A DNA stretch of 64,000 nucleotides from Arthrobacter wenxiniae (GTDB lineage: Bacteria; Actinomycetota; Actinomycetes; Actinomycetales; Micrococcaceae). The stretch spans positions 1 through 64,000 of the forward strand of contig NZ_JAAMFM010000021.1 of NCBI RefSeq assembly GCF_013376105.1, in the 5' to 3' direction. The position numbers were made by a program, and so were the translations under genes. Of this stretch, positions 1 through 64,000 are shown piece after piece (the first letter of the stretch is position 1; each line of letters opens with the position of its first letter). Below the pieces are notes generated by a model, which saw only the letters and a list, made by a program, of their open reading frames with translations, had not been told where the DNA came from and searched no databases.

Positions 1-92
1 AGGGTCGCGCTGTTCCGCACTCCCCCGACAAATGGCGGTTCTTGGAGTCGATTGGACGCTGATGGAATGAGGGTCCCGAGATTCTCTTGGCC

Positions 93-120
93 GCCGGCTC
101 GAGTCCGGCCCGCGACACCC
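93..120 (+). other. tRNA 3'-end-like segment (T arm plus acceptor strand)
   Basis: Bases 93-109 form a 5-bp stem with a 7-base loop (GCCGG-CTCGAGT-CCGGC), like a T arm. CCGCGAC, A and CCC follow at 110-120, like an acceptor strand and tail. A partner strand (GTCGCGC, one mismatch) lies at 4-10, but the distance is too long for a normal tRNA and the loop starts with C instead of the usual T. It may be a tRNA remnant or an integration-site scar; I do not call a functional tRNA. Confidence 0.25.
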
Positions 121-131
121 AAAAGGGCCTC

Positions 132-163
132 GGACCTGGGGTTTTTCTGTTCAACCCAGGTCC
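132..163 (+). terminator. Hairpin, terminator-like
   Basis: A perfect 9-bp stem pairs GGACCTGGG (132-140) with CCCAGGTCC (155-163) around a T-rich 14-base loop. There is no T-run after the stem. It follows the tRNA-like segment, where a terminator would be expected. Confidence 0.4.
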
Positions 164-334
164 TCGGATGGGGCCAAACCACGTTCTACTCACGTAATTG
201 AACGAAAACTGGGTCACGTTTTTGGTGGCATGCTCAGGGCCCAAACAGGCCCCATTTCTTCGTCACGTTTCTCAATCAGCGGGCCGGAATTCCGGGAAAT
301 TTCCAGACCAGCGTTGCCTTGGCCCGCGCCTGCT

Positions 335-377
335 AAATATTAGCCCTCCGATCGTCCTACGCCACTCACGGCACTGA
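335..377. repeat. Diverged intergenic repeat, copy A
   Basis: AAATATT followed by a shared 12-mer CGATCGTCCTAC and then TCACGGC-CTGA also occurs at 20753-20789, with one 5-base indel between copies. Weaker similarity extends upstream to TCACGTTT (263 here, 20670 in the other copy). The origin is unknown; decayed IS or integron-like debris is possible. Confidence 0.5.
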
Positions 378-912
378 CGACCGTTGGTTAGCCAAGAACT
401 TCCCTCGAGACTGCAAGCAGCCCGGTTTGCGGAATCTCGGGCATCCGCGACGGGCACTTCGCCCTCACCAGGCGGCGAGAGTCTTTACCTGCCGCCGGCA
501 GGACTCGAGGGGTCGGCATGTTCCTCCACCCCATGGCCTGGCTCCGCTCTGAACGCCAAGTGAGCCACCTAAACCGGACCGTCCCATGGGGAGCGCAAAG
601 GGCCGAGACGGACCGTCTCCCCGGCCTCGGTGCCACCCGCCAATGGGACGTTCTGGAAGAATTTCCACACGTGCAGTGGACCACCTGGGCCGATGTGGAA
701 GGACACCTGTCTTGCGTGCCAGAACATCCGCCTGCAAACCAGCAGACTGTAGGAACGCTCCGTGCATCGTCGGGCACCGGATCTGCCTCGCCTAAGTCCT
801 GAACGTACAAGGAGCCCTCTGCAGCTCAGGTTGCGTGACGGTCGTCGCAAGACCCGTGCCGTGCCTAGGACTGTGACCTATTTATGCATGGTCGAGGAGT
901 TCGCCCCGGTTC

Positions 913-1530
913 TTAGAGGAGCTCGGCGCCGAAGGCGATGTCGAAGCCGGCGCCGTTGCTTGCCAGGCCGACCAGGAGGATGCCGGCCCATTCGAGGGCG
1001 TGGGCCATCTTGAGCCCGCCCGCGTCGAGAGGCCGCATGCCCAGGCTCTCCAGGAACGCCGCGACACGGGACTTCGCCTCGGCACTGTCGCCGGCGAAGA
1101 ACACGTCCGTGGGCTTGTCTTGGGCAATAACGCCGCCGAAGATCGTGTTGAACGCCTTTACGACGTGGGCGTCCTCGGCGGCGGCGGCGGCGATCTGCTC
1201 GGACACGGAATTGCCCGGGGTGGTCACGACTCCACTGGCGTCGACGTTGAACGGGTTGGTGATGTCGACCAGGGTCTTGCCGGTCAGTGCATCGCCATAG
1301 TGCTTGACTACTTCGACCGCGCCGGAATACAGGACGGCCAGGATGACGATCCCACCTGCCGGCCTTGCGCCGAACGTGCCGACGGTGGCTCCGTTGCCGA
1401 TCTGATCGGCCAGTGCCTGAGCCTTGGCGTTATTGCGGCTCATGAACTCGACGGCATGGCCGTGCTTGGCCGCCCGGGTGCCGATGGCGGCGGCCATGTT
1501 GCCCGAGCCAATGATGCTGATGGTAGTCAT
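913..1530 (-). CDS. NADPH-dependent F420 reductase-like dinucleotide-binding protein
   Basis: This 205-residue protein resembles the COG2085 group (F420:NADP reductase-like, predicted dinucleotide-binding proteins). The N-terminus has a Rossmann fold with IIGSGNM at residues 6-12, followed by a TNPF motif and VKAFNT in the middle, as in the family. The true substrate cannot be read from sequence, and many members act on substrates other than F420. AAGGGAA lies just upstream of the ATG as a ribosome site. It sits 94 bp downstream of a broken SDR gene on the same strand, so both were probably one unit under the TetR regulator at 2.3 kb. Confidence 0.85.
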   Translation of the reverse strand: MTTISIIGSGNMAAAIGTRAAKHGHAVEFMSRNNAKAQALADQIGNGATVGTFGARPAGGIVILAVLYSGAVEVVKHYGDALTGKTLVDITNPFNVDASGVVTTPGNSVSEQIAAAAAEDAHVVKAFNTIFGGVIAQDKPTDVFFAGDSAEAKSRVAAFLESLGMRPLDAGGLKMAHALEWAGILLVGLASNGAGFDIAFGAELL

Positions 1531-1623
1531 GATGTGTGTTCCCTTGTTGTTGATGGATCAGTTGGACGTGGGGTTCTTGCTGGCTTGGTGGGCCGGGGCC
1601 GCGCCCCGGCGGCCAGGACGGGG

Positions 1624-2180
<557 letters not shown>

Positions 2181-2208
2181 GAGTACTCCATCCAATCGCC
2201 GCGCTGAT

Positions 2209-2236
2209 GTTAGGTACACCGACCTGCGTACCTAAC
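2209..2236. promoter_or_regulatory. Operator-like palindrome 1 for the TetR regulator
   Basis: GTTAGGTAC (2209-2217) and GTACCTAAC (2228-2236) are perfect inverted repeats with a 10-bp spacer. They lie between the divergent SDR pseudogene and TetR gene, the normal place for a TetR operator. Confidence 0.6.
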
Positions 2237-2265
2237 GTATCGAACAGTTTCGCGCTGTGTCAAGC

Positions 2266-2287
2266 TAAGTACACCGATCGGTACCGA
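2266..2287. promoter_or_regulatory. Operator-like site 2 for the TetR regulator
   Basis: TAAGTACACCGATCGGTACC repeats the left half of site 1 (TAGGTACACCGACC) and contains the palindrome ACCGATCGGT at 2273-2282. It lies 8-20 bp before the regulator start, suggesting autoregulation. Confidence 0.5.
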
Positions 2288-2294
2288 TTGGGGT

Positions 2295-2876
2295 ATGCTG
2301 GGGAGTATGACGGAGTTGGAGAAGGGGCCGCAGGGCGCGCGCCGCGGTAGGGGCGCACGAGAGCGCATCCTCAGCGCGTCGCAGCAGCTGTTTCCCGACC
2401 AAGGCATCAACTGCACCGGAGTTGACCAGCTCTGCGCGGTGGCCGAAGTGTCCAAGCGGACTCTCTACCAGCACTTCACCGGCAAAGACGAGTTAATTGC
2501 CGAGTACCTGCGCCGATTCGATCCAGACATCATGCCCGGGGTCTTCGACCGCGCCGATCTCTCGCCTCGTGAACGACTTCTCGCCGTCTTCGACATCCAC
2601 TCGTCCCTGTGTCCGTTCCTCCGGACGAGCGTCGAGCTCCAGGATCCGGGCCATGCAGCACGCATCCTCGCCCGCGACCACAAGCTGGCATTTGCGCGGC
2701 GGCTCACCGAAGCGGCCCGCGAGGCTGGCGCCACCGACCCCGAGCGGCTCGGCGAGCAGCTGGCGCTGCTTCTGGACGGCGCGTCCGTTCGCAGCCGAGT
2801 CCTCGACGCCGACACCTTCGCCACCGCGGCCGCCATCGCTTCCATCCTCGTCGACAATGCCATCCCGACGGCCTAA
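2295..2876 (+). CDS. TetR/AcrR-family transcriptional regulator
   Basis: This 193-residue protein has an N-terminal TetR helix-turn-helix: ARERILSASQQLF leads into the recognition region VAEVSKRTLYQHFTGKDEL near residues 48-70. The C-terminal ligand domain is generic. Two starts are possible, ATG 2295 and ATG 2307, each with a G-rich stretch too close for an ideal ribosome site. It is divergent from the SDR/reductase unit, with two similar palindromes in the shared intergenic region. By context it probably represses that unit and itself; the effector is unknown. Confidence 0.9.
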   Translation: MLGSMTELEKGPQGARRGRGARERILSASQQLFPDQGINCTGVDQLCAVAEVSKRTLYQHFTGKDELIAEYLRRFDPDIMPGVFDRADLSPRERLLAVFDIHSSLCPFLRTSVELQDPGHAARILARDHKLAFARRLTEAAREAGATDPERLGEQLALLLDGASVRSRVLDADTFATAAAIASILVDNAIPTA

Positions 2877-3169
2877 CCACGCCTCATGAAACATCGAGGT
2901 TAGTTACGTCTAGACGGGACACGCCTTGCGGGACAATCCAAGGTGCGTCCCGTGGCCGGCCTCAATGATACCGAACCTGCATATGAGGTGGTCGCTGCGG
3001 TGCCCACCTGACACCTGGTTCGTTTTGATTGCCCCCTGTCGACGCAAGCGCCTCCGGAAAATGGCCACACGGCAGTCGAACGAACTTGTGACAGCGGGTT
3101 TCCTTGATGGACACCATGTGTATGGCCAAGCAACTCTCTCACCACGGAGAAGAAGGGGTGGCACGCGCT
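2877..3169. other. No gene seen
   Basis: About 290 bases after the TetR gene without a recognisable coding region or RNA signal on either strand. Confidence 0.4.
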
Positions 3170-3751
3170 CGTTACCTGGTGCGGGTGCTCGTCCAGTAGT
3201 CGTCGTGGTTGCCCCACATTCCGATTGCTGGCACCGCAGCGTTTTCGGGAGTCGAGTCGTGGTCATTGCGTCCTCGGGATGTTTTTCGGCCGGCCATGTT
3301 GTCGGCAAGGGCGCTGGTGCGTTGGGTCCGCGGCGGCCACTGGATCCGGGCACACGGTATAGCCCGCCGTTGACGTCCCTGCCCTTGAATTCGTTGCGCC
3401 AGGCATCGACAAGGATTTTCATGACGCAGGGCCCCAGCGCGGGGCCAAAGAGGATGGCTACGTCCTCCGGGCTTCAGCAGTCGGAGTTGATCCCAATGAT
3501 GGTCCACCGACATGGCCCATGAGTGCTTTCCTTTGGAGTTCATTTCTGGCCAGCCTGGCGACGGGGAGACGAAGGGAGGCGACCGGGTGATTGGTGTCGA
3601 TCGATCCGGCTCGCTCCCCGTTGTCGAGGCTGTCCTGGATGGCCATCGGGTAGGCCACGATTTCCAGAACCTGGTCATCGGCGTAGCTGCGGTCGATCCA
3701 GACATCGATGTCGAACACGGAGTTCAAGTGGGACGGGGTGGTCATGTCCAT
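3170..3751 (-). pseudogene. Possible decayed hypothetical gene
   Basis: Protein-like sequence on the minus strand is spread over more than one frame. It begins at ATG 3751 (MDMTTPSHLNSVFDIDVWID), passes a TGA after INSDC, resumes as SPEDVAILFGPALG and MKILVDAWRNEFKGRD, and ends as GMWGNHDDYW near 3190. I do not recognise the family. The frame changes suggest a broken gene, though chance frames cannot be excluded. Confidence 0.3.
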
Positions 3752-3857
3752 GGGGTTTTCCTTTCGGGAGTGCGGTATTTGCGCCCAAAAAAGGACCGTC
3801 CGTTCCGGTTTTGGGTGCCGGTTATGGTTGCCGGTTGAACCAGTTCGGTACGAATCC

Positions 3858-3886
3858 TTGACAATGCCAAAACGTTTTTGTAATCT
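3858..3886 (+). promoter_or_regulatory. Sigma-70-type promoter of the fructan-locus LacI gene
   Basis: TTGACA at 3858-3863 and TAATCT at 3881-3886 are separated by 17 bp, close to the ideal housekeeping promoter. Operator 1 fills the spacer and operator 2 lies about 14 bp after the -10 box, so bound repressor would block the polymerase. Confidence 0.75.
3867..3880. promoter_or_regulatory. LacI operator 1 (CCAAAACGTTTTTG)
   Basis: The LacI-type palindrome core AAAACGTTTT (3869-3878) sits between the -35 and -10 boxes. Its centre is 33 bp, about three helical turns, from operator 2. Confidence 0.7.
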
Positions 3887-3899
3887 CGTTCACACAATG

Positions 3900-3913
3900 C
3901 CAAAACGTTTTGG
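3900..3913. promoter_or_regulatory. LacI operator 2 (CCAAAACGTTTTGG)
   Basis: A perfect 14-bp palindrome with the central CG typical of LacI-family sites, directly before the ribosome site GGGAG at 3912-3916. It strongly implies autoregulation. Confidence 0.75.
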
Positions 3914-3922
3914 GAGTACAGG

Positions 3923-4954
3923 ATGAGCAGCAGGGTAGGGATACGTCAGGTGGCGAAGGCCGCAGGGGTGTCGGTGACCACAGTGTCCCATGCGCTCAAC
4001 GACGTCGGCGGCGCCCGGGTCAGCGAAGAGACCAAACAGCGGGTCCAGGCCGTGGCCCGGGAAATGAACTATGCACCCAACCGGCTGGCCAGTGGATTGC
4101 GCAATCAGCGGTCCGGGACCATCGGATTCATCAGCGACGAAATTTCCACCACACCCTTCGCGGGGCGGATGATTCTGGGCGCGCAGGACGCCGCCAAGAA
4201 GAAGGGCCTGTTGCTGCTGCTGCTGAACACCGCCGGCGACGCTGAGGTCGAGGAAGCGGAGATCAGGGCACTGCTCCAGCATCAGGTCGATGGGATCGTC
4301 TACGCCACCATGTACCACCGCGAGGTGGACGTCCCCGAACTGCTCAGCGGCATCCCCACTGTCCTGGCGGACGCCTCCGCTCCGGGGGCGCGGGTCTCCT
4401 CCGTGGTGCCGGATGAGGAGCGCGGCGCACGCAGTGCTGTGTCCGAGTTGTTGGCCGCCGGGCACCGGCGGATCGGATTCGTCACGAACCAGGACAATAT
4501 TCCGGCAACCAGGCAGCGCCTGGCTGGCTACAAGACAGCCGTGCGGGAATATGGGGTTGCGTATGAGCCTGCCCTGGTAGTCGCGCACCAGTCCACGGCC
4601 GCTGGCGGCTTCAAGGCGGCAACTCATCTTTTATCGCTGGATGACCGCCCTACCGCGCTGTTCTGCTTCAATGACCAGATGGCCATGGGCGCCTATCAAG
4701 CCGCTGCGGCGGCAGGGCTGAGCATTCCCGCCGAGCTGTCAGTCATTGGTTTCGACAACTTGGAGATCATCGCCGGCAATCTCCTTCCAGCACTGACCAC
4801 CATGCAGCTTCCCCACTACGAAATGGGAGTCTGGGCCATAGAACAGCTGGACCAGGAAATTGCCCGGCCCGCCGGCCCAGACGATTCAGTGAAGCGGGTC
4901 TTGCTGGACTGCCCCCTGGTAAGTCGCGACTCAGTCGCCCCACCTTCCCGGTAG
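3923..4954 (+). CDS. LacI-family repressor of the fructan/sucrose locus
   Basis: This 343-residue LacI/GalR protein has its N-terminal HTH at residues 5-25 (IRQVAKAAGVSVTTVSHALN). The hinge segment NRLASGLRNQRSGTIGFI follows, then a periplasmic-binding-protein-like domain with GHRRIGFVTN and the ligand-domain motif SVIGFDNLE. The ATG at 3923 has GGGAG six bases upstream. It is the first gene of a run of sugar uptake and fructan hydrolysis genes, so a fructose- or sucrose-type inducer is likely (inference). Its promoter carries two matching palindromes. Confidence 0.92.
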   Translation: MSSRVGIRQVAKAAGVSVTTVSHALNDVGGARVSEETKQRVQAVAREMNYAPNRLASGLRNQRSGTIGFISDEISTTPFAGRMILGAQDAAKKKGLLLLLLNTAGDAEVEEAEIRALLQHQVDGIVYATMYHREVDVPELLSGIPTVLADASAPGARVSSVVPDEERGARSAVSELLAAGHRRIGFVTNQDNIPATRQRLAGYKTAVREYGVAYEPALVVAHQSTAAGGFKAATHLLSLDDRPTALFCFNDQMAMGAYQAAAAAGLSIPAELSVIGFDNLEIIAGNLLPALTTMQLPHYEMGVWAIEQLDQEIARPAGPDDSVKRVLLDCPLVSRDSVAPPSR

Positions 4955-4961
4955 ACCCGGC

Positions 4962-4980
4962 GCCCGGCCAATGGCCGGGC
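4962..4980 (+). terminator. Hairpin between LacI gene and binding-protein gene
   Basis: GCCCGGCC (4962-4969) pairs perfectly with GGCCGGGC (4973-4980) around a 3-base loop, right after the LacI stop. There is no T-run, so it may be an attenuator rather than a full terminator. Confidence 0.5.
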
Positions 4981-5069
4981 ACCGGGACCGTGGCCACTCT
5001 TGCCCGTTGCACCGGGCATCACGAGGGCCGGCGAAGCCGCCGTCCCACATTATCTATGGAGGAAACACT

Positions 5070-6374
5070 GTGAAATCTCACAAAGTACGGCAACTCACTG
5101 CCGCCAGTATAGCGGTCCTCGTGGCCGGCCTTTCGCTCGCTGGATGCAGTTCCGGCCCGACGTCTGCCGGCTCTTCGGGCGCGTCCGGCAACACGATCAC
5201 GCTGTGGACCCACAACGCGGGCAACCCAGCCGAACTGGCCGCGGATCAAAAAATCGTGACTGCCTTTAATGCCAGCCAAAGCAAATACAAGGTCAACGTC
5301 CAGGCTTTCCCACAGGCCTCCTACAACCAATCGGTGGTCGCCGCCGCGGCAGCGGGGAAGCTCCCCTGCGTGCTGGACATTGACGGCCCAACCGTGCCGG
5401 ACTGGGCGTGGGCGAAATACCTGGCCCCGCTGGACTTGGGGTCCTCGATAGCCAACCAGTTGCCCAGCACCGTGGGCAAGTGGAACAACAAGGTGTACGC
5501 GGTGGGCTACTACGACGTTGCCTTGGCCATGTTCGCCCGTAAGTCCGTACTCAAGGACGCAGACATCAGGATTCCCACCGTAACGAATCCCTGGACGGGA
5601 ACTGAATTCAACGCCGCCTTGGCTGCACTAAAAAAGACCGGGAAATGGGCCGCACCGCTGGACCTGGGCACCAGCGGAACCGGTGAATGGTGGACCTACG
5701 CCTACTCCCCCATGCTGCAAAGCTTTGGCGGAGACCTGATCAACCGCACCGACTACCAAAGCGCCGACGGCGCCCTCAACGGCCCTGCCGCCGTCAACTG
5801 GGCAACGTGGATGCGCGGACTCGTCACCCAGGGCATCATCGCCCAAAAATCTGGTGCGGATGCGAACGCCGACCTGATCAACAACAAAACCGCAATCGAA
5901 TACAGCGGCTCCTGGGCGGCAGCACCACTCTCCAAGGCACTGGGTAGCGACCTCGCCGTCATTCCGGCTGTGAACTTCGGCGCCGGCCCGAAGATCGGCG
6001 GCGGCTCCTGGGAATGGGGCATGACCAACAGCTGTGGAAACAAGGCTGCGGCCACCGCCTACCTGAAATTCTCACTTCAGCCCCAGTACCAAACCGGGGT
6101 GGCCGTGGCCGCCGGCACCATCCCTGCCGACCAGTCCCCCGCCTCGCTGAAGCTTGACCCCAGCTACGCCCCGGGCGGAACGAACGAGATTTTTGCACAG
6201 ATGTCCAGCAAGTTCGCCGAACTGCGTCCCCCGACACCGGCGTACCCGTTCATCTCCACCACCTTTACCACCGCAGCCCAGAACATCTTGGCCGGGGCCG
6301 ACCCCAAGAGCACCCTTGACCAGGCCGTGCAGAGCATCAACGCGAACATCAAGACAAACAACGGCTACAAGTAG
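5070..6374 (+). CDS. Sugar ABC transporter substrate-binding lipoprotein
   Basis: A 434-residue extracellular solute-binding protein (family 1 type). The N-terminus is a lipoprotein signal: basic MKSHKVRQ, a hydrophobic stretch and the lipobox LAGC with Cys26, then a Ser/Gly linker. The mature part starts NTITLWTHNAGNPAE, typical of the class. The GTG at 5070 is chosen because GGAGG (5058-5062) lies eight bases before it and the signal peptide begins exactly there. The two permeases and fructan enzymes downstream suggest fructo-oligosaccharide or sucrose as ligand; this is inferred from context. Confidence 0.92.
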   Translation: MKSHKVRQLTAASIAVLVAGLSLAGCSSGPTSAGSSGASGNTITLWTHNAGNPAELAADQKIVTAFNASQSKYKVNVQAFPQASYNQSVVAAAAAGKLPCVLDIDGPTVPDWAWAKYLAPLDLGSSIANQLPSTVGKWNNKVYAVGYYDVALAMFARKSVLKDADIRIPTVTNPWTGTEFNAALAALKKTGKWAAPLDLGTSGTGEWWTYAYSPMLQSFGGDLINRTDYQSADGALNGPAAVNWATWMRGLVTQGIIAQKSGADANADLINNKTAIEYSGSWAAAPLSKALGSDLAVIPAVNFGAGPKIGGGSWEWGMTNSCGNKAAATAYLKFSLQPQYQTGVAVAAGTIPADQSPASLKLDPSYAPGGTNEIFAQMSSKFAELRPPTPAYPFISTTFTTAAQNILAGADPKSTLDQAVQSINANIKTNNGYK

Positions 6375-6397
6375 CCTCTCCCCGGCTCTCTCTTTAT

Positions 6398-6430
6398 CCG
6401 GGTGCGGGTGGCACACCTGCCCGCACCCGG
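6398..6430 (+). terminator. Intercistronic hairpin after the binding-protein gene
   Basis: An 11-bp perfect stem (6398-6408 with 6420-6430) and an 11-base loop separate the binding-protein gene from the permeases. Such hairpins commonly stabilise the upstream mRNA and lower permease expression, giving excess binding protein. Confidence 0.65.
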
Positions 6431-6450
6431 TCCAACCCTTTGGACACATC

Positions 6451-7401
6451 ATGCTTCTTTCCCAAACCACCCGCGCCGCAACGGGTGCCCCTCTCCCTCC
6501 CCGTCGCAGACGCCGCATCATACTTAGCGGCTCACGAGGGGAATCACTCACCGGCTTGGGCATGGCCGCCCCGGCCCTGATCCTCCTGGCACTGTTCATC
6601 CTGGTCCCCGCCATACTTGCCTTCGTGCTGGCCTTCACCAACGCCCAACTCATCTCGCCCAACCCGATCCAATTCACCGGGCTGACCAACTTCATCCAGC
6701 TCTTCCATGACCCCGTGTTTTACCGGTCCCTGCTGAACACGCTGTACTTTGCCGCCGTCGTCGTCCCGGTCCAGGCCGGGGCCGCACTGGTCATGGCCGT
6801 CCTGGTCAACACCAAGACCCGCGGCACCAGCTTCTTCCGCACCATCTATTTCCTGCCCGTGGTGACCTCCATGGTGGTAGTTTCCATGCTCTGGCTGTTC
6901 ATGTACCAGCAACACGGCCTGATCAACCAGGTCATCCACCAACTCAGCTTCGGCCTCGTGACCGGGCCAGACTGGCTCAACAACCCCGCAACATCCATGC
7001 CCGCCATCATCTTGATGTCCGTCTGGCAAGGTGTCGGCTTCCACATGATCATCTGGCTGTCCGGACTCCAAACCATTGCCCCGGACCTGTACGAGGCAGC
7101 CTCCCTCGACGGTGTCACGTCGTGGCAGCGGTTTCGCTACGTCACCTGGCCCGGGCTGCGCAACACCCGCGCCCTGGTTCTGGTGACCATCACCATCCAG
7201 GCGCTGAGCTTGTTCACCCAGGTCAGTGTCATGACCCAAGGCGGTCCGCTCTACTCGACGACGACCATGGTGTACGAGGCCGTTCAGACCGGCTATCAGC
7301 AGCAACAAACCAGCTACGCGTCGGCCATTTCACTGGTCTTCTTCGCCCTGGTCCTCATCGTCGCCGCCGTCCAGCGGTTCCTCACCCGAGAAAAGGCCTG
7401 A
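6451..7401 (+). CDS. Sugar ABC transporter permease, MalF type
   Basis: A 316-residue inner-membrane permease with about six transmembrane segments, the first at LTGLGMAAPALILLALFI. The ATPase-docking EAA loop is EAASLDGVTSWQRF in the C-terminal half. The ATG at 6451 is the start after which the sequence becomes permease-like; a longer open frame upstream runs through the binding-protein gene and is spurious. The stop is 3 bp from the next permease start. No ATPase gene is present in the locus, so a shared MsiK-type ATPase is presumably used. Confidence 0.9.
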   Translation: MLLSQTTRAATGAPLPPRRRRRIILSGSRGESLTGLGMAAPALILLALFILVPAILAFVLAFTNAQLISPNPIQFTGLTNFIQLFHDPVFYRSLLNTLYFAAVVVPVQAGAALVMAVLVNTKTRGTSFFRTIYFLPVVTSMVVVSMLWLFMYQQHGLINQVIHQLSFGLVTGPDWLNNPATSMPAIILMSVWQGVGFHMIIWLSGLQTIAPDLYEAASLDGVTSWQRFRYVTWPGLRNTRALVLVTITIQALSLFTQVSVMTQGGPLYSTTTMVYEAVQTGYQQQQTSYASAISLVFFALVLIVAAVQRFLTREKA

Positions 7402-7404
7402 GCA

Positions 7405-8331
7405 ATGGCTACCACCACAACAACATCCGCCCGCGCCCAGTCCACAGCAGTCGGCAAGCGCCCTCGCGCACCCCGCCACTTCCTTGCCACCGTCGCCAAA
7501 ACCGTCCTGGCCCTGGTCTTCGTGCTTCCCATCATCTTCATGTTCATCTCGTCGCTCAAGCCGGACTCACAAATATTCGCCGATCTGGGCTCCCTGAAGG
7601 CCTTCCTGCCCGTCGGACACATCTCCTTCGCCAATTACACCGACGTCTTTAGCCGGGTGCCGATCCTGCAGTTCCTGATGAACTCAGTCGGCATTTCCGC
7701 CGTCACAGTCATTTTGGGATTGCTAGTCAACTCGCTGGCCGCCTTTGCGCTTTCCCGCATGCGGATACGGGGCAAAAGGATCATTCTCACATTGATTATT
7801 GCCACACTGATCGTTCCGTTCGAGACCCTCGCACTGCCGCTGGTCTGGTGGGTCAACCAACTTCCCTGGCTGCAGATCAATGGATTCGACCTGACCTTCA
7901 CGCACGGCTGGCTTGACACCTACCGGGTCCAAATCATTCCCTTCATCGCCAACGCCTTCTCCGTCTACCTCTTCCACCAATACTTCGACAGTATTCCCAA
8001 GGAACTCGACGAAGCAGCAAGAATGGACGGCGCCGGCTGGTTCACCATCTACCGCAAGATCCTCATGCCGCTCTCCGGGCCCGCCATTGCGACCGTTGCC
8101 ATTTTGACATTCCTCCCGGCCTGGAACTCATACCTGTGGCCCATCATGGTCATCCAATCCGAGAACCTGCGTCCGGTCATGGTCGGCGTCGAATACTTCT
8201 ATCAGCTCAACGTGGCTTGGGGACAAATCATGGCCTACACCTCCATGATCACCCTGCCCATCCTTGTCCTGTTCATCGCGTTCCAACGCTCCTTCGTGAA
8301 CAGCATCGCGAGCACCGGCGTCAAAGGGTGA
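7405..8331 (+). CDS. Sugar ABC transporter permease, MalG type
   Basis: A 308-residue permease with around six membrane segments and the EAA loop DEAARMDGAGWFTIYRKILM near residues 205-225. It starts 3 bp after the MalF-type partner, so the two are translated together. It imports, with its partner and the binding protein, the sugar that the downstream GH32 enzyme splits. Confidence 0.92.
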   Translation: MATTTTTSARAQSTAVGKRPRAPRHFLATVAKTVLALVFVLPIIFMFISSLKPDSQIFADLGSLKAFLPVGHISFANYTDVFSRVPILQFLMNSVGISAVTVILGLLVNSLAAFALSRMRIRGKRIILTLIIATLIVPFETLALPLVWWVNQLPWLQINGFDLTFTHGWLDTYRVQIIPFIANAFSVYLFHQYFDSIPKELDEAARMDGAGWFTIYRKILMPLSGPAIATVAILTFLPAWNSYLWPIMVIQSENLRPVMVGVEYFYQLNVAWGQIMAYTSMITLPILVLFIAFQRSFVNSIASTGVKG

Positions 8332-8344
8332 ACGGGCCATTCCA

Positions 8345-9325
8345 GTGACATACGGCTCATCCCCCAAGGACGACCCATTTCCCCCACACCCGCCGCCCGG
8401 TGGCGTGCCAGGCCAGGACGTAATGGTTGTCGGCGAAGCGCTGATCGACATCGTCCACACACCCCACGAATCGACCGAACATCCCGGCGGTTCACCAGCC
8501 AACGTCGCCTACGGACTCGCACGCCTCGGAGTCTCAACAACACTCCTCACAGCCATCGCCCGCGATCCCCGCGGCCAAATGATCCACAGACACCTGGCCG
8601 ACGCCGGCGTACGACTAATGCCCGAATCCTGGTCCCTGGCCAAAACGTCCACAGCCACCGCCACCATCACGCCCGACGGCTCCGCCAGCTACGTCTTCGA
8701 CACCACCTGGCAGTTGGCCCCAACCGAAGACCTTCCCACACCACTGTTACTGCACACCGGCTCAATCGCCGCGTTCCTGGACCCCGGGGCATCCACCCTG
8801 CGCGCACTGCTGGGTCGCCTTCACGGTTCCTGTCGCATCAGCTACGACCCGAACATCCGCCCCTCCCTGCTCGGATCCCAGGCCGAGGCGAGAAGCGTCT
8901 TCGAGGACACCGCAGCCCTAAGCGATGTAGTCAAACTCAGTCGGGAGGACGCTGTCTGGCTGTACCCAGCCGCCGGACCACATGAGACCATCACGACCAT
9001 CCTGGGCCTCGGCGCGGAACTGGTTGTCGTCACCGACGGGGCGGCCGGCGCAATCCTCGCCACGCGCGAGCACCGAATAACCGTCCCCGCCGCGCCCACC
9101 TGCGTCGTAGACACCATCGGCGCCGGTGACTCCTACACGGCCGCACTGGTCGCCGGCCTGCTGGACACCCGCCCGGGCACCCTCCCGCCCCTCGCCCTCG
9201 CCTCGCTGGGGCAAATGGCAGCCACCGCCGCTGCGATCACCGTCAGCAGACGCGGCGCCCAGCCGCCAACCGCCGCGGAACTGAACCTGCCGGAAAACCG
9301 GGCAAGCGTCCCGGCTGTCGGCTAA
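8345..9325 (+). CDS. PfkB-family fructokinase
   Basis: A 326-residue ribokinase/PfkB sugar kinase. It begins with the family motif VVGEALIDIV near residue 28, has GGSPANVAYGLARLG (signature 1 region) and ends with signature 2, DTIGAGDSYTAAL, where the Asp is the catalytic base. Placed between sugar permeases and a GH32 hydrolase, it most likely phosphorylates fructose. The GTG at 8345 lies 13 bp after the permease stop; a later ATG at 8423 would remove a Pro-rich leader that is not part of the fold, so the start is uncertain. Confidence 0.88.
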   Translation: MTYGSSPKDDPFPPHPPPGGVPGQDVMVVGEALIDIVHTPHESTEHPGGSPANVAYGLARLGVSTTLLTAIARDPRGQMIHRHLADAGVRLMPESWSLAKTSTATATITPDGSASYVFDTTWQLAPTEDLPTPLLLHTGSIAAFLDPGASTLRALLGRLHGSCRISYDPNIRPSLLGSQAEARSVFEDTAALSDVVKLSREDAVWLYPAAGPHETITTILGLGAELVVVTDGAAGAILATREHRITVPAAPTCVVDTIGAGDSYTAALVAGLLDTRPGTLPPLALASLGQMAATAAAITVSRRGAQPPTAAELNLPENRASVPAVG

Positions 9326-9368
9326 GCAGCCCCATCACTCCCGCACGCACCCAACGAAAGTCCCACCC

Positions 9369-10952
9369 ATGAACCCCAAAACCATCAACCACGCTCTCCA
9401 CCCCTCGGCCGAGCCGCTGCCAGGCGGCGAAGCCATAGAGCCGCTCCGCGACGTGTCCGGTCCAGAACAGTACCGCCCAGGCATCCACTACACACCCCGC
9501 AGGAACTGGATCAACGACCCCAACGGACTGCTGCACCACAACGGCCTCTTTCATCTGTTCTACCAATACAACCCGCTCTCCAGCGTGCACGCGAACATGT
9601 CGTGGGGCCACGCCAGCTCGATCGATTTACTCCACTGGGAGGAGCACCCGGTCGCGATCCCTTGTGACGCGAACGAACAGATCTTCTCCGGCAGCGCCGT
9701 CTTCGACGCCCACAATTCCAGCGGGCTCGGCACCACAGACAATCCACCCCTGGTGGCCGTCTACACCAGCGCCTACACCGAGGCTTCCCCTCTTGCCGGC
9801 CGACAAGCCCAATCGCTGGCCTACAGCCTGGACGGTGGCACCACCTGGGCCAAGCATGCTGCCAACCCGGTCCTGGATCGGGGCTCGGCCAATTTCCGCG
9901 ATCCAAAGGTCTTCCGCCACACCCACGGGGAAGCCTCCTACTGGGTGATGGTGGCCGTCGAGGCCGAAGCCCACACCGTGGAGTTCTACCGCTCAGATAA
10001 CCTGACCGACTGGGCCCACCTCTCCAGTTTCGGACCCGCCAATGCCACCGGCGGGGTATGGGAATGCCCGGACCTTTTCGAACTGCCCGTGGACGGGGAC
10101 CCCGACACCACGCGCTGGGTGCTCGTGGTGAATCTGAACCCGGGCGGTGTGGCCGGCGGGTCCGGGGCACAATATTTTATTGGCAATTTCGACGGCACAG
10201 CCTTCACCTCCGAGAACACCATCACCAACAGTTCAGCTACCGGCCAAGAACGCCTGCGGGAGTACGGTTGGCTGGACTGGGGCAAAGACTACTACGCCGC
10301 CGTATCCTACAACGACGCCCCGGACAGGCGGCGGATCATGACCGGATGGATGAACAACTGGGACTATGCCGCCGACGTGCCGCACGGTCCATGGCGCGGC
10401 GCCATGACCCTGCCGCGCGAAGTGACCCTGACCCGCCAGCATGGCGTCATCCGGCCCGCCCAGCGCGTCGTGGCCGAAGTCGACGATGCGTTCCAGGCCC
10501 GACCGTCATCAAGTATCGGACCCGCGGGGATTCCGGGGGGAATCCAGCTTCTCACCACTCACGACGCCGACGCACCGCAGAGAATCGACGCCGTCATCAC
10601 GCGCGGTACCGCAACCGAGTTTGGCCTGATGATCCGTGGTGGCAACGGGCACGGCACCCGCATCGGCTACAACACGTCCACCGGCTGCCTCTACCTCGAC
10701 AGGACCAAATCCGGCGTCGTTGCCTTCAACCCGCTATTCGCCTCCATCGAATCCGTCCCCGTGGACCTGGTCAACGGAACGCTGGCACTGCGCATCTACC
10801 TAGACCGATCCTCCTTGGAGGTCTTCACCGCCGACGGTCTGGCCACCATCACAGACCAAATCTTCCCCCTCGAAACCACCCAGGAACTCTCCGCCTACGC
10901 AAATGGAGGGTCCGCCACCCTGGACAGCCTGACCATTGGATACCTCTCCTGA
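9369..10952 (+). CDS. GH32 beta-fructosidase (intracellular sucrose/fructan hydrolase)
   Basis: A 527-residue glycoside hydrolase family 32 enzyme. All three hallmark motifs are present: WINDPNG with nucleophile Asp50, FRDP with transition-state Asp178, and WECPD with acid/base Glu232. The five-blade propeller is followed by a C-terminal beta-sandwich (LRIYLDRSSLEVFTADG). There is no signal peptide, so it acts in the cytoplasm on imported oligosaccharides. It releases fructose for the adjacent kinase. Exo-levanase/inulinase and sucrose hydrolase cannot be told apart from sequence. Confidence 0.95.
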   Translation: MNPKTINHALHPSAEPLPGGEAIEPLRDVSGPEQYRPGIHYTPRRNWINDPNGLLHHNGLFHLFYQYNPLSSVHANMSWGHASSIDLLHWEEHPVAIPCDANEQIFSGSAVFDAHNSSGLGTTDNPPLVAVYTSAYTEASPLAGRQAQSLAYSLDGGTTWAKHAANPVLDRGSANFRDPKVFRHTHGEASYWVMVAVEAEAHTVEFYRSDNLTDWAHLSSFGPANATGGVWECPDLFELPVDGDPDTTRWVLVVNLNPGGVAGGSGAQYFIGNFDGTAFTSENTITNSSATGQERLREYGWLDWGKDYYAAVSYNDAPDRRRIMTGWMNNWDYAADVPHGPWRGAMTLPREVTLTRQHGVIRPAQRVVAEVDDAFQARPSSSIGPAGIPGGIQLLTTHDADAPQRIDAVITRGTATEFGLMIRGGNGHGTRIGYNTSTGCLYLDRTKSGVVAFNPLFASIESVPVDLVNGTLALRIYLDRSSLEVFTADGLATITDQIFPLETTQELSAYANGGSATLDSLTIGYLS

Positions 10953-10988
10953 CCGACCGGAGCTGAGGCCGAAGTCTCGCCGGTGCCT

Positions 10989-11034
10989 CCCCGCGGCCTC
11001 TGCATCACTCCACTGCGATTCAGAGGCCGCGGGG
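10989..11034 (+). terminator. Strong hairpin ending the fructan locus
   Basis: CCCCGCGGCCTCTG (10989-11002) pairs perfectly over 14 bp with 11021-11034 around an 18-base loop, 37 bp after the GH32 stop. It lacks a T-tract, as is common in high-GC actinobacteria. Confidence 0.7.
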
Positions 11035-11829
11035 CCCTGGGCATCCGCCCCCAGACAGCAGTCCCGACTGCAACGCCCCATGCAAGAGCAGAATGGTCGG
11101 CACGGACGGCGGCCTCGACAGTCCAACCGTGGGGCACTAATGAACCTGTTGTCGCAGAGTTGACTGTGGAACCCCAAACGCCCTCGAGGGGCCCGAAAGA
11201 GGCACTCCCCGTTACCCCCTTTTTCAACTAAAACCCAACTCAATCCATGACATGCCAAAGCCTTCATGAACGACTAAAGCCGCGGAAACACGTGGATGAT
11301 GCTAGCCTGCAACACTGTTCCGAATCGGGATGGTGAGATTCTCTCGGGCGTCGGAGCCGCCCGCTCATCCACAACAGTCATCTCGTATCTCCTTGATCAG
11401 AGTTACACCATTGACCGTACAGTTCAGCAGCGGGTTAGTCAGAGTCTGGACCCTGGGAAGTCCCGTTCTCCAATGGCGAGCAGTGTCCCCAGACCGCGTC
11501 TACGCGGGGATCAACTCCGGCCCGGAAGGTGTTGAGGTCGCTGGCTGGTCCAACTGGACACCACCGGGGAAGGCCATATCGTCGGCGAGAGTGACGGTCG
11601 CGTGCAGGGCCAGTCGGTAGTGCATGGAATTCAAGCGGTCAGGCGACTGTGCGTCTTCGATCTCAGCGATCCTCGCGGGATTCGTCGTCGATGGTCTTGC
11701 CGCTAGCTATCTGACGGCGTTGTCATGGCCGGGCTATGGTCCATCTCCGCAAGCACCTGAAAGTTCCAGTCGAACACCGAGGCTAGAAGTTTCCTGCCCG
11801 TCTTTCCTCGTCCGCGGGGACTTCAAAAT
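11035..11829. other. No recognisable gene
   Basis: Roughly 800 bases with only short, competing open frames on both strands and no family match I can see. The base composition is lower in GC and codon structure is poor, so it is probably decayed or intergenic. Confidence 0.5.
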
Positions 11830-13575
11830 TTACGACTCCGCCCTCGGCGCCCACCTTTCTGAAACGGCGGCACCATGACGATCTTCGTTATGAACGAGGG
11901 GAATGACATCGATCCTGGAGCCCTGGGCTGGTGGACCGATCACCAGCAGGATGTGCTTTGCGGTGACACCGGCCAGCCCGTCAAGTACCCTCCTGACCAA
12001 CTCAGGCCCTTCGGGCGGGATCCCCTCCGCAACGGCAGCTTCGGGTCCCGACTCCGCCCTTCTCCATACGGCGACCTTGGCGCCGGTGGCGTCGGTGATC
12101 GCCTTGGACAGCAGATCCGAGGGGGAGGCGGTCACCAACGTCACCTGGTGGACGGTGTGCGCCTGGGCGGGGGATGCGGCCGCCAGGAGGGCGTGCTCGC
12201 GCCGCCACAAGGCAAAGTGATAGGCGGAAACGAGACCGGCCGCCACCAGCAGGCCAAGTGGAGCACGGATACGGTCCAAGAGGCTGCCTCCGGTGACATC
12301 GCCCAGGAAGTACTCGAAGATGCGGTTTCCGATTACCAGGAGGGCGATGAGGGCCACCACGGCACTGATCCCGAAAAACACGATGAGGTAGACACGTCTG
12401 GCTGGCGAAATGGCGTCCGAAGTTCGCGGCTGCCGTCCCGGCTTCCAGGAATGCCACCAGACCGGACCTGCCACCATGAGGGAACTGATGCCGCCCAACA
12501 GAAGAGTGCGCGTTCCGCCGCCTGCGAGTGGTGACACCACGACGGCAAGCGTTGCGTTGATGATCACGCCAATGCCGGATGCAGTGGTCGCCAGGGAAAC
12601 CCCGGAAGTCACCAGCCGGCTCGCCCGCCGGGTGGCAACAGAACGGTGAGCAGCGCTGACGCGGTGATAGCGCCACACCAAGGCACCGACCGCGGCTGCA
12701 GCGATCGCTGTGCCGAGTGGACTGAGCAGCTCGCTCATCGAGCCATCCCGGTCGAAGGCCATCCTCAGGAGCACGAAGCCCATGACGGCTGCCCCGGCGA
12801 GCGCAGTAACGCCTGCAGCGAAGATCCCGACACCAATCAGTGCCACATCCACCAGGGCGGTACGAAGCCTGCGTCCGCCGTCCCGGAACCAGTGCCACCA
12901 CCAGATCGTGCTTCCGCCCACGGCCCAGACCAGTGCCCTGAGGACTGGTTGCCACCAGGTTTCCACCACTGGAGTCAGGCTGGTGTAGCCGCGAATGGCG
13001 ACGTCCAGTAGGCTGCCTAGGGCCGAGATGGCGGCGACGGCGCCCACCAGCAGTCCGAACACCGATCCGATGACCGCGGGCACGTCGTCGAGTTTGGCAG
13101 GATGCTTGATGGGGTGCCGCCACATCCAGCGGTGCCAGATCCAGATGCTGGCCCAGGCAATCCCTACGGACAAGGGCGACGACCACTGGGGCTCCCCCGC
13201 ACCGATGAAGGATGCCGCCATCCTCAGGAAGGCCGTTACGGAGGCGATGAGGGCGACTGCGTAGACACCCCCCAGGTACAGGCCCCACGCCGCTGAACTG
13301 CGTTCCACCGGGTCATCGAGCCTCTTCCAGACCACCCACCACAAGCCCGCGGCGAGCGGGCCGCCAATCAACGTGAAGGCAAGGGATCGGGCAAGTCCGG
13401 CTACATCATTGGACGCCATCACCGCACCGGTGCTGAGCAGGCGTTCCACAAGGCCGCTGAGCCCGACCGTCCCGATCATCACAAGGGCAAACAACAGGGC
13501 ATAGAGGATTATGCGGCGGAGAACGAGCTGGGCCGAACCTGCCGTGGAATCTCTCGTCGAGACGTTGGCGTTCAT
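11830..13575 (-). CDS. Large multi-pass membrane protein, DUF5671-like
   Basis: A 581-residue protein with many hydrophobic segments spread over residues 20-470 and a soluble C-terminal tail of about 100 residues. Recurring W-rich segments (LWWVVWKRLDDP, IWIWHRWMWRHP, STIWWWHWFRDG) suggest duplicated membrane modules of the DUF5671 type. The function is unknown. ATG 13575 overlaps the stop of the upstream gene as ATGA, showing translational coupling. A longer frame to 13635 exists but overlaps that gene. Confidence 0.85.
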   Translation of the reverse strand: MNANVSTRDSTAGSAQLVLRRIILYALLFALVMIGTVGLSGLVERLLSTGAVMASNDVAGLARSLAFTLIGGPLAAGLWWVVWKRLDDPVERSSAAWGLYLGGVYAVALIASVTAFLRMAASFIGAGEPQWSSPLSVGIAWASIWIWHRWMWRHPIKHPAKLDDVPAVIGSVFGLLVGAVAAISALGSLLDVAIRGYTSLTPVVETWWQPVLRALVWAVGGSTIWWWHWFRDGGRRLRTALVDVALIGVGIFAAGVTALAGAAVMGFVLLRMAFDRDGSMSELLSPLGTAIAAAAVGALVWRYHRVSAAHRSVATRRASRLVTSGVSLATTASGIGVIINATLAVVVSPLAGGGTRTLLLGGISSLMVAGPVWWHSWKPGRQPRTSDAISPARRVYLIVFFGISAVVALIALLVIGNRIFEYFLGDVTGGSLLDRIRAPLGLLVAAGLVSAYHFALWRREHALLAAASPAQAHTVHQVTLVTASPSDLLSKAITDATGAKVAVWRRAESGPEAAVAEGIPPEGPELVRRVLDGLAGVTAKHILLVIGPPAQGSRIDVIPLVHNEDRHGAAVSERWAPRAES

Positions 13576-14036
13576 GGCTTCACGGACGATCCGGCGCATA
13601 CCAGGAGCGGGTACGGCGCCTGGTCGACCAGCCATTTGCCATCGGTCTTGATGAGGGAGAAGCGGTCCTCCGTTTCATACTCGGACGGCCCGAACAGGCC
13701 GTCCGAGTCCGAACTGACAACAGAGACCCTTACCACTGCAGTACTGCTCCGCTCCGTGGTCGAGATGAGTACCACCCGGGACGGCGGCGGCCCGGGTTCC
13801 TGATAGCTACGGCATAACGAACCGGCCGCCGGTGTGAGGTACGTACTGGCTGTGGCCGTATCGCCTTCAATGACTGCCGTGCTGTAACGCTGGACGACCC
13901 CCTGCGGCGTGGTTTCATCCAGGACCTGTGGCCCACCCCGCGTGAAGACGGCTGCCAGTGCGACGATGACCAACAGTGCAATTGCCAACACGATCACCAG
14001 GAGGACCCGGTCCGGCTTTCCCACGGCAGTATTCAT
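13572..14036 (-). CDS. Membrane-anchored hypothetical protein
   Basis: A 154-residue protein with an N-terminal membrane anchor (VLLVIVLAIALLVIVALAAV, residues about 11-30) and an extracytoplasmic domain of about 120 residues. The VVQRYSTAVIEGD...YLTPAAGSLC pattern recalls small NTF2-like/DUF4878-type stress domains, but I cannot assign one firmly. It is coupled by ATGA to the membrane protein downstream; the two probably act together at the cell envelope. The start at 14036 is preferred over 14054 because the hydrophobic anchor then follows a short basic leader. Confidence 0.75.
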   Translation of the reverse strand: MNTAVGKPDRVLLVIVLAIALLVIVALAAVFTRGGPQVLDETTPQGVVQRYSTAVIEGDTATASTYLTPAAGSLCRSYQEPGPPPSRVVLISTTERSSTAVVRVSVVSSDSDGLFGPSEYETEDRFSLIKTDGKWLVDQAPYPLLVCAGSSVKP

Positions 14037-14254
14037 GGCGCTAGCATGGCGCACAGGCGGTCCGGGTGGAAGTGTCTTTCGGCCCTGCTCCCCGCCCGAC
14101 AGCGCCGCCAGTCCCCGTCACAGGGCTATCAATCTGATCCGGCTTCATCCCGTCAGGATGTATGGCGCCAGTGCCGCGTGGCTCGGGGACGATCCAGGCT
14201 GGGTGGGTGGCCGCGGCTTCCAGGCGTCGCTGGCAGGGTCCTCTTCGGCTTGGG

Positions 14255-14580
14255 GTGCGCCGTGAGGTGCCGGTAATGGAGCGGTGGTGGCCCACGGCCA
14301 ACTGCAGCACGCTCAGCAAGGGCAGGCCGCGGCCCCGTGAGCGGCCGCGGTTGAACCGGAAGCAGAACTCGTTCAGGTAGCCGGCCAGGTGCCTGGCCCC
14401 CACTGCGCCCTGGTGGGTGGAGAGCAGCCACCGCCTGGGCAGCGGTGCGACGCGGTGCACACCGGGGAGCAACTTATCGTTGTCCCCGCCCAAGGGCGTA
14501 GCGGCGCGCTGACTGCGTCGCAAATGCGTGCAGCCGGACCTCTCGATACCCGGTGTCCGTGGAGAAAACATGCCCGTCTG
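14255..14580 (-). pseudogene. IS1595-family transposase, C-terminal remnant
   Basis: LLPGVHRVAPLPRRWLLSTH followed by QGAV, HLAGYLNEFCFRFN and SRGRGLPLLSVLQLAVGH reproduces the C-terminal DDE region of ISXO2/IS1595 transposases (VHRVxSLxKRWLxGTHQG; YLDEFxFRFNRRxSRSRG). Upstream similarity (TGYREVRLHAFA) is in another frame. No start, N-terminal domain or terminal repeats were found. Confidence 0.75.
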
Positions 14581-14894
14581 TGATCCGCACGCGTGAGCAT
14601 CACGGACCAGAACACCGAATTGCAGATCCTGACAATGGAAGTCGCGGGCTGTGAACGGATCTACCACGGCGCCAGCTTGACTAAGGCCGGTCTCTACCGA
14701 ACTGCATAAGACGATGGTCCACCTCAGTCCTGGAATCGAGGTTTTCGTTTGGAAACTGGACCAGCTCGGGCCCACCAATCGGCGCCTGCCCGAACTCAAC
14801 GATGACTTCAAGCCACGACAGCATCAAGTTCGCCGATTCCAGGCGACAACGAGACCACCGGACTCATGCCTGCCTCAGCAGGAAGCACCCTGTC

Positions 14895-15620
14895 ATGAAG
14901 CACACAACACGCCCCAAACGCATCGGCATGATCGTCCCCTCATCCAACACCTGCCTCGAGCCGCAGAGCTACCGCATCCTCGGCGGCCGTGACGACGTCA
15001 CGATCCACTCGGCACGCATTCCCGTCACCCGAATCGGAACGGACGCCGGTGCCGACAAACAGTTCGACATCGAAGGCATGCGCCACGCCGCGGAACTGCT
15101 GGCAACCGCCGATGTGGACGTCATCGCCTGGAATGGAACGTCCGGATCCTGGCTCGGCCCCGGACACGACCGCGCGATCGCCACCGGGATCACCGCAGCC
15201 ACCGGAATACCTGCGACAACCTCGACCCTGGCCTACTTCGACGCATTTACCGATTTCGACATCCAATCGATCGGCCTCATCACCCCCTACACCCAGGACG
15301 TCAACGAAAAAGTCATCACCCAATACTCAAAGGAGGGAATCCGCGTTGCCGGACACCGCTTCCTGGGCCTTTGCGACAATGAATCCTTTGCACGGGTCGC
15401 ACCCGAAGAACTCATCCCCGGCTCGCTCGAGCTCGCCGCCGACCATCCCGACGCGCTCATATACCTTTGCACAAACCTCTACGGGGCCCCCATCGTCGAA
15501 GACCTTGAAGAACGCACGCAAGTTCCGATCCTCGACTCCGTCGCCGTCACCCTCTGGCGATGCCTTCAACTGGCAGGAATACCCCTCCTCCACCGCCGCT
15601 GGGGCAGACTTTTGGGTTAA
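14895..15620 (+). CDS. Asp/Glu racemase-fold enzyme, arylmalonate decarboxylase / maleate isomerase-like
   Basis: This 241-residue protein has RIGMIVPSSNTCLEPQ at the N-terminus, GTSGSWLG in the middle and YLCTNLYGAPIVEDLE with DSVAVTLW in the C-terminal half, matching the maleate isomerase/arylmalonate decarboxylase group. Racemases and maleate isomerases use two Cys; here the first position is Gly (NGTSG) and only the second Cys (CTNL) is kept, the arrangement of arylmalonate decarboxylase. The last residues (LLHRRWGRLLG) look slightly shifted from the family norm. It stands alone, with no partner genes. Confidence 0.82.
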   Translation: MKHTTRPKRIGMIVPSSNTCLEPQSYRILGGRDDVTIHSARIPVTRIGTDAGADKQFDIEGMRHAAELLATADVDVIAWNGTSGSWLGPGHDRAIATGITAATGIPATTSTLAYFDAFTDFDIQSIGLITPYTQDVNEKVITQYSKEGIRVAGHRFLGLCDNESFARVAPEELIPGSLELAADHPDALIYLCTNLYGAPIVEDLEERTQVPILDSVAVTLWRCLQLAGIPLLHRRWGRLLG

Positions 15621-15813
15621 GGCAGTCACCCGCACGAGCCTGCACCAAAATCGCGGGCCCGTGAGAACATCCAGCCGCTCCTGCGTTCCCCTGAAGGGGG
15701 TATAAACCAACCAGTTGGAACATCCCGAGCCGGATAGAGGACGACTTGTGAAAAAGTAAAATATCCTGCACTAAGCTTTTGCAACTCCCCTCGCTGTGGC
15801 GGATGGTTATTGA

Positions 15814-16015
15814 GGCACGGTGAGGATTTATCCGGTGTGCTCAGAGCGGGGCTTCGGTTTCATCGCCCCCGATGACGGATCCCCCCGACGTTTTCGCCGA
15901 CTAAACTGCCATCGCCAGCGGCGGCTACCGGTCCCTGGATGAGAACCAGAAGGTTCAGCTCGAGGTTGTCCAGGGACCCAAAGTACCCCAAGCAGAAAAC
16001 TTCCGCCCACTCTAA
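15814..16015 (+). pseudogene. Cold-shock (CspA-like) protein pseudogene
   Basis: Reading + strand, GTVR near 15814 and ERGFGFIAPDDGS are followed by an extra C in a C-run at about 15888, after which DVFAD, a TAA, then TAIASGGYRSLDENQKVQLE and GPKVPQAENFRPL end at TAA 16013. The order matches a cold-shock domain of about 67 residues. Both the frameshift and the internal stop inactivate it. Confidence 0.85.
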
Positions 16016-16189
16016 CCGGGTGTTGGGGACCAGCGATCGCAGACTTAACGCCACCAGTGCACTGATGATCCACATGGCCGGTTAGGTCGCCTGGGCCGGC
16101 GAAGGGCGCGAGCAGTGCCCTTGTCGGCTCGGGAGTGCATCCGGGCGGGTCTGCCAGTTCCATGGGAACTGAATTGGACATGTTGGGAA

Positions 16190-17116
16190 TCAGCTTGGAC
16201 GGGTTCGGGGGCGGCGGGTCGAGAGTTGGAAGACCCCGTAGACAGCCAGGGCGCCCGCGAGGACGAAGACGATGCCGGCCCAGAGGGGTGCGGAGGAGGC
16301 TTCGCCCAGAACGGCAATTCCGATGCTCACGCCGATGAGGGGATCGATGACTGTCAGTCCGGCGACGACGAGGTCTGGCGGACCGGCAGAATACGCGCTC
16401 TGGACAAAATAGGATCCCGACAGGGCGGCGGCGGCTAATCCGCCGACACATGCGAAAGTGAGCCCGTCTCCTGGTTCGTAGTGGAATCCGAACTGGGCCA
16501 GCGTGTGGACCCGGTCAATGACGACTTTCGCCACGGTTGCCACAAACCCGAACAGGACCCCGGCTGCGACGATGTAGAACAGTGTGGTGAACTTCCTGCG
16601 AAAAAACCCGAAGGCCAATGCAAGGAAGGCCAGCACGACGGCGAGAATGATCAGCACGATGATCAGCTGGGCATCATGGATGGGAACCGTCGTCGTGGTA
16701 AGGGCCGCGACGCTGACGAACAAGCCAATGCCGCCGACACAGAAAGCCACTGCCCGGATGGTCGGCCAACCCAGCTTTGCCTTGGCGGCTCGTGCGTTGA
16801 GGACAGCAGTAATGACGAGAGCGAGGGCGCCGAGAGGCTGAACAACCGTCAGCGGTGCCAGGTACAGGCTGAGAAGTTGCAGGAGGATGGCAACGCCGAG
16901 CATAAGCGTCCCAGCCAACCATGCGGGCCGGCGTACCAAGGTCAGTAGATCCTTGATGTTCAGCCCTGATTTAGGGGCGTCCGCCTCGGCGGTTTCACCC
17001 TCTGACACTCCGCGGTGCTGGAATTGTGCGCCCAGGGCCAGGAAAACGGAACCGACAAGGGCCACCGGGATACCCAGGGCCTGCATTGGCGTCAGTGAGA
17101 TCAGTTCGATGGCCAT
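16190..17116 (-). CDS. DMT-family (EamA/NIPA-like) membrane transporter
   Basis: A 308-residue protein with nine to ten hydrophobic segments and no signal peptide. The start PVALVGSVFLALGAQFQHRG and the C-terminal DPLIGVSIGIAVLGE are typical of the small drug/metabolite transporter group that resembles NIPA magnesium transporters. The substrate is unknown. It is monocistronic, with no partner enzyme next to it. Confidence 0.85.
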   Translation of the reverse strand: MAIELISLTPMQALGIPVALVGSVFLALGAQFQHRGVSEGETAEADAPKSGLNIKDLLTLVRRPAWLAGTLMLGVAILLQLLSLYLAPLTVVQPLGALALVITAVLNARAAKAKLGWPTIRAVAFCVGGIGLFVSVAALTTTTVPIHDAQLIIVLIILAVVLAFLALAFGFFRRKFTTLFYIVAAGVLFGFVATVAKVVIDRVHTLAQFGFHYEPGDGLTFACVGGLAAAALSGSYFVQSAYSAGPPDLVVAGLTVIDPLIGVSIGIAVLGEASSAPLWAGIVFVLAGALAVYGVFQLSTRRPRTRPS

Positions 17117-17267
17117 GGCGCCACATTACCGGTGGTGAGCGGAACGTCGGTAGCGGTCGCCCGGACACGAGTCGGGCGATGATTTGATGGTGGGCAAGTC
17201 GAATACCGCAGCCGCGGTCATCACCATTTGCTGGCAAGCTGGACGGCTTTCACGCAGGATGCCGCCC

Positions 17268-17597
17268 TCACAGCCTGGGCTTGTTGCGGCGGACCCTGGC
17301 GCGCAGCTGGATGATGCGAACCGTGCCGGCAATGGCCACGATGATGCCGCCGCCTACCGCTCCAATGAACAGTCCCACGCCAATTGACACGGTGCCGTTG
17401 AGTCCCAAGTAGTGCAGCGTGACGGATTCCTGGTTCTGCAGGATAAAGATGATCAGGAGCACCAGAACCAGCAGGCCGGCGGCCGTCGCCACCCACATCA
17501 TGCTCGCACGCGTCACGACGCTGTTGGACGGGGATCGTGCCGGCGCGCCCGTGGGGGGCGGCGGAGTACTTTCCTCTGGGTTCGTTTCCTCAGTCAT
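17268..17597 (-). CDS. LapA-domain (DUF1049) membrane protein
   Basis: A 109-residue protein with a Pro-rich cytoplasmic N-terminus, two membrane helices (about residues 37-53 and 68-92) joined by a short loop with QNQESVTLHYLG, and a basic C-terminal tail. The helix-loop-helix with 'FILQNQ' is the hallmark of the LapA domain, named after E. coli LapA (lipid A regulation). Actinobacterial members have no known role. Confidence 0.85.
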   Translation of the reverse strand: MTEETNPEESTPPPPTGAPARSPSNSVVTRASMMWVATAAGLLVLVLLIIFILQNQESVTLHYLGLNGTVSIGVGLFIGAVGGGIIVAIAGTVRIIQLRARVRRNKPRL

Positions 17598-17644
17598 GGG
17601 GGCACTGTCCTCTCCGATGAACTCGCGGGTAATTTGGCCGGAAT

Positions 17645-18214
17645 TTACGCACCGGCGGGCCCGTCGACTTTCTGGGCCGGCGGCGTCAGCATGCCGCTGT
17701 CAGATTCGCTGACGTTTGCATGGGTCACCGATAGAGGTAAGTCGTTTGTGGGTTGGCCGGGACTGTGAAGGTGTTCGCCCGGCACTTCCGCCAGGCCTCC
17801 ACCGGGGATTCGATCGCTCTCTTCGACTTCGAACTGGTCGGTGCACCGCTGCCTGCGGCGCAAGGTGCGGATCATGATGATGGTTCCGGCCACTGTCGCG
17901 GCCGCCAGAAGCCCAGCGGCCGCCCAGGTCGTTGTCGTCCTCGTGCGGTGAGGTGGGGGGTGGTGAATCTCGCGGGCTGCATGTTTCAGGGCCTTCACGG
18001 CTCGTTTCCGCGCCCGGCGCCGGGCCTTCTTACCCGTCACCGTGCCCATGATCCCTGCCACCGCCCGGGGCGTCCCACACCCGGCCATCTCGGAATGTCC
18101 CCACTTGCTGGCCGCGTCAACCACGGCGGTGGGGCTGTTCAGGATCTGCTCCACCCCGGCCCCAACAAGGCTCCGTGCCTGATGAATCATCTTCTTCATA
18201 TTCATGCCGGACAT
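17645..18214 (-). CDS. Hypothetical single-pass membrane protein
   Basis: A 189-residue protein I do not recognise. It has a Met/Lys-rich start, a strongly basic middle (KKARRRARKRAVKALKHAAR), one membrane helix (WAAAGLLAAATVAGTIIMI, about residues 96-114) and a Pro/Gly-rich acidic tail. It lies 47 bp upstream of the LapA-type gene on the same strand and could be co-transcribed with it. Confidence 0.6.
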   Translation of the reverse strand: MSGMNMKKMIHQARSLVGAGVEQILNSPTAVVDAASKWGHSEMAGCGTPRAVAGIMGTVTGKKARRRARKRAVKALKHAAREIHHPPPHRTRTTTTWAAAGLLAAATVAGTIIMIRTLRRRQRCTDQFEVEESDRIPGGGLAEVPGEHLHSPGQPTNDLPLSVTHANVSESDSGMLTPPAQKVDGPAGA

Positions 18215-19019
18215 GGGAAACCTCCCGATTGTTCGTCTTCGCCCCCAGCCTACGCCCGGGCTGAAGAGTAGGAACAGTAGCGCGGGCAGGCGTCCAGACT
18301 ACCGACGTCGGCTCATTTGTGCCCTCACAGAGGACGGTCCGGCCCCTGGCGACAGTTGCCGTGGAATGACTTTTTGGCAATTTCCCAGTTCTTCATTGGC
18401 CCGCCGCCAGTGCCTATCCCTGGGCGCCTGCCTTCCCCCGCGGCACGGCCGGTCCTCTCAGGCGAGCCTGGCGCCGACAATGACGGTCCCCTGACTGCCG
18501 GGGAGGCCGGGTAAAATTCATCGTCATGAACGGTGCCGTAACGGAGGTGGCCATCGGCCAGATAAGAGTTCCGAGAGGCCTGAATTCATCCTCATGGACG
18601 CCGATACAGCAGCAACCGCCCACCGTCACTCCCCTGCCGTCCATCAATTTGGCCAAATGAGTCGTGGAGCAAGCCATCACGATCATGAAGGCCAGGCACG
18701 ACTGCGCCTGGCCAACCTCCGGTTCCCCCGATCCTTTCATGCCACCCCGGCCCGCCAGCGGTTCCAAAATCAGCCGCGTCTGTCGGCTGGCAAACATGGT
18801 GCTTTCAGCAATGCAGCGACGCTCCGGCACGACACTCCAATCGGTGGTACATCCAGTGGATGCACCCCCGTGTGCGGACACTCTGATCCTTCAAGGTAGT
18901 TCCAATCAACCTTCGGTCCCGTCCCGCTGAACGGGAGAATTGATATTGGCGATGAGCTTGCAGACGCAAACACCTGAAAACCAGGTCGGAGCCAGCCAAG
19001 CCTTGAACTGCACCCAGCT
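18215..19019. other. About 800 bases without a supportable gene
   Basis: Only overlapping, low-quality frames are present. A near-repeated motif AATTCATC(G/C)TCATG occurs twice around 18520-18597. No RNA gene or IS end is recognised. Confidence 0.4.
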
Positions 19020-19736
19020 CTAACTGCGTGCCCGCACCCACAGCCGTGACGGGCGCCCCCTCACGCCGTCCGACATCTGCCCGGTCCCCGCGAGCTTGGG
19101 TTCCATGAACCGCCGGAAGGTGTCGCGCATCAGCGACGATCCGGCCACTACTTCGTGCAACTCCCGCAGGTCCTTGAGCGTGAACGGCTCCTCCAAGAGC
19201 GCACCGGGGTCCGGCGCCTCGGCATAGGCTGCCTGCATCCATTCCACGGCCTTGGCCACGATGTCGGCATGGCCGTAGGGCAACCCCGCGACTGCGCCAG
19301 GCTCCCCCGCCACTGAAGCCAGCCTGGCTTCCTCGGATGCCAGCGCCTCCCCCAGCTCGCGAAGCGGGACGACATCAACGTGTGCCACGGACAGCACCCA
19401 GCCGCGGTCATCGCGTGCAGGATCGTCGAAGACCCGCAGCTGCCGCGGCACACGGCCCAGGATGCCGGCCTTTTCGCGCAGGCACCGCAGTACCGCCTGG
19501 TCCAGCCGTTCGCGTTCGCGCAGGAGCGTGCCCGGCAGGGCCCACTCCCCCGCCCTGTCACCATCCGCGCGGCGAACCAGGAGCACACATATGCTGCCCC
19601 CCGCCACGGTTAGCACCGCGGTGTCCACCGCAACCGACGGGCGCGGGTAGTCGATCAGGGAGTGTCCGGAGCTGTCCTTGAATTCCTTCACACCATCATT
19701 TAACGCAGGGTTGCGCAAAAGAAGCAAGCGACGCAT
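19020..19736 (-). CDS. Nudix-domain transcriptional regulator, NrtR-like, with degenerate Nudix box
   Basis: A 238-residue protein with an N-terminal Nudix fold (YPRPSVAVDTAVLTVAGGSI, ADGDRAGEWALPG) and a C-terminal winged-helix part (FTLKDLRELHEVVAGSSLMR, RDTFRRFMEPKL), the architecture of NrtR/COG4111-type regulators. The Nudix box, normally GX5EX7REUXEEXGU, reads GTLLRERERLDQAVLRCLRE followed by KAGI. It lacks the REXXEE core, so hydrolysis is probably lost and the domain would be a ligand sensor. The start is uncertain: the IS1380 end lies only 11 bp upstream and leaves no ribosome site before ATG 19736. Confidence 0.8.
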   Translation of the reverse strand: MRRLLLLRNPALNDGVKEFKDSSGHSLIDYPRPSVAVDTAVLTVAGGSICVLLVRRADGDRAGEWALPGTLLRERERLDQAVLRCLREKAGILGRVPRQLRVFDDPARDDRGWVLSVAHVDVVPLRELGEALASEEARLASVAGEPGAVAGLPYGHADIVAKAVEWMQAAYAEAPDPGALLEEPFTLKDLRELHEVVAGSSLMRDTFRRFMEPKLAGTGQMSDGVRGRPSRLWVRARS

Positions 19737-19748
19737 ACTGAATTCAGT
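19737..19748. promoter_or_regulatory. 12-bp palindrome ACTGAATTCAGT at the Nudix regulator start
   Basis: A perfect palindrome lies directly between the first ATG of the regulator and the end of the IS1380 remnant. It may be part of an operator or the IS target; its position alone does not decide. Confidence 0.3.
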
Positions 19749-20655
19749 TAGCCCGGGGTTTTCATGGTGATGGCTGCTCGGGGGCGTGTTTGAGCCGCGA
19801 AAGGTGCTTCTTTGCTGGGAAATAGTGTTGTTGACGCACTGTTATACCGGCTGAAAGAAGCACCTTTCTGATGTCCAAGATTGCCGGAGTTTTCCCCTCC
19901 CCTCCCTTCCCGTCGCTACGTCGGGTCAGTCGCTGATCTCCCATGCCGGGTTGAACGTAGTGACCTCGTTCATCGACGCGCTCGGGTTTCGTGGTTTGTG
20001 TGAGGACCGGCCGAGCCCCTCCACCCCGGTGCGCAGGCAACGCTCTTGGATGCGGGCGGGCACCGGGTGACGGCGTTTTTGAGGAACTTCCCGCGCTGGC
20101 ACGGGCCCACCCTCGATGCCCGCCACCGTGCCCGGGGCCGCTGCGAGAACCGGATCAAGACGTTGAAGAACACCGGGCTGGGCAAGCTGCCCTTCTTCGA
20201 CTTCAACGCCAACCAGGCCTGGGCAAACATCGCGACCCTGGCCATGAATCTCATCTCCTGGCTGCAGCTGGCCATCCTGCCCAACGGCCACGGCGCACGC
20301 GGCTGGGACGTGAAACGGTGGCGCTACCGGCTCTTCGCGACCGCCGGGAAACTCATCACCCGCGCCCGCCGCACCTGGCTCCTCCTCCCCGAGATGTCCC
20401 CTGAAGCATCCACGGCCGCCACGCTCCTGGCCGGCATCGCCCAGCTCAAGCACCGCCGAAAACGCCTGCCCGTGCCAGCCTGAAAACCCAGGCCCGGCCC
20501 CTCCAACCACCAGAACCCCCCCGGACCAGTGGAAACCGACGCCCACCCAGCAACAACAGGCCCACCAAACACGCCCAAAAACAAGAAAACGACCCAACCG
20601 GAAATCAAATCCCAGCCAGGCAGGCCACCCAACCACCATGAAAAATCCGGGCTAA
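19748..20655 (+). mobile_element. IS1380-family element, internally deleted, both ends kept
   Basis: TTAGCCCGG followed by GGTTTTCATGGTGATGG at the left end (19748-19773) matches the inverted right end CCACCATGAAAAATCCGG then GCTAA (20635-20655). Between them lies a 0.9-kb body instead of the usual 1.6-1.7 kb. An internal 14-bp inverted repeat (19800-19813 with 19854-19867) precedes the transposase start. No target duplication is obvious. Confidence 0.8.
19871..20483 (+). pseudogene. IS1380 transposase, internal deletion and frameshift
   Basis: The gene begins MSKIAGVFPS at ATG 19871. It shifts frame, continues ISHAGLNVVTSFIDALGFRG and LCEDR, then jumps near 20040 to the C-terminal third (RCENRIKTLKNTGLGKLPFF, AWANIATLAMNLISWLQL) and ends at 20483. 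The catalytic DDE centre is missing. The C-terminal part alone (20046-20483) is open but cannot act as a transposase. Confidence 0.85.
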
Positions 20656-21463
20656 GACTCCGTTTATCATCACGTTTTTCGATCGACCGAGGCATAGAGC
20701 GCGAGATCACCGCGGATTTCTTTGATTTGGCCGAATCGGGACCATGACTGCCAAATATTGGCCTTCGATCGTCCTACTCACGGCGCTGAACACGGGAAGT
20801 AAACCAGAATCCTGCCCGCCGGACAGCGATCAACCCGGCGCTGCAACATGCCCTTCCAGGTCACACCAATCGACCGCCGTGCATCGAACCGACGGCCCAC
20901 GAACGGTGACAGAATTGTCGTACCAGCCCTGCTTTCTTCCCGTCAGCCGAACTTCCAAACCGTCCCGGATAGGACCGGCTTTCGCCTTGGCATCCTCTAC
21001 ACGGGACGCCACTTCGGGACGAGCCACGTAGAAACGTTAGTTTGGCGTCAGGGATTGTTGGAGCTACAGACCACCCGGCAATGAATGCCGTCGTCATTCA
21101 CTGCCATGTGGAGGCCGCGCATAGGGTTCGCAGCACGGGGCCGGAGCCTACTTTTGACCTTGCCGTTCCGACTCAATCCGAGCCTCATGGCTCGAAGGGG
21201 CGGATGGGGTCTCCATCAAATCCATGCCGGCAGCCGCGCCCCTCCCTTTGCGACTGCCGGCCTTGGAACGATGTCGTTGGAACATGAACAACAAACGTAC
21301 GACGACACCGGCTAATCCAACTACGGGCAGAGCGTTCCCCAATGAATCCGTGGGTGGTGCCTAGCTCATGGCCTGCCCCCGTCTTCCGCTTTGCTTAAAT
21401 TCCTACTTTCATTTTTCCCTCGGTTCCTTTGCGATTTCGTGGACAGGCATAAGGAAATGCTGC
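20656..21463. other. Intergenic region with diverged repeat copy B
   Basis: No gene is supportable. It holds the second copy of the repeat seen at 335-377 (here 20753-20789) and a hairpin at about 21078-21106 (GCAATGAATG with CATTCACTGC, one mismatch). A minus-strand frame with a hydrophobic stretch near 21290-21340 is not recognisable. Confidence 0.4.
20753..20789. repeat. Diverged intergenic repeat, copy B
   Basis: Shares AAATATT, CGATCGTCCTAC (20766-20777) and TCACGGC-CTGA with the copy at 335-377, immediately beyond the right end of the IS1380 remnant. Confidence 0.5.
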
Positions 21464-22687
21464 TCAGGGCCGCGCGCGGGGCAAAAGGACGTTGACTACG
21501 GCCCCGCTCCCATGCAGCCGGGGCTCCACCACGATCTTCCCATTGTGCCGTGCCACGATCTCGGCCACCAGGGCGAGGCCAAGTCCATAGTGCCTAACGG
21601 CGCCGGACTTGCCGGCGGGCGGGCGCGTCGACGCGAAGCGTTCAAAGACCCTCGTCTCGGTCCCGGCCGCGAAGCCGGGGCCGTCGTCGATGACGCGTAT
21701 GGCTGCGTCCCGGCCCTGGACGGTAACCTCGACCTCCACGCTCGTTGCGGCGTGGTCAAGGGCGTTGGCGATCAGTGCGGTGAACACGCGCCGAAGAGCC
21801 ACCTCCGAGCCCCGGACATTGACCGGGCCCGGCGATCCGGTACGTGTCAACCGGATGAGGCGCTGCTGTGCCTCCGGTTCGGACAGTGCTGCGGCACTGT
21901 CCGCGATGGTGACAATGTCCTGGAGGGTGTGACCCATGGCTTCTCGGGGATCCGCGGACAGCAGCAGGTCGTCCAGGATCCCGGTAAGCATCCTGGCATC
22001 ATCCACAAGCCCTCCCACACCGGACGCCACGTCACCGCCGGAGAGTCCCGTTCCGCTGCCCTGGAGTTTGCGGCGCAGTAGCTGGGCGCGGGTGCTCAAC
22101 AGGGTCAGCGGGGTGCGCAGTTCATGGCTGGCGTCGGCAACAAACCGGCGCTGCAGGGCCAGGCTCTCCGCCATCGGCCGCATGGCCCGCCGGGCTATCC
22201 AGACGGACAGGCCCGCCGCCAATCCTGCCGCGACCACGGTGGCTATCGAGAGGGCGAGCGTCAGGCGGTTCAGTTCCTCCTCGCGCTCGCGCCGGTCGAC
22301 GGCCACCTGGACGACTCTCCCGTTCCGGTATGTCGTCAAAATGGTGTAGGACTTCCCATCGATCCTGGTGTCAAGCAGTTCGTCCTGCCGGGAAGCGGAG
22401 ACCTGGGTGATCGCCGCGGCATCGGGCAGACCGGGAGGCGCGGCAGGGGACAGCAGCAACTGTCCGTGAGCGCTGATGGCGACGAAGACCCCCAACGGCG
22501 CGTCGGAGGGCGAATCGACCAGGGCCGCGCCCGCCAGGGTCTTGGTGGTCGATTCATGGACGCCCGCGGCCACGATCGAGTAGATGAGGGCGCCGACCAG
22601 GACAAACAGCACCACGATCAGCGCGGTGAACTGCAGCGCAAGCCACAACACCGCGCGCCTGAGCTCGGTCTGGTCCCGCGGGTTCAA
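21464..22687 (-). CDS. Two-component sensor histidine kinase
   Basis: A 407-residue membrane kinase. It has two membrane helices (about residues 13-41 and 140-165) flanking an extracytoplasmic sensor, then the phosphoacceptor box FVADASHELRTPL with His188, and an ATPase domain with N, G1 (DDGPGF) and G2 (HYGLGLALV) boxes. I place the start at TTG 22687, which overlaps the stop of the response-regulator tail as TTGA; a longer frame to 22735 would run through that tail. The IS1182 element now separates it from its regulator and probably from its promoter. Confidence 0.85.
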   Translation of the reverse strand: MNPRDQTELRRAVLWLALQFTALIVVLFVLVGALIYSIVAAGVHESTTKTLAGAALVDSPSDAPLGVFVAISAHGQLLLSPAAPPGLPDAAAITQVSASRQDELLDTRIDGKSYTILTTYRNGRVVQVAVDRREREEELNRLTLALSIATVVAAGLAAGLSVWIARRAMRPMAESLALQRRFVADASHELRTPLTLLSTRAQLLRRKLQGSGTGLSGGDVASGVGGLVDDARMLTGILDDLLLSADPREAMGHTLQDIVTIADSAAALSEPEAQQRLIRLTRTGSPGPVNVRGSEVALRRVFTALIANALDHAATSVEVEVTVQGRDAAIRVIDDGPGFAAGTETRVFERFASTRPPAGKSGAVRHYGLGLALVAEIVARHNGKIVVEPRLHGSGAVVNVLLPRARP

Positions 22688-22746
22688 GCCAGCGGCCCCA
22701 GCCGGTACCCGACGCCGCGGACCGTGACGACGCATGACCGCCCTAG
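22684..22746 (-). pseudogene. Detached 3' end of the response-regulator gene
   Basis: In the frame leading into TGA 22684-22686 the minus strand reads LGRSCVVTVRGVGYRLGPLA, the C-terminal wing of an OmpR/PhoB-type DNA-binding domain. It completes the regulator at 24696-25376 if the intervening IS1182 element and one CTAG are removed. Confidence 0.9.
22743..22746. repeat. IS1182 target-site duplication, left copy (CTAG)
   Basis: CTAG here and at 24767-24770 directly flank the element; removing one copy plus the IS restores the regulator reading frame. Confidence 0.85.
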
Positions 22747-24766
22747 GTGGCTGGTGTCGAACGGGCTATCTGGTGGTGTCATTGCTGACTGGGTCCGTTT
22801 TTAAGACGGCGTGAGGCTGTTGGTGGTTGCCTGATTGGCGTGTCGGAAGGCATTTTTTGGGGTCCGTTGCGGGCGCTTGGGGGCTGGCAGGGCAGCGCCG
22901 GTGACCGTAGTGGCCCGGTCGGCCCTCGCCCCGGCTCTCATGCCGGGACCATGGCCGATCGGACCGGTCCGGAGGGGGTGATGTGGCTGATTTTGAGCAC
23001 GCCAAGCCGGGCGATGTTCACGGCTGCGGCCAACAGGGAGAAATCGGCGTTGACTTTGGTGCGGCCACGGACCCTCGCCCGCCGTCCGCCGTGCTTGCGC
23101 CGCATCAGATGCCCGATCTTGCGTTCGACCTTGGGACGGGTGGCCCGGTACTCGTCCCGCCATGCCGGGTCCCTCTGTGTTTCCCGTGCCCTGACAAGTT
23201 CTGCTTCATACCGGCTGATGCTGATCGTGCGCCCATCCCTGGAGGCCGTGCATTGGGCGGCCAGCGGACACGCCGTGCAGGCGGCACCGAAGGCGGCCTT
23301 CCCGCCGCCGCCCTTGGCCGGGCGGATCGGCACGGTCACGTTCGCCGGGCAGCTCACCATGCTGGCAGCGGTGTCGATAATGAAGCGGTCCTTGGCGAAG
23401 CGTCCGCCCGGTGCCACCGGCGGCTGAACCTTCACCATCACGGTCGCGCCGGCTTTTTCCAGATCCACCAGGAACGCCCCGGCCCCGTACGCGGCATCCC
23501 CATACACAGCCAACGGCCCGCCATCAACGTCCTGTCCGCCTCCGGCACCGCCAGCCTCCAGCCCTTCATTGGCCCCGGTGGCCAGGGTGTTGTGGCCTTC
23601 ACCGGTGTCTTCGAGAAGGTCCTTGTCAGTGTCCTTACCAGCGGATTCCTCCGGGGCAACCGGGGAGGCTGGGGAGGCCGGGGTGCCCAGTTCATCGGCG
23701 AGCAGCCCGGCGGCTGGTTCCGCATCGCCGGTGTTCCCGGCGGTGACGGTGGTCGCGGTGATGATCTCGGAGTCCGGGTCGATGGCCAGGTGGCCCTTGT
23801 ATCCGTCGAAGCCGCGCGCCGCGGTCTTGTGCCCGTGCCGGGCTTCCGGATCGACGGTGGAAATTACACGATCCTTCGCGACGCGCCGGGCGATGTGGAA
23901 CACCCCGTCCACGCAATCCAGGTCCTGCCCGAGAAGGGTCGCCAGCAGTTCCCCCGCCTGGGCCACGCCCTTCCCGAACTCCTGGCCCTCCAGCACGGCC
24001 AGGGCAGCGTGTCCGTCCTTGGCCAGCCCGTCCACTATCTGCTTGCGGGCCGCCGCGTCGTCGTAATCGCAGACCGGTTTCCCGGCCGTTGCGTAGTCAT
24101 CATCGCGTGTCAGCACGGCACGCAGCAACGCCTCCAGTTCCGGACCGGCCACCCGCAGCAGGCCCCGGATGCCGGAACGGAGCAGTGTTACGGTGTCCAT
24201 CGTGGCGACCGCGTCATACAACGGGGTCGAATCCAGCACCCGCTTGCGCCCCACCAACCCCGCTGCCTTCGCCGCGTCCAGGGCCACCTGGAAAATTCGT
24301 TCCGGAGAATCCGAGGCGGCCAGGCGGGCACGCATGTCCACCAGAACGGTGTGCACGAACCCCGGGTAGTCAAAGGCCAGCCCGCCGGCGGAGTACTTCC
24401 ACCGCGCGTCGAAGGAGAACCGGTCCACCGCCTCACGGTCCGAACAGCCCTCGATGCGCTGCAGGACCATCACGACAGCCACGATCATCGGCGGCACACT
24501 GCGCCGGCCGACGTCGGTAAACAAGTCCGCGAACATCTCATCCGGGAACAGGTTGAAGCACTCCCGATGCAGCACCGCATAGATCGAGTCCTCAGCGACC
24601 CGGCCATGGCAATAGCCGACCGTGCTGCGCAGCAAGTCACCCTGCGTCGGCGCCATCCCTAACGTCATCGGCTACTCCTGAATCCCGGGAATCACTTACC
24701 TAATTTTCCCAAAGGGCACGCCCGGACCAGGTAGCGCCACACCACCAAATGAAAAACACCACCCAC
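22747..24766 (-). mobile_element. Complete IS1182-family insertion sequence (2020 bp)
   Basis: The element is bounded by CTAG duplications. Its ends are imperfect inverted repeats: GTGGCTGGTGT at the left and GTGGGTGGTGT at the right (read inward), each followed after a short gap by TGGTGGTGT. It carries one full-length transposase. The intact gene and clean duplications suggest a fairly recent insertion. Confidence 0.9.
22938..24668 (-). CDS. IS1182-family transposase
   Basis: A 576-residue DDE transposase. The N-terminal domain (VLHRECFNLFPDEMFADLF, RRSVPPMIVAVVMVLQ, EGCSDREAVDRFSFDARWKY) is typical of IS1182. Catalytic-region motifs are LDSTPLYDAVATMD, AVYGDAAYG and KVERKIGHLMRR for the Asp, Asp and Glu. 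A Cys-containing segment (CTACPLAAQCTASRDGR) precedes the last block as in IS1182/IS5-like relatives. The frame is uninterrupted, so the element may still be active. A long antisense frame over it is a codon-bias shadow. Confidence 0.95.
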   Translation of the reverse strand: MTLGMAPTQGDLLRSTVGYCHGRVAEDSIYAVLHRECFNLFPDEMFADLFTDVGRRSVPPMIVAVVMVLQRIEGCSDREAVDRFSFDARWKYSAGGLAFDYPGFVHTVLVDMRARLAASDSPERIFQVALDAAKAAGLVGRKRVLDSTPLYDAVATMDTVTLLRSGIRGLLRVAGPELEALLRAVLTRDDDYATAGKPVCDYDDAAARKQIVDGLAKDGHAALAVLEGQEFGKGVAQAGELLATLLGQDLDCVDGVFHIARRVAKDRVISTVDPEARHGHKTAARGFDGYKGHLAIDPDSEIITATTVTAGNTGDAEPAAGLLADELGTPASPASPVAPEESAGKDTDKDLLEDTGEGHNTLATGANEGLEAGGAGGGQDVDGGPLAVYGDAAYGAGAFLVDLEKAGATVMVKVQPPVAPGGRFAKDRFIIDTAASMVSCPANVTVPIRPAKGGGGKAAFGAACTACPLAAQCTASRDGRTISISRYEAELVRARETQRDPAWRDEYRATRPKVERKIGHLMRRKHGGRRARVRGRTKVNADFSLLAAAVNIARLGVLKISHITPSGPVRSAMVPA

Positions 24767-25376
24767 CTAGTTTCTTGCGCAGATAGTGCACGTAGGTGTC
24801 CACCACGCCCTCGTCGTCGGCCTCGGCGAAGACGCTGTCCACCAGCGCCTGCCGGATGAAGGTTTGCCGCGGGCTGCGGGCCAGGTACGCCAACAGCCCG
24901 CATTCCCGCTCGGAAAGAACGACGACGGCTCCCCCGTCCAGTGTCACGGTCCGGTTCGCGCTCTCCAGAAGGCCGCCGGGGACCCGCACGGCGTCCGAGA
25001 CGGCCGCATGCCGGCGCACCAGGGACCTGAGCCGCGCCAGCAGCTCGTCAATGTCAAAGGGCTTGCCGAGGTAGTCCTCGGCGCCCCTGTCCAGGCCCTC
25101 GACCCGGTCGGCGGGATTGCTCAGCGCCGACAGGATCAACGCCGGGGCCGTGACCCCCTTGGCGCGCAGCCGTCCCAGGAGGTCCAGACCGTCCAGGGCC
25201 GGCAGCCCCCGGTCCAGCAGGAGGATGTCAAAGCGGCGGGTCAGCCCTTCATGCAGCGCGCGCTGGCCGTCATGGACGGCCACCACCTCGTAGCCCTCAC
25301 CTTCGAGTATTTCCTGCAACATTGACGCCAGGGCTGCGTCGTCCTCAACCACCAGGACGGAGAGTGTGTCCGACAT
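24696..25376 (-). CDS. OmpR/PhoB-type response regulator, C-terminus replaced by IS1182 sequence
   Basis: The receiver domain is complete: acidic pair at residues 11-13, phosphoacceptor Asp55 in ILLLDRGLPALDG, Thr/Ser region and Lys in LGKPFDIDELLARL. The winged-helix domain follows (LSERECGLLAYLARSPRQTF, VDTYVHYLRKKLG). At about residue 203 the frame enters the IS, so the wing VVTVRGVGYRLG is replaced by about 23 foreign residues (GWCFSFGGVALPGPG and onward). DNA binding is probably impaired or lost. The native gene continued directly into the histidine kinase. Confidence 0.9.
   Translation of the reverse strand: MSDTLSVLVVEDDAALASMLQEILEGEGYEVVAVHDGQRALHEGLTRRFDILLLDRGLPALDGLDLLGRLRAKGVTAPALILSALSNPADRVEGLDRGAEDYLGKPFDIDELLARLRSLVRRHAAVSDAVRVPGGLLESANRTVTLDGGAVVVLSERECGLLAYLARSPRQTFIRQALVDSVFAEADDEGVVDTYVHYLRKKLGGWCFSFGGVALPGPGVPFGKIR
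24767..24770. repeat. IS1182 target-site duplication, right copy (CTAG)
   Basis: Pairs with 22743-22746. Confidence 0.85.
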
Positions 25377-25525
25377 GATCTGAAGTATAGGCGCCCTGGA
25401 CGGGCTCCAGGTTCCGCGGCGCCGTCCAAGAATCCTCTAAGAATGAACGCATAGCGTCGGGGGCAGGAGGCGCCGTGCTTGCGGCCCGGCGCCCGACATC
25501 ATCCACAGCGCAAGGAGCCCATCGA

Positions 25526-26044
25526 ATGCCCCACTCGTCAAGCCCGGCCAACGACCAGGCCACGGCCCGTCCAACGCCCGTCCAGCGCGCGGGCGGCCGC
25601 TTCGGCCTCGAACGCCCCCGGCGAGGACGCCAGCCCGGCCCGGGCAGGTTCCTCGTGGCCGCAGTCGTCGCCATTCTCGGCTCGCTGGCCGCCTGCGCGG
25701 CGATCGTGGCGGCCGGCACCGCCATCTTCCCGGCAACGGCCGGCTACGAGCATTTCCGGTTCCTGGACTACGCGAAGTTGACGGTACCGGGGGTGGCCCT
25801 GGCCTCCCTGGCCTGGCTGGCCGTCACCCTGTACACGCCGCGGGCACGGCTGCTCTTTGGCTGGCTCACCGTCGTCGTCACGGTGGGCGGCCTGGCCCCT
25901 GACCTCTGGATCCTGTACCGCGGGGCCCCGCCCGCCGCCGTGCTGATCCTGGTCGTCATGCACCTGGCCTTGGCTGCGGTCACCTACCCGGCCCTGGTGC
26001 TCATTGCGCCGCAAAGGCTGGAGCCGCGCGCACCGCGCAGTTGA
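25526..26044 (+). CDS. DUF6069-type membrane protein
   Basis: A 172-residue protein with a basic, Pro-rich N-terminus of about 45 residues and four membrane helices (FLVAAVVAILGSLAACAAIV; VPGVALASLAWLAVTL; LFGWLTVVVTVGGL; VLILVVMHLALAAVTYPAL). It looks like the DUF6069 family; its role is unknown. ATG 25526 has AAGGAG eight bases upstream. It is divergent from the response regulator and convergent with apbE. Confidence 0.8.
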   Translation: MPHSSSPANDQATARPTPVQRAGGRFGLERPRRGRQPGPGRFLVAAVVAILGSLAACAAIVAAGTAIFPATAGYEHFRFLDYAKLTVPGVALASLAWLAVTLYTPRARLLFGWLTVVVTVGGLAPDLWILYRGAPPAAVLILVVMHLALAAVTYPALVLIAPQRLEPRAPRS

Positions 26045-26070
26045 GTGGTGGCCGGGACTTCCACCACCGG

Positions 26071-26823
26071 TCACCTTGGCGCCGGCGCCAGCCAGCGCCG
26101 AAGTTCTCCGGCATCGGTGACGGTGCCATCCGCCAACTGGGCAAGGACACTGCAGTCGTAGCGTTCAGCAGCCCAGCGCGGGCCGTCGGGGCCCATCGCG
26201 AACACCGTCGTCGCGAGCACGTCCGCGACGGTCAAGTCGGCGGCGACCACGGAAACGCTTGCGAACGCGCGGGCGGGGCGGCCCGTGCGGCCGTCGACGA
26301 TGTGCAGTCCCCGCTCGTACGTGGCGGATGTGGCAACGGCCATGTCGCGGAGCGCGAGCACCGCCATCATCCGTTGCGGAGACTCCGGGGAGCGGATGCC
26401 AACATTCCAGGCCGTGCCGGGCCCGCTGCCTCCGGCGGCCACGACGTCTCCGCCGGCGTTGAGAACGAAATTCGCCACCCCCAGCACCCTGAGCCGCTGG
26501 GCCGCCCGTTGGGTGGCCCAGCCCTTCACGATGCCGTTCAGGTCCCAACGGCCGGGTGCGGCCTGCAAGGAAAAGACGCCGCCGGAGACCGCGGCGAACC
26601 GTGCCGCCAGTTCGTGCACCTCCAGGAACGCCGGCCCGGTCGTCTCCAGGGTCAGCTCGCCGCGGTTGAGCCGGCTGAGCTGGCTGCCGGGAAGGTACGG
26701 ACTGAAAATCGCATCCGCCTCATGCAACAGTGCGAAGGCTTCCTTGGCCGCGGCGTGATGGTCCCCCGCGTCGCGGATGTCCAGGGACATGGGGATGCCC
26801 ATGACGGTGTCCAGAAACCGCAT
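26071..26823 (-). CDS. apbE: FAD:protein FMN transferase
   Basis: A 250-residue ApbE-family flavin transferase, which attaches FMN through a phosphoester to a Thr of partner proteins. It shows the family start MRFLDTVMGIPMSLDI, the DLNGIVKGWATQRAAQRL block, NAGGDVVAAG, SPESPQRMMAVLALRDMAVATS and a late T(A/V)ADVLATTVFAMG. It has no signal peptide and is shorter than secreted ApbEs. Its ATG overlaps the stop of the FMN-binding protein gene as TGATG, so the two are coupled and that protein is the obvious substrate. Confidence 0.93.
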   Translation of the reverse strand: MRFLDTVMGIPMSLDIRDAGDHHAAAKEAFALLHEADAIFSPYLPGSQLSRLNRGELTLETTGPAFLEVHELAARFAAVSGGVFSLQAAPGRWDLNGIVKGWATQRAAQRLRVLGVANFVLNAGGDVVAAGGSGPGTAWNVGIRSPESPQRMMAVLALRDMAVATSATYERGLHIVDGRTGRPARAFASVSVVAADLTVADVLATTVFAMGPDGPRWAAERYDCSVLAQLADGTVTDAGELRRWLAPAPR

Positions 26824-27326
26824 CAGGGCAGCTTGTCGATCGCCGACTGGACCGACTGCAAGTAGCCGGTGGAGGTGTACGTGCCGCCGCTGACGGTGTC
26901 GACCTTGGCCGACTGCGAGGTGAGGACCTCCTGCAGGAGGGTGGGGGGCACCACCTGCGCGACCTGCTGGTCGTAGTTTCCGGCGTCGGGAACCTGGAGT
27001 ACGTTCACGCCGGTGATCTTCCTGCCGGCGAAGGAGACCGCCACCTGCACGTTGCCGTACGGCGTACTCTCGGGATCGCCCGTGATGGTCCTGACCGACG
27101 GGCCCGTGCCGGAGCCGGCCGCCCGGGGACCACTGGGCGCCGCGGACTGTGTGGAGGTTCCGGGAGCGGCGCCCCCAGCGGTCGTCGGCTTGGCTGTCGC
27201 CGTCGGGAGCGAGCTGGCGAGGGCCGAGTGCTCCTGCGCCGAATACAACCGCAGGCCGAATGTCGCCCCCAAGACGATGAAAATCGCCAGGAAAAGGGCC
27301 GTGCCCTTCCACTTCCGTCCGTTCAT
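26823..27326 (-). CDS. FMN-binding domain protein, membrane-anchored
   Basis: A 167-residue protein with an N-terminal membrane anchor (TALFLAIFIVLGATFGLRL), a Ser/Thr/Gly/Pro linker, and an extracytoplasmic FMN_bind domain. DTVSGGTYTSTGY near the C-terminus is the flavinylation motif, whose Thr would receive FMN from the adjacent ApbE. ATG 27326 lies 2 bp after the stop of the reductase gene (an overlapping TTG at 27332 is possible). It likely carries electrons outside the membrane. Confidence 0.9.
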   Translation of the reverse strand: MNGRKWKGTALFLAIFIVLGATFGLRLYSAQEHSALASSLPTATAKPTTAGGAAPGTSTQSAAPSGPRAAGSGTGPSVRTITGDPESTPYGNVQVAVSFAGRKITGVNVLQVPDAGNYDQQVAQVVPPTLLQEVLTSQSAKVDTVSGGTYTSTGYLQSVQSAIDKLP

Positions 27327-27328
27327 AA

Positions 27329-28690
27329 TCAATGTCCCATGCTCAGTATTTCGCGGTGGATCATGCGTTTGGAGACGCCAAGCCGTGACAGTGATTCATC
27401 CACGGTGTGCGCCATCCCCAGCGGGCCGCAGACGTAGACCTCCCGCTCCGAAATGTCCCTGACCAGGCGTCCGAGCGGTCGCGCCGCCAGTGGATCGTGG
27501 CCCAGCTCCGCACGGCTTCCCACCACGGTGTGCAAGACCAGGGGGCGAAGCGCGCGCAGTTCCCGTTCCAGCGCAGGGCGCTCCCTGCTGCTGCGGTAAA
27601 CCATCACCACGTTCCGTCCTTCAGCGACCAGGCTCTCGGCCAGGACGCGCATGGGGCCGATGCCGGCGCCGCCGGCGATCAGCAGGACCTTCCGGCGCCG
27701 GCTTGCGTCGGGCGTGAAATGGCCGAAGGGGCCTTCGGCCAGGACCGCCGTGCCGGGCTTCAAGTGGCGCATGCGGCTGCTGTGGTCGCCCAGCGCCCCG
27801 ACAGTGATTCTCATCAGGCCGTCGGCGGGCAGCCGGGACAGGGAGAACGGATGCGCCGTCAGCATGTGGCCCACGCTCATGAAACGGAACATCATGAACT
27901 GGCCGGCCCGCACGCCCAGCTCATCCAGATGCGGTCCCGCCAGCCAGATGCTGCTGAGTCCATTGCCTTCATCCACAACGTGGGAGACCACCATGCGGTG
28001 CTTCCACGCGGCGGCGGCCGGCAGAATGAACCGCCAGGTGAGCACTGCGGAGGCCGTGGCGAGGTAGAGCACTATCCACGCCGCGCGGTTGAGGGGGTTG
28101 TTGACGAAATGGACCCCCGCGCTCAGTTCGTGAAAAAACGTCAGGAAGATCGCCACATAGGCAGTGACATGCAGCCAGTACCAGGTCTCATAGGAAATCT
28201 TTCCTCGCGGGATGCGGGCGCTGCTGATCCCAAGGACGAGAAACAGCAGCGTGCCGATCAGGGCGGTGAGCATGTCGGGGTAGGAGGTCAGGACGGCAGC
28301 CGTCGCTCCCCACGGCGTGCCGGACGTCAGCAGCTGGACACCGAGGACCATGAGCAGGACGTGGCTGAGGATCAGGAAAAGGACGGTGCTGCCGAGCGTC
28401 CGGTGCCAGCTGACCAAACGATCCATGCCGACGGCGCGCTCGAACCAGGGAACACGGGCGATCAGCAGCACCTGGGCGCAGACAAGAAAGGCGCCTGCCA
28501 TTCCACTGAGTTCGCCCAGGGAAGTTGCTGTGGACGCCGGAGTGAAGGTCAGCGACGACGGGGTGGCGAACCACCACGCGGCCAGGACGCCGATGATGCC
28601 GGCAACGAGCAGGGCGCGCAGCAGCAGCCGCCCGGACCGGGCGAAGGCGCGTTGTCGCCGCACGGGGGCGGGAGCGGTCATGGATGCCAT
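27329..28690 (-). CDS. Ferredoxin/ferric reductase-like flavohaem membrane oxidoreductase
   Basis: A 453-residue protein. The N-terminal half has six membrane helices with a ferric-reductase-like transmembrane domain (HRTLGSTVLFLILSH; WLHVTAYVAIFLTFFHE supply haem-ligand His candidates). The C-terminal half is a ferredoxin-NADP reductase module: FAD-binding HPFSLS, NAD-binding LIAGGAGIGPMR and YVCGPLGM. With the FMN-binding protein and ApbE it forms an operon for electron transfer from cytoplasmic NAD(P)H across the membrane. The electron acceptor is unknown. MASMTAP at 28690 is the chosen start. Confidence 0.92.
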   Translation of the reverse strand: MASMTAPAPVRRQRAFARSGRLLLRALLVAGIIGVLAAWWFATPSSLTFTPASTATSLGELSGMAGAFLVCAQVLLIARVPWFERAVGMDRLVSWHRTLGSTVLFLILSHVLLMVLGVQLLTSGTPWGATAAVLTSYPDMLTALIGTLLFLVLGISSARIPRGKISYETWYWLHVTAYVAIFLTFFHELSAGVHFVNNPLNRAAWIVLYLATASAVLTWRFILPAAAAWKHRMVVSHVVDEGNGLSSIWLAGPHLDELGVRAGQFMMFRFMSVGHMLTAHPFSLSRLPADGLMRITVGALGDHSSRMRHLKPGTAVLAEGPFGHFTPDASRRRKVLLIAGGAGIGPMRVLAESLVAEGRNVVMVYRSSRERPALERELRALRPLVLHTVVGSRAELGHDPLAARPLGRLVRDISEREVYVCGPLGMAHTVDESLSRLGVSKRMIHREILSMGH

Positions 28691-28828
28691 GCCTGCAACG
28701 CTACCCACCCGATCTTAGAGCTTTCTTAGGCGGCGTCCCCCTCACCGAAGCACCCGCGCCTTGGCGGATCCATCCCACCCACTACCGTGAGGGCGTGGTG
28801 CAAGCACATGTGAGAGAGAAGCGGAGAC

Positions 28829-29225
28829 CGTCCGCGCCGACCTGAACATCTCCCCCGACGGATTCGCCACCACGACCGGTCAAACCCCCGGGCATCCATT
28901 CGGACGCGACTGGGGCCAGCTGGTCGGCGTCCACATGTCAACGCGGCCTTTCCGCGAGCGGGTGCTTCATGATGACAGTGGCGGCGGGACCACGTGTGTG
29001 GACGGCCGTTAAGCGCAGGCCTACTTCGCCGACGTCGGCGCCGGGATCATGGGCGCCGGGATGTTCGGATCGGCGGCGGCTCAACGGTGGTTTGCGACTT
29101 CGTCAAGGCGGACCTCATGGACCAACTCCACGTTGCCATCACGCCCATCCTGCTTGGCCCGGGCATCCGTCTCTGGGACGTCCTCGAGGCCATGCCCAAA
29201 CGGCACCCTCCACGAAAAAAGCTCC
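28829..29225 (+). pseudogene. Dihydrofolate-reductase-like (RibD C-terminal domain) pseudogene
   Basis: This is a decayed paralogue of the intact gene at 56796-57443. It shares TVRADLNIS, then TGQTPGHPFGRDWGQLVG, a TAA where the intact copy has TAC/CAG codons (28989-29013 region), GAGIMGAGMFG, and after a deletion of about 140 residues GGGSTVVCDFVKADLMDQLH and ITPILLGPGIRLWDVLE. The start codon is mutated to GAG. Similarity continues upstream of the start, so a segment larger than the gene was duplicated. Confidence 0.85.
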
Positions 29226-29367
29226 CTAAGCTGCTTGACGAAAGGCATAGGGACACCAGCCACAATGTGGTGACTCAGGACCCTGGCCCGCGCCGCATGA
29301 CGGCGCGGATGAGACGCTCGAAGTCGGCGACATGCCGGGCGGTCAGCCGCGCCGCCGAGTCGGGGTC

Positions 29368-30036
29368 TCAAACCGCGATGCACTTGAGCAATTCAATGGG
29401 CTGGGCGATATGCTCGGAAGCCGACCGGAGCTTCGGCAGCACCACGCTCCAAATACGCGTGGCCAGGTTGTCGCACCGGATCAGGAAGTCATCCAGGTGC
29501 CGGCTTCCGGTGGCCTCGTAGTTCATGCGGTGAACCCGCATGTCCAGGTGCACAAGATTGCGCTGCGACGGCAAGCGCGGCAGGAGCTGGGCCACTTTCG
29601 CGCCAAAAACCGCAGTTCCCGCCGAAGCGTCGGTGCGGCCGTGCGCGCGCACGTCCAGGTACGTCGCATCCAGGAACAGGTACGGGAACCAGGTGTGATC
29701 CAGGCGCCGGCCCAGGAACTCATGCACGGCCTCGTCAAGCTCAGAGCAGATCCGCGAGACCGTGGACCGGGAGATGCCGGTGTCGTTGCCCAGTGCACGC
29801 ACCAGCTGGTCGACCTTGCGGGTGGCGAGCCGCTTGGCCCGCGTGCCGTTGCGCCGGGTGGCCCGCTCCGGGGTGCGCTCGTAACGTCCGGCACCGATCT
29901 TCGCGGCCACCTCCGCATTGACCAGGTCCTGCATGCCCGCCTGCAGCATCCGCCGGAACACGTCCTCATGGGCGAGGTCCGGCTCCGCGAGCAGATCCGA
30001 GATCAGGGAAGTCAAGGCAGAATGATTATGGCTCAT
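29368..30036 (-). pseudogene. IS256-family transposase fragment with a foreign C-terminus
   Basis: From ATG 30036, MSHNHSALTSLISDLLAEPD, DVFRRMLQAGMQDLVNAEVA and YERTPERATRRNGTRAKRLA match IS256 N-termini. About 35 residues are missing before KVDQLVRALGNDTGISRSTV; SRICSELDEAVHEFLGRRLD and FPYLFLDATYLDVRAHGRTD follow, up to the first catalytic Asp. The frame then runs into about 65 residues (LDMRVHRMNYEATGSRHLDD...) that are not IS256. The second half of the DDE domain is gone, so it is inactive. Confidence 0.85.
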
Positions 30037-30088
30037 CGTGGGATCGCTTCCTAGGCTTCTTGGCGGAAACAAAATCGGCACCCACAGT

Positions 30089-30143
30089 GGCCCTCTCACG
30101 ACCGAGACCCCCAGGAATTGACACCACACGAAGGAACGCAGCC
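30089..30143. repeat. IS256 element end, copy 1
   Basis: GGCCCTCTCACG, CAGGAATTGACACCACAC and GACGCAGCC-type bases form the outer end of the IS256 remnant. A near-identical copy lies at 32917-32973. The end abuts a GntR-family gene remnant. Confidence 0.75.
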
Positions 30144-30145
30144 CC

Positions 30146-30300
30146 GGGGTCCTGCCGACCTACAGGCGCCTGGAAATCGCTTCGTCGTTGAGGGGCTCGC
30201 CGGGCTTGAAATCCAGAACGATCCATTCGTCGCGCAAAACCCTGTACGCCTAGTCCGCCAAGGATTCATCGTCATGCCGCACGGGCGGGAAGGAGCCTTG
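30146..30300 (-). pseudogene. GntR-family (FadR-type) regulator, N-terminal remnant
   Basis: Minus-strand reading gives DESLAD, TAG, AYRVLRDEWIVLDFKPGEPL, NDEAISRRL, TAG, VGRTP and then stops at the IS256 end. This is the start of a GntR winged helix (LADQAYxxLRDxI...LxPGexLnexaLaxxLGVSRTPVREAL). Two in-frame TAG codons and truncation at 30146 show it is dead. Confidence 0.8.
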
Positions 30301-30742
30301 CGGATCCGTGGGTAATCCGTCTTCGTTTGCCAGGTCCAAGGGCCTTCCGGATCCTCCGTGGAGCCTTGACGAGAAGGCTGTCTGTACATAATGTTGCCGG
30401 AATTGACTCTCCAATAGTTCAATATGGGAATTGAAGCCGCTGACACCACGAAAACCTGGGGTTTTCGGCCGGCAGCGAAGATTCGCGCGGCAACCCCGCA
30501 ACAAATGTGGGTGGTTGGCAAGGGGCCATTGCGGACTCGACGGCATGATGCCAATGCCGGCCAGTATCATTCCTGACAGGGGAAGTTCGTCCGTGGGGTG
30601 CGAGCAACTTTTGGCATCGGGGGTGGTGCTTGATGCGCCCACGTGAAATGTTCCTGCACCCGGGATGAACCATGGCGCCCGCTACGTCGTGTGATGGGCA
30701 TGGGGCCACCCAGGTTCCAGTAAGTTGAACGGAGAACCGGCC

Positions 30743-31279
30743 ATGAAACTTCACGCCAGAGTTGGGCTTGCCCTCAGTGCGGTGGCCCTGGCTGCCTTGA
30801 CAGCATGCGGCAGTACCACCGCACCAGGAGGCAGTGCCACAAGTGCCCCCGCGAGTTCCTCCAGCTCCACCCCGTCCACCTCCGCCAGCGGGGCGCTGCA
30901 CACGGCCAGCACGGCCCTGGGCACCATTCTGGTCAACGGTGCGGGAATGACCGTTTACTTCTACGATCACGACAAGGCCGGGGAAACCGCCAGCGCCTGC
31001 ACCGGACCCTGTGCCAGCCTGTGGCCTGCCGTCAGCACAACCTCCGCTACTCCCACCATCATGGGGGTCACCGGAAAGGTGGCCACCATTACCGGGGTGG
31101 ATGGGGCCAAGCAGGTCACCTTGAACGGGCTGCCGCTGTACACCTTCACGGCCGATAAAAAGGCCGGGGACACCACCGGTCAGGGCTATGGCGGTATCTG
31201 GTGGGTGATCGGCACCAACGGGGCCAAGATCACGGCCGCATCCTCGAGTGCGCCGGCACAGGGCGGCAACGGCTACTAA
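30743..31279 (+). CDS. Secreted lipoprotein with Yx(F/W/Y)xxD repeats
   Basis: A 178-residue protein with a lipoprotein signal (MKLHARVGLALSAVALAALT, then AC; lipobox Cys24), a Ser/Thr/Ala/Pro linker and two copies of the COG4315 motif (VYFYDHD and LYTFTAD) in a domain that also has the TGPCASLWP segment. ATG 30743 follows GGAG at the right spacing. Genes of this family often sit beside an ECF sigma and anti-sigma pair, whose remains are just downstream on the other strand. Exact function is unknown. Confidence 0.88.
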   Translation: MKLHARVGLALSAVALAALTACGSTTAPGGSATSAPASSSSSTPSTSASGALHTASTALGTILVNGAGMTVYFYDHDKAGETASACTGPCASLWPAVSTTSATPTIMGVTGKVATITGVDGAKQVTLNGLPLYTFTADKKAGDTTGQGYGGIWWVIGTNGAKITAASSSAPAQGGNGY

Positions 31280-31299
31280 GCCGGCCACGTAATTGCGAA

Positions 31300-31325
31300 G
31301 GGGCCGCGCTGGGCAGCGTGGCCCC
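31300..31325 (+). terminator. Hairpin after the lipoprotein gene
   Basis: GGGGCCGCGCTG (31300-31311) pairs with CAGCGTGGCCCC (31314-31325) over 12 positions including one G-U pair. It starts 20 bp after the stop. No T-run follows. Confidence 0.6.
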
Positions 31326-31390
31326 TGTGCTGTCCCGGATTTCCAGCCGCGCGATGGCCTGTGCCGGGGCGCTGGTGGTCGAGGCCGGCG

Positions 31391-31963
31391 TCACCACACT
31401 GCTCGGTCCAGCCGTCCAACTGGCGATCCTGGTGTTTGCACCGGAGGTGGAGGGCATGACCAGCTCATATTTTTGGCTGGCTGGCCCGAATGCAGGGAGG
31501 CTGGGGCGGGGCATAGGTGCAATGCCAGCTGATCTGGGTCCCCCCAGGGGAAGCTGGCCGGCGTTCCGGTGGCCACCAAGCCAGCCGGGGCCGTACCGGC
31601 AAAGGTCAAAGGAACACACGCAGGGGCGCTGCTGACAGCGGAGGGACGCGGAGCGGATCCGGTGTCGCGCCCGGCGGTGATGGCCGCCGTCGTACCGGCC
31701 AAAACGATCGCGGCAGCGGCGGCTGCGAACACCGGCCGCCGCCGGCGCCGGGCCGCCAGGGCGGCCAACCCGGCATGGAGCCGTGCAGGCGCGACCGCCG
31801 GCACCGGGCTCGCCTTCGTGGGGATTGGTGTGTCGTCCTCACGGGCCCGGGCAAGAAGCCCAGGCAGCCCGGACTGTACCGCCACCTGCAGTCGACGGGC
31901 GGAGCATGTAGGGAGGTGGTGCTCGTGCTCCCGGCGCTCCGCCGCGGACAGGGAGACGAGCAC
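31391..31963 (-). pseudogene. Anti-sigma factor remnant
   Basis: The minus strand reads LVSLSAAERREHEHHLPTC, GLPGLLARARED (a zinc-finger anti-sigma N-terminus that has lost the paired Cys of the CxxC), a membrane helix (VFAAAAAAIVLAGTTAAITA) and an extracytoplasmic tail with FAGTAPAGLVATGTPASFPW. Downstream the frame shifts before YAPA/KNMSWSCP-type sequence. It directly follows the sigma-factor remnant, as in a normal sigma/anti-sigma pair. Confidence 0.7.
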
Positions 31964-31969
31964 ATGGGC

Positions 31970-32275
31970 CGCAGGCCATAATGCAGTCGGGACTTCACCT
32001 TCCCGGCCGGGATATCCAGGGCCGCCGCGATCAAGGCCCTATCTTGCCCGCCGAAGGACGCCAACCGGGCCACCTCACGATGTTCCGGGCTCCGGGTTTC
32101 CAACGCATCCCCCACCAGCCGGGCATCCAATACCGGTCAGTCCCGTCGTCGCTGGCGGCTTCCGGCACCTGGTCCACGCCGAACGCATGCCGGTGCCCGG
32201 CACTGCGCCAATCATCAATGGCCAAATTCCGTGCCACCGTGAACAACCGCGCCCAGTCCTCAATGCGGAAATCAT
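31970..32275 (-). pseudogene. ECF sigma factor remnant (N-terminus lost, frameshifted)
   Basis: Region 2 survives as LFTVARNLAIDDWRSAGHRH and VDQVPEAASDDGTDR. After a frame change, LDARLVGDALETRSPEHREV, FGGQDRALIAAALDIPAGKV and KSRLHYGLRPM give region 4. The N-terminal third is absent; the gene is cut where the neighbouring membrane-protein gene ends (about 32272-32300). Confidence 0.85.
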
Positions 32276-32721
32276 CCACGTGTTGCCGGGGCACTTCGGG
32301 GGTGGGGTTTGCGGACGCGGCGGCGTGGCCACACGAAGCCAATCAACGCCAGGATCGCTCCTGCCGCCTCCGCGACCGCACTGAGCGACTTTTGAAAATA
32401 CCAGACGGGCTCATACATGGCAGGGAAGGGACCAAACGCCGGGACGTTCACGTACCGATACAGCAGGACCACCAACACACCACCCCCGGCGGCGAGCACG
32501 GCGGCCGCATACGCTGGCCGGCTGCCACGGAGCAGAAGGTACAAGCCAACAAGAATGGCAACCGTGGCCTCAATCCGAAACAAGTTGCCTTGCCCAATGC
32601 CTGCCGGGACAGCCGTTTGGTAGTACGAGGCAAGCTGCAGGTGCACCACCGCATCGATGGCCAACGCTCCGGCCACCAGTAGCCGCAGCACGATGTCCAT
32701 CACGCCGCTGGAAGATTTCAT
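32272..32721 (-). CDS. Small four-helix membrane protein
   Basis: A 149-residue protein with four hydrophobic helices (VLRLLVAGALAIDAVVHLQL; ATVAILVGLYLLL; AAAVLAAGGGVLVVLLYRY; VAEAAGAILALIGFVW), similar to actinobacterial DoxX/DUF4383-like membrane proteins of unknown function. ATG 32721 follows a GGGAAGGGCAGAG leader. The last ten residues (RKPHPRSAPATRG) are read from DNA that joins onto the sigma-factor remnant, so the native C-terminus may have been changed by the deletion there. Confidence 0.75.
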   Translation of the reverse strand: MKSSSGVMDIVLRLLVAGALAIDAVVHLQLASYYQTAVPAGIGQGNLFRIEATVAILVGLYLLLRGSRPAYAAAVLAAGGGVLVVLLYRYVNVPAFGPFPAMYEPVWYFQKSLSAVAEAAGAILALIGFVWPRRRVRKPHPRSAPATRG

Positions 32722-32916
32722 CTCTGCCCTTCCCCGCATCACCGTAGTACTGACGTTTCCAGAACCCCATCAAAGCGAGTCGGCTCCATACCCTTGCCGG
32801 CGCCCAAGCCACAAGGAACCTGTCACTGCCTAGTACGAGTCAGGACCACCCCTGGTTCAATGCTTGGGCGCGAGGAACGTCAAAAGTGTTGACGGTTAGC
32901 AGGGCGGGTCCACGGC

Positions 32917-32973
32917 GGCCCTCTCACGTCCGAGAGCCCCGCAGGAATTGACACCACACTAAGGGACGCAGCC
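32917..32973. repeat. IS256 element end, copy 2 (solo)
   Basis: Near-identical to 30089-30143 in the same orientation but with no transposase attached. It abuts the truncated quinone-reductase pseudogene, so an IS256 element once inserted here and was later mostly deleted, or the ends recombined. Confidence 0.75.
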
Positions 32974-33758
32974 AGCTGGCCGAAGTGCCAGTTCCCACGA
33001 TTGACGACGACGAGCTACTTGTGCGCGCGGACGCAGTGGGCGGTGGGATCCATGATTCCTATTTCCTGCCCGCTGACGCGAAATACCCCTCTCCAATCGG
33101 AATCGAAGCTGCCCGGGTGATCGAACGGACCGGCAGCCATGTCTCCGCTCATCATTCCGATTCCCGACGGCGTGGACTTCCTCGGGGCCGCGGCGGCACC
33201 CGTCGCTGGAAACACGATTCTTAGGACTCTTCACGCACTTCCGGCGATGCCGGCAGGCGGAACGCTGTTCATCGCCGGCGGTTCGGGGCCATTGGCACAC
33301 TCGCCATCCAGATTGCTCGCCGGCGAGGTTGGCGGGTCGGCGCCTCGGCGTCCGAATCCAATCACGCCTGCCTGCTTTCGCTCGGCTCAGAAGAAGCCGC
33401 CGACCACCACAACCCGAAGTGGAGCGAACAGGTTCTTCAATGGATGCCAGGCGGAGTCGATGCCGTAATCGCGGTGCAGCCCGGGACGTCAAGCGACAGT
33501 CTGCCCGTGGTGAAGGACTCGGGATCATTGATCACCATCTCAGGGGATGCCGTGGCCTCCGAGCGGGGTGTGCATGTGGGCGCAATCCACTACCAGGCGG
33601 AAATCCGGAATGAGCTGGTGCACCTCATGACCGACATCGCCGCGGGAGAACTGCGCGTGGGGCTCGAGCGGGCGTATCCGTTTGAGCAGGCTTTAGCCGC
33701 TCCGGCGAAGGTGCAGACCCGTCGCGCTCGCGGCAAGCCCGTCCTGCGCCTGGATTGA
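32974..33758 (+). pseudogene. Zinc-type alcohol dehydrogenase / quinone reductase (MDR) pseudogene
   Basis: The plus strand gives, in changing frames, LAEVPVPTIDDDELLVRADA, GGGIHDSYFLPADAKYPSPI, IPIPDGVDFLGAAAAPVAGN, the cofactor motif GGTLFIAGGSG, then IQIARRRGWRVGASASESNH, MPGGVDAVIAV and the C-terminal FEQALAAPAKVQTRRARGKP followed by VLRLD and TGA at 33756. The order matches the MDR family. The N-terminus is cut by the IS256 end and at least three frameshifts are present. Confidence 0.85.
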
Positions 33759-34231
33759 TACGGTTCTTGCCACGGTTTCAGCCGGGTGGTTGGCCTGGCG
33801 GGCTTATCGCTGTCCTTGCGCCGCTGCGGCAGGACTGGTGGGGGTTTGGTTTTCACGGGTGATGGCGACGGTTCCTCCTTGCGGCCACGAGCCCGTGGCG
33901 AGCCCTGCCGACGTGGGCGACTTCAGGAAGTCGGGGGGCGACCACGGCGGAGAATCCCAATAGCTCGGTGGTCAGGCTTGGGAGCGGAGCTCCCTCAGCC
34001 ATCGCGTCGCCGTCGGCGACGGGTTCCTCGTCGTCCATGACGAGGGGGGAATCTGTCGCAGCCTTCACGAAGTTCTTCCGCGATCCTGAGCTGAAGGCGT
34101 TCATCGGCTCGGCCTGCGCCGATTTCAATGTGGACCCGGGATCACCGCCACAGGTCGCTCGACTCACCGACAAATTCCGCGCCGGCGGGGCTTGGGCATG
34201 TGGGGCCCTCTGCTGCTCCGCGGACCCCCGC
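33759..34231. other. Intergenic, no supportable gene
   Basis: A plus-strand frame near 34028-34190 (FFRDPELKAFIGSACADFNV) looks protein-like but has no recognised family and runs into the phospholipase gene. Confidence 0.35.
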
Positions 34232-35830
34232 CTAGAACTCGGCCGTGCCGCGGAGCCGGCGGGGTCGGCCGTCCGGGTCCACCACGAAGCGGCTCAGCGG
34301 GTCGGCCCAAAGGCGCTGCAGGGGCGGCACCGGTTCGGGGATGTGGTGCCGAACCTGGCCGACGGGCCGGGGCGGGCGGGCGCCCGTTTCGTGCCACCGG
34401 TCGAGGGCGCCGGCGGTGGACTTCCAGAGTTGGAGTCCCGAGGCCGGGTCCTGCAGCCGTGGATCGTCCTGCTCCAAGCCCAGGTGTTCTGCCCAGAGTT
34501 CGCACCGCAGTGCGTGCGCCAGGGAAGGGGACGCGTCGTGACTGGTATCGACCACGGCGCAGGTGAGCTCGCTGTCCGTGGTCCAGGATCGACGGTTGAA
34601 ATTGTCTGAGCCGCAGGTGAACCAGGCGTCGTCGATGATGCAGATCTTGGCATGGACGTAGATCGGGGTTCCGGAACTGTTCTCCAGGTCGAAGATGCCC
34701 ACCCTGTCCGGCGCAACCTCACGGAGCATCTTCATGGCGCGGAGTTGCCCCAGCCGCATGGGTGGCCCTTTGAGAGCGCCGTCAGAGTCGGGTGTGCGGG
34801 GCACCACGGCGATGACGTTCAACTCGGGGTTTTGCTCCAGGGCCGCGGCGATTCCTGCCGCGACGTCCGTTGCCCAGAGGTACTGGTCCTCGATGTAAAT
34901 CAGCGATCGGGCGCGGGCGAACGCTTTCGTGTAGGCGCGCGCGATGCTGCGCTCCCCCTCCGGGGCGAACGGGAAAGGGGGCCGCTTGACCCCGTAGGTG
35001 CGCAGCAGCTGCACGGCGTGCGGGCCCGCCGGTGGTGGCGGCGGGACCACCTCGGGCAGCGGCTTGGGGTGCCGCGGCATCCGGGCGAGGCGTTGGAGCA
35101 GCATCCGATAGGGCGTGCGCCGGTCGAGGGGATGCGGATCGTTCCATCGTTCGGCGAACACTGCCAGGACATCCGCCACCACGGGGCCGTGCAGCTCGAG
35201 TGTCGCATCGTGCCACGGGGGCCGCGTTCCGTAGCAGGACTCCATGCTTACCGCTTGTGGGTCTCCCGAGTGCCCCGCATCGTCCCGACGGCTGTGCGAA
35301 AGATCAATCCCGCCAACAAACGCCACGTCCCTCGAGGGGTCGTCGCGGTGACGGATGACGACCAGCTTTTGATGATGGGAACCGAACAGGCGGACCCGCT
35401 GATCAAGCAGAACTTCGCCGCCGGCGTCGTTGATCTGACGGCTCAGCAGCTCGTTGGCCCGGCCGCTTATGGGGGCCGAAACGCGCTCCCCGTGCGATCT
35501 CCAGACAAGGCCGCGCACTTCCACGCCCGCGCGCGCCAAGCCAGCGAGCAGGTCCCCGATCGACGGCCCGTCCGGCAGCAGCCGCTCGTTGGCGTCGCCG
35601 CGCCAATCAGTGAACCACACGCGGTCACCCGCCCGCAGGACTGTCAGCTCCTCGTGCAGCCGTGCGAAGTACCGCGCCCCATGAATCAGCGGGCGCACCA
35701 GGTTGCCCTCCGACCACGAAGGCGATCCGGCACCGCCGGCATGCACCTCCGTGGCCAGGTTTCCCCGCTCCTCGCGGCTCAGGAACCACGAACCGGCGTC
35801 GCTTCCCACGCGGCATTCCTTCCGTCCCAT
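34232..35830 (-). CDS. Phospholipase D-family protein
   Basis: A 532-residue PLD-superfamily phosphodiesterase with two HKD-type motifs: HHQKLVVIRHRDD with VAFVGGIDLSHSRRD in the first half, and HAKICIIDDAWFTCGSDNFN in the second. The second fits HxKxxxxD fully; in the first the usual Asp position is Arg, as in a group of actinobacterial PLD-like proteins. There is no clear signal peptide. ATG 35830 is preferred over upstream starts because similarity begins there. It is divergent from the APP1-type phosphatase, suggesting joint action on phospholipids (phosphatidic acid made, then dephosphorylated). Confidence 0.88.
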   Translation of the reverse strand: MGRKECRVGSDAGSWFLSREERGNLATEVHAGGAGSPSWSEGNLVRPLIHGARYFARLHEELTVLRAGDRVWFTDWRGDANERLLPDGPSIGDLLAGLARAGVEVRGLVWRSHGERVSAPISGRANELLSRQINDAGGEVLLDQRVRLFGSHHQKLVVIRHRDDPSRDVAFVGGIDLSHSRRDDAGHSGDPQAVSMESCYGTRPPWHDATLELHGPVVADVLAVFAERWNDPHPLDRRTPYRMLLQRLARMPRHPKPLPEVVPPPPPAGPHAVQLLRTYGVKRPPFPFAPEGERSIARAYTKAFARARSLIYIEDQYLWATDVAAGIAAALEQNPELNVIAVVPRTPDSDGALKGPPMRLGQLRAMKMLREVAPDRVGIFDLENSSGTPIYVHAKICIIDDAWFTCGSDNFNRRSWTTDSELTCAVVDTSHDASPSLAHALRCELWAEHLGLEQDDPRLQDPASGLQLWKSTAGALDRWHETGARPPRPVGQVRHHIPEPVPPLQRLWADPLSRFVVDPDGRPRRLRGTAEF

Positions 35831-36072
35831 GGCCAAGCGGCCAATTCCTGCTCCCCAAAATAGCCTATGGCGGCGTGTCCTCCTACCACCCACCGTCCCT
35901 GACGAGTCCGGCCCCGGCGGGCGGGCCCTCTCGAGGCGGCTGGGCAGCTCCGCGATCTGGCCCACACCATGCTGCCGCTCCTGTGTTTTTGCAGCACATG
36001 GTCCAACGAGCGTTTTCCGACGTGCCGATTCCATCCGGCCTCGATGCCAACGTTGTGTGGGACAGTGGAGGC

Positions 36073-37143
36073 ATGGTCCCGACTTCGCATCAACGCGAGC
36101 AACACGCTCCCGAAAAGCGGAACGACAATTCCGTGCGCGAACCTCCGGCACGGGCGCTGCTGGCGTCGGTCGTGCGCCTCTCCCACGTGATCCACGGTGT
36201 CCGCACGCGGGTGGCGGGAGCCAGCGGCTTCACCCCCACAATCGTCGCCTATCCGGGCTACGGCAGCACCACCTGGGTGCGTGTGCTCGCCCGGGTGGTG
36301 CTCACCAGCAAGCCCGCCGCCGCCAGTGGGACGGTCCGCGGATGGCATGCCTTCACCAGCGTGCCCGTCCCCCGCAGCGAGGTCGCGGTGGAAATCGGCG
36401 GCGTCATCCACCCGGTCCGAGCAGACGACGGTGGACTTGTGGACGAGGTCCTGCAAATCTCCCTCGCACCGGGCTGGCACCCCGTCGTCCTGCGCAGCCC
36501 GGAGACGGCCCCCGCCGAGGCCCAGGTCCTGGTCGTGGCGCCGGACGCCACGTTCGGCATCGTAAGCGACATCGACGACACCGTCATGGTGACGGCGCTG
36601 CCCAGGCCCCTGCTGGCCTTTTGGAACACCTTGGTCGTCAGCGAGCGGGCACGTACGCCCACCCCCGGCATGGCGGTGCTGCTGGACCGGATCGTGGCCA
36701 GGCACCCCGAGACACCCGTCCTCTATCTGTCCACCGGGCCGTGGAATGTTGCGCCGGCCCTCGCTCGATTCCTGGCACGGAACCTATATCCGAAGGGCGT
36801 CCTGCTGCTCACCGACTGGGGACCGACACTGCAGCGCTGGTTCCGCAGCGGACGGGAGCACAAGCAAAACAATCTTGAACGTCTCGCCCGGGAATTCCCC
36901 GGCGTCCGGTGGCTGCTCCTGGGCGACGACGGCCAGCACGACCCTGAAATCTATGCCGATTTCGCCCGCGCGCACGCCGGACAGACCGCCGCAATAGCCA
37001 TCCGCCAGCTCTCCGCCGGCGAGGCCCTGCTGGCCGGCGGACGCGCCCACGAGGACGCCACCGAACACGGCTCGGTGCCCTGGGTGACCGCGCCGGACGG
37101 GGCCGGAATGGCTGCACAGCTGGGCAGCTACGGCTTACTTTAA
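36073..37143 (+). CDS. APP1-like phosphatidate phosphatase (DUF2183)
   Basis: A 356-residue protein with an N-terminal beta-rich part (TPTIVAYPGYGSTTWVRVLA) and the DUF2183/App1 catalytic region starting GIVSDIDDTVMVTALPRPLL, a HAD-type DxDxT motif. YLSTGPWNVAPALARFL and LLLGDDGQHDPEIYADFARA supply the later HAD motifs. Yeast App1 is a phosphatidate phosphatase; bacterial members are largely untested. ATG 36073 has GGAGG just upstream; an ATG at 35998 is also in frame. The divergent PLD gene would supply its likely substrate. Confidence 0.88.
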   Translation: MVPTSHQREQHAPEKRNDNSVREPPARALLASVVRLSHVIHGVRTRVAGASGFTPTIVAYPGYGSTTWVRVLARVVLTSKPAAASGTVRGWHAFTSVPVPRSEVAVEIGGVIHPVRADDGGLVDEVLQISLAPGWHPVVLRSPETAPAEAQVLVVAPDATFGIVSDIDDTVMVTALPRPLLAFWNTLVVSERARTPTPGMAVLLDRIVARHPETPVLYLSTGPWNVAPALARFLARNLYPKGVLLLTDWGPTLQRWFRSGREHKQNNLERLAREFPGVRWLLLGDDGQHDPEIYADFARAHAGQTAAIAIRQLSAGEALLAGGRAHEDATEHGSVPWVTAPDGAGMAAQLGSYGLL

Positions 37144-37449
37144 TCCCGGTGCAGCCAAACTTGTCGCAGCCATGCCAACGTGCGCCCGCGGCGGTACCAC
37201 GGCCCCGGATGCTACCCGCCAGCTGGACGGCATGGGGGCCTTTTGCTCCGTTTATGGCTCCCTGCCGAACACCGACGCCACCCGGCGCAACTCCGACCTC
37301 AGAGTCGCAAGGACCAGCGCTTAGTCGCCAGCCAGAATCGCCAATGTCTCGATCTTCTTGCCATCCACCCGCCCCCCTGGCCCGAGGTCACGGCGTAAAA
37401 CGCTCCTCACGGACGATAACCCGCACTGACCTGCGGAAGCCCCGCCCAC
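37144..37449. other. Intergenic, nothing recognised
   Basis: Convergent gap between the APP1-like gene and the aldolase remnant; no hairpin, gene or RNA signal stands out. Confidence 0.4.
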
Positions 37450-38031
37450 CTACGATGCAGCCGAGGTCACCAGAAGGTTTTTGACGGCTTCAGCGCCCTT
37501 GTCCGAGGCGAATTCCGCGCTGAGCCCGACGACGCTGACGCCGTCCTCCAGATAAGTCTGCGCCGTGGCGACCCTCATTCCACCTGTTGCCACGAACTTT
37601 ACGTCAGGGAACGGGCCTTTCATGGCCTTGACCCATTCCGTGCCGAGCAATGAGGCGGGAAATGCCTTGACCCAGGTTAATCCCAGCCCCTTGGCTCGCA
37701 GTATGTCGCCGGCCGTGGACACCCCGGGCAGGTGCGGCAGTCCCCGGCGGATGCTTTCGCGGACTACTCTCTCGTCAAGGCCCGGGGAGACTGTAAACGA
37801 TGCCTCTGCCGCGGCGGCGGCGTCGAGCTGCTCGATTGAGGTCACGGTTCCGGCTCCGACGGCGGCTCCGCGGTCCGAGGCGGCTCTGGCGACGGCGGCG
37901 AGGGTGGGGACGGCTGCGGGCGTCTCGATGGTGACTTCGACGTGCCGGACTCCCGCATCCCAGGCCCGGGTGGCGGCTTGGACGGCGTCGCTGGGGCTGA
38001 GGCCGCGGAGGACGGCGATGGAATTCCATGC
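37450..38031 (-). pseudogene. KDPG/KHG aldolase-family gene, 5' end lost
   Basis: The continuous minus-strand frame gives IAVLRGLSPSDAVQAATRAW, VRHVEVTIETPAAV, GAGTVTSIEQLD, FTVSPGLDERVVRESI, VKAFPASLLG (Schiff-base Lys) and FVATGGMRVATAQTYLEDG. This covers nearly all of a class I 2-keto-3-deoxy-6-phosphogluconate aldolase. Only the first residues and start codon are missing: the frame runs at about 38031 into an integrase fragment on the other strand. A shorter frame from GTG 37845 lacks the N-terminal half of the barrel. Confidence 0.85.
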
Positions 38032-38034
38032 AGG

Positions 38035-38250
38035 CGGTACTCCTTTGCCATGTTCTTGCTGCAGGCAGGGGTGGACGTCGACGTCATCACACTCTGGCTC
38101 GGGGACGCCGACATCCGATCAACCGACACCTACATTCATGCCGACCTCAGCATCAAAGAGCGAGCCCTCGCGCTGACCACCCCGGCCTCCATCAAGCCCG
38201 GACGCTACACGCCACCCGACACTCTCCTGGCATTCCTCGAAAGCCTGTAA
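38035..38250 (+). pseudogene. Tyrosine recombinase/integrase, C-terminal fragment
   Basis: RYSFAMFLLQAGVDVDVITL, WLGDADIRSTDTYIHADLSI and PGRYTPPDTLLAFLESL match the C-terminal end of phage/IS-type tyrosine recombinases. The HxxR box is broken (RY for RH) and Asp replaces the His of WLGH, but the tyrosine (TYIHADL) is kept. The rest of the gene is absent at the junction with the aldolase remnant. Confidence 0.75.
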
Positions 38251-38356
38251 CCATGCCGGGCACGTATTTGGTCGCGGTCCCACGAAGCCCGCCCCGACAA
38301 GGGGCGCACAGCCCCGTGGCGGCACACCACGGCATGGTTCCCCGCTCGGCATAGGT

Positions 38357-38384
38357 CAAGCTATCCCGACGTCGAGATAGCTTG
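38357..38384. repeat. 9-bp inverted repeat
   Basis: CAAGCTATC (38357-38365) and GATAGCTTG (38376-38384) flank CCGACGTCGA, between the integrase and transposase fragments. It may be a transposon-related hairpin. Confidence 0.35.
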
Positions 38385-38389
38385 GCAAG

Positions 38390-38960
38390 GCACACCTGCT
38401 TTACAGCGAAGACCTCGAAGCACTCAGGCTGCTCAGCAACGAAATCTTCATGGCCGAACACGGACGCCGGGGCGTCACCGGACGAACCTGGCACCCCGAA
38501 ACTCAAGGAATGACAGAGCGATGCCACCAAACCCTGACCTGGTTCCTCGACGCCCATGCCCTAAAGGGCCTTGTACAAGTCGCCAATCTCCTGGTCCGCT
38601 TCAGGGAGCACTACAACCACCGGCGGCGAGTTAATGGCGAAGCAGCAGCTGTCCCAGGAAGTCCAGCCGGCCCAGCCCGGCAAGCTCCGGGACCAACCAG
38701 AGGACGTGGTAAGGATCAATCGGACCAACCCGCAGATCCGCCACCGCGGCCTGATCTTCAGGGTGCCCATCCACACGGTGGGAGGGCACCAGCTGGTCAC
38801 CACCGCAACGGCATTCACGATGTTCAGCACCCTCGACGGGGAAGAAGGCCTCTACTTCCCGCTGCCGGTGCGCGTTGCCTCCAGCAAGCGGTTGATGCCG
38901 CTGTGGCAGGTCCACAGGGCCAGCGTTCGCGAACCGAGACCGGCGTGGATGCTGAAGCGA
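38390..38960 (+). pseudogene. IS481/IS3-type transposase debris
   Basis: In one frame, LEALRLLSNEIFMAEHGRRG, VTGRTWHPETQGMTERCHQT and LLVRFREHYNHRRR match the integrase-core C-terminal half (HPQTQGKxERxHQTL; FREHYNxxRPH). The frame then shifts, and GKLRDQPEDVVRINRTNPQI and QLVTTATAFTMFSTLDGEEG could be its C-terminal tail. No start, ends or N-terminal domain remain. Confidence 0.65.
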
Positions 38961-39116
38961 TGATCTTCATGGGCCAATGGTTGACATTCCTGACAGCTAT
39001 GTTCCATGTCCGAGTTGCCGCCCGCCCCGAAAAGACGGGTGCCGCTGCCGTACGGTACAAAGTACGACGGCGGTACCCGCCTTGACCTCTTGGCCCAGCT
39101 TCCGCTGGGGTCGGCC

Positions 39117-40178
39117 TCAGCTGTTGCCCGCTGCCCGGTAGAAGTACATTTCCCTGCGGCCTTTGGGTGCGTCCCACCCCTGTGCGAACATCCAGGACCC
39201 CTGGTATTTGAGCAGTCCGCCCCATGCCAACGATCCGCCAACGTTAATGGCCTTTTGGGTAAATGGTGCAGCAGTGTCATACAGGGCCTGGGCGGCAGCG
39301 AAATTGTTGTCGGCATCGCGGTAGAGGAAGTCCAGAACCAGTGAGCCGTCGTCACCGATGATGGCGCAGGAAACTTCATGAAGGGTTCCGCCCAAGGACT
39401 CGATATCCAGATATTCCTGTGGCTGAAAGTTCCAGCGGACCATGTCAGTGGACCGGCCCACGTGGGTGACGCCCCCGCAGCCTTCCGAAAGGTACATGAG
39501 GTACTCGCCGTCGATCGTGACGGCTTCGCCGCGGGCGTTGCGAGGTATGACGGCCCCCTTGGCCCAGTATTGGGAGATTTCGTGCGGCACGGCCAGTCCG
39601 CACTTTTCCCAGTGGACCAGGTCATCGGAGACCGCGACGTTGATGTCGCAGCCAACAGCGCCGAGCGGATGCACCTCGCCGCCTTCCCCGTTGGCCTTGG
39701 CTGCTTGGTCAATGGTCCAGATGCCGTTGTAGAACATGTAGTAGCGGCCGTCGGCGGCGTAGACCTTGGGGTCCTCACAGCCCAGTATTTCGTTGTCCAG
39801 GGTTGGGTAGATCGCCGGGTTGGATCGACTGTCCCGCCAACCTGTTTGGGGATCGTGGACGGCGACACCAATCCTGCTGGACACCGATTCCTTGCGCGGC
39901 GAGGCGCGGTAGAACAGGTACAGCTTCCCCCCGCGCTCCATGAGGGAGGGGTTGAAGATGGAATCGGATGTCCAGCCTATTCCTGTGGGATCCGCCCAGT
40001 CCGTTGTCTGGGTGAAGGTAAGCGGGCCGTCCTTGCTGAACGGACCCACCGCCCAGGCGGGCCGTTGCGGGTACGTGGATGAAAACTGGTCGGTGGAGAT
40101 GGTGTCCGTCAGCGGGTTGCTGAATGTCAGGGCCTCCCGGTAGCTGTCGCGGAGGGCCTCCGTGGTGATCTTTTGCAA
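39117..40178 (-). CDS. Five-blade-propeller glycosidase-like protein (GH43/GH130-like)
   Basis: A 353-residue soluble protein. NPSLMERGGKLYLFYRASPR, GCEDPKVYAADGRYYMFYNG, VSDDLVHWEKCGLAVPHEI and VGRSTDMVRWNFQ are the repeated blades of GH32/43/130 propellers; EDPK resembles the catalytic-region motif of GH130. There is no signal peptide. The start is TTG 40178, behind a purine-rich AAAGAGAGAACC. It is the last gene of the minus-strand locus and follows the exported 686-residue protein. It may be a phosphorylase or hydrolase for the imported oligosaccharide. Confidence 0.82.
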   Translation of the reverse strand: MQKITTEALRDSYREALTFSNPLTDTISTDQFSSTYPQRPAWAVGPFSKDGPLTFTQTTDWADPTGIGWTSDSIFNPSLMERGGKLYLFYRASPRKESVSSRIGVAVHDPQTGWRDSRSNPAIYPTLDNEILGCEDPKVYAADGRYYMFYNGIWTIDQAAKANGEGGEVHPLGAVGCDINVAVSDDLVHWEKCGLAVPHEISQYWAKGAVIPRNARGEAVTIDGEYLMYLSEGCGGVTHVGRSTDMVRWNFQPQEYLDIESLGGTLHEVSCAIIGDDGSLVLDFLYRDADNNFAAAQALYDTAAPFTQKAINVGGSLAWGGLLKYQGSWMFAQGWDAPKGRREMYFYRAAGNS

Positions 40179-40262
40179 GGTTCTCTCTTTCGGGAAAGGA
40201 TGCCGTGCATGCCGCCCGTTGGGACGCCATGCACGGCGACGGATGGTCTGCTGCGGGTGAGG

Positions 40263-42323
40263 CTACTTGCGGGCGAGGCCCACGGACGTGAATCCGCCCG
40301 GTGCCACGGCGACCCGGCCGGAATGGTCCCGCCCGTTTTGATTCGGGGCAGCGGGGACCGGCCGGCCCGATGCGTTGTAGGCGCGTTGGATGAGCTTAAA
40401 CCCCCGGGGCAGGTCCATCCGTCGTTCCACGGCAACGTCGGCGGCACTGACAAAGAGTGTCAGGGGTCCGGCCGGCCCGTCCACCGCGACAGTGGATATT
40501 TGCGGTTGGAGGAGCAGGGCGTCGATCAGGGCGGGTCCGTCGCTGCGCCCCCTGACGGTCACGGCCCCGGCGGGCAGGGCCCGCGCCAGCGCGAAGGGGA
40601 ACAGGATTCCGGGTGCGTCGGTGATGCCCTGGGCGCCTGCCCCGCCGTTGTCCGTGGCCCCCACATCTGCCGGTCCGGCCGTCCATGTTGTCGTCCCGGC
40701 CTGGGCAACGGCCTGGTAGACGATGGGGTATGCGTTGCGGGGCTGGTCGGCTGCGGGTAGGGCGATGGCCAGCGCCCCACCGGGCTGCAGGGCGACGTAG
40801 GCGCCGCCGGAAATGTTGGCTTCGCCCGTCCATGCCGATGCCGGTGTGACCACGGTGCCGCCGGTCACGATGCCTGATTCGGCCTCCACCACGGTTAGCC
40901 CGTCGACACCGATGGTCCTGTTGATGCCCAGCGCGCGGGCCTTGAGGCCGGGATTTGCGTCCAGGAGCAGCATGGACAACAGTGCATGGATGGTGGACTC
41001 GGCTCCGGAGTTCATATTGACGCGCCCGTCGCGTTCGATCCCGTCGACGGCGGTTCCCGTGGCCCGGTTGTAGGCCGGTCTTCCGCTCCTGTTTGCTCCG
41101 AAGTACCAGGCTGCGGCGATGGCGGCGACTTCCAGGAGGCCCGGGGCATTTGCTGCCTTCGCCGTTGCAACGAGTCCCTGAAGGCGGGAGTCGACGCCGT
41201 AGGCGATCTGGGCCTCGCCCGGGGTGGGGGTCCAGGCGTTGTCGGGTCCGCCGGCGGCCAGCAGTTGCGGCGTGAATTGCGCACAGTCACGCACGGCGGC
41301 CGGCAGCAGGTCCTGCCGGTCCAACACCAGTGCGGCGCCGGCGACGGCGGCGGGTGCCATTCCGCCCCAGGCATGCCACAGCGTACGGGACTTGGTCCAT
41401 GGCAGAATCGCACCAAATGGCCAGATCCCCACACCTCCGGAGGACATGGCGGCAATGCCCTCGGTCAGTTTCCGCAGCGCCTCCCTCGCGGAATGGCTGT
41501 CCGGGATAGCCCGGACGTACGCTGTCAGGCCCAGCACGGCTTCGGCAGACGCGTCCGCGCCGCCGGTGATCAGCCAGGCCGGGACCTGGACTCCGTCTGC
41601 CGTGTCATGGTTTCCGTATTTGGCCAGGCATTGCCGGTTCAACGACGCCAACGCCAGATCGAGCCTCTCCTGGAGGAAGGCGGCAAAGCCGGCATCGTGG
41701 GAAGCGAAGGCGGCGTAGCCCTCCCCGAAGGCCCAGATGGTCCGGGCCAGCCAGTACGATTCGGCCGAGTCGCTTGGATCCGGGAGTTCCACGGGTTTGG
41801 CGCTGGGGGTGAGGGATCCGTCGGCCTGCTGCCAGAGGACCACGTTGCCGGCGTGGGGGCCCGTGGTGGTTTGAAGGTAGGCAAGCGTCCGCAGCAGTCC
41901 ATGGGCCTTGTCCTTGCTGGAAGGATCGTCTGTCTGCTGCCAGTGGCGCAGGTACACCACCGATGCGCGCGCAATGTCGTCCGCGTTGAAGGCACCTTGG
42001 CTCCAGTAGCCGGTGACCGGGTCCTTCGAGCCGCCGCCCACCCGCGTGTAGCTCCCGTCGGGATGCCCGTCCGCATAGGTCCAGGGGGCCAGTCCCGGGC
42101 GAAGTCCATCCATAGGGTAGGTGGTGTGACCTGCCACCGGTACCAGCGGGACAGTGTCCAGGAGGAAGTTCAGATGCGAAAGATTGGCCAACGCCGGTGC
42201 GTCCGAAGGCGAAGGCGCCTGCCCGGGGGCAGCGGTCCCGGCCGCCGCCGTCGCCAGGGTTGCGGCGGCGGCCGTTGCGATCGAGGCGAAGGTGCGTCGG
42301 GAGAGAACAATGTGGGGATCCAT
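40263..42323 (-). CDS. Tat-exported protein of unknown activity
   Basis: A 686-residue protein with a twin-arginine signal (SRRTFASIATAAAATLATAA, residues 8-27). Residues about 60-460 have the helix-rich, Trp/Gly-rich look of an (alpha/alpha)6-barrel glycan enzyme: YWLARTIWAFGEGYAAFA, LWHAWGGMAPAAVAGAALVL, VNMNSGAESTIHALLSMLLL. A beta-rich region follows (VVEAESGIVTGGTV, YVALQPGGALAIAL), like a carbohydrate-binding module. I cannot name a family with confidence. AGGAG lies six bases before ATG 42323. Its place between two GH130-like genes suggests it starts breakdown of the polymer outside the cell. Confidence 0.75.
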   Translation of the reverse strand: MDPHIVLSRRTFASIATAAAATLATAAAGTAAPGQAPSPSDAPALANLSHLNFLLDTVPLVPVAGHTTYPMDGLRPGLAPWTYADGHPDGSYTRVGGGSKDPVTGYWSQGAFNADDIARASVVYLRHWQQTDDPSSKDKAHGLLRTLAYLQTTTGPHAGNVVLWQQADGSLTPSAKPVELPDPSDSAESYWLARTIWAFGEGYAAFASHDAGFAAFLQERLDLALASLNRQCLAKYGNHDTADGVQVPAWLITGGADASAEAVLGLTAYVRAIPDSHSAREALRKLTEGIAAMSSGGVGIWPFGAILPWTKSRTLWHAWGGMAPAAVAGAALVLDRQDLLPAAVRDCAQFTPQLLAAGGPDNAWTPTPGEAQIAYGVDSRLQGLVATAKAANAPGLLEVAAIAAAWYFGANRSGRPAYNRATGTAVDGIERDGRVNMNSGAESTIHALLSMLLLDANPGLKARALGINRTIGVDGLTVVEAESGIVTGGTVVTPASAWTGEANISGGAYVALQPGGALAIALPAADQPRNAYPIVYQAVAQAGTTTWTAGPADVGATDNGGAGAQGITDAPGILFPFALARALPAGAVTVRGRSDGPALIDALLLQPQISTVAVDGPAGPLTLFVSAADVAVERRMDLPRGFKLIQRAYNASGRPVPAAPNQNGRDHSGRVAVAPGGFTSVGLARK

Positions 42324-42371
42324 GCGAACTCCTAAGTCGGCAACGAACGAAGATGGTGCAAGAGGGTGGGG

Positions 42372-43454
42372 CTAGGCGCGGTCCAGCCTGGCCACGCCGA
42401 TCTTTGAATCCGCCATGCCGTAGAAGACGAACAGCTGGTCGCCTATCTTTTCGATGGCGGTGGGGAAGACGACGTTGGGCACAATCCCGGACCGTTCCTC
42501 CGCGGTCTCGGGCTCCAGGAGGGGTTTGTCGCTACGGGCTATCACGATCGAGGGGTCGTCCGCGTCGAGGATCATGGCGCCGGCGGTGTAGTTCACGTTT
42601 TGCTGGTGGTCGAAGGCGGACTTCTCCATGGTCCCGGAGACACCATGGTGGATCAGCAGCCATCCTTCGTCGATGCGGATGGGGGCCGGCCCCCCGCCAA
42701 TCTTGAGTTCCTCAAACGGGAATTCACTGAGCGCCACCTGCTTGTGCTTGCGCATGTGGACCAGGTTGCGGATGTCCTTTTGCACATCGTCGACGGCCAC
42801 GTAGGAGATCCAGATTCCGGGGCGGGCGTCCGTCACGCCGGCTGGAAGGTGGTCGCCCTCGCCTTCGCGGATCCAGCCCAGGTCCCACATGGGCCGGTGC
42901 AGCATCGCATACGACAGTACGCCGTCCGGGTCCTTGACGGGTTCCGGAAAGAAAACCGCGTCCTTGTTGGAGAACAGGTTCAGGTCCATGGACAGCTCCG
43001 CCTGGTACTCGAAGTGGCACGGGCCCAATCGCTCCCAGTTCCGCAGGTCTGCCGAGTGGGCGAAGGCAAGCCTGGGTCCCAGCGGCCCGTAGGCCACGTA
43101 GGTCATCAGGTGCTTGCCCAGGGACGGAACCCAGGTGAGGCGGGGGTCCTCAGTGCCGGCGTTGTTCCGGCCCCTTTCCCATCCCTCGTCGGGTGCCAGC
43201 ACGATTCCCTGGCGTTCGACGCCGGACGGGACGCCGTCGTCGTCGATCGTCACCTTGGCCAGGCCCACCCGGGAAACGTTTCCCTTCGCCACGAGGCGGG
43301 GCAGGAGGTATAGCTCGCCGTCGGGGCCGCGCCCGCTGGCCGGGTTCAGCACGCCGTCGGCCTCGAACTCGTTGCCCGGCTCAGGTGACATGATGACCCC
43401 GGCCCTGGTCAGTTTGAAGGGAACGGTGGGCAGTTCGGTGATGGAAAGTGTCAT
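42372..43454 (-). CDS. GH130-family glycosidase/phosphorylase
   Basis: A 360-residue cytoplasmic protein with the GH130 hallmark GTEDPRLTW (residues about 99-107), the proton-donor Asp region, and blades such as MTYVAYGPLGPRLAFAHSAD and WLLIHHGVSGTMEKSAF. GH130 enzymes phosphorolyse or hydrolyse beta-mannosides (beta-1,4-mannosyl-glucose, mannobiose, 1,2-mannosides); the exact linkage cannot be read. It begins 7 bp after the MalG-type permease gene, so it is in one operon with uptake of the sugar. Confidence 0.9.
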   Translation of the reverse strand: MTLSITELPTVPFKLTRAGVIMSPEPGNEFEADGVLNPASGRGPDGELYLLPRLVAKGNVSRVGLAKVTIDDDGVPSGVERQGIVLAPDEGWERGRNNAGTEDPRLTWVPSLGKHLMTYVAYGPLGPRLAFAHSADLRNWERLGPCHFEYQAELSMDLNLFSNKDAVFFPEPVKDPDGVLSYAMLHRPMWDLGWIREGEGDHLPAGVTDARPGIWISYVAVDDVQKDIRNLVHMRKHKQVALSEFPFEELKIGGGPAPIRIDEGWLLIHHGVSGTMEKSAFDHQQNVNYTAGAMILDADDPSIVIARSDKPLLEPETAEERSGIVPNVVFPTAIEKIGDQLFVFYGMADSKIGVARLDRA

Positions 43455-43460
43455 GGGAGA

Positions 43461-44378
43461 TTAGCCTTTTACGCTGGATCCAAAATCGGATGAAATGAAC
43501 TGTCGCTGGAAGAAGATAAAGAGGATCACGGCGGGGGCTGCGAGGACGCAGGCGCCGGCCAGTATGGCCCCGAAGGGGTTGGCTGCCGTGGCGGCAATGT
43601 TGGAGATGTAGTTGGCCAGTGAAACGGCCAGGGGTTGCATGGAGGCTTCCTTGGTGACGAGGAAGGGCCAGAGGAACTCGTTCCAGGGCCCGATGAAAGT
43701 CAGGAGGATGGCCGTCACAATGGCGGGCCGGACCAGCGGGATCGCAATTTGCCACAGGATGCGCAGCTCGCTCGCACCGTCAATCCGCGCCGCCTCGAAC
43801 AGGGTCGAGGGCAATTGCATGAAGTATTGCCGGAAGACAAAAACCGCAGTGGAGTTGATGGCGAAAGGCAGGATGATGCCAACGTAGTTGTCGGCCAGCC
43901 CGTAGTTCCGGACAATCATGATGTAGAGCGGTATGAGCAGGAGCTGAAAGGGGATCATCTGGACCAGGAGCATCATGCCAAAGACCACTCCGCGTCCGCG
44001 GAAATGCATTTGGGCCAGGGCGTAGCCCACGAGCAGGCCGAAGACCACCGTACATAAAATGACGCCGCCGGTGAAGATTCCGGAGTTCACCAGGCCTGTG
44101 AGCAGGTTGATGGAGCCGTTGATGTTGGCGTAGTTCGAGCCGGTCAGGTTGCCGGGCTTCGGGAATGCGCCGGCAACCGAGGTGTCAGGCGAGGTTTGCA
44201 GGGACCCGATGAACATGTAGTAGAAGGGGAACAGGAAGACAAACGCTCCGAGGGCCAGCAGCAAAAAGCTTCCAATTCCAAGGCTGCGCCGTTTTTCCGT
44301 TTGTGAACGGCGGCCCTTCGCCAAGGTCGGGACGGCGGCTTGTTCCGTCGCGCCGCTGGGGGTGGTTTCATTCAGCAT
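43461..44378 (-). CDS. Sugar ABC transporter permease, MalG type
   Basis: A 305-residue permease with six membrane segments and the EAA loop FEAARIDGASELRILWQI. It ends SSDFGSSVKG, a typical MalG-type tail. The ATG at 44378 is 5 bp past the MalF-type stop. It probably imports the oligosaccharide used by the GH130 enzyme next door. Confidence 0.92.
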   Translation of the reverse strand: MLNETTPSGATEQAAVPTLAKGRRSQTEKRRSLGIGSFLLLALGAFVFLFPFYYMFIGSLQTSPDTSVAGAFPKPGNLTGSNYANINGSINLLTGLVNSGIFTGGVILCTVVFGLLVGYALAQMHFRGRGVVFGMMLLVQMIPFQLLLIPLYIMIVRNYGLADNYVGIILPFAINSTAVFVFRQYFMQLPSTLFEAARIDGASELRILWQIAIPLVRPAIVTAILLTFIGPWNEFLWPFLVTKEASMQPLAVSLANYISNIAATAANPFGAILAGACVLAAPAVILFIFFQRQFISSDFGSSVKG

Positions 44379-44382
44379 GGCC

Positions 44383-45345
44383 TCACTCCTCTTTCCCGCC
44401 GACAAGGCGTTTTTGAATCAGGGCGATGAGCAGGACCCCGATGACCAAAACCACGCCCAGTGCGGCCGCAACGTCGGGGTGGCCCTGCAGGATGCCTTTT
44501 TGGTACATGAGGAACACGGGCGAGGTCGAGGCCCCGTCCGGGCCGCCGCCGCCGGTGAGCAGGTAGGGCTCGGTGAAAAGGTTGGCACCGGTGATGGTTG
44601 CCAGCAAAGTGACCAGGACGCTGGCCGGCCTGACGCCGGGAACAGTGATGTTCCAGAACTGCGACCATTTGTTGGCCCCGTCGATGGCCGACGATTCATA
44701 GAGCTCTTCGGGAATATTTTGCAATGAGGCCAGGTAGAGCAGGATGAAGAATCCCAGCTGTTTCCAGGTCACGTACAAGGCCACCGTCGGCATGGCCAGC
44801 CAGGAGTTTGTCAGCCATGAGGGATTCGGTGCAAGGGGGCCGAGCAGTGAGTTGACCAGCCCACCCTGCTGAAAGAGGAACAGCCACACCCCGATGACGG
44901 CAACGCTGGCCGTCACGTAGGGGACGTAGTAGCTGACCCGGAAGAAGGTTTTCAGCCGGCTGACCCGGTTTAGTGCGTTGGCCAGGACGAGCGAGAGGAC
45001 CACCGTCAGTGGCACGTTGATGATCAGGAAGACCCCGATATTGGCGAAGGACTGCAGCACCGCCGGATCCGTGAGGATCGTGACGTAGTTGTCGAAGCCG
45101 ACAAAGGGCCGATCCACCGCCACGCCGGGGGCCGTGAAGAAATAGCTGTGAAAGGAGATGTAGACGGCATACCCCAACGGAAAGGCCAGGACTGCCAGGA
45201 TGTAGACAACATATGGTGCACTGAAAAGCAGGCCAAGTGGCTGTTGGCCAAGGATCGCATTTCGCCTGGCCCGGCGGCCGGGCCGGCCCGCCACACCGCG
45301 GATGCGGTTGGTGGCGGACCCGGCCTGTTGGGTTGGGAGTGACAT
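44383..45345 (-). CDS. Sugar ABC transporter permease, MalF type
   Basis: A 320-residue permease with six membrane segments, a basic N-terminal tail and the EAA loop YESSAIDGANKWSQFWNITV. It starts 15 bp after the binding-protein stop. As in the fructan locus there is no ATPase gene nearby, so a shared MsiK-like ATPase is expected. Confidence 0.92.
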   Translation of the reverse strand: MSLPTQQAGSATNRIRGVAGRPGRRARRNAILGQQPLGLLFSAPYVVYILAVLAFPLGYAVYISFHSYFFTAPGVAVDRPFVGFDNYVTILTDPAVLQSFANIGVFLIINVPLTVVLSLVLANALNRVSRLKTFFRVSYYVPYVTASVAVIGVWLFLFQQGGLVNSLLGPLAPNPSWLTNSWLAMPTVALYVTWKQLGFFILLYLASLQNIPEELYESSAIDGANKWSQFWNITVPGVRPASVLVTLLATITGANLFTEPYLLTGGGGPDGASTSPVFLMYQKGILQGHPDVAAALGVVLVIGVLLIALIQKRLVGGKEE

Positions 45346-45360
45346 GGTTGGGCCTGTCTG

Positions 45361-46668
45361 CTATTTCTGTGACGCGAGCTGGTCGATCTTCGCTGAGGAT
45401 TCCTTGAAGGCGTCGTCAATGCTCTGGTTGCCGAAGATGACGGCCTTGGAGTAAGCGTTGCGGAACGTCTGCCAGATTTCGACCGAGTTCGGCACGTTCG
45501 GAACCTCAACGGTCCGTGCTGCCTGGTCGGCGAAGTTCGTGTAGAGCGGGTTTGCCTTGAAGTAGTCGGCATAGGTCGTGGTCAGGTCCTTGCGCATCGG
45601 CATCTGGCCGGTGCCGGTCAGAAGCTTGCCGTCCTGGTCAACGCTGGTCGCAAACTTCATGACCTCCCACGCGGTGCCCTGGTTCTTGCACGCGGAGTAC
45701 ATGCCGATGTTCTTTGCGTCGGAGAACGTGTAGGACTTCGGTGTTGCCTGGGCGGCCGGAACGGGTACGGCACCCCAGTTCACCTTGCCCTTGTAGGCGG
45801 CGATGGCCCACGGGCCGGCGAGTGACATGGCGGCCTTGCCTTCGGCAAACGAATCGCCCTGGTAGACCTCCTTGGAAGCCAGGTTCTCCTTGTAGAGCGT
45901 CTGGAACATGGTGGCTACCTGCTTGCCTTCCGGGCTGTCGAAGGTCGACTTGCCGTTTTCGATCAACTGCTTGCCGCCGGTGTTCGCCGCATAGAAGGGA
46001 TAGAAGTCGAACCATGACTGGTAGTAGTCGCTGGAAGGTGAGGGCCAAATTGCTTTGGGTGCGGCCCCGGACTTCACCAAAGTGCGGGCTGTGTCCAGGA
46101 ATTCCGCCTGGGTGGCGAGCTTGGGATGTTCAGGGTCGAGCCCGGCCTTCTTGAAGATGTCCTTGTTGTAGAACAGGACAACCGGGTTCGACTTCCACGG
46201 CAGCTGGTAGAAATTGCCGTCACTGGACTTGTACTGGTCCGCGATGGCGCCGGTCCTGCCCTCAATGTACGACTTGCCGTCGGGGAAGGCACTCAGGTTG
46301 ACCAGGCCTCCCTGCTTTTCAAACTGGGGCACCGCCACGGGTGCCGTGTTGAACACCAGGCACGGCGCATTTCCTGCCGTAATGGCTGCACCGATGACTT
46401 CCTCGGAACTCTTGCCGGCCGGAATTTCCTGGGCGTCGATCTTCTGGTCCGGATGTGCTGCGTTCCATGCAGCCACCATCGATTTGCCCCAGGCGACCTC
46501 GAACTGGTTATTGGAGTACCAGATCTTTATGGGGCCCTTGGCCGTGAGCGCGGCGGTGGCATTGTTCCCACCGCCGCCACTGCCGCCCCCGCAGGCGGTC
46601 ATGCCCACACCGAGGACCGCGACGAGGGACATCGCGAGGATTCGTGAAATGTTCTTTCCGTGCTTCAT
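45361..46668 (-). CDS. Sugar ABC transporter substrate-binding lipoprotein
   Basis: A 435-residue family-1 solute-binding protein. The signal MKHGKNISRILAMSLVAVLG ends at the lipobox MTAC (Cys26), followed by a Gly-rich linker. The mature part begins GPIKIWYSNNQFEVAWGKSM. ATG 46668 has AGGAG five bases upstream. It is the first transport gene after the LacI gene; the ligand is inferred to be a mannoside-type oligosaccharide because of the GH130 enzyme. Confidence 0.93.
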   Translation of the reverse strand: MKHGKNISRILAMSLVAVLGVGMTACGGGSGGGGNNATAALTAKGPIKIWYSNNQFEVAWGKSMVAAWNAAHPDQKIDAQEIPAGKSSEEVIGAAITAGNAPCLVFNTAPVAVPQFEKQGGLVNLSAFPDGKSYIEGRTGAIADQYKSSDGNFYQLPWKSNPVVLFYNKDIFKKAGLDPEHPKLATQAEFLDTARTLVKSGAAPKAIWPSPSSDYYQSWFDFYPFYAANTGGKQLIENGKSTFDSPEGKQVATMFQTLYKENLASKEVYQGDSFAEGKAAMSLAGPWAIAAYKGKVNWGAVPVPAAQATPKSYTFSDAKNIGMYSACKNQGTAWEVMKFATSVDQDGKLLTGTGQMPMRKDLTTTYADYFKANPLYTNFADQAARTVEVPNVPNSVEIWQTFRNAYSKAVIFGNQSIDDAFKESSAKIDQLASQK

Positions 46669-46718
46669 TGCATCTCCTATTTTGATGAATATACTTCAGG
46701 CGACGTGAGGTGATCTTG

Positions 46719-46736
46719 GGTGCGAAAGGCCGCACC
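46719..46736 (-). terminator. Hairpin between LacI gene and binding-protein gene
   Basis: GGTGCG (46719-46724) pairs with CGCACC (46731-46736) around AAAGGC. It is a short stem and may act as an attenuator between the regulator and the transport genes. Confidence 0.4.
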
Positions 46737-46759
46737 AATCACCCCGGGGATGACTGATT

Positions 46760-47797
46760 TCAATCGGGACTGTTGGCAAAATCCATTGAGGGGGCGGGTC
46801 CCGTGGATCCGCCAAGCACAAGCTGTGGTTCGGGCAGGACAATGTCCCCACCCCGGACCCCATTGAGTTGGTCGAGCAGGACCTGCGCGGCGACCCGACC
46901 CCAGAGAACCGGGTCAGTTGAAATGGTCGTCAACGGCGGGTTGAGGAACGATGCCAGTTCGGTGTTGTCATAGCCGGTTATCGAGAGATCTGCCGGGACT
47001 GCAATCCCCTGGGACTGTGCAAACGACAACCCGGCGATCGCCATCAGGTCATTGGCGAAGACGATGGCCGTGGGCCGGTCACGACGCCGAAGCAGGTCGG
47101 CAGTGGCCGCGGCACCGGCAGCGGCTGTAAAGTCGGCCTCGACGAAGAGGTCAGTCTTCAGGCCACCCCTCACCATGGCCCCTTCCCATGCGCGGCGTCG
47201 ACTGCACCCATGGATATAGCTTTGAGTTCCTCCCACATGGGCGATCCGCTCGTGCCCCAAGGCAATCAAGTGCCTGGTGGCACCGGCAATGCCCTCCGTA
47301 TCGTCCATGCACACGGCAGGAAAGCTCGAGACCCCTTCGGGGCGGTTCAGGGTGACCGCCGCCAGCCCCAATTCCTGCATCAGGGCGATTCTCGGATCGC
47401 GAACGCGAACGTCTGTCAGGATGACGCCGTCAACCCGCCCATCCCTGGCCAGCTTGCGATAGCTCTGTTCCTCCTTGTCCTGCCCCATCGCCGAAGTCAG
47501 GACAAGGACGAAGTCATTTTCGACCAGGGTGGACTCCACACCCGCGATGAACGCCGGAAAGAAGGGATCCGTGCCGAGCAACCGCGGATCACGTGCCACG
47601 ACCAAGCCAACCGCAAAAGCTTTCGACGTCGACAGGGCCTTGGCACGGAGGTTGGGCTTCCAGCCAAGATCGCTGGCCACCTGAAGGATGCGGGCCCTCG
47701 TCGACTCACTGACGCCCGCATTGCCATTGAGTGCATGCGATACGGCACCCTTGCTCACTCCGGCAGCAAGGGCAACATCGCTGATCGTGACAGACAT
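46760..47797 (-). CDS. LacI-family repressor of the GH130 locus
   Basis: A 345-residue LacI/GalR protein with an N-terminal HTH (VTISDVALAAGVSKGAVSHA, then LNG), hinge LRAKALSTSKAFAVGLVVAR, and sugar-binding domain with GHERIAHVGG and SITGYDNTELASFLNPPLTT. ATG 47797 is preferred to 47812 because the HTH begins there. Two AAACCGGTTT palindromes lie upstream of the gene, arguing for autoregulation. It heads the seven-gene minus-strand locus. Confidence 0.92.
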   Translation of the reverse strand: MSVTISDVALAAGVSKGAVSHALNGNAGVSESTRARILQVASDLGWKPNLRAKALSTSKAFAVGLVVARDPRLLGTDPFFPAFIAGVESTLVENDFVLVLTSAMGQDKEEQSYRKLARDGRVDGVILTDVRVRDPRIALMQELGLAAVTLNRPEGVSSFPAVCMDDTEGIAGATRHLIALGHERIAHVGGTQSYIHGCSRRRAWEGAMVRGGLKTDLFVEADFTAAAGAAATADLLRRRDRPTAIVFANDLMAIAGLSFAQSQGIAVPADLSITGYDNTELASFLNPPLTTISTDPVLWGRVAAQVLLDQLNGVRGGDIVLPEPQLVLGGSTGPAPSMDFANSPD

Positions 47798-47830
47798 TCC
47801 CACTCCCCTCACTCAGGTGACCTGAATCAC

Positions 47831-47842
47831 TAAACCGGTTTC
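47831..47842. promoter_or_regulatory. LacI operator (TAAACCGGTTTC), proximal
   Basis: Core AAACCGGTTT at 47832-47841, 23 bp from its twin, between the promoter region and the LacI start. Confidence 0.65.
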
Positions 47843-47853
47843 GTAGGTTCAAC

Positions 47854-47865
47854 TAAACCGGTTTA
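47854..47865. promoter_or_regulatory. LacI operator (TAAACCGGTTTA), distal
   Basis: A perfect 12-bp palindrome with a central CG, the usual LacI-family form. It overlaps the spacer and probable -10 region of the minus-strand promoter. Confidence 0.7.
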
Positions 47866-47874
47866 CAGAGTGAT

Positions 47875-47880
47875 TGTCAA
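47875..47880 (-). promoter_or_regulatory. -35 box of the LacI promoter (TTGACA)
   Basis: TTGACA on the minus strand, with weak -10 candidates (TTTAGT) 17 bp further on at about 47852-47857, inside the distal operator. Confidence 0.5.
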
Positions 47881-48412
47881 TGGTCCGCGCATGGAACTTC
47901 CGGCAACCCGGGTCTTCGTACCAGGTACGGTTGGCGGGACTGTTGCTCTACGGGAGGAGCCGCCGGCACTGGGCAGCTTGCCCAATCGGTGGTTCGGGAA
48001 GGTACGGAAACCCCTGGGCAATCCGGCGCGACGTCTCATTAACCCCACTGGATGGCCTCGATGGGGCCATTCGAAGCGCCACTGGTTTGAAGGTAGGCGG
48101 GGACCTCCTGCCGCGGGGTCGCTCGCGTCCCATGACGAGGATGCTGGCGGCCGCTTCGACGCGGGATCATGGGCGAACGTCCCCAGCTCGGGGTTTTTGC
48201 CGGGGCGTTTTCAGTGCCGGCGGTGGGCGGAAAGGAGCCCGTCGCGTCCCAGGGTGCGTTATCGGTGGGACAAGCCAACGCGAATGAAGGGCGGCGGGTA
48301 GCGGCCGAAGCGTTGGCCAATTCCGGGCATCCGGTTCAGGATTACCGCGCCGCGTGGCCGCGCCCCGGTTGGTAGTCACCGGACCGGGCCAACAGGGTCC
48401 ATAATTTAGGGC
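47881..48412. other. Divergent intergenic region, no gene seen
   Basis: About 530 bases between the LacI gene and the GH3 gene without a recognisable coding region. No copies of either LacI operator were found near the GH3 start. Confidence 0.4.
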
Positions 48413-50695
48413 ATGGAAATGGCTGGAGTGCGTCGGACTGCGCGAGCGCAGAAGGGGTGGGGCGCCGGTACACGACCCGCGTTGAGGAAAACGATGGCGG
48501 CGGAGGGGGGCGCGTTTGGCGAGGCAGTCCGGGCAGTCCGGGCTGGCGAGCTCGAGGCGGATGAGGCGGCAGACCAAATGATCGGCAGGATGACCGATCG
48601 GGAGGTCCTCAGTCTGCTTGACGGCGACTCCCACAGTCTGCTGCTGCCGCTCATCCCGGTGCTGCTGGGTCGGCGGCCGTTCGTAGCCGGGGCGGTCCCG
48701 CGGCTCGGCATCCCGGGCATCCGGTTCAGCGACGGTCCCCGCGGCGTCGTGATCGGCGCCTCCACCGCCTTCCCTGTGACGATTGCACGGGCCGCGACGT
48801 GGGACCCGGCGCTTGAGGAGCGGGTCGGCCACGCCATCGGTCTGGAGACCAGGGCGCGGGGTGCAAACTACTCTGCCTCCGTCTGCGTCAACCTGCTTCG
48901 CCACCCCGCGTGGGGCAGGGCGCAGGAGTGCTACGGCGAGGATCCGGTGCTCACCGGCCGGATGGGGTCGGCCCTGACGCGGGGCGTACGTGTGCACGTG
49001 ATGGCGTGTGTGAAGCACTTCGCGCTTAATTCGATGGAAAACGAGCGCTTCGAGGTCGATGTGTCGGTCGACGAGCACGCCCTGCACGAGGTGTACCTGC
49101 CCCACTTCAAGGCGGTGGTGGAAGCGGGCGCCGATTCCGTCATGACTGCTTACAACAGGGTGCGGGGCGAGTACATGGACATCAATCGCCCACTTCTCAC
49201 CGATGTGCTGCGTGACGAATGGGGCTTCTCCGGGTTCGTGACGAGCGACTGGGTGTTCGGTACCCATGACGCGGTCCTGAGCCTTCAGGCGGGGATGGAC
49301 GTGGAGATGCCGCTGCGGATGCTGCGCGCCCTCGATCTGCCGGGCGCCCTCAACAGGGGCGACGTCGCCCGCGAGACTGTGCGGCGGTCCGCGCGCCGCA
49401 TTCTCCGGACGAGCGTGCTGCATGCCGCGACGCGGGAGGCTGCGGGGCCGGGCGCCGCGCTCATTGCCTGCCCGGCGCATCGGGCGCTGGCCCGCCAGGC
49501 CGCCGCGGAATCGATCGTGCTGCTGAAGAACGAAATCGCCGGCGCCGCGCCGCTGCTGCCGTTGGCCCCCGCCACCGGGCACCTCGCGGTGATCGGGCGG
49601 CTCGCGGGACGGGCGAACCTTGGCGATCACGGCTCGTCGCGCGTTCGCCCCCCGTCCGCGGTCTCGCCGCTGCAGGGGCTGAGGGAGGCCCTTCCCCGGG
49701 TGCGGATCACGGCCACCTCCGGGCGGAACGTACGCGCCGCTGCAGCGGCCGCCGCCGACGCCGAGACGGCCATCGTCGTCGTCGGCCTGGACCAGCATGA
49801 TGAGGGCGAGTCAGTCGTCACCGCCGGCGTGGACGTTGGCGTGCTCGGCCGGGCGTTCGGCTCCGGGCGACTCCGCGGGCCGCTCATGGCCCTCGCACAC
49901 CTGGCGTCGCGGTTCGTCCGCGGTGGCGACCGCAACTCGCTCGACCTGCGCCCCTCCGATGTGCGCCTTATCCGCGCGGTCGCCGCGGCCAACTCCCGGA
50001 CCGTCGTCGTGCTGATCGGCGGCAGCGCGATCCTGACAGAGGCGTGGCGGGACCGCGTGCCGGCGCTCCTCCTCGCCTGGTACGGCGGGATGGAGGGCGG
50101 ACGCGCGTTGGCGAGCGTGCTCACCGGGGCCGTGGAGCCCGGCGGACGGCTGCCATTTGTGCTGCCGACGGATGCCGCCCATCTCCCACCTTTCGACAGC
50201 GCGGCGAAGTCCGTCATCTACGACGACAGGTGGGGCCAACGCCGGCTCGACGGCGACGGGCACGCGCCCGCATTCCCTTTCGGCTTCGGCCTGGGCTATA
50301 CGACCATCGGTCACCGGCTCCTCGATCACAAGTTCGATGACGCGGGCGGCAGCGCGGACGTACTCGTGACAAACACCGGTGATCGCGAGGGATCGACCGT
50401 GGTGCAGGTCTACGCCGCTGACGTTTCCCTCCGCAGGCCGGTAGCCCAGCTGCTGGGCTTCAGGAAGGTGACGCTGCAGCCGGGTGTCGAGGCGACCGTC
50501 CGGGTCACACTGGACGCCGGACCCACGCTGCAGCGCGATCCGGCGACACGGCGCTGGGCCCCCCGCGCCGGCGACTGGGCCGTGCTCGCCGCCCAGCACA
50601 GCCCCGGCAGCTGGGCGGGCGCGCGCCCGTTGCGACGCCCTGGGCCTGGGCCGTTGACCGGCGGAGAATGCGCCGTGGAAGGTTCGGCGGGCTGA
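48413..50695 (+). CDS. GH3-family beta-glycosidase
   Basis: A 760-residue glycoside hydrolase family 3 protein. The (beta/alpha)8 domain has GIRFSDGPRGVVIG, HFALNSMENERFEVDV and the nucleophile motif GFVTSDWVFG with Asp279. The alpha/beta sandwich starts RQAAAESIVLLKNE and includes VVVGLDQHDEGESV. A fibronectin-III-like end (VVQVYAADVSLRRPVAQLLG) closes it. There is no signal peptide, so it is cytoplasmic. Its start is uncertain: the first 40 residues are not family-like and ATG 48494 is an alternative. It is convergent with the glycosyltransferase gene. Confidence 0.9.
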   Translation: MEMAGVRRTARAQKGWGAGTRPALRKTMAAEGGAFGEAVRAVRAGELEADEAADQMIGRMTDREVLSLLDGDSHSLLLPLIPVLLGRRPFVAGAVPRLGIPGIRFSDGPRGVVIGASTAFPVTIARAATWDPALEERVGHAIGLETRARGANYSASVCVNLLRHPAWGRAQECYGEDPVLTGRMGSALTRGVRVHVMACVKHFALNSMENERFEVDVSVDEHALHEVYLPHFKAVVEAGADSVMTAYNRVRGEYMDINRPLLTDVLRDEWGFSGFVTSDWVFGTHDAVLSLQAGMDVEMPLRMLRALDLPGALNRGDVARETVRRSARRILRTSVLHAATREAAGPGAALIACPAHRALARQAAAESIVLLKNEIAGAAPLLPLAPATGHLAVIGRLAGRANLGDHGSSRVRPPSAVSPLQGLREALPRVRITATSGRNVRAAAAAAADAETAIVVVGLDQHDEGESVVTAGVDVGVLGRAFGSGRLRGPLMALAHLASRFVRGGDRNSLDLRPSDVRLIRAVAAANSRTVVVLIGGSAILTEAWRDRVPALLLAWYGGMEGGRALASVLTGAVEPGGRLPFVLPTDAAHLPPFDSAAKSVIYDDRWGQRRLDGDGHAPAFPFGFGLGYTTIGHRLLDHKFDDAGGSADVLVTNTGDREGSTVVQVYAADVSLRRPVAQLLGFRKVTLQPGVEATVRVTLDAGPTLQRDPATRRWAPRAGDWAVLAAQHSPGSWAGARPLRRPGPGPLTGGECAVEGSAG

Positions 50696-50720
50696 GATCG
50701 AACGGTGGGTCGCGCCGCGC

Positions 50721-52418
50721 TCATCCGCCGAGGGTGCGAGGGGGTGCCGAGAGGGACTCGACGCGAACGGGAAGCACGTCGTCGCCCCTCAGCATGGCGC
50801 GGAGCAACCGCCGCGCTTCCCACCGAAGTGACACCGGTGCCAGATCGCGGCGCAGCTCCAGCCCCCCGTCCGGACCCGCGTACCGCTTCTGCAGATCGCC
50901 CAGCTCCTCCGATCGCAGCAAAGCCACGGTGCTGCCGGTTGCCTGGTCGACCAGCCGGACCAGCGCGGATGGTCCCGTCAGGTCAGTGGCGACGACGCGC
51001 CGCTCGCTCGCGGCGAGGATCGACTTCTGCGCCGCGCGGGTCACGACCAGAGGACGGAACGGCCCGTCCAGCAGGCCGTTCAGCACGTCCGCCGCGGCGT
51101 CGGGGCACCCGATTCTTTGCGCCGCCGCCTGCATCCGCTGCAGGCGGCCCGGCTCGCGCAGCAACTCATCGATCTTCCAGCCGATCGCTGCGGTATTGTT
51201 GCAACGCACGGCCGCACCTTGCTCCAACAGGTAATCGCCGTTGCGAACCTCCTGCCCCGGGATGGGGTTCACCAGCACCATGGGCAGTCCTGCAGCCATG
51301 CACTCCGAGGCCGACAACCCGCCCGGTTTGCCCACGAAAAGGTCCGCGCGGCGCAGCAGCTGCGGCATCTCCGCCGTGAAGCCGACTACCCGGTAGCGGT
51401 CGCCGGCAGGCGCCACCAGCGCCTCGATGCGTCGCCGCAGCGCGTCGTTGTATCCACACACAATCGTGGCCGTGAATGGGGAGCGCATGTGCAGCGTCTG
51501 GCGCACGACCGCGACGGCGTAGTCACCGCCTTTTGCCCCTGCCGAGATCAACAGCATCGGGGGCTTGCCGGCATCGCGAGTGTGCACATCGTTTGGCATG
51601 GCCGCGATCGGGATCCCTGTGGCCGAGACCCGGTCGGCAGGCAGACCGAGCGCCGTCAGCACCACGCGCCCCTCCTCCCTGGCCACGAAGAGCGCGTGAA
51701 ACGCGCTCGTAAGCCACAGGCCCTGGAAGTCGTAGTCCGTCGTGACCACAGCAGTCCTGGCATTGATCACGCCGCGAAGGAGAAGTGACGCCATCAGCTG
51801 GGCCGGCAGGAAGTGTGTGCACACGATCGCGGTGGGGCGGAATCGCTTGATCGCACGGACGACCGGGATGGCGTTCATCCACGTCCAGGGGTCGATGGGA
51901 CCGCGGCGCCCGAACGGCGGGTCGCTGGCGTCATAGGCCCACTCGACCAGCCATGGCATCTCCTTGACCAGAACGAAGTAGCCCTTCCCCAGCACGTCGC
52001 GGTAGAGCGCGCTGCTCACCTGCAGCACGTCCACCACCTGCACCTCGACGATGTCGGCGCGCGAGGCACACGCCTGCTGTACCGCCGCCGCGGCACTGTT
52101 GTGCCCCGATCCCACCCCTGCGGTCAGGATCATGACGCGTTCCCCGCCAGCGCTGCCCGAACCCCGTGCCGACGTCCTGCGCTTGAAGGGGTGATGGCCG
52201 CCCGCGGCAGCGCGGCCGGTCCCGATGATCTTCCCGACACCGACCGGGACGGGCCCCCTGATGTTCAGGTCGCGGGCTCGACGGACTGGCGTGTCCGTCC
52301 CGGCGGCCTCACTCGTCCCGGCCGCCCGCGCGGGTTCGGCGGGCAATGCCGTCTGCTGCAGATCCGCGTCCCGATTTGGCGTGCTCACGCTGACATGCCC
52401 TAGAGTTCGCACGCGCAC
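50721..52418 (-). CDS. GT28-type glycosyltransferase (MGDG synthase/diacylglycerol glucosyltransferase-like)
   Basis: A 565-residue protein with a disordered N-terminus of about 90 residues, then the MGDG_synth domain starting MILTAGVGSGHNSAAAAVQQ and a GT28 C-terminal domain (LFVGKPGGLSASECMAAGLP, NPIPGQEVRNGDYLLEQGAA). Family members add glucose or galactose to diacylglycerol at the membrane. About 140 further residues after the GT core are unusual and may regulate or anchor it. GTG 52418 or GTG 52388 could start it; true homology begins only near residue 95. Confidence 0.85.
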   Translation of the reverse strand: MRVRTLGHVSVSTPNRDADLQQTALPAEPARAAGTSEAAGTDTPVRRARDLNIRGPVPVGVGKIIGTGRAAAGGHHPFKRRTSARGSGSAGGERVMILTAGVGSGHNSAAAAVQQACASRADIVEVQVVDVLQVSSALYRDVLGKGYFVLVKEMPWLVEWAYDASDPPFGRRGPIDPWTWMNAIPVVRAIKRFRPTAIVCTHFLPAQLMASLLLRGVINARTAVVTTDYDFQGLWLTSAFHALFVAREEGRVVLTALGLPADRVSATGIPIAAMPNDVHTRDAGKPPMLLISAGAKGGDYAVAVVRQTLHMRSPFTATIVCGYNDALRRRIEALVAPAGDRYRVVGFTAEMPQLLRRADLFVGKPGGLSASECMAAGLPMVLVNPIPGQEVRNGDYLLEQGAAVRCNNTAAIGWKIDELLREPGRLQRMQAAAQRIGCPDAAADVLNGLLDGPFRPLVVTRAAQKSILAASERRVVATDLTGPSALVRLVDQATGSTVALLRSEELGDLQKRYAGPDGGLELRRDLAPVSLRWEARRLLRAMLRGDDVLPVRVESLSAPPRTLGG

Positions 52419-52786
52419 TCCCCTAACAGCTCATCAGAAGCCAAAACTACATCTGTTTGGAACAGTGCACTGAGAGCCAGTTTAGCCCACGAAAATGATC
52501 CACGTTCAGACCCACAAATTGGCAAACGGGAGGAAAGCAGGTGCGTATTTTGTGAATATCCACGCCCCTCTCCAAACAGCCGGTGACATGCGATCAAGCA
52601 TGTCGGCGGACCCGAAAACTGCCATCAAACGCAGGATCCGCCGCTACAGGGCAGATCCAAGTCACGTTTACTCACATTCTTCAACCGGCCGGCGGGATAT
52701 CCCCGAGATTGTGGGGTTTTTCCAAATCCGGACACATCGACACAGCCACCGGAAAGAATTAGCCCTTCAGTCGCCGTATTCCCAAT

Positions 52787-52815
52787 TTTTGGGGACAAGA
52801 TTTTGGGGACAGGGA
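52787..52815. repeat. Tandem TTTTGGGGACA(A/G) motif
   Basis: TTTTGGGGACAAGA (52787-52800) is followed directly by TTTTGGGGACAGGGA (52801-52815). GGGGACAGGGACC-type words are common in repeats linked to REP-associated transposases, but no such transposase gene is recognisable here. Confidence 0.5.
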
Positions 52816-53247
52816 CCAATGGTCGTCCTGCGCGGCACTGGAGCTGTCGCGACGGTGGTGGCGCGGCACAGCAGGTTCTTGATCGTGCTGGGTCTGCCAC
52901 AGGACAAGTAGGCCGACGGTCTCCCTGACGTCCTCATAAATCGGGCCAATGACCCGCCGCGCACAGCTCACCGTCTGCACCCACCCGCCGGTGCACCTCA
53001 CCCACCCCACCCACTGCTGTAGCGGCCCTCAATGCTGCTAAGCCGGCTTGAAACCGTCGTGGGCGCTCCATTCAATGCGCCTTGTCACAAGGCACCGTTG
53101 GGCGAACACACGAAGGAACGCCTACAATCCCTGGAAGCCTCCGTGCTCGGGCACGGAATCATGGCCCGTGGGGCTGACCGCATCGATCCCACGCACTTCC
53201 AGTAGCTGTGGACCTTCGAGAGCCCTACCCTTGAGTGAAGACGACGA

Positions 53248-53277
53248 AATCCCACCCTCATATTTCAAAGTGGGATT
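53248..53277 (-). terminator. Hairpin downstream of the DUF6131 gene
   Basis: AATCCCAC (53248-53255) pairs with GTGGGATT (53270-53277) across a 14-base loop, 28 bp past the gene end on the minus strand. Confidence 0.45.
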
Positions 53278-53304
53278 CCGGCGACAAGCTATGGCATGGT
53301 GCGT

Positions 53305-53460
53305 TTAGGCTCTGTTGCGTACTTGACGCAACACTGCCATCACGGCGCCGACGACCAAGAGGATAATCCCGATCCAGAGCAGGAACATTGCAGCCTTCAC
53401 TGCAATGCCAAGGACGAGCAATATGATTCCAACGACTATAAGTGCTATTACGATTCCCAT
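53305..53460 (-). CDS. Small DUF6131-type membrane protein
   Basis: A 51-residue protein, MGIVIALIVVGIILLVLGIA then VKAAMFLLWIGIILLVVGAV and VLRQVRNRA: two membrane helices and a basic tail, the DUF6131 pattern seen in mycobacteria and arthrobacters. ATG 53460 is chosen because upstream residues in the same frame are not family-like. Function unknown. Confidence 0.75.
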   Translation of the reverse strand: MGIVIALIVVGIILLVLGIAVKAAMFLLWIGIILLVVGAVMAVLRQVRNRA

Positions 53461-53634
53461 TTCCCTAAGGTACAGGCCCGGCTTTGGTTGGGCAACCTTG
53501 GGCTCAAAAAACGCTCTTCCCGTATTGCCCCGGCCGTCGAGGACCGCCCTGCGGTGTTCCACACTGGTTCTGGCCCCCAGGGGCGCAACGGTGGTGTGTC
53601 GGTGCGGTATTTTCCTTTGATGTGTTCAGTGAGC

Positions 53635-54444
53635 TCAGAGCGTGGCCAGCCGGGCACGGGCGAAGCTGTAGAGTCCGTAAGCCATGAGGCCGGTGCCGAC
53701 CATGACGAGGATGGCTTCCCCGAAAGGTAGTGCGGCCAGTGCCTTGAGGGCTCCGTCGAGTCCGGAGGCATCCTGGGGGTCGACTTTGACTGCAGCGACG
53801 ACGAAGAGAATGCCGAGTGTGAGGATGGCGATACCCTTGGCCACGTATCCGGTCATGGCCAGTGCTGTGATGGCCCTCTGGGAGGGGCCTGAGGGGAGCA
53901 TGATGTCTTCACGAAATTTTTGCCGGGCACCTTTGTAGATGAGGTAGCCCCCGATGCCTGCCGTGGCAAGTCCCACGACGATGAGCAGGGCCTGCCCTCC
54001 GGCAAGGGAGAGCAGGGTCGCGGTGGCGTGGCGGGTGGCGGTCGCGGAGTTGCTTGGGCGTCGCAGGGCGAAGGAGAGCGCAGTGATGGCCAGGGCCAGG
54101 TAGCAGGCGCCCTTGCACAAGGAAACCAGGCTGCGGACCCAGCGTTTCTTGGAGGATGAACCGATGCCAAGGCTGGCCTGTAGCAGCAGCCACAGTCCCA
54201 GGGCCGTCAGGCCGGCCACGGTGGCCCACAAAACGATGATTCCCCCCGGGAGCTTCGTCAGTTGCGCGAAGGCACCTGATTGGTCTGATTCCCCGCCGTG
54301 GTGAAAGGCTATGCGGATGGCGATGTAGCCCATCAGCAGGTGCATAAGTCCGCTGGCAGCGAACCCGATTCTGGCAATGAGGGTGAGTGCGCGGCTGTTG
54401 TGGGCGCGGCCAGCCACCCGGCGGGCCTTCCGGCCGGCCCTCAT
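53635..54444 (-). CDS. DUF1206-domain membrane protein
   Basis: A 269-residue protein with three repeats of a two-helix DUF1206 unit (IARIGFAASGLMHLLMGYIA; LVSLCKGACYLALAITALSF; AMTGYVAKGIAILTLGILFV), six membrane segments in all. The function is unknown. Its ATG overlaps the stop of the PAP2 phosphatase gene as ATGA, so the two are coupled. Confidence 0.9.
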   Translation of the reverse strand: MRAGRKARRVAGRAHNSRALTLIARIGFAASGLMHLLMGYIAIRIAFHHGGESDQSGAFAQLTKLPGGIIVLWATVAGLTALGLWLLLQASLGIGSSSKKRWVRSLVSLCKGACYLALAITALSFALRRPSNSATATRHATATLLSLAGGQALLIVVGLATAGIGGYLIYKGARQKFREDIMLPSGPSQRAITALAMTGYVAKGIAILTLGILFVVAAVKVDPQDASGLDGALKALAALPFGEAILVMVGTGLMAYGLYSFARARLATL

Positions 54445-55241
54445 GTGCCGTCCACCTGGGGCTGGGAATGCGCGCCCTGGACACTTTCACCATGGACGCG
54501 GACCGTCCTGGCCGTGTCGATCGCCATGATGGAGCCCAGAATGACAAGCGAGAGGGCCATGGACGCCGACGTGTCCGTGATCCAGTGGTAGCCCAGGTAG
54601 AGCCGGCTGGCGACCTGCGCCAGAACTATGACGCTGGCGCTGCTGAACAGGACCACCGTGAGAGACGTCCTTTGGCGCCGGCTGGCGATAAGAAAAGCCA
54701 GGATCAACAGGAAATCCGAGGTGCCAAGGACATGGCCGGAGGGAAAGGAAAAGGTGCTGTCGGCACCAAGCAGCATCAGGTCCACCGGTGGTCTCGGATG
54801 CCGGACAATGGGAGCGAGGACTTCGGCCAGGACCACGCCGACGACCATGCCGGCGGCAAGCAGCAGCGGCCGCCAGGCGTGCTTGGCCAGCACGCTCCAG
54901 ACCACGACGACGACAAGGACGATGATCGGCAGCGCTATGGGGCCGAAGATGATGGCCAGCGCGATCATGACGCCCGTCAGCGCCGGGGAGCGCACGGCCA
55001 CGAACCAGGAGTTCACCGGCTCGTCCAGGCGCTCAAAGCCCGTGTGCGTCAAGACCGCGTCAAGGAGGAAAAGGAAGACGATCAATCCGATGGCGATGAG
55101 CACGAACGAGGTGGCGTAGAGCCGCTTGCGGGTGGGTGCCGGAACAAAACGCTCCTCGACGATGAACTTTTGATGCCAGCCAGAAGGCGGATGACCATCC
55201 TGGCCTGGCGGCTTTTGCACTGACTCGTCCTTGTGGCTCAT
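54441..55241 (-). CDS. PAP2-family membrane phosphatase
   Basis: A 266-residue phosphatase of the PAP2/LpxE superfamily with six membrane segments. Catalytic motifs are RHPRPPVD (C1-like), FSFPSGHVLGTS (C2, with the catalytic His) and SRLYLGYHWITD (C3, with the nucleophile His). Likely substrates are phosphatidate or undecaprenyl-pyrophosphate-type lipids on the outer membrane face. ATG 55241 follows GGAAGGAGAAGC. It is translationally coupled to the DUF1206 gene. Confidence 0.92.
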   Translation of the reverse strand: MSHKDESVQKPPGQDGHPPSGWHQKFIVEERFVPAPTRKRLYATSFVLIAIGLIVFLFLLDAVLTHTGFERLDEPVNSWFVAVRSPALTGVMIALAIIFGPIALPIIVLVVVVVWSVLAKHAWRPLLLAAGMVVGVVLAEVLAPIVRHPRPPVDLMLLGADSTFSFPSGHVLGTSDFLLILAFLIASRRQRTSLTVVLFSSASVIVLAQVASRLYLGYHWITDTSASMALSLVILGSIMAIDTARTVRVHGESVQGAHSQPQVDGT

Positions 55242-55869
55242 GTGCTTCTCCTTCCGGGCCAGCTCCCGTGCGCATCCCCCGCTGACCGGGTGACTGAGTA
55301 AAGTATGCTGCGCTTCCGCGTCCCAGGGAACAACCGCCACGGCATTCTGATGGCTGGGGCCATCGGATCTGCGGTGACTTGCAGGTGGGTTGCGGGGCCC
55401 AAGTGATCACCGTTGAGCTGGATTTCCCGTGAGCGGTCCAGCTTGATTTCCGTCGACCTGTCCGAAGGGCCCGCCCCCGTCGGTTTCCCGCGGATTGCCC
55501 GTTGTCGCAGCTGCTCGGGCGACGGATGGAGGCTGGTTCTGAGGGATGCAACGGCGTGGGTGGAGTGTAGCCGCGATCATCGTGGTGTTGGCGGTTGTCG
55601 GGGGCTTGACTGCCCCGGGCGGGAGGCGTGGACGCGTGCCGGCCGAACAACAGGGGCACGAAGTCCGGGGGAAGGCAGTCCGGCAGGCAGCGGAGGAAGC
55701 GGAAAGGCCAGGGATCCGGGCAGGACAACAACGAGCCGCTGGTCGGGACCATCCTGATGGGCGCCGGAACCGCCGGCTTTGTGCGTGGACTGATTTTCAG
55801 CTTCCGCCGGCGCCATTCAGATTCCACACGCCGGACCGTCAATCGACTTCGATCAGCACTAGCCAGGTG
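55242..55869. other. Decayed or intergenic region
   Basis: A plus-strand frame starting ATG 55546 (MQRRGWSVAAIIVVLAVVGG) reads like a signal/anchor, and a second frame nearby ends in TILMGAGTAGFVRGLIFSF. Together they may be a frameshifted small membrane protein, but no family is recognised. Confidence 0.3.
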
Positions 55870-56039
55870 ACAGCGTCGTGCCCATCTGACCCGGATCCAG
55901 ATATACCGGCGGCGACGTGAGGCTGGAGCATCGCGAGAATGCCTGCGGTGTTCCGGTCCACGCCGTGGTGGACCAGCATCTGGTGGAAGTCTGCGACGGG
56001 CAGGTTCCTGGACGCAATTGTGGTGCAGTGGGCTTCGGT

Positions 56040-56365
56040 TTACCAGCCGTGGCGCCCAGGACCGGCAGGGGCAGCATCAGCACGCCCACGACCCCGGGCT
56101 CACTTCCGCGGGCCTGCTCGAGCCGCCGGCCCTCCCCGTACAGTACGCCGTAGATGCCCGCGAAGCTCAACATCGGGCGAGGTAGGTGCGCTGGAGCGCG
56201 CCGTTGCTGGCGAGCATCCGCACATCCAGGAACGGCGAGGCGTGCCGGCGCTCCCACAGGGCCGGCGCCACGGCGAAGAGCACGACGACGGCGTCGGAGA
56301 CGATGGGCAGGCCCGCGGCGTTCCCGACGATGCGCGCCTCGTCCTGCCCGGGGGCCATCCCGAGG
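56040..56365 (-). pseudogene. MFS transporter remnant
   Basis: The minus strand gives SDAVVVLFAVAPALWERRHA, SPFLDVRMLASNGALQRTYL and, in another frame, SFAGIYGVLYGEGRRLEQAR with VGVLMLPLPVLGA, the middle-to-late helices of a DHA-type multidrug transporter (FDxRMLxxNxALxRTYLR). N-terminal and final helices are missing. After about 56040 an unrelated C-terminal fragment follows (DFHQMLVHHGVDRNTAGILA) that resembles an NAD(P)-dependent oxidoreductase end. Confidence 0.65.
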
Positions 56366-56589
56366 ATGCCCTTCTGCAGCTCGATGGCGGATGCCAGTGC
56401 CACCTGCTCGGTCTCGCCCAGCTGTGACTTGATCCGATCCCGGACCCAATCCGTCTTGCGGCGGCGCACTGCCTCGATATGGTCCCGCCCGACACCGGTG
56501 AGATGCAGCTGGCGCCGGCGGCCGTCCTCCGCGGCAGGGGTTGCAGGCACATGGCCGCCGGAGATGAGGGCACCGACAATCGCGCTCAT
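56366..56589 (-). pseudogene. MarR-family regulator, C-terminal remnant
   Basis: MSAIVGALISGGHVPATPAA then EDGRRRQLHLTGVGRDHIEA and LASAIELQKGIL match the wing and C-terminal helices of MarR proteins (AxEDGRxxxVxLTxxGR). The recognition helix is lost, and the frame runs on into the MFS remnant without a stop. Confidence 0.75.
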
Positions 56590-56795
56590 GGACGACGGCG
56601 CGAAGCCGCCACGGGAGGTCGGCGGGATCCGGTTGGTTGCTCAAGTCTGCAGCCCAACTTGATCAGCCAAACTGATCAAGTGAACTGATCACCTGACGAT
56701 GCACCGCGCAGGGCCTTCGCCGGCACTCCCCCTTGACTGGGTCCTGTACCCCACTACAGTGATTGCATGCTGGAATCACGCTTGAGGGAGGAACC

Positions 56796-57443
56796 ATGAC
56801 CGTCCGCGCCGACCTGAACATCTCGCTCGACGGCTACGCCACCACGACCGATCAAACCCCCGAGCATCCATTCGGCCACGACTGGGGCCGGCTGGTCGAC
56901 GCCTACGTTTCGACGCGGACGTTCCGCGAGCGGGTGCTTCACGATGACAGCGGCGACGGGACCACCGGCGTCGACGACCGCTACGCGCAGGCCTACTTCG
57001 CCGACGTCGGCGCCGAGATCATGGGCGCCGGGATGTTTGGGCTCCACAACTTTCCGGACGATCCCGACTGGCGCGGCTGGTGGGGCGACGAGCCGCCATT
57101 CCGGGTGCCGGTGTTCGTCCTCACGCACGCGCAGCGGCCCCCGATTGAGATGGCAGGGGGCACCACGTTCGAGTTTCTCTCCGCATCCCCGCACGACGTG
57201 CTCGCCCGGGCCCTGGACGCGGCCGGCGGCAAGGACGTGCGGATCGGCGGCGGCCCAACGGTGGTCCGAGACTTCCTCAAGGCGGGCCTCATTGGCCGAC
57301 TTCACGTGGCCATCACCCCCATCCTGTTGGGACGTGGCATACGCCTCTGGGACGACCTCCGGGAGCTCGAGTCCGGCTATGCCGTCAGTTCCGAGGTCGC
57401 GGAGAGCGGGATCATCCATGTCACCTTCACGGGGTCCGACTAA
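56796..57443 (+). CDS. Dihydrofolate-reductase-like protein (RibD C-terminal domain)
   Basis: A 215-residue protein of the RibD_C/DHFR-like group, NADPH-dependent reductases of mostly unknown substrate. MTVRADLNISLDGYATTTDQ is the typical start, followed by a Rossmann-like core with VFVLTHAQRPP, GGTTFEFLSAS, RIGGGPTVVRDFLKAGL and ITPILLGRGIRLWDDL. ATG 56796 has GAGGGAGG upstream. A truncated relative lies at 28829-29225. Confidence 0.9.
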   Translation: MTVRADLNISLDGYATTTDQTPEHPFGHDWGRLVDAYVSTRTFRERVLHDDSGDGTTGVDDRYAQAYFADVGAEIMGAGMFGLHNFPDDPDWRGWWGDEPPFRVPVFVLTHAQRPPIEMAGGTTFEFLSASPHDVLARALDAAGGKDVRIGGGPTVVRDFLKAGLIGRLHVAITPILLGRGIRLWDDLRELESGYAVSSEVAESGIIHVTFTGSD

Positions 57444-57519
57444 CCACTGGCGGCGGTGACAGGCGGCGCGAGGGTCTTCATGTGCCACCCTCATGCTCCG
57501 CGGTGCGAGAATTGCGTTC

Positions 57520-58728
57520 ATGGCGCACACTGAAAGCAACGGCCCGGCAGATCCGCTCCCGCCCTTGGCACCGGCAGCCAGCCGTGGCGGGCGATGGGCA
57601 CAGGGGCTGCCGGCAATCTGGGGCGACGCGTGGGGACGGTCGGCCATCCGCTCGGCCCAGGCGCTGCTGGTCCTGACCCTGGTCGCGGTGGTCATCTGGG
57701 CCCTCACCCGGGTCCCCCTGGTCCTGACCCCAATAATGCTTGCCCTGATCCTGGCCTCGGCGATCAGCCCGATGGTCCATTGGCTGGCGCGGCACCGCTG
57801 GCCTCGGACCGTGGCCGTGCTGACCTCATTCGTGGCGATCCTGGCAGTGTTCGGCGGCGTCATCACCGGCGTCGTCTTCCTGATCAGGTCCCAGTCAAAA
57901 GACCTGGTTTCCCAGGCCGACATCGGCATCGACCGCCTGCACGGGCTTCTTGTCCAAGGCCCCTACCCTGTCACCGATGCCCAGATCAATTCGATCCGTG
58001 ACGCCCTGCAGAAGTTCATCCTCAGCGCCACCTTTGGCAACGAAGCCCTGACCGGGCTGCGCGTTGCCGCCGAGGTGGCGGTCGGTGCGGTCTTGATGGC
58101 CGTCATCTTGTTCTTCCTCCTCATGGACGGCGAGAAGATCCGCAATTTCCTCCTAGGTTTCCTCCCCCCGGCCCAACGCACGAAGGCCCACGCTGCGGCG
58201 GACCACGGAGCCGTCGTGTTGGGCGGATACGTGCGCGGGACCGCCCTGGTGGCCTTGACGGACGCTGTCATCATCGGCGTGGCGCTGGCCATCATGCGCG
58301 TGCCGCTGACGCTGCCACTGGCCGTTTTCGTGTTCATCGGCGGATTCATTCCAATCGTGGGCGCCACGGCCGCCGGGACGCTGGCCGTTGTGGTGGCACT
58401 GATCTTCAACGGTCCGGTCCCGGCCTTGGTGGTGGTCATTGTCCTGATTGGCGCCAACCAGCTCGAACACCACGTCCTCCAGCCGTTCCTGATGGGAAAG
58501 GTCCTGCGCATCCACGGCCTGGCGATCCTTCTCGCCCTCGCCGCCGGGACCACGCTGGCCGGGCTGGTAGGGGCCCTGCTGGCCGTGCCGCTCACCGCCG
58601 TCGGCTGGTCGATCATCAAGGTGTGGACCGGCAGGACCACGGCCGCGGCACCATCACCCGGCACCCCCGCCCCGGGTGCTGGTCCCGCGGCCGACAGCCG
58701 GGAAACTGCCGCCGGTGTACAGGAATAG
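57520..58728 (+). CDS. AI-2E-family (PerM-like) membrane transporter
   Basis: A 402-residue protein with seven to eight membrane segments. It shows the family order: two N-terminal helices (LLVLTLVAVVIWAL; ASAISPMVHWLARHRWPRTV), a soluble loop, then LFFLLMDGEKIRNFLLGFLP and FIGGFIPIVGATAAGTLAVV with QLEHHVLQPFLMGKVLRIH, the hallmark of AI-2E transporters. Despite the name, most members have unknown substrates. The C-terminal tail is Pro/Ala-rich. It lies 76 bp after the DHFR-like gene. Confidence 0.9.
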   Translation: MAHTESNGPADPLPPLAPAASRGGRWAQGLPAIWGDAWGRSAIRSAQALLVLTLVAVVIWALTRVPLVLTPIMLALILASAISPMVHWLARHRWPRTVAVLTSFVAILAVFGGVITGVVFLIRSQSKDLVSQADIGIDRLHGLLVQGPYPVTDAQINSIRDALQKFILSATFGNEALTGLRVAAEVAVGAVLMAVILFFLLMDGEKIRNFLLGFLPPAQRTKAHAAADHGAVVLGGYVRGTALVALTDAVIIGVALAIMRVPLTLPLAVFVFIGGFIPIVGATAAGTLAVVVALIFNGPVPALVVVIVLIGANQLEHHVLQPFLMGKVLRIHGLAILLALAAGTTLAGLVGALLAVPLTAVGWSIIKVWTGRTTAAAPSPGTPAPGAGPAADSRETAAGVQE

Positions 58729-59263
58729 TGTCACGTGAGTCGAAAGGGTGGATGTCTTGTTGCGGTGGCGGGCAACGGCCAGGCCATTTCCCACCCGAGC
58801 CGCCCAACTGCCTGGCGCTGACCGGCGGCACGGCAGGGAGCTCCGGCGGCTGCGCGGGAAAACGCATCCCGTCCATGAACTCCCCCTGCGCCAACGAAAG
58901 CCACCACCGTCCGGTGGCGCCCGGGGGCACCCGGCCTTCACGACGCAGAAGTCCCCGCTGGTGGTCACGTGATGTGACCGCGGGACGGTGACACTTCCGT
59001 TTCGACCATCGTTGCCGGGCCGGCCCCCCGCCACGCCACAAATCCGCCGTTCCGTACACCACTACCCGCCCCTGCTCACAGAGGAAAGCCCCCGGGGGCT
59101 CGAACGCCTCGCGGACAACGACGCTAACGCGTCCGTCATGCGCCAAATGCTCAAATAACCGGGATGGAAATGCGCGCACGCCATGGCCAGTGAACGGTGG
59201 GTGTGTTTCGATGGAGGGAACGGCGGACGGCATGGAGCCGGGACCGGGAAGGAAGCGTGCGGC
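58729..59263. other. Intergenic, no gene seen
   Basis: About 530 bases before the phosphoesterase gene; frames on both strands conflict and none resembles a known protein. Confidence 0.4.
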
Positions 59264-60457
59264 ATGGCTGCGATCCCAGGACACCGAGTGGTTGTTTTCA
59301 TCCAGGAGAACAAGACCACGGACTTCTACTTCCCCACCATGGCCGCCTGGGGCGCCGCCGTCGCCAAGCACGGCCAGCTGCTGGAGGCGCCGCCCAACTT
59401 CGACCAGCCCCACGACCGCAACGCCTGGGTCCACTACGCCATGGGCGACTACCCGGCGCTCGACGCGCAGGTCAACAATGACACGGTCATCCCCTACTAC
59501 AGCTGGCTGGCCAAGCAGTTCGTATTCTGCGACCACCACTTCGGCTCGGGATCCAACTCCACCCCGGGACACATGCTCGCCATCGGGGGCCAGATGCCCA
59601 CCCTGAAGAACCCCCCGTTCGTGGGCCCCCACCCGGTCTGGGACCTGCCGTCCATTTTCACGGCCGCCGAGGCCGGCGGCGTGTCCTGGGCCGCGTTCCC
59701 CGACGGGTCCGGCTATCCCACCAAGTTTTACAAAAGCCTGAGCGCCCCACCCGGCTCGGCCGAGGTCTACCCGCCCAAGGACTTCATCCCGATGGCCAAG
59801 GCCGGCACGCTCCCGCAGATCTGCTACGTCTGGAGCCCCGCCGGCTACGACGAACATCCGCCGCACGTCAGCACGCCCGACTATGTGACCAAGGGGCAGG
59901 GCCTCGTCTGGGACAGGGTGCAGGCAGTCATCGACGGCGGTGGCTGGCCGGACACCACCTTCATCCTTACCTGGGATGACTGGGGTGGCTACACCGACTC
60001 CGTCCCCACGCCGGACATTGAAACCGTGCCCGATGCGATCCACCCGGACGGGTTCGCGGCCATCGGCGGATCCCGGATCCCCCTGATCATGTTTGGCGGA
60101 AAGGTCCGCCAAGGCATCGACCCACAATGGCACTCCCACGCCTCGATCCCCAAAACAGTCATCGACCTTCTGGGACTCCCCGCAATGGGCGTTGCCAGGG
60201 TCGATGGCGCGCCCTCCCTCGCGGCGCACGTCGACGCCTCGCTCGCACGGCCCGAACCGCCCGCGCCCGGCACCGTCGTGGTGCAGCCGGCTCCCCCGGT
60301 CCCGGCCCCCGTCCCTGTCCCGCCAGACCCCTGGCAGGGGCCCGTCGCCCAGCGGATGCCGGCGCTGACCACGCTCGACGGAACGGCCGTCCCGGCTCCC
60401 ACTGACGGAATCGTCCGGAAGAGCCCACCCAAACCGCCCAAGCCGGCGACCTCATAG
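59264..60457 (+). CDS. Phosphoesterase (PLC-type, alkaline phosphatase superfamily)
   Basis: A 397-residue protein of the bacterial phospholipase C/acid phosphatase (AcpA) group. HRVVVFIQENKTTDFYFPTM contains the metal-binding ENKT nucleophile region (Thr in place of Ser is common). FVFCDHHFGSGSNSTPGHML, SPAGYDEHPPHVS and FILTWDDWGGYTDSV supply the remaining metal ligands. No signal peptide is seen, which is unusual for this family. The C-terminus is a Pro/Val-rich linker. ATG 59264 is chosen because family similarity begins there. Confidence 0.85.
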   Translation: MAAIPGHRVVVFIQENKTTDFYFPTMAAWGAAVAKHGQLLEAPPNFDQPHDRNAWVHYAMGDYPALDAQVNNDTVIPYYSWLAKQFVFCDHHFGSGSNSTPGHMLAIGGQMPTLKNPPFVGPHPVWDLPSIFTAAEAGGVSWAAFPDGSGYPTKFYKSLSAPPGSAEVYPPKDFIPMAKAGTLPQICYVWSPAGYDEHPPHVSTPDYVTKGQGLVWDRVQAVIDGGGWPDTTFILTWDDWGGYTDSVPTPDIETVPDAIHPDGFAAIGGSRIPLIMFGGKVRQGIDPQWHSHASIPKTVIDLLGLPAMGVARVDGAPSLAAHVDASLARPEPPAPGTVVVQPAPPVPAPVPVPPDPWQGPVAQRMPALTTLDGTAVPAPTDGIVRKSPPKPPKPATS

Positions 60458-60656
60458 TGCGCGGCGCTGCGTGCCTGCCGACACGTCCTGCGCCACTGAT
60501 TGAACGCCCCCGGCCCGTGCGCTGCGCCGGCGCCCCGCACGGTCTATTATTCAAGGAGACCCCATCCTTCCGCACGGCCATTCATTTGCGCCGCATTATT
60601 GGCCGCCGCATTTCGACACAGCCCTTCGACACAGCATTGGAGCCCCCATTACAGAC

Positions 60657-62282
60657 GTGACCGCCGCGCATGATGTCTACTACGGCAATCCCGCAACCGA
60701 CGATGACATTGACCTCGTCGAGGAAACGCCGCCGTCCTCCGCCGCCCGCTTCAGGGACAGGTCCGACGTCGTCCGTCACCGTGGCAGGTACGTCATGGTC
60801 AACCGCGACCGCACGCCGAACCAGGCCATGGTGGAAGACCTGCTGTTCCTCCGCGGCGCCCTCGAGGCTGCCGGGCTGAACTACCTGCTGGTGCGCGGCA
60901 ACGACGAACGCCCGGTGATCGCGATCGACTGGAGAGACCGCGCCGCGCTGCGCAAGGCCCTCGTTGAGGCATGCGCCGACGAACCGTTTTATGCGATGAC
61001 CGTCGACGCCCGGAAGAAGTCGGCGCTGCTGGTGGCTGACGGGACACTGGCCAGGAACCGCAAGTCCCGGATCCTGCGCCTGTACCGGCCACGGTGGGAG
61101 CCCGACGGCGGGCTGGGCTACGGCGCGTCACTGGGGGTGCAGATCGAGCTGTGGGGCTTCGAGGGCGAGCAACTGGTGCTGCCGGTCGAGAACTCGCTGA
61201 CCCGCCGGACGCTGCTGGCCCAGGACGCGGTGCGCGGCACGGTCGAAAGGTACGGGCACGTCTGGCCGACCATTGAGAACATGTTCGCCGACCACGCCTC
61301 CGACATCGGCTTCGACATCGACCTGGTCTTCTCCTGGGTCGACGGCAGCTCCCCCGAATACCTTGCCGCCAGGCGCGCCCGGATGGTGGGTGTGGTGGTG
61401 GGCGAGGGTGACGACCATGAGGCCCGGTTCCGCCAGATCGACGAGCTCAAGTATGCGCTGCGCTCCGTCTACACCTTTGCGCCGTGGATCCGGCGGATCT
61501 TCATCGCCACGGACTCCCCCACCCCGTCCTGGCTGGCCGAGCACCCGTCGGTGACGGTGGTGCGCAGCGAGGAATTCTTCGCCGACCCCTCCGCGCTGCC
61601 CACCCACAACTCACAGGCCGTGGAGTGCCAGCTGCACCACATCGAGGGCCTGTCGGAACACTTCCTGTACTCCAATGACGACATGTTCTTCGGCCGGCCC
61701 GTCAGCCCGGACATGTTCTTCACCCCCGGCGGGATCACGAAGTTCATCGAGGCGGAGACGAGGATCGGCCTGGGCGGGAACGACGCCGAGCGCAGCGGCT
61801 TCGAAAACGCCGCCCGCGTGAACCGGAAACTGTTGTGGGACCGGTTCGGGCGGATCACCACCCGCCACCTGGAACATGCCGCCGCGCCGCTGCGCCGCAG
61901 CATCATGGCGGAGATGGAGCGCGAGTTCCCCACCGAATTCCGTGACACGGCCGCCAGCACCTTCCGGGCGGCGGAGAACATCTCCGTTACCAACTCCCTG
62001 TACCACTACTACGGGCTGCTCACGGGCCGGGCCACCGTGCAAACCGGCGCCAAGGTGCGTTACATCGACACGACGGCCCGGGCGGGCTTGAACTACCTGC
62101 CCAAACTGCTCGCCAAACGCAACATGGACTTTTTCTGCCTCAACGACGGCAGCTTTCCCGAGGTGCCCGCCGCGGAACGCGCCGAAGTAGTGACGGACTT
62201 CCTGCAGAAGTATTTCCCGATCACGGCCCCTTGGGAAACGCAGCCCGCCACCGGCGACCACCGCCACGATGGGCAAGGCTAG
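60657..62282 (+). CDS. Stealth-family sugar-phosphotransferase
   Basis: A 541-residue protein with all four Stealth regions: CR1 ([20 protein letters not shown]), CR2 ([20 protein letters not shown] with RRIFIATDS), CR3 ([34 protein letters not shown]) and CR4 ([12 protein letters not shown]). Stealth proteins transfer hexose-1-phosphate in capsule or wall polymers; the N-terminal 200 residues are a typical actinobacterial extension. It starts at GTG 60657. The 4-bp CTAG overlap of its stop with the convergent metallophosphoesterase is notable. Confidence 0.92.
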
Positions 62283-63220
62283 CGCGGCGCCAGCCCGCGC
62301 CGTCGTGCCTGGACCGGGATGCCCGTGGTGCGCGCGGCATGGTCGGGAATGCGCACCCCGGCCGCGTCGAGGCGGGCCCGCGTCTCCTCCGCACTGACCA
62401 GCTCCCCGACCGTCGGGCCGGAACCCAGCGGAACGGTGGAGTGGACAATGGTGTGCTCATAGACGTGGACCAGGTTGAACGCCTGACCGCCGTCGCGGCC
62501 CCGGGTGCCGCCCCCAGGGACGTTCAGGTCCTGGGTGTAGCACGTGGCCGAGGCGACCGACACCGGGATCCCGGCAAACAGGGCGCTGGTCGAGTAGTGC
62601 AGGTGCCCGGCCAGGATGGCGCGCACGTCCGAGCCGCGCACCACGGCCGCCAGCCCGGACTGCCCGCGCAGCTCGACCAGCACGGCCAGGTCCAGCACGC
62701 TGGGCACCGGCGGGTGGTGCAGGGCCAGGATGGTCCCGTCCGGGGCAGGCGTGGCCAACTCCCCCGCCAGCCACTCCAGCTGGTCCGCGCCCAGCTCCCC
62801 ATGGTGGAAGCCCGGCACCGAGGTATCCAGGGTGATGACCCGCAACCCGTTCAGGAAGTACGTGCGGTCCACGGGCGCGCTCTCAGCCGGTTCCCCCAGC
62901 AGGCCCGCGCGGAAGTTCCCGCGGTCATCATGGTTCCCCATGGCCCAGATCACCTCCGCGCCCATCTCCGCGCACGCCGGCTCCACAATCCCGCGCAGCT
63001 TGGCGTACGCCCCGGGCTCGCCCTTGTCGGTGAGGTCGCCGGTAAAAATGACGGCTTCCGGCCGGGCACCCGACGTGGCGATCTCGGCGAAGATTTGGCG
63101 CAGCCGCTCCTCACTGTCCACCGCGCCGTACAGGGGGCCCGGACCCCCCAGCAGGTGGGTGTCGCTCAGGTGAAGCAGGAAGTGGCGCGGCCGGGGATGC
63201 TCGGCCTCGAAATGGTCCAT
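62279..63220 (-). CDS. Calcineurin-like metallophosphoesterase (CpdA-like)
   Basis: A 313-residue two-metal phosphoesterase. The ligands are all present: LSDTHL (DxH), [22 protein letters not shown] and LAGHLHYS, the order of class III cyclic-nucleotide phosphodiesterases (CpdA/Rv0805 group). The [10 protein letters not shown] segment also matches Rv0805-like proteins. It probably hydrolyses cAMP or another phosphodiester in the cytoplasm. It is convergent with the Stealth gene. Confidence 0.9.
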
Positions 63221-63334
63221 GACTGCCTTAATGGTCCGGTGGAAGCGGCGGGCGCCACATCCCTCTCATCTACCCCCATCCAACCACCACCCCAGTGAAC
63301 CGCACCCCAACACACCCCACAATCTGCAACAACA

Positions 63335-63925
63335 TCAGGTTGCAACAACGACACCGGCGACGGGACCGTGGGCCGGCACGTCGACGCCGGCGGAAACGAC
63401 CTCCCCGGCACCGGCTGTCGAGCCCACGTCAGCGACGGTCAAGGTCGGGAATGGCGCGTACATCGTGGATGGATGCCGCCGGGGGCGGGAATCGCCCTCA
63501 ACCCTCGCCCAAATTCCCATGGATCCCGTGTCACTGAGGCGGGGCGGATCTGTGGAACAGCGGAGGAATCCTCGCTGGGACGGGGGAAACGTGCTCAGCC
63601 GCCTTCCTGCCAGGCAGGGGTTCCCGGCGAGAAAGGCAAGGTAGTCGTCCAGTGCATCGGTGTCGATCGATGGCTGTCCGTTGCTGTATCTGCCGTCGGT
63701 GCGGTCCCGCTTTGGACCTGGGATCCAGTACTCATCGCCCGTGACGCTGTCGAAGAAATTTGCTTCATGGTTCGCCAGCGCGTGTCCCGTCACACGGCAG
63801 AGGGCAGAATCGCGGAAGTATGCCGTTCTCCAGGTTTTCGAGAGTCGGACACGAGCGATCCATGCGAGTCCACGACCGATCTCGCAGCCGGCCTTTAGGT
63901 GAACGTACATGATGCGCTCTGCCAT
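63335..63925 (-). CDS. Conserved hypothetical protein, C-terminus probably altered
   Basis: A 196-residue frame from ATG 63925. MAERIMYVHLKAGCEIGRGL, AWIARVRLSKTWRTAYFRDS, HEANFFDSVTGDEYWIPGPK and RDRTDGRYSNGQPSIDTDAL match a short actinobacterial hypothetical of about 105-110 residues. After LAFLAGNPCLAGR (near 63620) the rest (to 63335) is Pro/Ala/Gly-rich and unlike the family, so a frameshift or lost stop has probably extended it. Confidence 0.6.
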   Translation of the reverse strand: MAERIMYVHLKAGCEIGRGLAWIARVRLSKTWRTAYFRDSALCRVTGHALANHEANFFDSVTGDEYWIPGPKRDRTDGRYSNGQPSIDTDALDDYLAFLAGNPCLAGRRLSTFPPSQRGFLRCSTDPPRLSDTGSMGIWARVEGDSRPRRHPSTMYAPFPTLTVADVGSTAGAGEVVSAGVDVPAHGPVAGVVVAT

Positions 63926-64000
63926 GGAATTACCGTGGTACGGCCGATGGCCGGCACGACGCATGCACGCCGCCCCGCTGGTCTTGATTTGGGGTGCCGT

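Follow-up and report, generated by a model that had tools for sequence, protein, structure and literature searches.

Organization of the locus

In the window (the whole 64,000-base stretch of DNA analyzed here), a regulator, a transposase, and a kinase are carried alike on the minus strand. The regulator is a truncated OmpR/PhoB-type response regulator (24696..25376), in which 204 native residues are followed by 22 residues encoded by an IS1182-family element. The element occupies 22743..24770 (minus strand), i.e., 2,028 bp with both of its CTAG copies and 2,020 bp without them, and it contains the gene of the IS1182 family transposase (22938..24668). Beyond it lie the stranded last 18 regulator codons with the stop (22684..22742, minus strand), which were recognized by joining the flanks and by the tails found in relatives. 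The sensor histidine kinase gene follows (21464..22687, minus strand); its TTG start overlaps the old regulator stop, and its product carries the HisKA (38.9 bits) and HATPase_c (68.2 bits) domains of a HisKA sensor kinase.

A gene encoding a DUF6069 protein (25475..26044, plus strand; PF19545, 31.1 bits with a cut-off of 27.2) is divergent from the regulator. The initial annotation placed a flavin redox operon next to the two-component system, and three of its products were identified by domain. These were an ApbE-family protein (flavin transferase; 26071..26910, minus strand, start approximate; PF02424, 153.8 bits), an FMN-binding domain protein (26823..27332, minus strand; PF04205, the only one found in this genome), and a ferric-reductase-like (MsrQ-like) membrane protein with an NAD-binding domain (27329..28708, minus strand; PF01794 and PF00175). 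The PF01794 protein, the FMN-binding protein, and ApbE thus occur together, as in an MsrQ-like flavinylation cluster. Elsewhere in the window, we observed a fragment of another transposase at 20046-20483 (positions 320-434 of 435 in Pfam DDE_Tnp_1_4), an apparent Mutator-type transposase fragment beyond the flavin genes at 29368-30129 (Transposase_mut, in two stretches), and a Stealth-type protein with all four conserved regions at 60657-62282.

Structure of the IS1182-family element

The CTAG copies are located at 22743-22746 and 24767-24770 with 2,020 bp between them, and the 576-aa ORF scored 291.8 bits against the NCBIfam model NF033551 'IS1182 family transposase' (cut-off 270); coordinates and score agree with the 2020-bp IS1182 element between two CTAGs that had been proposed. 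The Pfam domains of the transposase are DUF772, DDE_Tnp_1, and DDE_Tnp_1_6. It had been described as intact, and its frame is indeed full-length, suggesting that the transposase may be active. The element ends form a 15-base inverted repeat that is 93% complementary (CTAGGTGGCTGGTGT / ACACCACCCACCTAG). End comparison placed the left terminal inverted repeat with its CTAG at 22743..22757 (plus strand) and the right one at 24756..24770 (minus strand), and the end motif is common to related elements. According to a passage in PMC5678879, which relies on Siguier et al., the IS1182 family includes members that target palindromic sequences; here, the palindrome CTAG stands at both ends.

Reconstruction of the interrupted gene pair

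When the flanks were joined with one CTAG, a 222-residue OmpR/PhoB regulator ending in KKLGRSCVVTVRGVGYRLGPLA (= GRSCVVTVRGVGYRLGPLA) was obtained, whereas the regulator tail was lost with zero or two CTAG. The single CTAG is made up of a leucine codon (CTA) plus the G that opens the following glycine codon. The TGA stop of the joined regulator overlaps the kinase TTG by 4 bases. Both the in-frame joining after removal of the element and one CTAG and the overlap of the regulator stop with the kinase start had been predicted in the initial annotation, and both were borne out. The residue counts required adjustment: the regulator lost 18 residues, or the 20 originally given if the shared LG is counted, and gained 22 rather than about 23.

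We infer the empty site from other species. The comparison comprised 84 loci, namely the best 80 of 110 from a search of named genomes and 4 more from the genus, and the nearest named genomes among the matches listed were those of Arthrobacter. A tail of 18-24 residues followed the same position in 81/84 loci; it measured exactly 20 residues in 59/84, which is the length of the joined tail counted from the leucine on. A kinase-length frame with the 4-base overlap was present in 73/84, and the other 11 were distant sequences, had starts elsewhere, or contained broken genes. The expected C-terminus and the uninterrupted pair were therefore both found in relatives; a separated arrangement without an IS was looked for as well, and the uninterrupted pair was found instead. 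In the 80 named loci (the best of 110), the window transposase had no match at E 1e-5. The 84 loci are not independent, as they contain 83 distinct regulator stretches and as L077, L103, and L117 are alike in at least 4,595 of 4,600 bases. At the sequence level, these comparisons demonstrate a precise insertion, with in-frame joining, into a gene pair that is uninterrupted in relatives.

Several observations on the related loci may be added. L077, L103, and L117 are named as a Propionibacteriales MAG, Arthrobacter koreensis, and Rarobacter faecitabidus, respectively, suggesting possible contamination or mislabelling. In one Arthrobacter gandavensis strain (L132:5001-6246), the regulator and kinase have internal gaps, while another strain (L095) is intact; in Arthrobacter sp. 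H16F315 (L065:5648-6855), the kinase lies in two frames. Sequencing error is possible in both of these apparently broken systems. Within the genus, regulator (E 1e-60) and kinase (E 1e-80) matches occurred in the same 8/23 genomes, including that of the window.

Predicted effect of the insertion on the regulator

The present regulator product comprises 226 residues, of which 204 are native (shared LG counted) and 22 are derived from the element. Its receiver domain (PF00072) scored 90.8 bits, and D12, D13, D55, and K105, which we take to be the receiver active-site residues, were invariant across 18 regulator sequences; the regulator thus has a receiver domain of the OmpR/PhoB type, its acidic residues and lysine being conserved. 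The Pfam Trans_reg_C profile was covered from 3 to 58 of 77 positions in the present product and from 3 to 77 of 77 in the joined form, i.e., the C-terminal winged helix is complete only after joining. In an AlphaFold model of the truncated regulator (18 aligned sequences), the helix at 191-203 was kept, and residues 209-226 fell below pLDDT 50 with no strand and no C-terminal hairpin. The control, an intact relative (17 aligned sequences), formed two strands (208-211 and 215-218), and the block means over residues 201-220 were 92 and 91. Overall confidence was moderate (mean pLDDT 71.9 for the truncated regulator and 78.5 for the intact relative; pTM 0.52 and 0.49, respectively). The profile, which ends at 58 of 77, and the model, from which the hairpin is absent, are consistent with the earlier claim that the DNA-binding wing is lost. 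They indicate that the regulator has very likely lost DNA binding. We also considered the idea that the 22 element-encoded residues mimic the wing; it was rejected because the Trans_reg_C match ends at 58 of 77 and the pLDDT of the tail is near 30.

CTAG as the probable target of related elements

CTAG is strongly avoided in the window (1-64000): 21 occurrences were seen, including both edge copies, compared with approximately 64 expected from trinucleotides and 207 expected from base composition. This scarcity and the tail length that the joined regulator shares with 59/84 related loci argue against a chance arrangement at the window element. CTAG was found directly outside the repeat (at least 10 of 16 bases matching) at both ends in 20/27 further IS1182 loci, which were taken from the genome of the window, other genomes, and plasmids and are not independent, several being from one genome. 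Since most of these related elements are bounded by CTAG on both sides, it is probably the target of this IS group. No qualifying CTAG pair was found in L148, L149, L154, L158, and L159, several of which lie near contig ends; in L163, the repeat is offset by one base. The last of the seven loci without such a pair, the plasmid element L179, has CTAG on the left and GTAG before the right repeat and is a real exception. In L177, two transposase genes lie within the CTAG pair, separated by a third CTAG. Flank searches returned only its own record for L177 and partial matches for L179. In a boundary test of all 256 tetramers, CTAG ranked first (19/28 loci), followed by the overlapping TAGG (18/28). 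This test is weak by itself because common GC-rich tetramers reach 14/28 (GCCG), and the direct reading of the ends carries the CTAG claim. The duplicated unit may be the whole CTAG or its central TA.

In the consulted parts of PMC5678879, PMC8370563, and PMC3189936, CTAG is not stated as the target of an IS1182 member. CTAG and IS1182 both occur in PMC8370563, in unrelated tables. The part of PMC3189936 consulted describes the Pseudomonas miniature element MITEPsy1, possibly derived from ISPsy2, as duplicating CTAG or YTAA, and it does not mention IS1182.

Other relatives of the element were also observed. Three genomes of another genus (L137, L138, and L139) share one identical CTAG-preceded end like that of the window element. 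A 343-bp element with CTAG-bounded ends in G018 (L050:3970-4312, contig C22) retains only a remnant of the transposase start; it is MITE-like and derives from this IS group by internal deletion. In the same genome, L016:1501-1785 (contig C86) matches bases 4-281 of the window element, with its outer end lacking CTAG. No relative of the element was found in phages at E 1e-30.

Possible preference for stop codons

Three of five elements (C23, which is the second copy in the genome of the window, and the copies in G004 and G133) are situated at a TAG closing an open frame of 177 codons or more, unlike the window copy and the short G018 derivative. There is support for such a frame being a gene in the case of C23 only, the upstream part of which matches many genomes of the genus. 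At least 100 open codons preceded the TAG in 12/19 targets and in 142/384 background CTAG sites (Fisher p 0.029); the C23 copy is not among the 19 targets, as it lies on a stop but did not pass the boundary test. This preference is only a hint because the background sites belong to different genomes and because many open frames in GC-rich DNA do not represent genes. We speculate, with considerable doubt, that the actinobacterial branch of IS1182 targets CTAG almost strictly and that, wherever the element has landed on a TAG stop, duplication of the target restores this stop. If so, the branch would tend to settle harmlessly at gene ends in genomes in which CTAG is rare, and the insertion in the window, at a CTA-G inside a frame, would be a damaging exception.

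Age of the insertion

The genome contains only one other long copy of the element, which is 81% identical, and a third match that is a 105-base piece. As the other long copy is only 81% identical, the window element was not recently derived from it. We compared substitution rates among the window and six relatives, for which dS values are near saturation. To the nearest relative, dN and dS were 0.200 and 1.07 for the kinase (0.234 and 1.05 for the intact pair L054-L055) and 0.103 and 1.03 for the regulator (0.135 and 1.55 for L054-L055). There is no sign of decay, the frames being intact and dN ordinary; therefore, the insertion looks young relative to the split of these species. A recent insertion, although undated, would fit these values.

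Interpretation and alternatives

We consider it very probable that an IS1182-family element transposed into a CTAG inside the OmpR/PhoB regulator gene and left one CTAG at each of its ends. The truncated regulator would keep its receiver domain and recognition helix without the C-terminal hairpin (wing); without it, the protein would be expected to be unstable or to fail in DNA binding. The overlap of stop and start that coupled kinase translation to that of the regulator would be gone, and the kinase may still be produced from read-through transcripts without a working partner. The intact flavin electron-transfer genes would then lie outside the control of this system. Flavin genes near the system suggest a functional link between the two: at least one was found in 46/80 named loci (best 80 of 110) and all three in 37/80, in several arrangements, and these counts are lower bounds because some stretches end at contig ends. 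Arthrobacter sp. SDTb3-6 (L054) is one relative in which the intact pair adjoins the flavin genes. In the genus, FMN_bind was present in 3/8 genomes with the system and 2/15 without it, which was not significant (p 0.30). Overall, the event is real and precise yet ordinary, an IS appearing to have inactivated a response regulator. Support for the insertion itself is good, and the consequences for the regulator, kinase, and flavin genes are inferred from it.

An error of assembly, by which the element was wrongly joined into the regulator, would be conceivable in a draft genome of 88 contigs. However, the element is located within a 74,604-base contig, the CTAG copies match, and the junction is frame-exact; moreover, repeat-driven misassembly is unlikely because the only other long copy is 81% identical, leaving the element unique at its own identity. 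We therefore regard such an artefact as highly improbable. A different question is whether CTAG was duplicated at all. The element might own the CTAG at both ends and replace four target bases, as proposed for IS1272, which a passage in PMC5678879 reports to replace a stem-loop without duplicating its target. In agreement with this, CTAG was found at the regulator codon in 0/76 loci (those of the 84 with at least 53% identity and a full match), where the tetramers were CTCG (39), CTGG (23), TTGG (8), and others (6). At the C23 site, the homologue in G006 reads CCAAGG without a gap at the junction, compared with CCTAGG at the occupied site (the match starts 15 bases before CTAG), and the G009 homologue, which terminates in TGA, is gapped at the junction. 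However, exactly four bases would have to be swapped at the regulator and, provided that the G006 alignment is correct, at C23 as well. In addition, the left flank of the Rhodococcus M8-35 element ends in CTAG in 5/5 other Rhodococcus plasmids without the element there, chosen from 9 other records as the matches that reach the junction (the remaining four stop short). The sequence after CTAG differs in these five plasmids, so they do not represent the same locus; their CTAG without the element nevertheless indicates that a target can hold CTAG beforehand. Replacement is thus quite unlikely in our view. Under the duplication model, the CTA codon must have been acquired by this lineage prior to the insertion, since CTAG is absent from all 76 loci.

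The insertion may also have rewired the system rather than destroyed it, with read-through and a new start keeping the kinase expressed and acting on another regulator. The new start could be the ATG at 22735, which is in frame for the kinase and from which its ORF runs, or translation could be coupled through a 32-codon frame whose ATG lies within the element and which runs into the old regulator tail, ending at its stop. The reading frame of the kinase is undamaged and shows no faster evolution, and a crude consensus scan found no terminator-like site between transposase and kinase; therefore, the kinase may still be expressed. At E 1e-15, matches to eight other regulators of this kind were obtained in the genome. 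However, these are distant, the best being 45% identical, and the same kind of crude scan found no promoter-like site in the element. We judge rewiring to be unlikely. Under the preferred reading of inactivation by insertion, loss of the whole two-component system is plausible, with the kinase frame still intact.

At this locus, a response regulator has been cleanly broken by a natural event, with the earlier gene readable to the base and the adjoining flavin genes, which concern extracytosolic electron transfer, intact. The broken locus offers a ready comparison for what this uncharacterized two-component system controls. CTAG at both ends of most related elements examined would make it easier to spot insertion sites and to predict empty ones.

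Comparison with known systems

The nearest solved chain to the regulator is that of the OmpR/PhoB regulator 1KGS (1kgs_A, 'DNA binding response regulator D'; match at E 4e-33). The regulator resembles this family in its receiver domain and, once joined, in its full Trans_reg_C domain; the present product differs in lacking the last part of the winged helix. The flavin genes resemble the MsrQ-like flavinylation gene clusters of Actinobacteria defined in section 10 of PMC8238504, in that a PF01794 protein with PF00175, an FMN-binding protein, and ApbE lie side by side. However, that section names no two-component system, whereas one adjoins the cluster here. The element is like other members of the IS1182 family (NF033551) in having a transposase above the curated cut-off and terminal inverted repeats. 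It differs from the family member IS1272 as reported in PMC5678879: instead of stem-loop replacement, CTAG is found at both ends, and exactly one copy is required to restore the gene.
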